Source: Sulfurimonas crateris
GTDB taxonomy: Bacteria; Campylobacterota; Campylobacteria; Campylobacterales; Sulfurimonadaceae
Reading direction: 5' to 3'
NCBI GenBank assembly: GCA_945883795.1
Contig: CAMCYC010000021.1
Span: 1 to 36,052 of the forward strand
DNA length: 36,052 nt
Part shown: positions 1 to 36,052 of the stretch, in pieces
Layout: each line of letters starts with the position of its first letter
Numbering within the stretch: the first letter of the stretch is position 1
Program-made: the position numbers and the translations under genes
The notes under the pieces: generated by a model
What the model saw: the letters and a program-made list of their open reading frames with translations, nothing else
Database searches by the model: none
Told to the model about the DNA's origin: nothing

Positions 1-258
1 ATTTCTAAATAAATATCCGTCTTTTACAGCAGCACCAAGTGCGATATCTACATGAAGGCTTAACTCTTTTAATACATCAAGCTCATTTAAATTCCAAGCA
101 TCTTCTGAAAGTTTGTCTTGTAAAAGATAACCATTTAATGCAAGTTCAGGAAAAACAATTAAATCACTCTCTTCTTGAAACTCTTTGATAATTACAATAA
201 TTTCAATAAGATTTGAGCGATTTAATTGTGGAGAAGTTTGTGCTAAAGTTACTCTCAT
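1..258 (-). CDS. Carbon-nitrogen hydrolase (nitrilase superfamily), N-terminal part
   Basis: The first 86 residues of a minus-strand gene run off the left edge of the window. They read MRVTLAQTSPQL..., then a LIVFPELALNGY segment. This is the typical N-terminal strand and the first catalytic motif of nitrilase-superfamily amidases, with E38 as the expected base glutamate. The catalytic Lys and Cys would lie outside the window. The ATG lies one base after the fabD stop, so it is probably translated from the same mRNA. A purine-rich GAGGAA lies about 13 bases upstream, so the ribosome site is weak. The substrate cannot be told from this fragment; omega-amidase, NAD synthetase-type and N-carbamoylputrescine amidase members share the motif. 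Confidence 0.8.
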   Translation of the reverse strand, partial: MRVTLAQTSPQLNRSNLIEIIVIIKEFQEESDLIVFPELALNGYLLQDKLSEDAWNLNELDVLKELSLHVDIALGAAVKDGYLFRN

Positions 259-259
259 T

Positions 260-1201
260 TTAGTCGCAAACTTCCTCTACAACTTTTGCTAAACTTGCCA
301 TGTCAGAAATATTAAGTGTATTTAAATCTTTCGCAATTCGTTTATTAAGACCTTTTAAAACTGCTCCATGACCAAATTCAATTGCAATATCTACATTCTT
401 TGCAATTGCTAAAATTGATTGTTTATATTTTACGGGTTTTACGAGCTGTTCTGTTAGTAACGCTACTGCATCTGCTTTTGTGTTATATCCAGTAGTCGTT
501 ACATTTGAGATAATTGGTGCTTCAAAGCGCTCTTGTATCATCCCAGACATTAAATCAGATAAAGGTTGTTGAGCAGATGCCAATAAATCACAATGACTTG
601 CAACAGACATATTTAAAAGTATCGCTTTTTTCGCACCCGCTTCTTTAAAAGCCTGTTCTGATGACTCTAAATCAGCTTTAAGCCCAGCGACTACTAATTG
701 CCCATCTTGATTATAATTAGCTGGCCAAACTTTTTCCCCTTGTACTTGTGCCTCTTGACAAACTCTCTCAACACTTGCATCGTCAATCCCAACAAGAGCC
801 ATCATTCCAGCATCTATACTTTCACATGCAGATTGCATAAATGCACCCCGTTTATGCACTAATTCAACTGCATCTACATAATCAAGAGCACCACTTGCGC
901 ATAACGCAGAAAATTCACCTAACGAATGTCCTAAAAAAAGCTCCGCTTTTATATCAGGACAAGCTTCTTTAAAAAGTCGATATGCTACCATTTGAACAAG
1001 TAAAATTGCTGGTTGTGTATAAGCAGTTTGTCCTAACTGCTCATTTTCACTCCATAGTAACTCTTTAAAATCAACACCAATTCTCTCTCCAGCTTTATCA
1101 AACATCTCTTTTGCTAAAGGAGAATTTTCATAAAAATCTTTCCCCATACCTACGGCTTGTGAACCTTGACCTGCAAAAATCATTGCTATTTTTTTTGACA
1201 T
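260..1201 (-). CDS. fabD: Malonyl-CoA:ACP transacylase FabD
   Basis: FabD moves malonyl from CoA to acyl carrier protein in the cytoplasm, supplying the extender unit of type II fatty acid synthesis. The 313-residue protein has the family start IAMIFAGQGSQAVGMG, the nucleophile elbow GHSLGE with Ser93, and a downstream MSVASHCDLL containing the expected catalytic His203. Length is normal for the family. The start is supported by AAGGAG shortly before the ATG. It lies 11 bases after the Fis-like gene and one base before the nitrilase-family gene, so it looks like part of a slyD-led transcript. A FabL-like reductase of the same pathway lies elsewhere in the window. Identification is firm. Confidence 0.97.
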   Translation of the reverse strand: MSKKIAMIFAGQGSQAVGMGKDFYENSPLAKEMFDKAGERIGVDFKELLWSENEQLGQTAYTQPAILLVQMVAYRLFKEACPDIKAELFLGHSLGEFSALCASGALDYVDAVELVHKRGAFMQSACESIDAGMMALVGIDDASVERVCQEAQVQGEKVWPANYNQDGQLVVAGLKADLESSEQAFKEAGAKKAILLNMSVASHCDLLASAQQPLSDLMSGMIQERFEAPIISNVTTTGYNTKADAVALLTEQLVKPVKYKQSILAIAKNVDIAIEFGHGAVLKGLNKRIAKDLNTLNISDMASLAKVVEEVCD

Positions 1202-1212
1202 TTGTTACTCCT

Positions 1213-2004
1213 TCATAAATATTTTTGATTATCTGATATTTTTTTTCTGAGTGTATTTCTATTTAATCCAAGTTTATCTGCAAGTTGCAGCTGCGATTTA
1301 AATTTTGATATGCCAGCCCTTATAAGAGGGACTTCATAAAGATAGAGAAGATTTTTATAGTCACTATTTGAACCTAATCTATCACTCATATAATTTTCAA
1401 TAATATCCATAATCTCTGTGTCTTTGACATCTTGTAAAAGAAAATCTATCATCACTTGGCGTCTTAGAGAGTGTGCATTTTTAGTTAAATCAGGTATGAA
1501 ATTTTTAATATTAAATTCCTCTTCACTACCAAAGAGTAAAGATGCTTCAGATATAAATCTTTTAATTAATAACTCCACATCCTCTAATCTCTCTTTGAGA
1601 GGCGGAATATTAAATTTAACACTAAAAAAATCATCTATATCTTTATTATAAAAAGAAGTTTTTGCTGTTGCAATCACTCTTATATTATTGCTATTTATAA
1701 GGTCGAAAATTCTTTTAATATTGGGGGATTGTTCCAAGTTGATAATGATAATTTCATTTGTAGATTCTAAAGTAGCTAACAACTCATCAAACCTAGATGC
1801 ATCTAAAATAGAAGCATCAGGAAGAATATAAGAAGCTAAACTCTCTTTACCAACGCCTATTTCTCCTGTTATAAGAGCATTGACGCGAAGTGTTTTTAAA
1901 AGTGTAGCTGTTTTGTATGCCTCTTTAGAAGCATCGCAAGCAGTTATAAAACTAGTGGCAACCACAGCTGCTGCCAGTGTTAGTACTACAACAACCAGAA
2001 TCAT
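1213..2004 (-). CDS. Fis-type, sigma-54-activator-like protein lacking the GAFTGA loop
   Basis: The 263-residue reading frame resembles a reduced bacterial enhancer-binding protein. It has a Walker A (GEIGVGKE, residues 47-54), a Walker B-like stretch (IIIINLE, 85-91), the PPLKERLEDV motif that marks sigma-54 AAA+ domains (134-143), and a C-terminal Fis-type helix-turn-helix (LADKLGLNRNTLRKKI, 241-256). Only about 30 residues separate Walker A and B, so there is no room for the GAFTGA loop that contacts sigma-54, and no N-terminal sensor domain is seen. It therefore probably does not activate sigma-54 in the usual way; a DNA-binding or repressor role is inference. The start is uncertain: the first 13 codons lie over the slyD tail, and a GTG at 1965 gives a more natural N-terminus. 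From memory, C. jejuni lacks a gene here. Confidence 0.75.
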   Translation of the reverse strand: MILVVVVLTLAAAVVATSFITACDASKEAYKTATLLKTLRVNALITGEIGVGKESLASYILPDASILDASRFDELLATLESTNEIIIINLEQSPNIKRIFDLINSNNIRVIATAKTSFYNKDIDDFFSVKFNIPPLKERLEDVELLIKRFISEASLLFGSEEEFNIKNFIPDLTKNAHSLRRQVMIDFLLQDVKDTEIMDIIENYMSDRLGSNSDYKNLLYLYEVPLIRAGISKFKSQLQLADKLGLNRNTLRKKISDNQKYL

Positions 2005-2473
2005 CTTGCATGTTTTCAGCAGGTGTTCCAGTCATAACTTCTTCTGCAGAGGCATCCCTTACATTATTTATAGTAACACTAAACATCAAATCTTTTCCAG
2101 CTAAAGGGTGATTAAAATCAATTGTTACCGTATTTTCTGTTATCTCTTTTACAATTACTTGAACAGTTCCACCATCTTCACCTTGACCATAAAGAGACAT
2201 ACCTACTTCTAAATCAATTCCAGCGAATTGGTCTGCTGGAACTTGTTGTGTTGCTTCAGCGTTATGCTCACCATAAGCATCTTCAGGTTTAACAAGAATA
2301 TCTGCTTTATCACCAATTGCCATATTAACAATTCCATTTTCTAAACCAGGGATAATTTGACCTTTACCAAACATAAATACTAAAGGTGCACCACCAACAT
2401 TACTATCTACTATATTTGCTCCATCACGAACTTCATATTCGATTGATACAATTTGATTTGTTTCTATTGCCAT
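1952..2473 (-). CDS. slyD: FKBP-type peptidyl-prolyl isomerase SlyD
   Basis: SlyD is a cytoplasmic prolyl isomerase and chaperone that also binds nickel and other metals. The 173-residue protein opens with a split FKBP domain (YEVRDGANIVDSN, then FGKGQIIPGLENGIVNMAIGDK). The insert-in-flap part (EDAYGEHNAEATQQVP) follows, then VTIDFNHPLAGKDLMFSV, all diagnostic of SlyD. The C-terminus is a short tail rich in Cys and His (about residues 160-173, ending in CGCH), which is the expected metal-binding tail but much shorter than in E. coli. The ATG follows AAAGGT and a good -10 promoter. Its 3' end overlaps the next gene in a different frame. Confidence 0.95.
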   Translation of the reverse strand: MAIETNQIVSIEYEVRDGANIVDSNVGGAPLVFMFGKGQIIPGLENGIVNMAIGDKADILVKPEDAYGEHNAEATQQVPADQFAGIDLEVGMSLYGQGEDGGTVQVIVKEITENTVTIDFNHPLAGKDLMFSVTINNVRDASAEEVMTGTPAENMQDDSGCCSTNTGSSCGCH

Positions 2474-2502
2474 TTTAATTTACCTTTATTTAATTTTTAT
2501 GG

Positions 2503-2511
2503 ATTTTATCA
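2503..2511 (-). promoter_or_regulatory. Extended -10 promoter of slyD
   Basis: On the minus strand the sequence reads TGATAAAAT, a TGn extended -10 with a TAAAAT hexamer. It is placed to start transcription near 2496, about 20 bases before the slyD ATG. No convincing -35 box is seen, which is usual in Campylobacterota. It would drive slyD, the Fis-like gene, fabD and the nitrilase-family gene separately from tol-pal. Confidence 0.5.
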
Positions 2512-2547
2512 TATTTTTCTATAATTAGGCTGAAAAATACTAATTGA

Positions 2548-3462
2548 TTACTTCATTAAGCTAAGAGATTTTTTTGCCTTACTAGCATACTCACTTCCTG
2601 GATATTTAGAGATAATAGCATTATAAAAAGTTTTTGCATTGCTTTTATCACTTGTATTTTCCATAGCAATTGCTGTATGTAACATCAAAATAGGCATATA
2701 GGAAGCTTTATCATACAAAGATGCACTTTTTTTAAAATATGCTATAGCTTCACTATAATTTTTTTTATAATACTGTATCTCTGCTATCATATAATAAGCA
2801 TTAGCAGGTTTATAGTTTTTATCAATCAAATAAGTGTAATATTCAAGCGAATTATCATAAAGTTTTTTATTATAAAAATTTTGTGCTTTAGCAGCTATAT
2901 CAGAAAGACTTAATTTGTTTAAATCGGAAGATTTATCAGAAGATTTGGAACTTCCTTTTAACTCTTTAGAAACAAGTCCTTTAAATTTATTGACTTCTTC
3001 AACGAGTGTGTTAAATTCACTTTTAGTTATATATGTCTTATTTATCATGTCAATCAATGAAGACAACTCTTTAACAACTACTTTCATATCTTCAATGTTT
3101 TTCGAATTATTTTCACTCATTTCACTGCGTCGTTTTTCATACTCGTCAGAGCTTTTATTTTTTTCATTTAAAAGTTGTAAAGCAAGCTTGTTTTCTTGTG
3201 ATTTTTTTGCTAAACCTTCTATTACACCTTGTAAACCATCAATTCTATCTCTAATAGAATCAACTTTATTAGCTTGATTGTTTGTATCAACAACAACTTT
3301 ATGAAGATTTTGTTTATTTTCTAAAATAACTTCTTCTGTTGCAGTAAGACCATAAGGTTTTGGATTGTTCAAGTTTCCAGCACCGAACGCAGATGGTTCA
3401 CCACTGGATAAAATAAATGGGGATATAGCTACAACAAGTGTAGCTAAAGTAATACGAGTCAT
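2548..3462 (-). CDS. cpoB: Tol-Pal system periplasmic protein CpoB/YbgF-like
   Basis: The 304-residue protein begins with a hydrophobic signal-like segment (about residues 3-20). A long, charged, probably coiled-coil region follows (about 45-165), then a linker rich in Ser, Lys and Asp, and a C-terminal TPR block (about 185-300) with IAAKAQNFYNKKLYDNSLEYY and AEIQYYKKNYSEAIAYFKKS units. This coiled-coil plus TPR design at the end of a tol-pal operon is that of CpoB/YbgF, which links outer-membrane constriction to peptidoglycan synthesis during division. It starts 4 bases after pal. Sequence similarity in this family is low, so the call rests on architecture and position. Confidence 0.85.
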   Translation of the reverse strand: MTRITLATLVVAISPFILSSGEPSAFGAGNLNNPKPYGLTATEEVILENKQNLHKVVVDTNNQANKVDSIRDRIDGLQGVIEGLAKKSQENKLALQLLNEKNKSSDEYEKRRSEMSENNSKNIEDMKVVVKELSSLIDMINKTYITKSEFNTLVEEVNKFKGLVSKELKGSSKSSDKSSDLNKLSLSDIAAKAQNFYNKKLYDNSLEYYTYLIDKNYKPANAYYMIAEIQYYKKNYSEAIAYFKKSASLYDKASYMPILMLHTAIAMENTSDKSNAKTFYNAIISKYPGSEYASKAKKSLSLMK

Positions 3463-3466
3463 GAAC

Positions 3467-4021
3467 TTATGGAAGAAGTTTGAAATTTACACGACGATTT
3501 TTAGACCAACAATCTTTTGTTTTGTCGCTACAAGTAGGATTAGTTTCGCCATAACTTATCATAGAGATGCGACTTGCAGATACACCTTCAGCAATCAATG
3601 CATCTTTTGTAGTATTTGCTCTTTTTAGCCCTAGTGCGAAGTTATATTCATCACTACCCCATTCATCACAATTACCTTCTAACTTTATGTTCAAATTTGA
3701 AGCTTTAGTATTTGCTAATTGTGCATCTGCTGAAAGGTTTTCTTTCATATCTGAACGAATTAAAAATTTATCAAAATCAAAATAAATAACTGAAAACTCT
3801 TTTTCTAACTTAGCCATTTTCATCTCTTTATTATCCAAATCATCACCCGCACCATTACCTGTGTCAACAGATGCATTATCTGAGCCTACAGTTTCAGTTG
3901 TTGTTTCTGGCTGCATAACATTTTCAGCTTGATTAACTGACTGGTCTACAACTGGCTCTTTTGAGCATCCACTAAAAACTAAAAGTGCTATTACAGCACT
4001 AGAAAGCAAAATACTTTTCAT
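3467..4021 (-). CDS. pal: Peptidoglycan-associated lipoprotein Pal
   Basis: Pal is an outer-membrane lipoprotein that grips peptidoglycan and is pulled to division sites by the Tol motor. The 184-residue protein has a lipoprotein signal ending in VFSGC (lipidated Cys19). A low-complexity acidic linker follows (about 25-70), then an OmpA-type domain (about 77-184) with IYFDFDKFLIR, KLEGNCDEWGSDEYN and the closing NRRVNF. The start is supported by AAGG upstream and its own -10 box. It follows tolB after 60 bases, the longest gap within this cluster. It matches the Omp18/PAL position in Campylobacter. Confidence 0.96.
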   Translation of the reverse strand: MKSILLSSAVIALLVFSGCSKEPVVDQSVNQAENVMQPETTTETVGSDNASVDTGNGAGDDLDNKEMKMAKLEKEFSVIYFDFDKFLIRSDMKENLSADAQLANTKASNLNIKLEGNCDEWGSDEYNFALGLKRANTTKDALIAEGVSASRISMISYGETNPTCSDKTKDCWSKNRRVNFKLLP

Positions 4022-4050
4022 TTGTTATACCTTAATATTTAAGTTGTGGA

Positions 4051-4059
4051 ATTGTAGCA
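4051..4059 (-). promoter_or_regulatory. Extended -10 promoter of pal
   Basis: The minus strand reads TGCTACAAT, a TGn extended -10 in the 60-base gap between tolB and pal. It predicts a start near 4044, about 22 bases before the ATG. The same nine bases occur before dapA. It would let pal and cpoB be made in excess of the inner-membrane Tol proteins. Confidence 0.5.
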
Positions 4060-4081
4060 GAAAATTTGAATAATTTTTCCA

Positions 4082-5335
4082 CTACCAATCTATCGATTGA
4101 ATTTTACCCTCTTTCAAAGGAAAAAGATAACTCTTATTATAACTCAATCTCATCACGCCCAAGGCACTTTGTGATTTGTAAGTTTTTATGAAAAGTATAG
4201 CATCCCCATCACTTGAAAATCTTGGAAACTCATTAACACCAGTCGCTGTCAATCTTCTGACAAAATCCGTTTTTGACGAAATTAAGTGCAAATTAAATGT
4301 ATTATCTGAAAAAGTATTTGAACTTTCTCTCGATTTATAAACTATATATTCTCCATGTGCGCTACAAGCGGAATTACTTTTACCATAATACACCATTTGT
4401 TCAACACTACTACTACCGATTTTTTGTGAAAATACATTTGGATAACCCAATCGATTAGAGATAAATGCTACGGTATCATTATCAATAAATTGTCCATTGA
4501 CATCTATACCACCATAAGCAGTGATTTTTTTAGTCTGTTTGGTAGCAATATTGTAAATGTATACATCTGGTTGCCCCTCTGGAGCCATAGTTAAAAGTAA
4601 CATTTTATCATCACCACTTACATCAGAGCATATAAGCATACCATCAGAAGATAATAAAGTGGTACTCTTTCCAGTGGTTGTATCTAAATATTTTAAAAGG
4701 GGTTTCTCTCCGCCCAATGAGGTATAATAAAATGCTGTTTGGTTTTTATTTGCCCACTTTGGAAATAAATTTAATCCCCCTTTTAGCACTACATGCTGAT
4801 ACTCTAAAGTATAATCAGAAAGGACGATTTCACTTTTTTTTGATGCAACAACTCTTGAAAACAAAACTCTCTTCTTTATCCAATCTATGGAAGGTGCACC
4901 CATAAATTGATTAATATCATACGCTATAGAATGCGCAACGAATACAGAAATATTTTTATTTCTTATCTCATATTTTTTTAGAAAAATATTTTTATCATGG
5001 CTTATAAGTTTAATTTCAACATTAAAACTATCCTTATCTCCTTGTGATAGCTTATATCTAAGAACATAATACATATCTTTGTTAGCAACAATTACACTAT
5101 CATCAAAACTTATTCTATTATAATGTTTATCTACATTAAACAAAGAAAGAACATTTAAATCAGCTACTAATGTTTTAAAAAATGCTAGTCTAAAAGTAGT
5201 ATCATAATCACGAGAAGCATCTTCTAAGGCTATGCTTGGAAGTGTTTCAACTTTTTTAATTACTTCAATTGTTGCATCATTTGCAAACAAAATTGATAAT
5301 AATAACATTAATGAGAAAAATAATTTCAAACTCAT
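4082..5335 (-). CDS. tolB: Tol-Pal system protein TolB
   Basis: TolB is the periplasmic beta-propeller that binds Pal and is displaced by TolA in outer-membrane constriction. The 417-residue protein has an N-terminal signal peptide (about residues 1-19, cleaved near FAND), an alpha/beta N-domain, then repeated propeller blades. Examples are LFPKWANKNQTAFYYTS, CSDVSGDDKMLLLTMAPEG, QPDVYIYNIATKQTKKIT and FPRFSSDGDAILFI. Family length is about 400-430. The start overlaps the tolA stop by 4 bases, which implies translational coupling. Confidence 0.94.
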   Translation of the reverse strand: MSLKLFFSLMLLLSILFANDATIEVIKKVETLPSIALEDASRDYDTTFRLAFFKTLVADLNVLSLFNVDKHYNRISFDDSVIVANKDMYYVLRYKLSQGDKDSFNVEIKLISHDKNIFLKKYEIRNKNISVFVAHSIAYDINQFMGAPSIDWIKKRVLFSRVVASKKSEIVLSDYTLEYQHVVLKGGLNLFPKWANKNQTAFYYTSLGGEKPLLKYLDTTTGKSTTLLSSDGMLICSDVSGDDKMLLLTMAPEGQPDVYIYNIATKQTKKITAYGGIDVNGQFIDNDTVAFISNRLGYPNVFSQKIGSSSVEQMVYYGKSNSACSAHGEYIVYKSRESSNTFSDNTFNLHLISSKTDFVRRLTATGVNEFPRFSSDGDAILFIKTYKSQSALGVMRLSYNKSYLFPLKEGKIQSIDW

Positions 5336-6102
5336 TCCTTTTCTGATGTTAATATAATAATATAAGTGCCAGATTTATTTTCTGGATTTACTGGAAAAAC
5401 AACACTCATTAACCGTTGTTTCATTCTATCACACTCTTCATTTAAATTGCTGTTGCCAGAGTAATTTAAAACTCTAAAATCTAAAACTTTACCAATCATA
5501 CTAAGTTCAATAACAACCTTAACGCTATTGCCCTGAGAATTTTCTGGTGGATTGAAATGAGTATAAACTAGAGCCTGAATTTTAGCTAAATATTCATTAA
5601 CCTCATTGGCTGTAGACCTATGACTTTCTTGTTCATTACTCTGTTTGTCATCTGAATTACTTACTTTTTTTACTATATCACTCCCCTTATTCTCTTGTGA
5701 AATATTTATTTTTTTTTGAATTTCTTGAATTCTTTTATTATCTATATTCTTTTCTGTGATTTTTACTTTTTTAATATCTTTAGTCCAAATATTATTAAAT
5801 AAATTACTAACATCTACTTCAGGAGTTACAGGTGCTTTAACATTTTCCACTATAGTAGGTTCAACTACTTGTTCCTCTTTTTTTATCTCTTTTTGAATTG
5901 GCGTTGTTACACTTTTTTTGGCACTTTTTTGTTCAAGTTTAGGAGTAGTAAGAGATATTGAAATATAGTTATCTTTTGTCAAAGCGAACGCTTTTATTTC
6001 ATCAGAAGAGAACAGCATATAAAAAAAAAGAAATATAAGAAATGTGAAAAATACTAAAGAAACAAATCCACTTAAATAAAATAAAGTTTTGTTCTCACCC
6101 AT
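5332..6102 (-). CDS. tolA: TolA-like energy transducer
   Basis: The 256-residue protein has one N-terminal transmembrane helix (about residues 7-30) and a Lys/Glu-rich, low-complexity periplasmic spacer (about 55-165). It ends in a compact domain (about 165-256) with VKVVIELSMIGKVLDFRVL and SGNSNLNEECDRMKQR, matching the TonB/TolA C-terminal fold. It should couple the TolQ-TolR motor to TolB and Pal. The gene overlaps tolR by 8 bases and tolB by 4. The C-terminus is diverged enough that TonB-like would also describe it; the flanking tolB and pal favour TolA. Confidence 0.85.
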   Translation of the reverse strand: MGENKTLFYLSGFVSLVFFTFLIFLFFYMLFSSDEIKAFALTKDNYISISLTTPKLEQKSAKKSVTTPIQKEIKKEEQVVEPTIVENVKAPVTPEVDVSNLFNNIWTKDIKKVKITEKNIDNKRIQEIQKKINISQENKGSDIVKKVSNSDDKQSNEQESHRSTANEVNEYLAKIQALVYTHFNPPENSQGNSVKVVIELSMIGKVLDFRVLNYSGNSNLNEECDRMKQRLMSVVFPVNPENKSGTYIIILTSEKE

Positions 6103-6487
6103 TTGTTGCTAAAGAAACCTCAGTAAAACCGGCTTGTTTTACAGCAGCTAAAACTGACATAACAATACCATATTCAAGCGTTTTATCTGCACTAATCAAA
6201 ACAGCTGCTTTAAGATCTAATTTTCGCGAGTAATTATAAAAATTATCTACAAATGCATTAAGTTCGAAATTTTCTTTATTGATAGTCAGTTTTTGCTCTT
6301 TATCAATTGTAATATGAACAGGTGGAATTTTTGAAAGTTGTTGTGTAACCGAACCCTGAGGAAGTTTTATATTTTCTTCATAAATTATATTGGGAGCTAT
6401 TACCATTAAAATAGCTAATAATACCAACATAATATCAACTAATGGAGTGATATTTAACTCTGGTGACTCATCCCAATCATAAATCAT
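6095..6487 (-). CDS. tolR: TolR/ExbD-family motor protein
   Basis: The 130-residue protein has a short cytoplasmic N-terminus and one membrane helix (about residues 15-35) beginning ELNITPLVDIMLVLL. D18 is the conserved pore aspartate that carries protons in ExbD/TolR proteins. A periplasmic ExbD domain follows, ending with VLISADKTLEYGIVMSVLAAVKQAGF. It works with the TolQ-like protein to use proton motive force. Start and stop overlap with both neighbours. ExbD versus TolR cannot be settled from the protein alone; the tolA-tolB-pal context points to TolR. Confidence 0.92.
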   Translation of the reverse strand: MIYDWDESPELNITPLVDIMLVLLAILMVIAPNIIYEENIKLPQGSVTQQLSKIPPVHITIDKEQKLTINKENFELNAFVDNFYNYSRKLDLKAAVLISADKTLEYGIVMSVLAAVKQAGFTEVSLATNG

Positions 6488-7056
6488 TAATCCTCTTTAC
6501 GAGATAAAATAGCGTCACTTTGCATTTGAATAAAACTAATCACTTCAAACGATTTTCTTTTGAGAATTTGATGATATGTATACGCAAAGATAGCTACAAA
6601 AATTCCAGAGGCTGTTGCAATTAAAGCATCAGATACGCCCATGGCAATTACAGACATCGCTCCAGTAGTTTGACCAATATGAGAAAAAGTACCCAAAATT
6701 GAAACAACCGTTCCAAACAAACCAATAAAAGGAGAAGTAGATGCAAAAACGGACAAAATAGCAAGACCTTTTGTAGCCTCTTTTGTAGCAGCAAGCATAC
6801 CTAAATCAAAAATTGATTTAGAAATGTGAGAACTTGCTTTAATGAAATGATTTAAAAAAGATTGTTCACTTACACTTGAAGCCCCCAAGAGCAACGATTC
6901 CAATGAACCATTTTCTCTCCAGAGCCAAGAAGTAAGTGAAAAATAGCGATAGAGAAAAACCCAATTCATCATAATAAAATATACTGACAAAAGAGCCAAT
7001 ACACCCAATGTAACTGGGTGACTTTTCAAGTAAAAGTCAATTAAATTATTTATCAT
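6487..7056 (-). CDS. tolQ: TolQ/ExbB-family proton channel protein
   Basis: The 189-residue protein has three membrane segments (about residues 15-35, 95-120 and 135-165). It carries the MotA/TolQ/ExbB signature GLAILSVFASTSPFIGLFGTV followed by GVSDALIATASGIFVAI. It forms the pentameric channel around the TolR dimer that powers Tol-Pal. Its ATG lies 4 bases after the atpC stop, with GAAC rather than a strong Shine-Dalgarno before it. It is therefore probably cotranscribed with, and coupled to, the ATP synthase genes, as in C. jejuni. Confidence 0.93.
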   Translation of the reverse strand: MINNLIDFYLKSHPVTLGVLALLSVYFIMMNWVFLYRYFSLTSWLWRENGSLESLLLGASSVSEQSFLNHFIKASSHISKSIFDLGMLAATKEATKGLAILSVFASTSPFIGLFGTVVSILGTFSHIGQTTGAMSVIAMGVSDALIATASGIFVAIFAYTYHQILKRKSFEVISFIQMQSDAILSRKED

Positions 7057-7060
7057 GTTC

Positions 7061-7453
7061 TTATAACAATCGCCTAGCAGCAGATTCTATTTTAGCAGAA
7101 ACTGTTGCAATAGCAGGATTAGAATCAGCTATATCGTTGATAAGTTGTCTAGCTTCCTCTAAAGCATTTGCAACACTACTTTCACTATCTCCACGAATTG
7201 CAACTGCACCCTCTACAAGTACAATAACCTTTTCTTCATCAACATGGACAACACCCCAGTTGATTAAAATTGATTCGACTGATTTATCTTCTTTTTCGAT
7301 ATCAATAATACCAGCTTCCAACAGAGTTGTTAATGAAGCATGGTGTGCAAGAACACCGAATTCTCCCTCTTCGCCTGGGAGGACCACACTAATAGCTTCA
7401 CCATTAAAGATTTCACCATTAGGAGTTAGAATTTCAAGTTTTAACTTATCCAT
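7061..7453 (-). CDS. atpC: ATP synthase F1 epsilon subunit
   Basis: The epsilon subunit sits on the rotor stalk and restrains ATP hydrolysis. The 130-residue protein has the N-terminal beta-sandwich motifs LEILTPNGEIFNGEA and VLPGEEGEFGVLAHHASLTTLLEAG. The C-terminal helical part is shortened compared with E. coli but normal for this phylum. AAGGGA precedes the ATG. It is the last atp gene and is followed after 4 bases by tolQ. Confidence 0.97.
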   Translation of the reverse strand: MDKLKLEILTPNGEIFNGEAISVVLPGEEGEFGVLAHHASLTTLLEAGIIDIEKEDKSVESILINWGVVHVDEEKVIVLVEGAVAIRGDSESSVANALEEARQLINDIADSNPAIATVSAKIESAARRLL

Positions 7454-7474
7454 TTCAGTCCCTTTTTTTATAAA

Positions 7475-9774
<2,300 letters not shown>

Positions 9775-9784
9775 AAAGTTATCC

Positions 9785-11302
9785 TTACACCGCTACAAAA
9801 CTAGCTTTAAACTCTTCAAGTGCTTTTAGCATTAGAGCTTTTGTATCATCATCTACTTTTGAAGTACTTCTTACATTCTCAAAAATTTGGGGATAAGATG
9901 CTTCAATAAATGGGTATAACTCAGCTTCAAAACGAACAACATTTGATGGATTCATATCATCTAGGAAACCTTCATTTCCAGCAAAAATAATTACAACCTG
10001 TTTCTCTACAGAAAGTGGAGAAAATGGAGGTTGTTTAAGAACTTCAACCATTCTTTGTCCACGCTCTAATTGATTACGAGATACTTCATCAAGGTCTGAT
10101 GCAAATTGTGCAAATGCTTGAAGTTCACGGTATTGAGCAAGGTCAAGTCTTAAAGTACCAGCAACTTGCTTCGTAGCTTTAATCTGAGCAGCACCACCAA
10201 CACGAGATACAGAAAGACCAACATTAATTGCTGGACGGATACCTGAGTTGAATAAATCAGTTTCTAGAAAAATTTGACCATCAGTAATTGAAATAACATT
10301 CGTTGGAATGTATGCAGCAACATCTCCAGCTTGTGTTTCAATAATTGGAAGAGCCGTTAATGAACCAGCACCTCTTTCATCGCTTAGTTTTGCAGCTCTC
10401 TCAAGAAGACGAGAATGAATATAAAAAACATCTCCTGGATACGCTTCTCGACCTGGAGGGCGACGAAGAATAAGTGACATTTCACGGTAGGCAACAGCGT
10501 GTTTACTTAAATCATCATAAACAATTAAACCATGTCTTGCATTATCACGGAAGTATTCAGCCATCGCAACACCAGTATAAGGTGCTAAAAATTGAAGTGC
10601 AGCCGCTTCTGCAGCAGTAGAAGAAACAATAATTGTATATTCCATAGCTCCATGCTCTTCTAAACGACGAATTACTTGTGCAACGGTAGAAGCTTTTTGT
10701 CCGATTGCAACATATACACAAACAACACCATTACCTTTTTGATTAATAATCGCGTCAAGTGCAACTGTTGTTTTACCAGTTTGACGGTCACCAATGATAA
10801 GTTCTCTTTGTCCACGACCAATTGGCACAAGTGCATCAATAGCTTTAATACCCGTTGCTAATGGCTCATGAACAGATTTTCTATCCATAATTCCAGGAGC
10901 TTTTTCTTCAACAAAACGAGTTTCGCTTGTTTCAATTGGACCCTTACCATCAATTGGCTCTCCAAGGGCATTTACAACACGACCCAAAAGTGCATCACCA
11001 ACAGGAACTTTAAGAAGTTTACCCATTCTTTTTACTGACATACCCTCACGAAGTTCAACACCACCGCCAAGGATAACAACACCAACTTTCCCTTCTTCGA
11101 GGTTCATGACTAAACCTCTAGTACCCTCTTCGAACTCTACCATCTCTCCAGCCATAACATTGTTAAGTCCATAAACTTGTGCAACACCATCAGCATAAGA
11201 AACGATTTTACCTGTTTCGTTAATATTAACACTTAATTCAAAGTTATTAATACGCTCTTTAATTATTGAACTGATTTCATCAGCTTGTATTTTTGCTACC
11301 AC
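9785..11302 (-). CDS. atpA: ATP synthase F1 alpha subunit
   Basis: The 505-residue alpha subunit forms the non-catalytic positions of the F1 hexamer. It shows the beta-barrel N-terminus, Walker A GDRQTGKT (171-178), the family signature [24 protein letters not shown], and the C-terminal helical domain. AGAGGAGAC precedes the ATG. It lies 24 bases after atpH and 10 before atpG. Confidence 0.98.
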
Positions 11303-11326
11303 TCTTTTGTCTCCTCTCGTTGAAAG

Positions 11327-11860
11327 TTAAATTGCTTGTATTATGTGTTCTATAATCTGACTATTGATTCTTAATTTAGAAAAATCTATCTCTATGCCTA
11401 AATCTTCTACATCAACTTTAATACCATTAAAATCATTTTTAATAAATTGTAATGATATTTTTGAATCAAATTTTTTACTCAAACCTGCGCTTAAACCTTT
11501 TATCACTTTGTCATCAATATTACTATCGCTATAGACAAAACCACCATAAGTTTTAGTTGTATCAACTAAGTTTTTTCTTAGACCTTCTGCCAATGCAGGG
11601 ATAATAGAAACACGGTTTTTTTCAACTAATATTTTAATCAAATTATTAACTTGTTTAGAGTTTGCAATTTTTACACTCTCCAACAAAAGTTCTAATTTTT
11701 TACTTTTACTTACATTTGGACTTTCGATTATTTGAACAAATTTATCATTTTTAAATGATTCAGCCAAAGTAGAAAAAATAATTAGCATGTTTTCCATGGA
11801 TGTAGTATTTGAACTGGCTTTAAGCGCCTTTATATATCTTTTTGCAATTAATTCTTCCAT
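11327..11860 (-). CDS. atpH: ATP synthase F1 delta subunit
   Basis: Delta (OSCP-like) joins the peripheral stalk to the top of F1. The 177-residue protein opens EELIAKRYIKALKASS, the typical N-terminal helix. It ends with IKVDVEDLGIEIDFSKLRINSQI, matching the GG/DG-x-D-S-ARL-type C-terminal element of the family in altered form. The middle is poorly conserved, as usual. It directly abuts atpF with no gap. Confidence 0.94.
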   Translation of the reverse strand: MEELIAKRYIKALKASSNTTSMENMLIIFSTLAESFKNDKFVQIIESPNVSKSKKLELLLESVKIANSKQVNNLIKILVEKNRVSIIPALAEGLRKNLVDTTKTYGGFVYSDSNIDDKVIKGLSAGLSKKFDSKISLQFIKNDFNGIKVDVEDLGIEIDFSKLRINSQIIEHIIQAI

Positions 11861-12379
11861 CTATGCCACCTTCTTTAAGATAACACTAACCATAGATTCT
11901 TTATCAAAACCTTTACTGCTTTGACTTAAGACTTTATCTAATACATCTACAACAACTTGACGAACCATTTTTCTTTCATCAAATTTTTTGAGTGAGACTT
12001 GATGTTTTGATAGAATTTCTAAATCTGTTTCACATTGAAGCATAATTTTATCATTAAGAATTTTGTTTTCTTTTTTTGATGATACTTTTAATGCTTCTGC
12101 AAATTTTTCAGCTTCAGATATTTTAGCTAACGCCTCTTTTTTATTGAGAATCGACTCATTCAATTTTTCTTGAACTTTTTTCAACTCATCTGCAATACCC
12201 TTACTTCTTCCTACAAAATAATTTTTGACAGGTTCAGCAATAAGATACCAAATAAGAGCTGTAAATATTGCAAAGTTAACAGTTCTTTGTAATATATCTG
12301 TACCTGCATGTTCTGCAGCACCACTAGATGCCAATGCATAAGTTGATATCATTAGCACTAATACTAAAATTCTACTCAT
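11861..12379 (-). CDS. atpF: ATP synthase F0 subunit b
   Basis: The b subunit anchors the peripheral stalk. The 172-residue protein has a cleavable-looking hydrophobic leader (about 1-18), a second hydrophobic membrane helix (about 33-52, FAIFTALIWYLIAEPVKNYF), and a long charged coiled-coil helix (about 60-135). It is one of two tandem b-type genes; the longer one with the extra N-terminal leader is usually called b in Campylobacterota. AAGGAT precedes the ATG and it lies 9 bases after the b' gene. Confidence 0.93.
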   Translation of the reverse strand: MSRILVLVLMISTYALASSGAAEHAGTDILQRTVNFAIFTALIWYLIAEPVKNYFVGRSKGIADELKKVQEKLNESILNKKEALAKISEAEKFAEALKVSSKKENKILNDKIMLQCETDLEILSKHQVSLKKFDERKMVRQVVVDVLDKVLSQSSKGFDKESMVSVILKKVA

Positions 12380-12388
12380 ATAACATCC

Positions 12389-12811
12389 TTATATTTGACT
12401 AAATTTAGCATTAACAGCCTCTTGAAACAATGGAACTTTAGACATTAAATCTTTTGTTAATTGTTTTTTAGATTCTGAGAGAGATTTTTCAAACTCTTTA
12501 TATTCATTAGCTAATTCAGCACGCTTTGCTTCTAATTTACTCTCTGCTAATTCTCTAGCATCTGCAATCACTTTTTCTCTTAGGGCCATCGCTTCAAGCT
12601 TAGCATTTATAACGATAGATTCTGCTTTTGAATGTAACTCATGAATTTCATCATCATTAGAACCTACTTTAAGTAAGTCTCTTTTAATGTCTTCATCTCG
12701 TTTGTTCATATAAGAAAATAGCGGATTATAAAGCCAACTGTTCAAAATAGCGATAAGCGAAAGAAATACAACAAATGTAGCAAAAAGTAATATTGGATTA
12801 ATATCTAACAT
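12389..12811 (-). CDS. atpF': ATP synthase F0 subunit b'
   Basis: The 140-residue protein has one N-terminal membrane helix (about 6-28, PILLFATFVVFLSLIAILNSWLY-like, ending in NPLF) and a long amphipathic coiled coil rich in Glu, Lys and Ala. This is the b' partner that pairs with AtpF in the heterodimeric stalk found in Campylobacterota, cyanobacteria and alphaproteobacteria. It is the first gene of the atp operon, with AGGAGG close before the ATG and a good promoter. Subunits a and c are absent here, as is normal in this phylum. Confidence 0.92.
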   Translation of the reverse strand: MLDINPILLFATFVVFLSLIAILNSWLYNPLFSYMNKRDEDIKRDLLKVGSNDDEIHELHSKAESIVINAKLEAMALREKVIADARELAESKLEAKRAELANEYKEFEKSLSESKKQLTKDLMSKVPLFQEAVNAKFSQI

Positions 12812-12833
12812 AGCACCTCCTAAAAGTTGCGAG

Positions 12834-12839
12834 ATTATA
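12834..12839 (-). promoter_or_regulatory. -10 box of the atp operon promoter
   Basis: The minus strand reads TATAAT, about 23 bases upstream of the atpF' ATG, predicting a start near 12827. AGGAGG at 12816-12821 is the ribosome site. The 115-base gap between parB and atpF' is the largest break on this strand between obg and slyD, supporting a new transcript here. Upstream of the promoter lies AT-rich DNA with only a weak AT-only hairpin, so read-through from parB is possible. Confidence 0.6.
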
Positions 12840-12926
12840 CTATGTGAAAATTGAAAGGATAGTTAAATGAAGAAAAAAAATTAAAAGAATTTTATATTTT
12901 AGATTAATATATATACAAATAATAGA

Positions 12927-13775
12927 TTATTTTTGAAAATATGTTAAAAATTCATTAATTTGATTTTCATTCTCAAATTGTATGGTTATTTTATTATTCG
13001 AAAATTTGAGTTGAAATCCTAAGGAATCAAATTGTGTTTTTAATTTTGAAAAATCATAACTTGGAACTATATGTCTATCATGGGGAGCTAATTTTGCTTC
13101 TTTAATGTTTTTAATCATTAATTCAACTTCTCTAACACTCAACTTTTCGCCTATAATTGAATCAATAATAACTTGTTGTTGTTTTTCATCTAACCCAACA
13201 AGTACTTTTGCATGTCCAGCTGTTATTTTTTGTTCTATTAAAGCTTTTTGTGTATTTATTGAAAGTTGTAAAAGCCTCATTGTATTCGTAATATTTGTTC
13301 TACTTTTATGAATCATGCTTGACAATTCTTCATGTGTCAATTCGTGAAGTTTAATAAGTTCACTATATGCATATGCAAGTTCAATTGGATTAAGGTCTTC
13401 TCTTTGAATATTTTCAAGAAGTGCAAACTGTCTCATTTTTACTTCATTAGTACTAACTGCAATTGCACGAATTGTTTTTAATTTTGCAAGTTTTGAGGCA
13501 CGAAATCTTCTTTCACCAGATATTAAAATATATCCATCTATGTCTTCAGTTACTATTATTGGTTGAAGTAAACCATCATTTTTAATTGATTCAGCCAATT
13601 CCAATAAAGATATCTCATCAAATGTTTTTCTTGGCTGAAATGGATTTGGTCGAATATCTTTTAATGATATTTCAAGAATTGCATCTTGATGAGAACCTTC
13701 TTTATTATAAGCTGTATCTATTTCACCAAAAAGTGCATCGAGTCCTCTACCTAAAACTGCTTTTTTTAACTTCAT
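12927..13775 (-). CDS. parB: Chromosome partitioning protein ParB
   Basis: ParB is a CTP-dependent DNA clamp that loads at parS sites and recruits ParA and SMC for chromosome segregation. The 282-residue protein has the N-terminal LGRGLDALFG ParA-contact motif (8-17), the box PNPFQPRKTF, the GERRFRA nucleotide-binding motif (87-93) and ENIQREDLNPIE (121-132). A helix-turn-helix follows (about 140-185). Length is typical. It overlaps parA by one base. No palindromic parS with a CACGTG core was noticed in the window. Confidence 0.97.
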   Translation of the reverse strand: MKLKKAVLGRGLDALFGEIDTAYNKEGSHQDAILEISLKDIRPNPFQPRKTFDEISLLELAESIKNDGLLQPIIVTEDIDGYILISGERRFRASKLAKLKTIRAIAVSTNEVKMRQFALLENIQREDLNPIELAYAYSELIKLHELTHEELSSMIHKSRTNITNTMRLLQLSINTQKALIEQKITAGHAKVLVGLDEKQQQVIIDSIIGEKLSVREVELMIKNIKEAKLAPHDRHIVPSYDFSKLKTQFDSLGFQLKFSNNKITIQFENENQINEFLTYFQK

Positions 13776-14557
13776 TATTTAATTATCGCTTGTGCTAAAT
13801 TTTGATAGGCTATTGAGCCACTTGACTTAACATCATATAAAATAACTGGTTTTCCAAAAGATGGTGATTCTGCTAATTTGACATTTCTAGGAACAACAAT
13901 ATAGTTATCATCTTCATCTTTAAAAAGTTTGCCTTTGAAATGTTGTCGCAAATCTGCAAAAACCTGCTTAGAAAGATTATTTTGAGCACTAAACATTGTT
14001 GGCAAAAATCCTCTAATAATTAATTTCGGGTTAATAGATTTTCTGACAAGTTTGACAGTATTCAAAAGTTGTGCCAAACCTTCTAATGCAAAAAATTCAC
14101 ACTGAATTGGAATAATAACTGAATTAGATGCCGAAAGTGCATTAATTGTCATAGGTCCAAGTGCTGGAGGAGAATCAATAATAATATAATCGTAATCTTT
14201 TTTAACACTCTCGAGAGCTTTTTTTAAAACAAGTTCTCGACCTTTTGCATTATCGACATTGTAATATTCTTTTTCCATTCCAACTAAACCAATATTAGAT
14301 GGAGCTAAATGCAAAGTTGGCAAATCTGATTTAAGAATAATATCTTTTATAGTTTTTGCACCTATTAGGACATGATAAATATTAAACTCATAATCATTTC
14401 GATGAAATCCAAAAGAAGTTGTTGCATTCGCTTGTGGGTCTGAATCTATTAAAAGCACTTTTTTTTCAGCAACTGCTAGCGAAGCAGCCAAGTTCACAGC
14501 GGTCGTCGTTTTACCGACACCACCTTTTTGATTTGCAATTACTATTACTTCACTCAT
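13775..14557 (-). CDS. parA: Chromosome partitioning ATPase ParA/Soj
   Basis: The 260-residue P-loop ATPase has the deviant Walker A KGGVGKTT (11-18), the Walker A' DSDPQAN, and the Walker B IIIDSPPALGPMTINAL. It lacks an N-terminal HTH, so it is the Soj-like chromosomal type that binds DNA non-specifically and forms gradients with ParB. It overlaps birA by 4 bases and parB by 1, so all three are likely coupled. Confidence 0.97.
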   Translation of the reverse strand: MSEVIVIANQKGGVGKTTTAVNLAASLAVAEKKVLLIDSDPQANATTSFGFHRNDYEFNIYHVLIGAKTIKDIILKSDLPTLHLAPSNIGLVGMEKEYYNVDNAKGRELVLKKALESVKKDYDYIIIDSPPALGPMTINALSASNSVIIPIQCEFFALEGLAQLLNTVKLVRKSINPKLIIRGFLPTMFSAQNNLSKQVFADLRQHFKGKLFKDEDDNYIVVPRNVKLAESPSFGKPVILYDVKSSGSIAYQNLAQAIIK

Positions 14558-15189
14558 CTTAAACTATATATCCTCTCACCATTACCAACTATCGAACCAT
14601 CACATTGCAGTGAAACATCTTTTAATGCAACTTTTACATTATTACTATGCGTAAAAAAGTCTTTGTTACGATAAAATTCTAACTTATATTTACTAAAAAC
14701 ATGCTTCCATAAAAGTTTTTTATTTATTTTTTCAAAATATTTTTCTAATAATTTATCTTTAGAAATTCTTATATCTAAAGTAGAAAAACCTTCTGGTGCC
14801 ACGACTAAATTCAATCCAACTCCACAGATTAGATTATCCCTACTTATATTAGTAATCATGCCACCTATTTTGAATGTATCAATATAAAAATCATTAGGCC
14901 ATTTAAGCCAAACAGATGAATTTAATTCTGATAAAGTTTCTTTTAAAAGATATGCAAAATAAATAGAAGCAGATTCTAATTTCAAATCACTTGGTAACTC
15001 TTGTAAATCAATAGCAAAGGATAAAAATAAATTTCCATCCATCCCAAGCCAATAATTTCCTCTACTTCCAATACCATTTGTTTGTCTATTTGCTTGTATG
15101 GCAATTGGAGCTTTTATACTCTCTGTTTTGAGTAATTCTTTTAAATATTTTTGAGTTGAATCAACACTCTCAAGATAAATAATTTGCAA
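14554..15189 (-). CDS. birA: Biotin--[acetyl-CoA-carboxylase] ligase
   Basis: The enzyme attaches biotin to the carrier lysine of acetyl-CoA carboxylase. The 211-residue protein begins IIYLESVDSTQKYLKE and has QTNGIGSRGNYW (the biotinyl-AMP loop, diverged from the usual GRGRRG). It also has WLKWPNDFYIDTFKIGGMI, the ATP/biotin pocket. There is no N-terminal HTH, so it is a catalytic-only ligase and not a repressor. It overlaps fmt by 20 bases. Confidence 0.94.
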   Translation of the reverse strand: MQIIYLESVDSTQKYLKELLKTESIKAPIAIQANRQTNGIGSRGNYWLGMDGNLFLSFAIDLQELPSDLKLESASIYFAYLLKETLSELNSSVWLKWPNDFYIDTFKIGGMITNISRDNLICGVGLNLVVAPEGFSTLDIRISKDKLLEKYFEKINKKLLWKHVFSKYKLEFYRNKDFFTHSNNVKVALKDVSLQCDGSIVGNGERIYSLR

Positions 15190-16078
15190 CGGTTAATCTT
15201 TTTCCATTGATATATGAAAGAATATCCATCTCATTTTTTGAAGCAGGTTGAACACTAAAAATTCGTAAACTCCCTTTTTGACATCCAACAACAATGCTAT
15301 TAGAATCTATTTGTATAATTTTACCAATTTCATAAATAGAATTTATATCTTCTAGGGCAATTTTTTTGAGCTTAAGTCCACTTGATAAAAAAATTCCAGG
15401 CCATGAAGAAAAAGCACGATATTTATTATAAATATTTATAGCATTATCAAAAACAATTTCACCATCTGCTTTGGTTATTTTAGAACAATGTGTAGATACT
15501 GAATCATTTTGTGGATAGGGTGTTAATGAATTAAAATTTACTAATACATCCAAAGTTAAATCCATAGCTGTGTTTGCTAATCTCTCAAAAAGTGTTTCAG
15601 CAATTTCATCCTCACTCACTTCAATAGTTGCTATTTTTAAAATAGCTCCTGTGTCCAATCCTTCTTCCATCAACATGGCGGTAACACCTGTTTGAGTATC
15701 TCCATTGAGCAAAGTTTGCTGAATTGGGCTTGCACCTCTATAACTAGGTAAAATTGATGCATGGAGATTTATACATGGAGCATGGTCTAAAATCGCACGA
15801 GGAAGTATCTGCCCATAAGCAGCTACTACAATATAATCACACTCTATTTTTAAAAGTTCTTCTACAACTTCTTTATCTCGTAATTTAATTGGTTGATACA
15901 CATCTATTGAATATTCAAGGGCTAGAGTTTTTACTTCTGGTGGTGTTAAAATTTTTTTTCTTCCAAAAGGCTTATCTGGTTGCGTATAAACTGCAACTAC
16001 ACTTATATCTTTAGTGTCAATAAGTTTTTTTAAAATTTTTTGTGCATATTCAGGTGTCCCCATGAAAATTATTTTCAT
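15170..16078 (-). CDS. fmt: Methionyl-tRNA formyltransferase
   Basis: Fmt formylates initiator Met-tRNA using 10-formyl-tetrahydrofolate. The 302-residue protein starts MKIIFMGTPEYAQKIL. It has the catalytic residues N104, H106 and D142 in INLHASILPSYRGASPIQ and MLMEEGLDTGAIL. The C-terminal OB-like domain runs from about 205. The ATG directly follows the proB stop. Length and motifs are normal. Confidence 0.97.
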   Translation of the reverse strand: MKIIFMGTPEYAQKILKKLIDTKDISVVAVYTQPDKPFGRKKILTPPEVKTLALEYSIDVYQPIKLRDKEVVEELLKIECDYIVVAAYGQILPRAILDHAPCINLHASILPSYRGASPIQQTLLNGDTQTGVTAMLMEEGLDTGAILKIATIEVSEDEIAETLFERLANTAMDLTLDVLVNFNSLTPYPQNDSVSTHCSKITKADGEIVFDNAINIYNKYRAFSSWPGIFLSSGLKLKKIALEDINSIYEIGKIIQIDSNSIVVGCQKGSLRIFSVQPASKNEMDILSYINGKRLTVANYLS

Positions 16079-16846
16079 TTAGGTCTCTTTATTTGTAAAA
16101 TAAGTACCACTCACATGGTTTGAATCTAACATAAAACTTTTTACATTTGTTAAATCGAATCCACTTGATAAGAACATGTTAAGACCATGAGAAAGGAGAT
16201 AATTAGCAGCCTTGAGTTTTGTAACTATACCACCCGTTGCAAATTGATTATTTGGATTCACTTTTTTTTCTAACTCACTCTCATCAATTTTATTGACAAC
16301 TTTTAGTATTTTAGCATTCATATTTTCACGAGGGTCACTATCATAATACGCATCTATATCGGAGAGAATAATTAAAATATCACTATCAGTATGCTTTGTC
16401 ATGTAAGCTGAAAGTTGGTCATTATCGCCAACAACCAACTCTTCCGTAGCAGTTGCATCATTTTCATTTACAATAGGAATAACACCATTTTTCAAAAGTG
16501 TATTAACTGTGTTCTTAATTCTTTGTATATCATCAAGCTTATTGAAATTTGCAGCTGTTACCAAAACTTGAGCAGTTATAATCTCATGAGTAGCGAATTT
16601 CTTAGCATATTTTTTCATAAGTATCGGCTGACCAATAGAAGCTAATGCTTGTTTGTTCTCAAGTATTTTTCTATCAAGTTGCAACTGGGTATATCCCGCA
16701 GCTACAGCTCCAGAAGATACCAAAATTACCTCATTATTTTTTTTCAGCTCTGCTAAAAAATCAACTAAAGCTCGCATTCTATCTAATGCAATAGTACCAT
16801 CTTGAGTTAAAACAGCACTACCAACCTTTACTACAACCCGTTTCAT
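16079..16846 (-). CDS. proB: Glutamate 5-kinase, PUA-less form
   Basis: ProB phosphorylates glutamate in the first step of proline synthesis. The 255-residue amino-acid-kinase domain opens RVVVKVGSAVLT and has LVSSGAVAAG, PIVNENDATATEELVVGDNDQLSA and TGGIVTKLKAA. E. coli ProB is about 367 residues with a C-terminal PUA domain. This protein ends right after the kinase domain, as is usual in Campylobacterota. It sits 2 bases after obg. Confidence 0.95.
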   Translation of the reverse strand: MKRVVVKVGSAVLTQDGTIALDRMRALVDFLAELKKNNEVILVSSGAVAAGYTQLQLDRKILENKQALASIGQPILMKKYAKKFATHEIITAQVLVTAANFNKLDDIQRIKNTVNTLLKNGVIPIVNENDATATEELVVGDNDQLSAYMTKHTDSDILIILSDIDAYYDSDPRENMNAKILKVVNKIDESELEKKVNPNNQFATGGIVTKLKAANYLLSHGLNMFLSSGFDLTNVKSFMLDSNHVSGTYFTNKET

Positions 16847-16848
16847 GA

Positions 16849-17946
16849 TTAGCGATTAGTCCGCACTAGATTAAATAAAGCATATTTTAATGGCTCTATA
16901 TTTTTATTTGTAGCAGAAGAAATTGGAACTATAAAATATGGTAATGATTTATCATATCCAAGTGTTTTATCAGCAGTTTCTTGAATAAAAGATGGCAATT
17001 CATCATCAAAATGAAATTCACTTATTTTATTAGCTTTTAATCCTAATAACTCGATAAAACCATTTACTAAAGAATTTAAATCATCAGCCGGAACAGCATC
17101 TGCTCGTGTCAGAGCAATAGCATAATTGCTAGCGCCTAAGTTCTCAGAAAAAGATGAAATTTCATTTTTAAGAATCTCTATTTGCTCTTTCAAATCTCTA
17201 TAAGATGCTAAATCTACCATATAAAGAAGTATTTTAGTTCTCTCAATATGTCTTAAAAATTCAATTCCAAGACCTTTTCCTTCATGTGCTCCACCAATAA
17301 TACCAGGAATATCTGCCATAATAAAAGATTCAAAATCCCCAATATTTACTTGACCGAGTTTTGGGGTCAATGTTGTAAATTCATAGTTTGCAATCTCAGG
17401 ACGAGCATTTGAAACAGTAGATATAAGTGTTGATTTTCCAACATTTGGAAATCCAACTAATCCAATATCCGCAATAAGTTTCAATTCAAGTCTAATATCT
17501 CTTATAACCCCTTTTTCACCTGGTTGTGCATAAGTTGGTCTTTGATTTGTAGAGGATTTAAAATGAAAGTTTCCAAGTCCGCCTCTTCCGCCTTCAATAA
17601 ATAACTCTTCTTGACCATCTACTAACATATCAAAAAGAACATCACCTGTTTCTGCATCTATAATCTGAGTGCCAGGCGGAACTATAATTACTTTTTTAGC
17701 TCCAGATTTTCCAGTCATACGAGCACCTAAACCAGGTGCTCCAATGTCTGCTTTAATATGCATTTTTCTTTGAAAATGAGATAATGTATGCGTGTTGTTA
17801 TCACATTTAAAGTATATATCACCACCTTTGCCACCATCACCACCATTAGGACCACCATTTAAAACAAACTTTTCACGGCGAAATGCTGCACACCCTTGCC
17901 CACCTTTTCCCGATGAAACTGTTAAATCAACACTATCTGTAAACAT
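16849..17946 (-). CDS. obg: Obg/CgtA GTPase
   Basis: Obg is an essential GTPase linked to late 50S assembly and stress responses. The 365-residue protein has the glycine-rich Obg fold (1-158, with GGPNGGDGGKGGDIYF and GGRGGLGN) followed by the G domain with GFPNVGKS (165-172), DIPGIIGGAHEGKGLG and LTRAD. A short C-terminal extension follows. AAGGAT lies eight bases before the ATG. Linkage to L21 and L27 is conserved very widely. Confidence 0.97.
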   Translation of the reverse strand: MFTDSVDLTVSSGKGGQGCAAFRREKFVLNGGPNGGDGGKGGDIYFKCDNNTHTLSHFQRKMHIKADIGAPGLGARMTGKSGAKKVIIVPPGTQIIDAETGDVLFDMLVDGQEELFIEGGRGGLGNFHFKSSTNQRPTYAQPGEKGVIRDIRLELKLIADIGLVGFPNVGKSTLISTVSNARPEIANYEFTTLTPKLGQVNIGDFESFIMADIPGIIGGAHEGKGLGIEFLRHIERTKILLYMVDLASYRDLKEQIEILKNEISSFSENLGASNYAIALTRADAVPADDLNSLVNGFIELLGLKANKISEFHFDDELPSFIQETADKTLGYDKSLPYFIVPISSATNKNIEPLKYALFNLVRTNR

Positions 17947-18092
17947 TTATAATCCTTGGCGTTTATCATTTTGTATATGTCAACCTCTTGACGAGGCATA
18001 AATATTTAATAATTCACTAATATAATAAAAAGTAAATTGTTAAATATTTTAAAATTATTTTAGAGGGGTAAAACTCTGAAGTAGAAAATATA

Positions 18093-18106
18093 TGGGCAAA
18101 AGCCCA
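18093..18106 (-). terminator. Hairpin after rpmA
   Basis: TGGGC, AAAA, GCCCA form a 5 bp stem just beyond the rpmA stop. On the minus strand it is followed by ATATATTTT, a partial U-tract. It is likely an imperfect terminator or attenuator that limits read-through from rplU-rpmA into obg. The remaining bases up to obg (17947-18092) are AT-rich, with a TTGACA and a 4 bp hairpin but no certain promoter. Confidence 0.5.
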
Positions 18107-18118
18107 AATATTGTAGAA

Positions 18119-18376
18119 TTATGCAGCGGCTATTATTGAAACTTGTTGACGCTTTTTGTCTTTACGCTCAAATCTAACAACACCTTCAATAAGTGCAAAT
18201 ATAGTATGGTCTTTTCCCATTCCTACATTTTTACCAGGATGAACTTTTGTTCCTCTTTGACGAATAATAATATTGCCAGGAACTACAACTTCTCCACCAT
18301 ATTTTTTAACACCAAGTCTTCTACCGGCTGAATCACGATTATTCTGTGTACTACCCTGACCTTTCTTATGTGCCAT
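18119..18376 (-). CDS. rpmA: 50S ribosomal protein L27
   Basis: The 85-residue L27 starts [24 protein letters not shown], the conserved N-terminal arm that reaches the peptidyl transferase centre. It continues with [25 protein letters not shown]. No extra N-terminal peptide of the Firmicutes type (needing cleavage) is present. It is 20 bases after rplU, with AAGGAGAT before the ATG. Confidence 0.98.
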
Positions 18377-18396
18377 GTGCTATCTCCTTATCTAAA

Positions 18397-18705
18397 TTAT
18401 GCAGCTATGTTCGTAATGCGAACACGAGTGAAATCTCTTCTGAAACCTCTTTTAACTTTACTATCTTTACGACGGCGTTTCTTAAAAGTAATTACTTTTT
18501 TATCACGACCTTCATTAATAACTAAAGCACTAACAATAGCACCTTCAACAAAAGGAGCTCCAATTTTAAGCTCGCCAGTATTTACTGCTAAAACTTCGCT
18601 AATTTCGACAACAGCACCAGTCTCAAGAGACATTTTATCTAATAATAAGATATCGCCTTCTTGTACTTTATATTGTTTGCCACCGTTTTTAATAATTGCG
18701 TACAT
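18397..18705 (-). CDS. rplU: 50S ribosomal protein L21
   Basis: The 102-residue L21 reads [18 protein letters not shown] at the N-terminus and ends with a basic rRNA-binding tail ([23 protein letters not shown]). AAGGAG lies shortly before the ATG. It is the first gene of the L21-L27 transcript, divergent from dapA. Confidence 0.98.
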
Positions 18706-18786
18706 ATACGCTCCTTAAATCTTTAATACTTAGAATCCTTAAGTGGATGACATGCAATGCACTCAAAGGCTTATTTCTATAAAAAG

Positions 18787-18804
18787 TTTGGAATCATATC
18801 CAAA
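18787..18804 (-). promoter_or_regulatory. rplU promoter -10 inside a 6 bp-arm palindrome
   Basis: TTTGGA at 18787-18792 and TCCAAA at 18799-18804 are perfect inverted arms around a six-base centre. On the minus strand that centre reads TATGAT, a good -10 hexamer. Transcription would start near 18786, leaving a leader of about 80 bases before rplU. The arms fully enclose the -10, so this could be an operator; no regulator is known to me for it. Confidence 0.4.
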
Positions 18805-18941
18805 AAATCTTTAAATTTTATTTAAGCCCTTAGCAATATTCATAAGAAAATCGATACTTTTTCATAGTATTTTCTTATTTTACTTTTCTATTTATTCAAT
18901 AAACTCAAGAAGATTTGATTTTTCTTCTTTTAAATTTTTTT

Positions 18942-18950
18942 TGCTACAAT
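18942..18950 (+). promoter_or_regulatory. Extended -10 promoter of dapA
   Basis: TGCTACAAT is a TGn extended -10. It is preceded by a long T-rich tract (18918-18941), as in Campylobacterota promoters that lack a -35. It predicts a start near 18957, about 21 bases before the chosen dapA ATG. This placement is the main reason to reject the longer upstream reading frame for dapA. Confidence 0.6.
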
Positions 18951-18977
18951 TTCAAATTATTTTTAAAGGCTACTAGA

Positions 18978-19871
18978 ATGAATATGGTACTAGGTTCTTC
19001 AACCGCACTTATAACTCCATTTAAAAATGGAAAACTAGATGAACAAACTTTTGCAAAACTGATTCAAAGACAAATTTATAACGGTATTAATGCAGTATGT
19101 CCAGTCGGAACCACTGGTGAGAGTGCTACACTCACATATGAAGAAGATAAAAGGTGTATTGAGATAGCTGTGGAAGTTTGTAAAGGCACTAAAACTAAAG
19201 TTCTTGCAGGTGCAGGGAGTAACTCCACCGCAGAAGCAATTCAAGCAGCAAAAACTGCTCAAGCTTGTGGAGTTGATGCAATATTCTCAGTAAGCCCTTA
19301 CTATAATAAGCCATCTCAAGAAGGGCTTTACTTACACTATAAAGCTATTGCAGAATCGGTTCCCAATACTCCATTTATGCTCTACAATGTTCCAGGTCGT
19401 ACAGGTGTTGACATCTCTGCTGATACAACTATCCGTCTTTTTGATGATATTGAAAATATTTATGGGATTAAAGAAGCAACAGGGAGTCTAGAGCGAACAG
19501 TTGAACTTTTATCTCGTCGTCCTAATCTGAAAGTTTTTAGTGGTGATGACGCAATTGATTACCCTATTTTAGCAAATGGTGGAGCGGGAATTACAAGTGT
19601 AACTGCCAACTTGATGCCTGATTTAAAAAGTGAGCTTGTAAAACTTGCACTTGAGGGTGATTTTGCAGGTGCAAAAGCGATTAATGACAAACTTTATCCT
19701 TTAAATAAGGTGATGTTTTGCGAATCAAATCCAGTACCAATTAAAGCTGCCATGTATATTGCAGGATTGATTGAAACTTTAGAATACAGACTTCCTCTTA
19801 CACTTCCAAGCAAAGAAAATATGAAGCGTATTGAAGATATGATGAAAAACTATACAATAAAAGGATTATAA
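18978..19871 (+). CDS. dapA: 4-hydroxy-tetrahydrodipicolinate synthase
   Basis: DapA condenses pyruvate with aspartate semialdehyde in lysine and diaminopimelate synthesis. The 297-residue protein has CPVGTTGESATLT (Thr45, Thr46), MLYNVPGRTGVD (Tyr136, Arg141) and IYGIKEATGS with the Schiff-base Lys165. The frame is open back to 18915, but those codons (a Phe-rich stretch) overlap the promoter. AAAGG nine bases before 18978 supports the ATG there. FabL follows after 2 bases. Confidence 0.97.
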   Translation: MNMVLGSSTALITPFKNGKLDEQTFAKLIQRQIYNGINAVCPVGTTGESATLTYEEDKRCIEIAVEVCKGTKTKVLAGAGSNSTAEAIQAAKTAQACGVDAIFSVSPYYNKPSQEGLYLHYKAIAESVPNTPFMLYNVPGRTGVDISADTTIRLFDDIENIYGIKEATGSLERTVELLSRRPNLKVFSGDDAIDYPILANGGAGITSVTANLMPDLKSELVKLALEGDFAGAKAINDKLYPLNKVMFCESNPVPIKAAMYIAGLIETLEYRLPLTLPSKENMKRIEDMMKNYTIKGL

Positions 19872-19873
19872 AT

Positions 19874-20641
19874 ATGCAAGGAAAAACTCTATTTGTAAGT
19901 GGCGGAACCCGTGGGATTGGGAAAGCCATCGTTTATGCTTTTGCAGCAAAAGGGTGTAATGTAGCTTTTACTTATGCCTCAAATGCTGATATTGCTAATG
20001 AAATCGTAATGGATATTGAAAGAAAATTTGGTATTAAATCTCGTGCTTATTTACTCAATATTTTAGAGCCAGACACATACAAAGATGTATATAAACTTTT
20101 TGATGAAGATTTTGATAGACTTGATTATTTCATATCAAATGCCATCATCTCTGGTCGTGCTGTTGTAGGTGGTTTTGGACCATTTATGAGACTCAAACCA
20201 AAAGGCTTAAATAATATCTATATTGCAACGGTAGATGCGTTTGTAGTAGGCGCACAAGAAGCTGCAAAAAGGATGGAAAAAGTTAACGGTGGCTCTATTA
20301 TCTCCATGAGTTCAACTGGTAATTTGGTCTACACTCCAAACTATGCAGGTCATGGAACAAATAAAGCCGCTGTTGAAGCCATGGTTCGATATGCAGCAGC
20401 AGAACTAGGAGCTATGAAGATCAGAGTCAATGCAGTCAGTGGTGGACCAATCGACACAGATGCACTCAAAGCATTTCCAAATTATGAAGAAGTAAAAGCT
20501 GAAGTTGTCCGCCGTTCTCCACTTTCTCGCATGGGAGAAGCAACCGATTTAACTGGGGCTTGTCTTTTCTTATGTTCAGATGCATCTTCATGGCTTACAG
20601 GTCAAACTATCGTAATAGATGGCGGAACTTCGTTTCAATAA
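19874..20641 (+). CDS. fabL: FabL-like enoyl-[acyl-carrier-protein] reductase (SDR family)
   Basis: The 255-residue short-chain dehydrogenase has the cofactor loop SGGTRGIGKA (9-18) and SNAIISG. Its active site is spaced Y157-x6-K164. That spacing marks enoyl-ACP reductases (FabI, FabL), whereas ordinary SDRs have Y-x3-K. The stretch VNAVSGGPIDTDALKAFPNYEE closely resembles Bacillus FabL, and VDGGTSF closes the fold. It should reduce enoyl-ACP in the last step of each elongation round. Homologues after dapA in Helicobacter and Campylobacter have been annotated as generic dehydrogenases. Whether this is the main or a second enoyl reductase depends on whether fabI exists elsewhere in the genome. 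Confidence 0.8.
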   Translation: MQGKTLFVSGGTRGIGKAIVYAFAAKGCNVAFTYASNADIANEIVMDIERKFGIKSRAYLLNILEPDTYKDVYKLFDEDFDRLDYFISNAIISGRAVVGGFGPFMRLKPKGLNNIYIATVDAFVVGAQEAAKRMEKVNGGSIISMSSTGNLVYTPNYAGHGTNKAAVEAMVRYAAAELGAMKIRVNAVSGGPIDTDALKAFPNYEEVKAEVVRRSPLSRMGEATDLTGACLFLCSDASSWLTGQTIVIDGGTSFQ

Positions 20642-20671
20642 TTTTTTAAACTCAAATATAAAGGAAAAAAC

Positions 20672-21106
20672 ATGCAAGAAATCAATTCACTTCCACAAGA
20701 AATTCAAGCTAAAATAGAAGCTTACAATGAAGAGTTCAAAGATATTTTTGAACTCTTTGAACGAGTCGTTTACAAAGATGATTTTGTACTTTTCTCGGCG
20801 CTTGTCAATGAATTAGAAGATATAAATATCCAAAATAATTATGGATGGACACTTCTTCATATCGCTATCAGAAGAGATAGAAAGAAAATGGTGGAGTTTC
20901 TTTTAGCAAAAGGTGCTGACATAAATAAAACAGATGGCGTTGGCTGGACTCCACTTATGGAAGCTATCATGGATGACAAAGCCTCATTATGTAAACTTTT
21001 AGTAGACAAAGGTGCAGATAAAACTATCGCAAATGCTAGAGGTGCAACGGCTCCAATGCTTGCTCAAAAATTTGGACGAACTGATATGTTTGGATATCTT
21101 AAATAA
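20672..21106 (+). CDS. Ankyrin-repeat protein
   Basis: The 144-residue protein has an acidic helical N-terminus (about 1-50) and then three ankyrin units (about 50-144), including NNYGWTLLHIAIRRDRKKMVEFLLAKGADIN-type and GVGWTPLMEAIMDDKASLCKLLVDKGAD-type repeats. No signal peptide or membrane helix is seen, so it is probably a cytoplasmic protein-binding adaptor. AAAGGA lies six bases before the ATG. It follows fabL by 30 bases in the dapA transcript and ends at a strong terminator. Its partner is unknown. Confidence 0.85.
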   Translation: MQEINSLPQEIQAKIEAYNEEFKDIFELFERVVYKDDFVLFSALVNELEDINIQNNYGWTLLHIAIRRDRKKMVEFLLAKGADINKTDGVGWTPLMEAIMDDKASLCKLLVDKGADKTIANARGATAPMLAQKFGRTDMFGYLK

Positions 21107-21133
21107 TTTTTATTCCCATTTTGGGAATAAAAA
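21107..21133. terminator. Bidirectional terminator between the ankyrin gene and the methyltransferase gene
   Basis: TTTTTATTCCC, loop ATTTT, GGGAATAAAAA forms a perfect 11 bp stem. The T-runs and A-runs make it an intrinsic terminator on both strands. It lies exactly between two convergent genes, starting right after the ankyrin stop and ending five bases before the methyltransferase stop. Confidence 0.85.
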
Positions 21134-21138
21134 ATCAC

Positions 21139-21768
21139 TTAATTTGTAAAAGTAATTAATCTCTTATTTATACTGACATAAGTAAAACCATACTCTTTTC
21201 TTATCCATTCAATCGTTTTATCATGATAAAAAAAGACATGTGTCTGATCATTTTTGTAATACCACGCTTTAAAATCAATATTATCATCATATAAATGTGT
21301 CATGCAATAAAGTTTGCCATTTTTTTTCAATAAATCATGTAATAAAAAAAATTCATTCTTTGGTGTATAAAAATGTTCCATCACTTCACAACAGGCTATA
21401 TAGTCGTATTTTTGCTCTAGTAACTGCGGATAATTATGAAAATAAGGGTCATATTTTAAAATATTGAAGCCATTATCTTCCAAAACTTTCGAGATTGCCG
21501 AACCTGTTCCTGCTCCAAAATCTAACCCTTTGTCCTCTTGGGTAAAATCTTTCATGACAGCAGAAGTTATCGGTGCAACAAAATTTTGATACCCTTTATC
21601 TTCGACATTATTTTCATGAACCTCGTATCGTAATTTTTCTGAATGCATGTCAAGTCTATCCAACTCATTCATAAATATTCCAGAACATATTAAACATTTA
21701 TAATATGTAAATTTGTTTTTGTAAAAAACTTCACCTAAACTATTGCAAAGTGGGCAATTTTGTGTCAT
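21139..21768 (-). CDS. Class I SAM-dependent methyltransferase with N-terminal Cys4 zinc-ribbon
   Basis: The 209-residue protein begins with two CxxC knuckles (C5/C8 and C25/C28), consistent with a small zinc ribbon. A class I methyltransferase fold follows, with motif I GLDFGAGTGSA (81-91). Later YDYIACCEVMEHFYTPKNEF matches the acidic motif and the D/EVMEH motif of small-molecule methyltransferases. This layout resembles the zinc-binding family (Methyltransf_13/23 type) often found near sugar or natural-product genes. It stands alone here on the strand opposite its neighbours. The substrate is unknown. Confidence 0.8.
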   Translation of the reverse strand: MTQNCPLCNSLGEVFYKNKFTYYKCLICSGIFMNELDRLDMHSEKLRYEVHENNVEDKGYQNFVAPITSAVMKDFTQEDKGLDFGAGTGSAISKVLEDNGFNILKYDPYFHNYPQLLEQKYDYIACCEVMEHFYTPKNEFFLLHDLLKKNGKLYCMTHLYDDNIDFKAWYYKNDQTHVFFYHDKTIEWIRKEYGFTYVSINKRLITFTN

Positions 21769-21843
21769 CTGAACTCTCGTTTATATTTAAAGCCATTCTG
21801 CCATTTTCTTGCATAATTTGGGTTGAAATAAGAAATAAGAGGT

Positions 21844-21849
21844 TAAAAT
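21844..21849 (+). promoter_or_regulatory. Candidate -10 box before pgsA
   Basis: TAAAAT lies about 26 bases before the TTG start of pgsA and would start transcription near 21856. There is no TGn extension and no -35, so the assignment is tentative. It rests mainly on the fact that pgsA heads a new plus-strand group after a convergent terminator. Confidence 0.3.
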
Positions 21850-21874
21850 TCCCCATTAAAATAAAAGGATATTT

Positions 21875-22429
21875 TTGTTTAATCTCCCAAATGCTTTGGC
21901 ATCACTTAGGATAATTTTAGCACCACTTATGTTTTGGATAATTCTCAATCCAAATTACTTTACAGAGAATGGTTTTCATATTACATGGAATTACTATTTT
22001 GCTTCACTCTTATTTGTACTTGCAAGTGCAACTGATTTTTTTGATGGGTATATTGCGAGAGAGTGGAATCAATCTACCATGTTGGGTGCAATACTTGACC
22101 CTTTGGCCGATAAAATGCTCACTCTTGCCGCTTTTTTAGGGCTTATGATGATTGGAGAAGCATCTGCATGGGCTATCTATATCATTATTGTTCGGGAACT
22201 TTTTATCACTGGAATACGCATTGTTGCAGTGAGTGAAGGGCTAGAAGTAAAAGCTTCATGGGCTGGAAAAGTTAAAACTGTAGTTCAAATGATAGCGATT
22301 GGATTTTTACTTATGCACTGGCCATTTGCAAGTGAACTTCTTTGGTTCGCAGTATTTCTTACTATTTATTCAGGTTTAGAATATTTAGCGGGATTTAAAG
22401 TAGCAATTATGAAGGAGGCTCACAAATGA
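21875..22429 (+). CDS. pgsA: CDP-diacylglycerol--glycerol-3-phosphate 3-phosphatidyltransferase
   Basis: PgsA makes phosphatidylglycerol phosphate in the inner membrane. The 184-residue protein has several membrane helices and the complete CDP-alcohol phosphotransferase signature D-x2-DG-x2-AR-x8-G-x3-D-x3-D at residues 54-79 (D54, D57, G58, A61, R62, G71, D75, D79). Translation starts at TTG (21875), supported by AAAAGGA just upstream and by the family-like N-terminus FNLPNALASLRI. No ATG lies nearby in frame. Its stop overlaps the rseP start. Confidence 0.96.
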   Translation: MFNLPNALASLRIILAPLMFWIILNPNYFTENGFHITWNYYFASLLFVLASATDFFDGYIAREWNQSTMLGAILDPLADKMLTLAAFLGLMMIGEASAWAIYIIIVRELFITGIRIVAVSEGLEVKASWAGKVKTVVQMIAIGFLLMHWPFASELLWFAVFLTIYSGLEYLAGFKVAIMKEAHK

Positions 22430-23478
22430 GTTGGATTGTTTCACTTTTAGTTCTCTCTGGACTTATCTTTTTTCATGAGCTTGGGCATTATCTAGCAGCC
22501 AAATTTATGGGTGTTTTTGTAGAAGTTTTTAGTATTGGCTTTGGAAAAAAACTTTTTTCATTTAATGCTTATAATACACAATGGAGTATCTCTGCAATTC
22601 CTCTTGGTGGCTATGTAAAAATGAAAGGGCAAGATGATTCTGACCCTACAAAAATGAGTTTTGACAAAGATAGTTATAATACAAAAACTCCCATGCAAAG
22701 AATTTTTATCCTTTTAGCTGGACCTGCTGCAAATTTTATAGTTGCCTTTGTTCTATACTTTTTTATAGCCATGGGTGGACCAAATGTACTCTCACCTGTT
22801 ATTGGTCAAATACAAAAAGATTCTCCTGCTTTTATGGCTGGATTAGAAACAAATGACACAATTCGTTCTATCAATGGAGTACAAATCTCTACATGGAAAG
22901 AGATGGCAGAAATAATAGTATCTTCACAAGGTATACTAAACCTTGAAATTGAGCGAAATGGATTTGTGGAGTTAAAAACTTTAACACCACATTTGAGTGA
23001 AACCACAAATATGTATAATGAAAAAATACAACGAAAAATGATAGGGATAGGAAGTGCTGGTATTTCCCATGAATTAAAACTCGCACCGCTAGAAATGCTC
23101 TCTTATGCAAGCGAACAAACTATTTTTGCCTCAACCATGATTTTCACAGGACTCAAAAAACTTATTTTTGGAGAAGTTCCTGCCAATGAGTTAGGTGGGG
23201 TTATAAGTATAGTAAAACTCACTTCAGATGCTACAGATGCGGGTTGGATGAGTGTTTTATTTTTTACTGCACTTATTTCAGTGAATTTGGGAGTTTTAAA
23301 TCTTCTTCCAATCCCTGCACTTGATGGTGGTCATATTATGTTTAATATTTATGAGCTTATTAGCAAAAAAGCACCTAGCCAAAATATTCTCATGAAACTC
23401 ACCATTGCTGGATGGGTCATTCTTTTTTCTCTTATGGGATTAGGACTTTTTAACGATATTTCAAGATTAGTAGGATAA
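22426..23478 (+). CDS. rseP: RIP metalloprotease RseP (site-2 protease)
   Basis: The 350-residue inner-membrane zinc protease has HELGH at residues 17-21 in the first helix, a PDZ domain in the middle (about 115-190), and the second zinc ligand in LLPIPALDGGHIMF near the C-terminus. RseP cleaves membrane proteins and remnant signal peptides. No anti-sigma factor gene is nearby, so its substrate here is unknown. AAGGAGG lies eight bases before the ATG and the gene overlaps pgsA by 4 bases. Confidence 0.96.
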   Translation: MSWIVSLLVLSGLIFFHELGHYLAAKFMGVFVEVFSIGFGKKLFSFNAYNTQWSISAIPLGGYVKMKGQDDSDPTKMSFDKDSYNTKTPMQRIFILLAGPAANFIVAFVLYFFIAMGGPNVLSPVIGQIQKDSPAFMAGLETNDTIRSINGVQISTWKEMAEIIVSSQGILNLEIERNGFVELKTLTPHLSETTNMYNEKIQRKMIGIGSAGISHELKLAPLEMLSYASEQTIFASTMIFTGLKKLIFGEVPANELGGVISIVKLTSDATDAGWMSVLFFTALISVNLGVLNLLPIPALDGGHIMFNIYELISKKAPSQNILMKLTIAGWVILFSLMGLGLFNDISRLVG

Positions 23479-23480
23479 AC

Positions 23481-24155
23481 ATGAACAATGCAGAATATAA
23501 AATTTATATAGATGAAGTGATTAGAAGAGTTGAGCATGCAAGACTTCAAGTAAGTCAGCATCATATAGTAAAAATTGTTGCTGTGAGTAAATATTCCTCA
23601 ACTCATGAGATAAAAGAGTTGTATCAAATTGGTCAAAGAGCTTTTGGTGAAAATAAAGTGCAAGATTTAAGAGCAAAAAGTCTAGAGCTTGATGAATTGC
23701 CATTAGAGTGGCATTTTATAGGTAATTTACAAAAAAATAAAATCAATAATCTCCTAGATAGCAATCCTACTCTTTTTCAAGCTTTAGATTCTTTAGAATT
23801 AGCACAAGAGATTCAAAAAAAACTTGAAGCTAGAAATATGATTCTTGATGCACTTCTTCAGATAAATTCTGCAAAAGAGGAAAGCAAACATGGTTTTATG
23901 CCAGAAATTGCAAAAGAGATGTATGAACAAATTCAAAATGAATGCCCAAATATCAACCTTAAAGGGGTTATGAGTATCGGTGCATATAGTGAAGATAAAG
24001 AGATTATCAAAAAAAGTTTTCAAACAACACATGCAATTTATACACAACTCAAAGGTGCGACAATTTGTTCTATGGGGATGAGTGGAGATTTTGAACTTGC
24101 AATTGAGTGTGGCTCAAACATGGTAAGACTTGGTTCCATTATGTTTAACAAGTAA
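23481..24155 (+). CDS. yggS: YggS-family pyridoxal-phosphate homeostasis protein
   Basis: The 224-residue protein has the alanine-racemase-like TIM barrel fold with IVAVSKYSS (PLP lysine K37), FGENKVQDL, EWHFIGNLQKNKIN and SMGMSGDFELAIECGSNMVRLG, all diagnostic of the YggS/PLPBP family. These proteins bind PLP but have no known catalysis and buffer cellular PLP. The gene starts 2 bases after rseP. Confidence 0.96.
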   Translation: MNNAEYKIYIDEVIRRVEHARLQVSQHHIVKIVAVSKYSSTHEIKELYQIGQRAFGENKVQDLRAKSLELDELPLEWHFIGNLQKNKINNLLDSNPTLFQALDSLELAQEIQKKLEARNMILDALLQINSAKEESKHGFMPEIAKEMYEQIQNECPNINLKGVMSIGAYSEDKEIIKKSFQTTHAIYTQLKGATICSMGMSGDFELAIECGSNMVRLGSIMFNK

Positions 24156-24164
24156 AATATAATT

Positions 24165-24188
24165 GAGCGTTAGCTTTAAGCGTAACTC
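24165..24188 (+). other. Imperfect hairpin downstream of yggS
   Basis: GAGCGTTAGCTT, T, AAGCGTAACTC can fold into a bulged stem of three short helices (GAG/CTC, TTA/TAA, GCTT/AAGC). It is followed by CTATACAATG (24190-24199), not by a T-run, so it is not a clear terminator. Two -10-like hexamers flank it (TATAAT at 24158, TACAAT at 24192) and either could start the small-protein mRNA. The function is uncertain. Confidence 0.25.
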
Positions 24189-24242
24189 CTATACAATGTG
24201 CAGATGACTACAAGAATAACAAATCCAAATCAAGGAGATATT

Positions 24243-24344
24243 ATGGCAAAAGGTAAAGACGCTCAAAAAACAGTTAAAAAAACTGCAACAAAAACTTTAA
24301 AAGAAAAACGCAGTGATAAAAAAACAAAAAAAGCAAACGACTAA
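24243..24344 (+). CDS. Small lysine-rich basic protein (33 residues)
   Basis: The ATG at 24243 opens a 33-codon frame, MAKGKDAQKTVKKTATKTLK..., ending in TAA at 24344. AAGGAG at 24232-24237 is the best ribosome site in this part of the window, five bases before the ATG. A strong terminator follows 21 bases after the stop, so it has its own expression unit. Fourteen of 33 residues are Lys or Arg, there is no hydrophobic segment, and it contains TLKEKRSDKK. I recall similar short MAKG...TLKEKR proteins in other proteobacteria but cannot verify a named family. Nucleic-acid binding is a guess from charge. Confidence 0.65.
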   Translation: MAKGKDAQKTVKKTATKTLKEKRSDKKTKKAND

Positions 24345-24365
24345 AATTGTTCTGCATCTATATTA

Positions 24366-24398
24366 AAAAAGAGGTCTTCTATTTCTTGACCTCTTTTT
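24366..24398. terminator. Intrinsic terminator after the small basic gene
   Basis: AAAAAGAGGTC and GACCTCTTTTT form a perfect 11 bp stem (core GAGGTC/GACCTC) around an 11-base loop, ending in a T-run. It ends the yggS/small-gene region and isolates uvrB, whose promoter lies about 44 bases downstream. The flanking A-run allows function on the minus strand as well. Confidence 0.85.
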
Positions 24399-24441
24399 AT
24401 AAAATTCACCCTTAAATATCTAACTATTTTTCTCCTTGAGC

Positions 24442-24447
24442 TATAAT
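24442..24447 (+). promoter_or_regulatory. -10 box of uvrB, implying a leaderless mRNA
   Basis: A perfect TATAAT ends seven bases before the uvrB ATG at 24455, so the predicted first transcribed base is at or within two bases of the A of the start codon. No Shine-Dalgarno lies in the intervening bases. See the finding on leaderless uvrB. Confidence 0.55.
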
Positions 24448-24454
24448 TCCAACC

Positions 24455-26437
24455 ATGAAAAAAGAGCCAAATTTTAAAGTAGTATCAGATTATCAACCAG
24501 CTGGAGACCAACCTACAGCTATCAAAGAACTCACTGCGTCTATTCTCAAAGGTAACCGTTACCAGACACTTGAAGGGGTTACGGGAAGTGGAAAAACCCA
24601 TACTATGGCAAGAGTTATTGAAAATGTGAAAATGCCAACTATAATCATGACACATAACAAAACTTTAGCTGCACAACTTTATAGTGAATTTCGTCAATTT
24701 TTCCCCAACAATCATGTTGAATATTTTGTCTCTTATTATGATTATTATCAGCCAGAAGCCTATATTCCTAGGCAAGATTTATTTATAGAAAAAGATAGTG
24801 CTATCAATCAAGAGCTTGAGCGGATGAGACTTGCTTCAACTGCTAACCTCCTCTCTTATGATGATGTGATTGTCGTTGCCTCTGTTTCGGCAAACTATGG
24901 TTTGGGTGACCCGCAAGAGTATGAAAACATGGTGCAATCTGTAGCGATTGGAGATGTGATTGCACAGAAAAAACTTTTACTTCGTTTAGTTGAAATGGGC
25001 TATAGTCGCAATGATAGCTATTTTGATAGCGGACATATTCGGGTGAATGGGGAAAGCTTAGATATTTATCCCCCTTATTTTGAACAAGAAGCTATCCGAA
25101 TAGAGTTTTTTGGGGACGAAATAGAAGTAATATATACATTTGATATTATTGATAACAAAAAACTCCAAGAGCATAAACAGTTTACTATTTATGCTACTTC
25201 CCAGTTTAGTGTTTCTGCGGAAAAAATGGCAGTTGCCATAAAAAGAATTGAAGAAGAACTTGATGAAAGACTTGCATATTTTCAAAAAGAGGGGAAACTT
25301 TTAGAACATCAGCGACTCAAACAAAGAGTTGAGTTTGACTTAGAGATGCTCCAAACAACTGGCATGTGTAAAGGTGTAGAAAATTATTCCAGACTTTTGA
25401 CAAATAAAAAAGAGGGAGAAGCACCGTATACTTTACTCGATTATTTTTCACTGCATCATAAAGATTATCTTGTAATCGTAGATGAATCGCATGTTTCTTT
25501 GCCACAATATCGTGGTATGTATGCAGGAGATAGAGCTAGAAAAGAGGTGCTTGTAGAATATGGATTTCGACTTCCAAGTGCGCTTGATAACAGACCACTT
25601 AAAGCAGATGAATATATAAATAAAGCACCCTATTATCTTTTTGTCTCAGCAACTCCATCTCTATATGAACTAGAGATGTCAAGTGTAACGGCACACCAAA
25701 TTATCCGCCCAACAGGACTTCTTGACCCAATTATTGAGATAAAAAACTCAACCAATCAAGTTGAAGATATTCATGATGAGATTAAAAAAATCACTCTTAA
25801 AAATGAAAGAATTCTTATCACCGTTTTAACCAAAAAAATGGCTGAAGCACTCACAAAATATTTGGCAGACTTGGGGATAAAAGTGCAATACATGCATTCA
25901 GATATTGATACAATTGAGCGAAACCAAATTATCCGTGCACTTCGTCTTGGAGAATTTGATGTGCTTATTGGGATAAATTTACTCCGAGAAGGGCTTGATT
26001 TACCAGAGGTGAGTTTGGTTGCTATTTTGGATGCAGACAAAGAGGGATTTTTAAGAAGTGAGACAGCACTTATTCAAACTATCGGAAGAGGTGCAAGAAA
26101 CTCTAATGGAAGAGTTATTTTATATGCAAATAAAATAACAGGTTCTATGCAAAGAGCGATTGAAAAAACAACAGCTAGAAGAGCAATTCAAGAGGCACAT
26201 AATAAAAAATATAGCATAACCCCAACAACAACAAAGCGTTCGCTTGATGAAAATCTTAAACTTGAAGATTATGGAAATATTTACCAAAAAAATAAAAAAA
26301 TAGATAAAATGCCAGCCTCAGAGCGAAAAACTTTTACCAAAGAGCTTATGCTCAAAATGAAACAAGCTGCAAAAGAGTTAAACTTTGAAGAAGCTGCACG
26401 ACTTCGTGATGAGATAGCAAAAATAAAACAACTTTAG
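24455..26437 (+). CDS. uvrB: Excinuclease ABC subunit B
   Basis: UvrB is the damage-verification helicase of nucleotide excision repair. The 660-residue protein has DQPTAIKEL, Walker A GVTGSGKT (41-48), the beta-hairpin [21 protein letters not shown] (Walker B region), the helicase motifs [22 protein letters not shown] and QTIGRGARN, and a C-terminal UVR domain ([20 protein letters not shown]) that binds UvrC. Length is normal. The ATG is the only start matching the family N-terminus and seems to lie at the transcript's 5' end. Confidence 0.98.
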
Positions 26438-26450
26438 GAAAGAACAATAC

Positions 26451-27017
26451 ATGGAAGAAACATTTAGTAATTTAGCAACTTATGGATATATAGGGCTTTT
26501 TCTCTACTCACTTGGAGGTGGTTTTGTCGCACTCATTGGTGCAGGAGTTTTATCGTTTATGGGGAAAATGGATTTAACTGCCTCGATAGCGATTGCATTT
26601 TTTGCAAATGCTTTGGGTGATATTTTACTTTTTTACATGGCAAGATACCAAAAATCTACCATGATGGAGGGGATTCGCAAACATAGAAGAAAACTCGCAC
26701 TGGCACATATTATGATGAAAAAATATGGTTCATGGATAATTTTAATCCAAAAGTTTATTTATGGAATAAAAACACTTATCCCTATTGCAATTGGTCTGAC
26801 AAAATATGAGTTTAAGAAATTTGCTATCTTAAATTTTTTGAGTGCTGGAGTTTGGGCTTTAGTTTTTGGAATTGGAAGTTATTATTCTGGAAATTTTTTA
26901 ATTAAACTTATTGAAATAATTGGTAATAAACCTTGGATTGCACCACTTATACTTATAATTTTTGGTGGGATTTTATGGCTTTATCTTACACAAGCCACAA
27001 AGAAAAAAGTAAAATAA
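26451..27017 (+). CDS. DedA/SNARE-associated family membrane protein
   Basis: The 188-residue inner-membrane protein has a re-entrant N-terminal hydrophobic region with LGGGFVALIGAGVLSFMG and FFANALGDILLFYMAR. It also has the DedA-typical FIYGIKTLIPIAIGLTKYEFKKFAILNFLSAGVWA and two C-terminal membrane helices. Several DedA proteins act as undecaprenyl phosphate or phospholipid flippases; which applies here is unknown. It follows uvrB by 13 bases and is probably cotranscribed. It ends at a hairpin shared with pckA. Confidence 0.88.
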   Translation: MEETFSNLATYGYIGLFLYSLGGGFVALIGAGVLSFMGKMDLTASIAIAFFANALGDILLFYMARYQKSTMMEGIRKHRRKLALAHIMMKKYGSWIILIQKFIYGIKTLIPIAIGLTKYEFKKFAILNFLSAGVWALVFGIGSYYSGNFLIKLIEIIGNKPWIAPLILIIFGGILWLYLTQATKKKVK

Positions 27018-27039
27018 CTAGAAGCTTACGCTTCTAGTT
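27016..27039. terminator. Terminator shared by dedA and pckA
   Basis: AACTAGAAGC, loop TTAC, GCTTCTAGTT forms a perfect 10 bp stem followed by TTTT on the plus strand. It starts at the dedA stop and runs into the last codons of pckA, so the pckA C-terminal codons serve as half of the terminator. On the minus strand the following tract is ATTTTAC, a weaker U-run. Confidence 0.75.
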
Positions 27040-28612
27040 TTGGTCCAGCTGCAGAGTAATCAAACTCATGACTTGCAGTTTCATATTTATGGAAATTATC
27101 AATAAACATTTGCGCTAATTTATCTCTAGCTTTTTCATATTCCCATTCATCAGCCCAAGCCTCTCTTGGGAAAAGAACTTTAGAATCAACACCGTTAATA
27201 CTATTTGGAACACTAAATCCAAATACTTTCGTTGTTCTAAATTCACTATTATGAATACTTCCATCAAGAACTGCATGGATACAAGCTCTTGTGTCTTTGA
27301 TACTCATCCGCTTACCAACACCATAAGCACCACCTGTCCAACCTGTATTTACCAAATAAACATGCACATCATGTTGGTCAATTTTTTCACCCAAAAGTTT
27401 TGCATACACAGTTGGATTGAGTGGTAAAAATGCTTCACCAAAACATGAACTAAATGTTGCAACAGGCTCAGTAATTCCCCGTTCTGTTCCCGCTACTTTT
27501 GCAGTATATCCACTTAAAAAGTAATACATTGCTTGTTCTTTTGTAAGCTTAGAAACGGGAGGAAGTACACCAAAAGCATCTGCAGATAAAAAGATTATAT
27601 TATTTGGATGTCCACCCATAAGGTCTGGCGTATGATTTTCAATATGGTCAATTGGATACGAAACACGAGTATTTTCTGTTTTAGAACCATTTTTATAATC
27701 TACTTCACCATTATCATTTAAAACTACATTTTCAAGAAGTGCATTTCTCTTAATCGCACCGTAAATTTCTGGTTCATTATCAGCATCAAGATTAATAACT
27801 TTTGCGTAGCAACCACCCTCAAAGTTAAAAATACCATGGTCATCCCAACCATGTTCATCATCACCGATTAAAGCACGGTGTGGGTCAGTTGAAAGTGTTG
27901 TTTTTCCTGTTCCGCTAAGTCCAAAGAAAAGTGCAGTGTCACCATCTTTACCAACATTTGCAGAACAATGCATTGCCATTTTACCCTCAAGAGGTAACCA
28001 GTAATTCATCATAGAAAAAATCCCTTTTTTCATCTCACCACCGTACCAAGTGCCACCAATAATTGCTAAGTTATTTTCAATATCAAACATAACAAAAACT
28101 TCAGAATTCAAACCATGTTCTTTCCATTTTTTGTTCACTGCTTTACAAGCATTTAAAACTGTAAAATCTGCCTTAAAAACATCTAAATCAGACTCAGTTG
28201 GACGGATAAACATGTTCTTTACGAAATGTGATTGCCATGCTATTTCTGAAATAAAACGAACAGAGCGTTTAGAAGCTGCACTTGCACCTGTAAACACATC
28301 TGTTATATAAAGTTCTTTACCTGAAAGTTCAGCTCTTGAGAGTTCCAAAAGTTCATTAAAAATCTCTTCACTTACCTTTTGATTTACCTTGCCCCAAGCA
28401 ACATATTTGTTTGATGGTTCACGGTCTACAAAATATTTATCTTTTGGGCTTCTGCCTGTAAATATACCTGTATCAACAGTAGTAGCACCACTACTAGTAA
28501 GTGAACATTCACCTTTTTGAAGCTCATGCGCAATCAATTCATCATAACTAAGATTACGATGAATTTTCCCAATATTTTTTAACCCTAATTCTTCTAGTTC
28601 AATTAAATTCAT
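27026..28612 (-). CDS. pckA: Phosphoenolpyruvate carboxykinase (ATP)
   Basis: PckA interconverts oxaloacetate and phosphoenolpyruvate using ATP, feeding gluconeogenesis in organisms that fix carbon by the reductive TCA cycle. The 528-residue protein has [11 protein letters not shown] (substrate site), [12 protein letters not shown], the kinase P-loop [11 protein letters not shown] (231-241), and LIGDDEHGW (metal site). GGAAGG precedes the ATG. It stands alone, with its own promoter. The ATP-type rather than GTP-type assignment follows from these motifs. Confidence 0.97.
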
Positions 28613-28646
28613 AACTTGCCTTCCGATTGTTTATCTAATATCTCAA

Positions 28647-28652
28647 ATTATA
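28647..28652 (-). promoter_or_regulatory. -10 box of pckA
   Basis: The minus strand reads TATAAT (in GATAGTATAATTTG), predicting a start near 28640 and a leader of about 28 bases that contains GGAAGG before the ATG. No clear -35 is present. Bases 28653-28766 hold AT-rich DNA with no gene that I can support. Confidence 0.55.
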
Positions 28653-28792
28653 CTATCAATAAACCTAAATTCAAAGTAAAACTATTCATTATTGTCATTT
28701 ATTGAATGATTTTAAAATATCATTTTTTTCTATTAAAAAAGAAGAAGTTTTTAAGGCTTTGTTCTGTAAAATTCTGCAAAATCTACTATAAA

Positions 28793-28867
28793 GCTCGATT
28801 AACTCAGTGGTAGAGTGTTTCCTCGACAAGGAAAAAGTCAATGGTTCAAATCCGTTATCGAGCACCA
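28793..28867 (+). tRNA. tRNA-Val (anticodon GAC), with C33
   Basis: A complete cloverleaf with encoded CCA: acceptor GCTCGAT/ATCGAGC (7 perfect pairs), D-arm ACTC-AGTGGTA-GAGT, anticodon arm TTTCC-TCGACAA-GGAAA, five-base variable loop, T-arm AATGG-TTCAAAT-CCGTT (one T-G pair), discriminator A, then CCA. The anticodon GAC (28825-28827) reads valine GUC/GUU. Universal positions T8, A14, G18, G19, T54, T55, C56 and A58 are present, but position 33 (28824) is C and not T. A candidate -10 (TAAAAT, 28767-28772) lies upstream. The tRNA is otherwise intact, so I call it functional with a caveat. Confidence 0.88.
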
Positions 28868-28950
28868 TCCGTACATCTAACACACGATTTATAAAATTTT
28901 TCAATAAAAAATCATAATTAACCATAACAATAGAACTTTGGAGTTAAAAA

Positions 28951-30195
28951 ATGGAAAGAATTCTTATCATAGAAGGGAATAAAACATTAGCAAAACTTAT
29001 AGCAAAAAAAATTACTTCTGAACTCCATTTTGATGTTGATGTTGCTTATAGTGCATCAGAAGCAAAACTTTTTTTGCATAAATACAAATATTTTATTATC
29101 TTAAGTGACTTTAATTTATCCGATTCACCAGATGGAGAGATAATTGATTATCTCATAGAAAAGAAAAATCATGTAATCGTTTTAAGTGCTAACATAGATA
29201 GAGCATGTAGAGAAAGAATGTTGAAAAAACAAATTATAGATTATGTCAATAAAATTGGAGTTGATGATATTAATTACATTGTAAATGTACTTCAAAGATT
29301 GCATAAAAATAAAGAACATAAAATTTTAGTTGTAGATGATTCTATGGTTTTTCGTAAACAGGTACAAGGGATGCTTGAAAACCTCTTTTTTGAAGTTTTG
29401 AGTGTCGCACATGGAGAAGAAGCACTTGCCATATTAAAAACTCATCCTGAAATTTCTCTAGTACTTACAGATTATACTATGCCAGTTATGGATGGACTTG
29501 AACTTACTCGTGAAATTCGAAAAATATACAACAAAAATGACCTCTGTATAATCGCTCTTTCATCTAATACAGAGGAGCAGGAGATTGCTCTATTTTTAAA
29601 ATATGGTGCCAATGATTATATTACAAAACCTTTTTCAAAAGAGGGTTTCTCATGCCGTATTAACAATGCTATTGAAGCCTTAGAAAATATCTACATCATC
29701 ACAAACCATGCCAATAGAGATTTTTTGACAGGACTTTATAATCGTCGCTATTTCTTTAAAACTGTTGAGAGTTATTTTTCTAATGCAATACTCAATAACA
29801 TCAGTTTTGCAATTGCTATCATAAATATTGATAATTTTAAAGAAATAAATAATAAATATGGACACGAAATCGGAGATAAAGTAATTGTAGTTCTCTCTGA
29901 AATTCTCCGTTCAAATATAGATAAAAGTGATATTTTGGCAAGATTTGAAGGGGAAGAATTTGGTCTTTTAGTAAAAGATATTTCAGAACAAAACACAATG
30001 AATATTATAGAAAGATTACGCTCAACAGTCCAAGATTATACACTTCTTACGGAAGATGGTCAAAAAATACGATTTACTATCTCAATTGGTGTTTCTCTAA
30101 CCCATGAAGACAAACTTGAAGATGAGATTAATGCTACAGATTTACTCTTATACAATGCAAAACAAAATGGAAAAAATCAAATAGTTTCAAATTAA
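28951..30195 (+). CDS. Response regulator with two receiver domains and a GGDEF domain (CbrR-like)
   Basis: The 414-residue protein has REC1 (about 1-115), REC2 (about 122-240) and a diguanylate cyclase domain (about 255-414). REC2 keeps D129, D130, phospho-acceptor D174 and K226. REC1 keeps D53 and K101 but has E-G-N where the acidic pair is expected. The GGDEF signature reads EGEEF (333-337), and the upstream product-binding RxxD is DKSD, so product inhibition at that site is unlikely. DFLTGLYNRRYF starts the cyclase domain. The design matches C. jejuni CbrR (bile resistance regulator). It probably makes, or only binds, cyclic-di-GMP. GGAG lies seven bases before the ATG. No partner kinase is adjacent. 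Confidence 0.9.
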   Translation: MERILIIEGNKTLAKLIAKKITSELHFDVDVAYSASEAKLFLHKYKYFIILSDFNLSDSPDGEIIDYLIEKKNHVIVLSANIDRACRERMLKKQIIDYVNKIGVDDINYIVNVLQRLHKNKEHKILVVDDSMVFRKQVQGMLENLFFEVLSVAHGEEALAILKTHPEISLVLTDYTMPVMDGLELTREIRKIYNKNDLCIIALSSNTEEQEIALFLKYGANDYITKPFSKEGFSCRINNAIEALENIYIITNHANRDFLTGLYNRRYFFKTVESYFSNAILNNISFAIAIINIDNFKEINNKYGHEIGDKVIVVLSEILRSNIDKSDILARFEGEEFGLLVKDISEQNTMNIIERLRSTVQDYTLLTEDGQKIRFTISIGVSLTHEDKLEDEINATDLLLYNAKQNGKNQIVSN

Positions 30196-31292
30196 TTTTC
30201 CAAAATAATAATCTCACCAAAAGGGACTATTTGCTCTTTTGGAGTTACCCATTTTACATCATAATTTGGAACTTCTTTTGGGAATATCCCCTCTAAATCT
30301 GTAAAATATAAAAGTAGTTTTGTATCTTTAAGTTCTTGCTCTACAAACTCAAATACAGGTCTAAAATTAGTTGCACCGCCCCCTTTTAAATCTGCCTCCA
30401 ATTTATCTCCACTATAAAAAACTTGATGTGACCTAATTTTATCATCACATGTAAGCAAATCAATCTGGAAATTTTGTACACTTGACATCAAAAATTCAAC
30501 TTCACCTAAAAATTCCCCAAGAAGCTTCTCATTTACAGAGCCAGAACTATCAACTGCAATTACGAGTTGAAATTTATTACTCACAGATGAGGGAAGATAT
30601 ATTCCAAGATATAGGAATTTTTTATTTGGTGGGATAAGTATATAATCGTCTTTATGAAATCTATCAATAGCAACTTTGAGTTCATTACGCCAATCAATTT
30701 TTGAAGACTTTCTAAGATTAAAAAAACGCTCCATGCTTAGAGGAAGTTCCCCTTTTTTCTCTTCTGTTTCTAAAACTGATTTTGTAAACTCTTCAAAAAG
30801 TTGCGCCTCCATGGAACGCTCTTGAGGCATATTTTTATCTTGACTCTCTGTTTGCACATCATCGAAATTATCGGCTTCATATTCAAGCTCATCACGCAAA
30901 ATATCATCTTTTAGTTCTGCATAAATCTCTTCAGCATACATTCCACAAAACCGTTTTCTGTACTGCGTACCTTCGGGCATCTCTAAACCATTTTCAACCA
31001 ACATATCATTGACTGCAAAATCGGTTGCCATCTGCCAAAGCCAACCACTTCTACCATTTTTTCTTTGTTCATGAGAGAGTGACGCATGCATAGCACCATT
31101 TGCTAAAATAAATTCTACTTCATTTAAATTGAGTTTTTCAAAAAAGTCACCGTTATATTCAACCTTTTTTCCGTCACTTTTAAATGAAGCAATATCATTA
31201 TTTTGGATAAGTTCTATTTTGGATGCAACCGTTCCAAAATAGGGGTAATTTACTAATAATCTTGCTTTTGCTTGAGAGATTTTTTGTTGCAT
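30192..31292 (-). CDS. Metallopeptidase-like (DUF2201-type) and VWA-domain protein
   Basis: The 366-residue protein has an N-terminal domain resembling the putative metallopeptidase part of DUF2201 (about 1-130), including LWQMATDFAVNDMLVENGL and LPEG-like elements. An acidic linker follows, then a VWA-like domain (about 235-366) with MIDAS motif DSSGS (248-252) and the later CDD and GGGATNF metal-site elements. The expected HExxH-type zinc site reads NGAMHASLSH (65-74): the first His and the Glu are lost, so it is probably not an active protease. Such proteins pair with MoxR ATPases as substrate-binding partners; the MoxR gene is 4 bases upstream. Its stop interlocks with that of the convergent GGDEF gene. 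Confidence 0.85.
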   Translation of the reverse strand: MQQKISQAKARLLVNYPYFGTVASKIELIQNNDIASFKSDGKKVEYNGDFFEKLNLNEVEFILANGAMHASLSHEQRKNGRSGWLWQMATDFAVNDMLVENGLEMPEGTQYRKRFCGMYAEEIYAELKDDILRDELEYEADNFDDVQTESQDKNMPQERSMEAQLFEEFTKSVLETEEKKGELPLSMERFFNLRKSSKIDWRNELKVAIDRFHKDDYILIPPNKKFLYLGIYLPSSVSNKFQLVIAVDSSGSVNEKLLGEFLGEVEFLMSSVQNFQIDLLTCDDKIRSHQVFYSGDKLEADLKGGGATNFRPVFEFVEQELKDTKLLLYFTDLEGIFPKEVPNYDVKWVTPKEQIVPFGEIIILEN

Positions 31293-31296
31293 GCGT

Positions 31297-32301
31297 TTAT
31301 GCTAAAAGATAAGAAAATTTTCTTACCCATTTTTTAAACATCTCTGAATGTTCCATTCTAAGAGCATGTCTTTGTAAGTCTTGTACAATCATGACAGAAA
31401 ATTCACTTTTTAACTCAAGGCAATATCTCAGGAGATTTTCTAAGTTTTCTTCTGTATTATCTTTGAGTAATGCACTTACAAGTCCAGTGCTAAGTGCGTA
31501 TAAAACATCCACCTCATCGCTATATTCACCCAAGCCTGTTGCAAGAATATTTGGAATATTTGGAAGTTTATGCATCACTTTTGCAAAACTCAAAAACCCA
31601 ACCGCAACCTCTCTCCCAATTGCTCCAGCTAAACAATCTAAAAGTAACTTCTCTTGAATATTACTTTTTAAAATTTTGTCTACATATTCCCAACTTCTAG
31701 GAGTTGCAAAACTTTTGGTATCGCTTTTTGCATCAAAAGTAAATAAATGTTCATTTTTAAAACTAATATACGCAATGATTCGCTCATCTACATTCTTTTG
31801 ATATGCCCAATATCGCCAATCATTTAAATCAACTTCCATCTCAAAATGGACAAATCTATTTGCCAAAGGTGCAGGCATACGGTAAGTGACACCTCTATCG
31901 CCTTCACGGTTTCCAGCAGCAATAATTGCCCATCCCAAAGGAAGTTCATACTCTCCCACTTTTCTATCCAAAATTAGCTGATACGCTGATGCTTGGACTG
32001 AAGGTGGTGCAGAATTAAGCTCGTCTAAAAATAAAATTCCCTCACCCTCTTTTGGCAAAAATGCGGGTGGCGCCCAAAGTGCAGTATGTGATTCTTTATC
32101 ATAAAAAGGTATCCCTTTTAAATCGGTTGGGTCCATGAGGGCTAGTCGCAAATCTATAAAGCCTATTGCTTTTTCTTGTGCAATTTGTTTAACTATTGAT
32201 GATTTTCCAATCCCTGGCGCACCCCAAAGAAAAGTTGGTACTTTTTGTTCTATCAATAAGGAGATTGTGCTAATAAGTTGTGAAGCCTTCATGATTGCCA
32301 C
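31297..32301 (-). CDS. MoxR-family AAA ATPase
   Basis: The 334-residue AAA+ ATPase has Walker A GAPGIGKS (27-34), Walker B GILFLDE (88-94), sensor 1 IIAAGNRE (126-133) and the ANRF arginine-finger region (147-150). It belongs to the MoxR branch, whose members work with VWA-domain proteins as chaperones for metal insertion or complex maturation. It overlaps the upstream repeat protein gene by 13 bases and is 4 bases from the VWA gene, so three products are translationally coupled. The client is unknown. Confidence 0.93.
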   Translation of the reverse strand: MAIMKASQLISTISLLIEQKVPTFLWGAPGIGKSSIVKQIAQEKAIGFIDLRLALMDPTDLKGIPFYDKESHTALWAPPAFLPKEGEGILFLDELNSAPPSVQASAYQLILDRKVGEYELPLGWAIIAAGNREGDRGVTYRMPAPLANRFVHFEMEVDLNDWRYWAYQKNVDERIIAYISFKNEHLFTFDAKSDTKSFATPRSWEYVDKILKSNIQEKLLLDCLAGAIGREVAVGFLSFAKVMHKLPNIPNILATGLGEYSDEVDVLYALSTGLVSALLKDNTEENLENLLRYCLELKSEFSVMIVQDLQRHALRMEHSEMFKKWVRKFSYLLA

Positions 32302-33641
32302 CCTATATTTTGAGTTTGAATATGTTTCCCAAAAGCAGAATTTTCTTTTACCGCTCGCTCAAATCGGCTGTCTAATTGAAGTTGATACAAAATATCCATA
32401 GGAGTATTTGAATTTTTAGCAAGTCCTAAGAGTATCTCGCCATCTTCACTTAAAGATAAATTTTCTAAAATATCACTAGGGGTGTTTTCATTACATGCCA
32501 AAGAGATGTCGTATTTATGATTTTTGTGTGCTTCTCTTAATTGTTGTTCTGGAACTGCTGAATTTTTATAAAGTTTCAAATTAAGTTTTTCATCTTTTTT
32601 AGCAAAAAGTTTTTCAAATATTTTTTTATCAATATATTTATTGGTTGCTAATGCACTCAAAATAATGAGTTCGTCTGTATCAACTAACACCTCTTGCATC
32701 TCGTAACTAATAGTATTATTCATAGCCAATTCAACACAAGAATCTTCATAAAGAAGTTGAAATATTGTCTCATCAAGATTGATATAAGTTGCCATGTTTT
32801 TTGCATATTCTTTATTTTTCATTAAAATTATGGCAAGTTTTCTATCTAATTGAAGGTTGTAAGAAAGTGCGCTTAAAACATCTTCATCATGCGTTTGAAA
32901 AAGTTGCATCTGCATTACTTCATCGCAATCTTCTCGCATCGCAATAAGCGTTCTAATATAAGAGTTTGCATTTTTGATGAGCATGTTCAGCACTTTTTTT
33001 GATGTGGCAAGATGGGTTGCGATAGTGGTTATCATTTTGTAATTACTATCTTGTATATTACTTTTAAAACTTTTTTGTAAAGGCTCAAGCAAAGAAATCG
33101 TTTCTATAATATTTTCATCTATTGTTTGAATCAGCAGATGCAAAAAACCCCTGCTTGAATACTGCACATTATGATTTCGCTCAATATTTTTGTAAAATCT
33201 GCTAATAAAAGCAGCACTTACATCACGATTATCGTCATTTTCAAAAAAATCTTCCCCTTTCCAATTGTATATTTTTATGAGTTTTAAAAAGAGTGTATCA
33301 GTTATCATGCTGTTTTGAATATACCCCTTGAGTCGCTCTTTGTCATGGCTAAGTTTAAGGCTCATCAAAAGTGTATCTTCATCTAAGGAGTTTGATAAAG
33401 CTTTATCAAATAAATCAATCTCTATAAATTTGGCTTTTTTTTCTTCATAAAGTTTGCTACTTTCGTTTACTTCATAAGGAGTCATAAGTCGTCCATCTAT
33501 AATCAAGACAACATCTTTTGAATATTCTTTTACGATATTTATTCCAAGTAATTGCATTTGAAGTATAAACTCATCATCCACAAATGCTCTACTTTTTCCA
33601 AACAATAATATTGTTTTATTTTTTAACTCTTTTAAATTCAT
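32289..33641 (-). CDS. BRCT-like plus LRV-type helical repeat protein, function unknown
   Basis: I do not recognise a named family for the whole 450-residue protein. Residues 8-82 (KTILLFGKSRAF..., LLGINIVKEYSKDVVLIID, then FIEIDLFDKAL) have the strand-helix pattern of a BRCT-like domain. The rest is helical. The last part has units such as LACNENTPSDILENLSLSED and LAKNSNTPMDILYQLQLD, the pattern of leucine-rich-variant (LRV) repeats, with looser copies from about residue 215 on. No signal peptide or membrane helix is visible. It lies between a TonB receptor (17 bases upstream) and moxR (overlap 13 bases). It could act as an adaptor selecting clients for the MoxR/VWA pair (inference). Confidence 0.7.
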   Translation of the reverse strand: MNLKELKNKTILLFGKSRAFVDDEFILQMQLLGINIVKEYSKDVVLIIDGRLMTPYEVNESSKLYEEKKAKFIEIDLFDKALSNSLDEDTLLMSLKLSHDKERLKGYIQNSMITDTLFLKLIKIYNWKGEDFFENDDNRDVSAAFISRFYKNIERNHNVQYSSRGFLHLLIQTIDENIIETISLLEPLQKSFKSNIQDSNYKMITTIATHLATSKKVLNMLIKNANSYIRTLIAMREDCDEVMQMQLFQTHDEDVLSALSYNLQLDRKLAIILMKNKEYAKNMATYINLDETIFQLLYEDSCVELAMNNTISYEMQEVLVDTDELIILSALATNKYIDKKIFEKLFAKKDEKLNLKLYKNSAVPEQQLREAHKNHKYDISLACNENTPSDILENLSLSEDGEILLGLAKNSNTPMDILYQLQLDSRFERAVKENSAFGKHIQTQNIGWQS

Positions 33642-33658
33642 GGTATTCCTATTTTGTT

Positions 33659-35764
33659 TTAAAACCTGTAAGTATAATTAAGAAGATAGTTTCTTCCTTC
33701 TCGTTTTATCCCTTTATCCATGGCATAATAATAGCTTGGTTGATACACATCTACATCAAATAAATTTTTGACAGTACCTCTAATTTCACTAAAACTTGAC
33801 AATCTATAAGTGATTGTTTCATCAAAAATATGCACTGGGGGTGCTGACTCTGTATCAACCCACTCTAATTCTGTTGGCGTTATTTTTGAATAATAGTGCC
33901 AAGTTGTACCAAATGAGAATTTATTTGTTGGAGTATAAACATACATCGCTTTTAACATCAGTTTTGAAATATCTGGCATAGATACTATCTCTGAATTGGA
34001 ATATTCTTCAGGTGGAATTTCATAATCTGTTTCAAGATAAGTTCCATTCAGATAAAAATTATGTTCTAATTGTGTACGAAAAGAGTATTCAAACTCTAGA
34101 CCCTTGCTTTCTCGACCTTTATAATTTTTGTATCCAACGATTGTAGCCTCGTACTCTTCTAAATCTATAACATTCTTTAGTTGTGAATAAAATAGATTTA
34201 AAGATAATTTATTATTAAAATCTGGTGAATAAATTATCACTGCTTCATAAGTATTTGTCTCTTCTGGTTTCAAATTTTCATCTCCAGCACGAAGGTTGAT
34301 ATGTCCGTTTGCGTAAGCTTCTATAAAAGTTGGCGCACGAAATGCTGAACCATACAAAAATTTTAAAACAGTCTTATCGTTTGCTCTATGCACAACGCCA
34401 ACTCTTTTACTGAACTTAGCACCAAAATCTGAATAATCATCAATCCGCAATCCTAAAATAAGGTCAGTAGCTGAACTTATAGAGATTAAATCTTGAAGAT
34501 ATCCATAAGCAATTGTTCGACTTAAATTGTCTTTTAAAAGCTGTGTTGTTGGATTAAGCCAAAATGCTGGTTCTTTATTGGAATTATGTCTAAAATTATT
34601 TAAGTTTGGATGATTTATAATAGTGTCATAGTTTTGTGTAATAGCGTTTTCAACACTATTATAATAATCATCTTGTTCTACTTTTACATAACGAATTCCA
34701 GTACCTATTAAAATATCATTTGAATCTATTTCAGGAAGAGTCAAAATAGTCTCAAATTCAAAATTTTGTTCTCCTGTGTTTTCTTGTGATGTAAAACCAT
34801 CTTCTGTAACGACATCTACAACAGAAAATCTATTCGACATCTCCCCAATCCTATCAATATTTGCACCAATATTTGATTCTCTATGTGAAAAGTTCGCTTT
34901 TGTTTCAAGCTTGTAATCTTCAAAATTTGCAAGATAAGAAGCCTGTGCAAAAAAGTATAAGTTTTTATGCTCTTTAGGTTGCGTTAGAATCGGATCCATT
35001 TCACCCTCAAAACTATAAAAGTTACCATAAGTATTTTGTTTCAATCGGGTTAAAAATTCAAAATCACCATGTGTTGCCTTAAATCCAAGAGAGAGGTCTC
35101 GCATCGTTTCATCTGTTTTTTGTTCATAATTTGGAACATTAAGTTTTTTATCATTTTGCTGATAATAGCCACTTGCAAAAATATTCCAATTATCAGTAGT
35201 TGTATAAACATTTGTCCCTGCAACGCCATATTTATAACTTCCTGTACTAAAAAAAACCTGATTTTCTTTTTTTGAATCACCAAGTTTTGTGATAATATTG
35301 ACAACTCCATAAAATGCTCCAGCACCATAAACCGTAGAACTCGGTCCACGAAGAACCTCAATTTTATCTACCAACTGCATAGGAAAATCCATATAGTAGT
35401 TGCTTGTTCCAGAGATTTCATTATTTATCGCAACACCATCAATGAGTATTTTTATCTTATCCGCAAAATAAGAATTTGGGGTTTTTAATCCCCTAAAAGT
35501 TGTCATGGTATAACCCATAGGGCTTATCTGAACCTGAATTCCAGGTAACATTCCAAGAGCTTCACCGATATTTACAATACCTGCATCGACATATGTTTGT
35601 GCATCTATAATAGTAACAACTGCAGGTAAATAATCTACATTTAAAGATTTTTTTGTTGCTATCTTACTTACATCATTTAAAAGTGATTCAAAATCATCTA
35701 CCTCTTCTGCACTGACTACACTCAATATTGACAAAATAACAACACTATAAACAATCTTTTTCAT
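33659..35764 (-). CDS. TonB-dependent outer-membrane receptor
   Basis: The 701-residue protein has a signal peptide (about 1-19, cleaved near VSAEE), a plug domain (about 45-160) with VVTIIDAQTYVDAGIVNIGEAL, MLPGIQVQ, KILIDGV and VEVLRGPSS-like KIEVLRGPSSTVYGAGAFYGVVNIITK, and a 22-strand barrel ending in LLNYTYRF with terminal Phe. Shared barrel motifs include YGSAFRAPTFIEAYANG and NLKPEETNTYEA. It should import a large ligand such as a metal chelate, cobalamin or heme. FRAP is present but NPDL is replaced by GDENL, so heme cannot be claimed. It heads the set that includes the repeat protein, MoxR and VWA genes. Confidence 0.92.
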   Translation of the reverse strand: MKKIVYSVVILSILSVVSAEEVDDFESLLNDVSKIATKKSLNVDYLPAVVTIIDAQTYVDAGIVNIGEALGMLPGIQVQISPMGYTMTTFRGLKTPNSYFADKIKILIDGVAINNEISGTSNYYMDFPMQLVDKIEVLRGPSSTVYGAGAFYGVVNIITKLGDSKKENQVFFSTGSYKYGVAGTNVYTTTDNWNIFASGYYQQNDKKLNVPNYEQKTDETMRDLSLGFKATHGDFEFLTRLKQNTYGNFYSFEGEMDPILTQPKEHKNLYFFAQASYLANFEDYKLETKANFSHRESNIGANIDRIGEMSNRFSVVDVVTEDGFTSQENTGEQNFEFETILTLPEIDSNDILIGTGIRYVKVEQDDYYNSVENAITQNYDTIINHPNLNNFRHNSNKEPAFWLNPTTQLLKDNLSRTIAYGYLQDLISISSATDLILGLRIDDYSDFGAKFSKRVGVVHRANDKTVLKFLYGSAFRAPTFIEAYANGHINLRAGDENLKPEETNTYEAVIIYSPDFNNKLSLNLFYSQLKNVIDLEEYEATIVGYKNYKGRESKGLEFEYSFRTQLEHNFYLNGTYLETDYEIPPEEYSNSEIVSMPDISKLMLKAMYVYTPTNKFSFGTTWHYYSKITPTELEWVDTESAPPVHIFDETITYRLSSFSEIRGTVKNLFDVDVYQPSYYYAMDKGIKREGRNYLLNYTYRF

Positions 35765-35831
35765 CTGCTAACTATCCAAAATGTAAAATTTTAAGTAAAC
35801 AAGTAATACACTGCAATGAGTACTTGAAAAA

Positions 35832-35840
35832 AGTATATCA
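35832..35840 (-). promoter_or_regulatory. Extended -10 promoter of the TonB receptor operon, next to a small palindrome
   Basis: The minus strand reads TGATATACT, a TGn extended -10, predicting a start near 35825 and a leader of about 60 bases. TACTT-GAAAA-AAGTA (35821-35835) is an inverted repeat overlapping the box and the start site. A possible plus-strand -10 (TATCAT, 35836-35841) for the divergent gene overlaps too. An iron- or metal-responsive repressor would be a natural candidate, but the palindrome is not a recognisable Fur box. Confidence 0.4.
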
Positions 35841-35871
35841 TAAATTGTTTAGGGTTGAAAAATTATTTAAC

Positions 35872-36052
35872 ATGAAAAAATTTGGTCTTGAAGCAAAAGT
35901 AGTAATTTCAGTTATGTTAGTAGCACTATTTATCTCAATAGTTGAGCGATATGAGATGAGTGCTAATATTATAAAACAATTTAGAGCGTCAGAGAAATCA
36001 AGAACAACGCTTCTGGTTAATACTATTTCTCCTATTATCTCACTTAATATTT
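35872..36052 (+). CDS. N-terminus of a membrane-anchored protein, cut by the window edge
   Basis: The frame from ATG 35872 stays open for 60 codons to the window end. It starts MKKFGLEAKVVISVMLVALFISIVERYEM: a short basic N-terminus and one hydrophobic helix (about 8-24), followed by a region likely to be periplasmic (QFRASEKSRTTLLVNTISPIISLNI). This is the usual N-terminus of a sensor such as a histidine kinase, chemoreceptor or GGDEF/EAL protein, but no signalling domain is within the window. No good Shine-Dalgarno precedes the ATG, so the start is provisional. It is divergent from the TonB receptor. Confidence 0.55.
   Translation, partial: MKKFGLEAKVVISVMLVALFISIVERYEMSANIIKQFRASEKSRTTLLVNTISPIISLNI

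Follow-up and report, generated by a model that had tools for sequence, protein, structure and literature searches.

The MoxR-VWA pairs are widespread, and how they find their clients is mostly unexplained. In Sulfurimonas crateris (assembly GCA_945883795.1), such a pair lies beside two further genes in the 36,052-nucleotide stretch of contig CAMCYC010000021.1 that was analyzed here (the window), which raises the question of which of these four genes belong together. A preliminary description had proposed that a TonB-dependent receptor, a BRCT-like/LRV adaptor, a MoxR ATPase, and a VWA protein with a degenerate protease domain form one unit for uptake and insertion of a metal or cofactor.

Organization of the locus

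The four open reading frames (ORFs) were confirmed on the minus strand (Table 1), in the 5'-to-3' order of receptor, 450-amino-acid (aa) protein, MoxR ATPase, and DUF2201 protein. The earlier domain labels were supported by Pfam, with Plug and barrel domains in the receptor, AAA_3 and AAA_5 in the ATPase, and DUF2201_N and DUF2201 in the VWA protein. Two of the three reported spacings also stand, namely, 17 bases between the receptor and 450-aa genes and 4 bases between the MoxR and VWA genes. The third, a 13-base overlap of the MoxR gene with the 450-aa gene, depends on a GTG start at 32301. Since the MoxR proteins of relatives begin with MKAS in the alignment, corresponding to the downstream ATG, and AGGG lies 8 bases 5' of this ATG, a start at 32292 with a 4-base ATGA overlap with the stop of the 450-aa gene is more likely. 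Promoter and terminator consensus scans of the window gave results close to shuffled expectation.

TABLE 1 Positions of the features discussed in the text within the window
Feature	Position	Strand	Basis
BRCT + LRV-repeat protein, 450 aa, proposed client adaptor	32289..33641	-	ORF, AF2 model, Foldseek, 30-member alignment
N-terminal domain (residues 1-84), BRCT-like, with conserved LxGKxRAF	33390..33641	-	Secondary structure of model, Foldseek 2ebu, conserved columns
MoxR-type AAA+ ATPase (predicted), 331 aa; alternative start GTG 32301	31297..32292	-	Pfam, invariant motifs, start by sequence and relatives
VWA protein of 366 aa with DUF2201_N (decayed zincin) and DUF2201; putative co-factor of MoxR	30192..31292	-	Pfam PF13203 and PF09967, weak MJ1213 match, VWA fold matches
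Decayed metalloprotease motif NGAMHASLSH, residues 65-74	31071..31100	-	Alignment
Intact MIDAS DxSxS, residues 248-252	30537..30551	-	Alignment
TonB-dependent receptor, 701 aa, neighbor outside the trio	33659..35764	-	Pfam Plug and barrel
Membrane sensor gene, first 60 codons, cut at contig end; divergent from receptor, 107 bases between starts	35872..36052	+	Matches L111:5071-5679
REC-REC-GGDEF gene, convergent, 4-base overlap with VWA gene end; outside the trio	28951..30195	+	Domains; conserved neighbor in genus

Predicted properties of the three cytoplasmic proteins

The ATPase of the window matches AAA_3 at 31.1 bits (cutoff, 27) and AAA_5 at 25.9 bits (cutoff, 22) in Pfam, and its best sequence match in the PDB is Midasin. 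The GxxGxGK and DE motifs, N128, R146, and R199, which correspond to the Walker A, Walker B, sensor, and arginine residues, are invariant in the MoxR alignment. Its domain type and the VWA gene nearby indicate that this protein is a MoxR-type AAA+ ATPase.

The DUF2201 protein matches DUF2201_N (98.4 bits; E value, 7e-28) and DUF2201 (75.1 bits; E value, 7e-21), both above the Pfam cutoffs. The label of degenerate protease proved correct, because in the alignment the window protein has N-x-x-M-H in place of the catalytic H-E-x-x-H; the first His and the Glu are lost, and the later two His residues are kept. A weak profile match (E value, 0.009) links the protein to MJ1213, a small metallopeptidase, and this match would fit a decayed peptidase domain. 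The MIDAS residues D248, S250, S252, and T308 are invariant, and D283 is nearly so. The overall confidence of the structural model is low (pLDDT, 79; pTM, 0.48), and VWA fold matches were found for the protein.

No convincing match to the 450-aa protein was obtained in Pfam, NCBIfam, or PADLOC, and Pfam reported neither an LRV nor a BRCT match in the window protein. The divergent family member L096 scores above the cutoff for Pfam LRV_2, which other divergent members also match. An AlphaFold model built from 30 sequences (mean pLDDT, 92.9) begins with a small alpha/beta domain and continues as alpha repeats. In Foldseek searches, the former matched the BRCT domain of RFC1 (2ebu; probability, 1.00; rmsd, 2.7 over 69 columns; E value, 0.03), and the latter matched the LRV protein of Azotobacter (1lrv; probability, 1.00), with the E values of the two matches at 0.02 to 0.03 and no PDB match of the model reaching 0.001. 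The modeled protein thus appears to combine LRV-type alpha repeats with a BRCT fold, and the BRCT-like/LRV label, originally read by eye, was upheld. The 30-member alignment has conserved stretches in the BRCT domain (LxGKxRAF) and in the C-terminal tail (NPAFGxHIQxxNIGW), and these candidate contact sites would be the natural starting points in a search for binding surfaces.

Conservation and loss of the LRV/BRCT, MoxR, and VWA genes

A contig search with a single LRV protein gave no matches; an alignment-based scan recovered relatives, of which those with names are mainly Sulfurimonas, Sulfuricurvum, and other Sulfurimonadaceae or Helicobacteraceae metagenome-assembled genomes (MAGs). The LRV protein is encoded in 82 of the 101 genomes of the family, in a few of them as a remnant. 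Across the phylum, a profile search found it in 37 of 249 genomes, with full-length matches in four families (f1, f4, f6, and f7). After the removal of duplicate loci, with ORFs called mechanically and many loci derived from MAGs, the MoxR gene was located directly 3' of the LRV gene (within 150 bases) in 115 of 125 distinct loci, and the VWA gene was located within 200 bases of the MoxR gene in 81 of 113. The remaining MoxR-VWA junctions contained an insertion (21/113) or had no VWA gene in the available stretch (11/113). This linkage was seen in three families of the order (f1, f4, and f6), and the gene order of the trio is far from chance.

Fourteen genomes without a full-length LRV gene were searched genome-wide for MoxR and DUF2201-VWA proteins. 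Ten of them (G002, G011, G019, G031, G034, G038, G048, G050, G077, and G088) contained no match to either protein; G048, G077, and G088 keep LRV remnants, which indicates loss. Three others (G017, G076, and G084) have only LRV-less pairs, located in or near nif surroundings, and the last (G069) keeps an orphan VWA gene alone. Conversely, all three genes are present, though unlinked, in the LRV-positive genomes G137, G334, G345, G330, G343, and G358; in G306, also LRV positive, the MoxR match spans only 149 codons. This joint presence and joint loss, even where the genes are unlinked, is good evidence that the three encoded proteins share one function. For these three genes, the proposal of a dedicated set was borne out by conserved order, co-presence, and co-loss.

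Our favored interpretation, held with moderate confidence, is that the LRV/BRCT, MoxR, and DUF2201-VWA proteins form one cytoplasmic protein-remodeling machine that includes the adaptor and excludes the receptor. MoxR/VWA pairs have been described as chaperone-like maturation or remodeling factors (PMC3893208, PMC7159879), and by analogy with such pairs we infer complex formation, an adaptor role, and remodeling activity for the trio. The MoxR protein would assemble into an AAA+ ring and hydrolyze ATP; the VWA protein would use its MIDAS and its inactive zincin domain to couple this ring to the substrate, without cleaving the substrate; and the BRCT domain with the LRV superhelix would serve as a dedicated adaptor that recognizes the client. 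The frequent interruption of the MoxR-VWA junction, the orphan VWA gene of G069, and the short MoxR match of G306 speak against this interpretation. The adaptor role is a guess, although the best one, since BRCT domains are also capable of binding DNA or phosphopeptides. With an architecturally clear repeat protein that is inherited and lost together with the pair, the trio lends itself to a concrete test of whether an adaptor directs targeting.

The TonB-dependent receptor and its signaling cassette

A neighborhood survey gave a different picture for the receptor. Of the 118 distinct loci that extend 2.5 kb or more upstream, only 3 have the receptor gene next to the LRV gene (L111, L127, and L031, which is identical to L114); the window and L112, which is truncated, add two. 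Elsewhere, the upstream neighbor of the trio is often a divergent nhaA or a gene for an ExoX-like exonuclease. Nearly all relatives therefore have the trio but not the receptor, the outcome that the preliminary description had named as refuting the four-gene unit, and as a conserved unit it is refuted.

In L111, L127, and L031, the receptor gene is divergent from genes for a YfiR/HmsC-like protein (DUF4154) and a membrane diguanylate cyclase (GGDEF). The L111 locus has a sensor gene at 5071 to 5679, followed by the YfiR/HmsC-like and GGDEF genes, and the 60 codons that start at 35872 on the plus strand of the window specify the beginning of the same sensor beside its own receptor. In L111 and L031, the receptor-YfiR-diguanylate cyclase cassette separates nhaA from the trio. 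The YfiR protein acts in the periplasmic control of cyclic di-GMP (YfiBNR; PMC4655355). Because the receptor is divergent from YfiR/HmsC-like and diguanylate cyclase genes wherever its other side is readable, these arrangements point to a local neighbor that belongs to a separate cyclic di-GMP signaling cassette rather than to the trio.

These observations leave it highly improbable that receptor, adaptor, ATPase, and VWA protein constitute a single pathway of metal or cofactor uptake and insertion. Such a pathway would agree with the 17-base spacing on a shared strand in the window and with the same arrangement in four further genomes (those of L111, L112, L127, and L031), but the rarity of the adjacency and the divergent signaling genes argue against it, and no NCBIfam equivalog or substrate-specific receptor family reached its cutoff for the window receptor. 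The 17-base gap may nevertheless allow read-through from the receptor gene into the LRV gene in the window strain.

Neighboring helicase and exonuclease genes

A role of the trio in DNA metabolism, in which the BRCT domain binds DNA or a repair partner and the trio acts with a PIF1-like helicase and an ExoX-like exonuclease, was also considered. The PIF1-like gene is on the same strand within 4 kb of the VWA gene in 62 of 83 loci (with a gap of at most 30 bases in 18), the ExoX-like gene is within 3 kb upstream in 43 of 136, the helicase and exonuclease domains were confirmed, and the nearest BRCT fold is that of RFC1. However, the helicase is kept in 13 of the 14 trio-less genomes and was not found in the trio-bearing genome of the window, and the f4 and f6 loci examined have neither gene in the vicinity of the trio. 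We regard this role as unlikely and rejected the two proteins as functional partners on account of this distribution of the helicase; for the same reason, the adjacency looks like inherited, family-level synteny.

Comparison with described MoxR-VWA systems

The trio resembles RavA-ViaA of Escherichia coli in its adjacent genes for a MoxR AAA+ protein and a VWA partner, and chaperone-like remodeling is the working model. Reported interaction partners of RavA-ViaA are NADH:ubiquinone oxidoreductase I (PMC3893208) and fumarate reductase (cited in PMC7159879). In contrast to E. coli RavA, in which Pfam detects LARA, RavA_C, and AAA_lid_8, the window MoxR protein has none of these domains; ViaA is of the VWA_CoxE type, whereas the window VWA protein is of the DUF2201 type and has no convincing sequence match to ViaA; and the trio has the additional BRCT-LRV protein. 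The E. coli YehL-YehM-YehP cluster likewise combines a MoxR protein, a third protein, and a VWA protein, but YehM belongs to DUF5682, the VWA protein is of the CoxE type, and YehL shows only AAA_5. Neither RavA-subfamily nor YehL-subfamily features were found in the window proteins, and RavA/ViaA and YehL/M/P were discarded as homologs for want of useful sequence similarity.

The likeness to NorQ/NorD, CbbQ/CbbO, and CoxD/CoxE lies, in our model, in an ATPase ring and a VWA co-factor that would mature one client complex; the trio differs in its decayed zincin domain and BRCT-LRV partner. Neither CbbQ_C (searched up to an E value of 1) nor CoxE was among the Pfam matches of the window proteins, which also lack the features of the CGN (CbbQ/GvpN/NorQ) subfamily. 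Of the published MoxR subfamilies, which also include PA2707, APE0892, APE2220, and MRP, this comparison covered RavA, CGN, and YehL.

The ternary MoxR-vWA conflict systems (PMC7159879) are similar in having a MoxR protein, a VWA protein, and a third component. The third component of the trio is not a VMAP, iSTAND, FtsH, or beta-propeller protein, however, and matches no ternary system described there. In kind, the trio is a MoxR-VWA system. The shared core pair with a third protein and the frequent insertions at the MoxR-VWA junction would agree with a biological-conflict (anti-phage) system like those of Kaur et al. (2020). We consider such a system very unlikely because the trio lacks visible variable effector domains and has family-wide synteny rather than an occurrence in mobile islands; PADLOC gave no convincing family match (best E value, about 0.006), and bpMoxR (E value, 0.027) was below its cutoff.

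Clients and paralogous pairs in nif islands

The client of the remodeling machine proposed above is nonessential or conditional, given the repeated losses of the trio. Nitrogenase (nifH), cytochrome cd1, and NosZ were rejected as clients, as their presence and absence do not track the trio; the window's own genome contains the trio yet has no nifH, cytochrome cd1, or NosZ. None of nitrogenase, cd1-type nitrite reductase, and NosZ is thus the sole client. By analogy with RavA-ViaA and complex I, a widely present complex would fit.

Paralogous MoxR-DUF2201 pairs do occur with nitrogen fixation genes. The window's genome contains a second pair on a different contig, where the genes run from ferredoxin through flavodiiron-like protein, NifQ, MoxR, and VWA to a 236-aa protein, and the order from the flavodiiron-like gene onward recurs in L102 and L205. 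A second type is located near NifK (L101, L207, and L208). These pairs share the ATPase and DUF2201 families of the trio but differ in their surroundings, adjoining NifK or NifQ with ferredoxin and flavodiiron-like genes, and no LRV gene was found beside either type. Extra DUF2201 copies were present in 33 of 41 nifH-positive versus 5 of 39 nifH-negative genomes (Fisher P = 6e-10), in a tally made by hand, uncorrected for phylogeny, and with a few calls of trio versus extra copies in fragmented genomes judged by eye. In the literature library searched, we found no report of MoxR with DUF2201 or of MoxR-DUF2201 pairs in nif islands, and papers combining MoxR, nitrogenase, and nifH looked unrelated by title and abstract.

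That the trio itself is a nitrogen fixation accessory, like these LRV-less paralogs, is quite unlikely. The paralogs beside NifK and NifQ, a weak association of LRV presence with nifH (P = 0.019), the distance of only about 3 kb between the LRV gene and a NifK-like gene in G306, and the inclusion of lrv in a list of nif-associated genes from other organisms (PMC10521693) would favor this role. So would the VWA tree, in which the VWA proteins of the near-NifK type (N2) branch with a trio VWA protein from family f4 (support, 100/100), the trees comprising 27 to 29 sequences with weak deep support. Against it, the LRV gene is present in 28 of 39 nifH-negative genomes, three genomes (G017, G076, and G084) have nifH without an LRV gene, and, G306 excepted, the trio is outside nif islands in the loci examined.

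The VWA tree grouping and the nif-island pairs suggest that the same ATPase-VWA chassis occurs with and without a BRCT-LRV partner. A tentative extension, which we think possible rather than probable, is that a MoxR-VWA system whose client adaptor is the BRCT-LRV protein and whose co-factor is a dead protease is retargeted by swap or loss of the adaptor, and that the LRV-less pairs were recruited to nif islands as assembly or protection factors of nitrogenase. The nif-island pairs would make this one client directly testable in Sulfurimonas or Sulfuricurvum strains that are in culture. In the alignment, the NifQ-type paralogs have HTLLH at the protease motif, so that the Glu of HExxH is missing there as well.

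Paralogous MoxR-DUF2201 pairs and the TonB receptor cassette

In addition to the trio, MoxR-DUF2201 pairs without an adjacent LRV gene occur in nif islands, including one in the window's own genome (Table). These pairs are surrounded either by a nearby NifK gene or by genes for NifQ, ferredoxin, a flavodiiron-like protein, and a 236-aa protein with no Pfam match. Across 80 genomes compared, extra DUF2201 copies tracked the presence of nifH. The window's own genome carries the NifQ-MoxR-VWA cassette, and no nifH match was found in its assembly (99.85% complete) at an E value of ≤1e-40; the cassette may be the leftover of a lost nif island, or nifH may fall in an assembly gap.

The TonB receptor gene is divergent from genes for a YfiR/HmsC-like protein and a membrane diguanylate cyclase, and together these form one cassette, possibly an outer-membrane-to-c-di-GMP signaling unit.

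The MoxR/VWA junction is a recurrent insertion site, with differing genes (0.2 to 6 kb) lying there in about one-fifth of loci. Decayed LRV gene remnants were found in three genomes (G048, G077, and G088), all of which have lost MoxR and VWA. In genome G137, the LRV gene lies ~65 kb from a trio-type MoxR-VWA pair, and this pair and a gene for a NapA-like molybdopterin reductase are divergently oriented. Genomes G105 and G108 (loci L108 and L109) carry a MoxR-DUF2201-like pair that has diverged strongly and belongs to neither the trio nor the nif types; its VWA protein has about 520 to 530 aa.

Locations of the features in the window and compared loci (L numbers)
Feature	Location	Context
TonB receptor-YfiR/HmsC-like-diguanylate cyclase cassette	L111:3250-7927	
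Same	L127:3780-7925	
Same	L031:2641-6701	
TonB receptor cassette, window's copy	33659-36052	
LRV-less MoxR-DUF2201 pair, own genome (G000)	C31 = L091:4253-8922	nif island, contig other than the window's
Further LRV-less pairs	L099, L100, L101, L102, L205, L207, L208	nif islands
Genes inserted at MoxR/VWA junction	L032, L035, L037, L045, L051, L074, L083, L157, L175, others	
NapA-like gene and MoxR-VWA pair	L095:3747-8941	G137
LRV gene remnant	L110:7939-8538	G077
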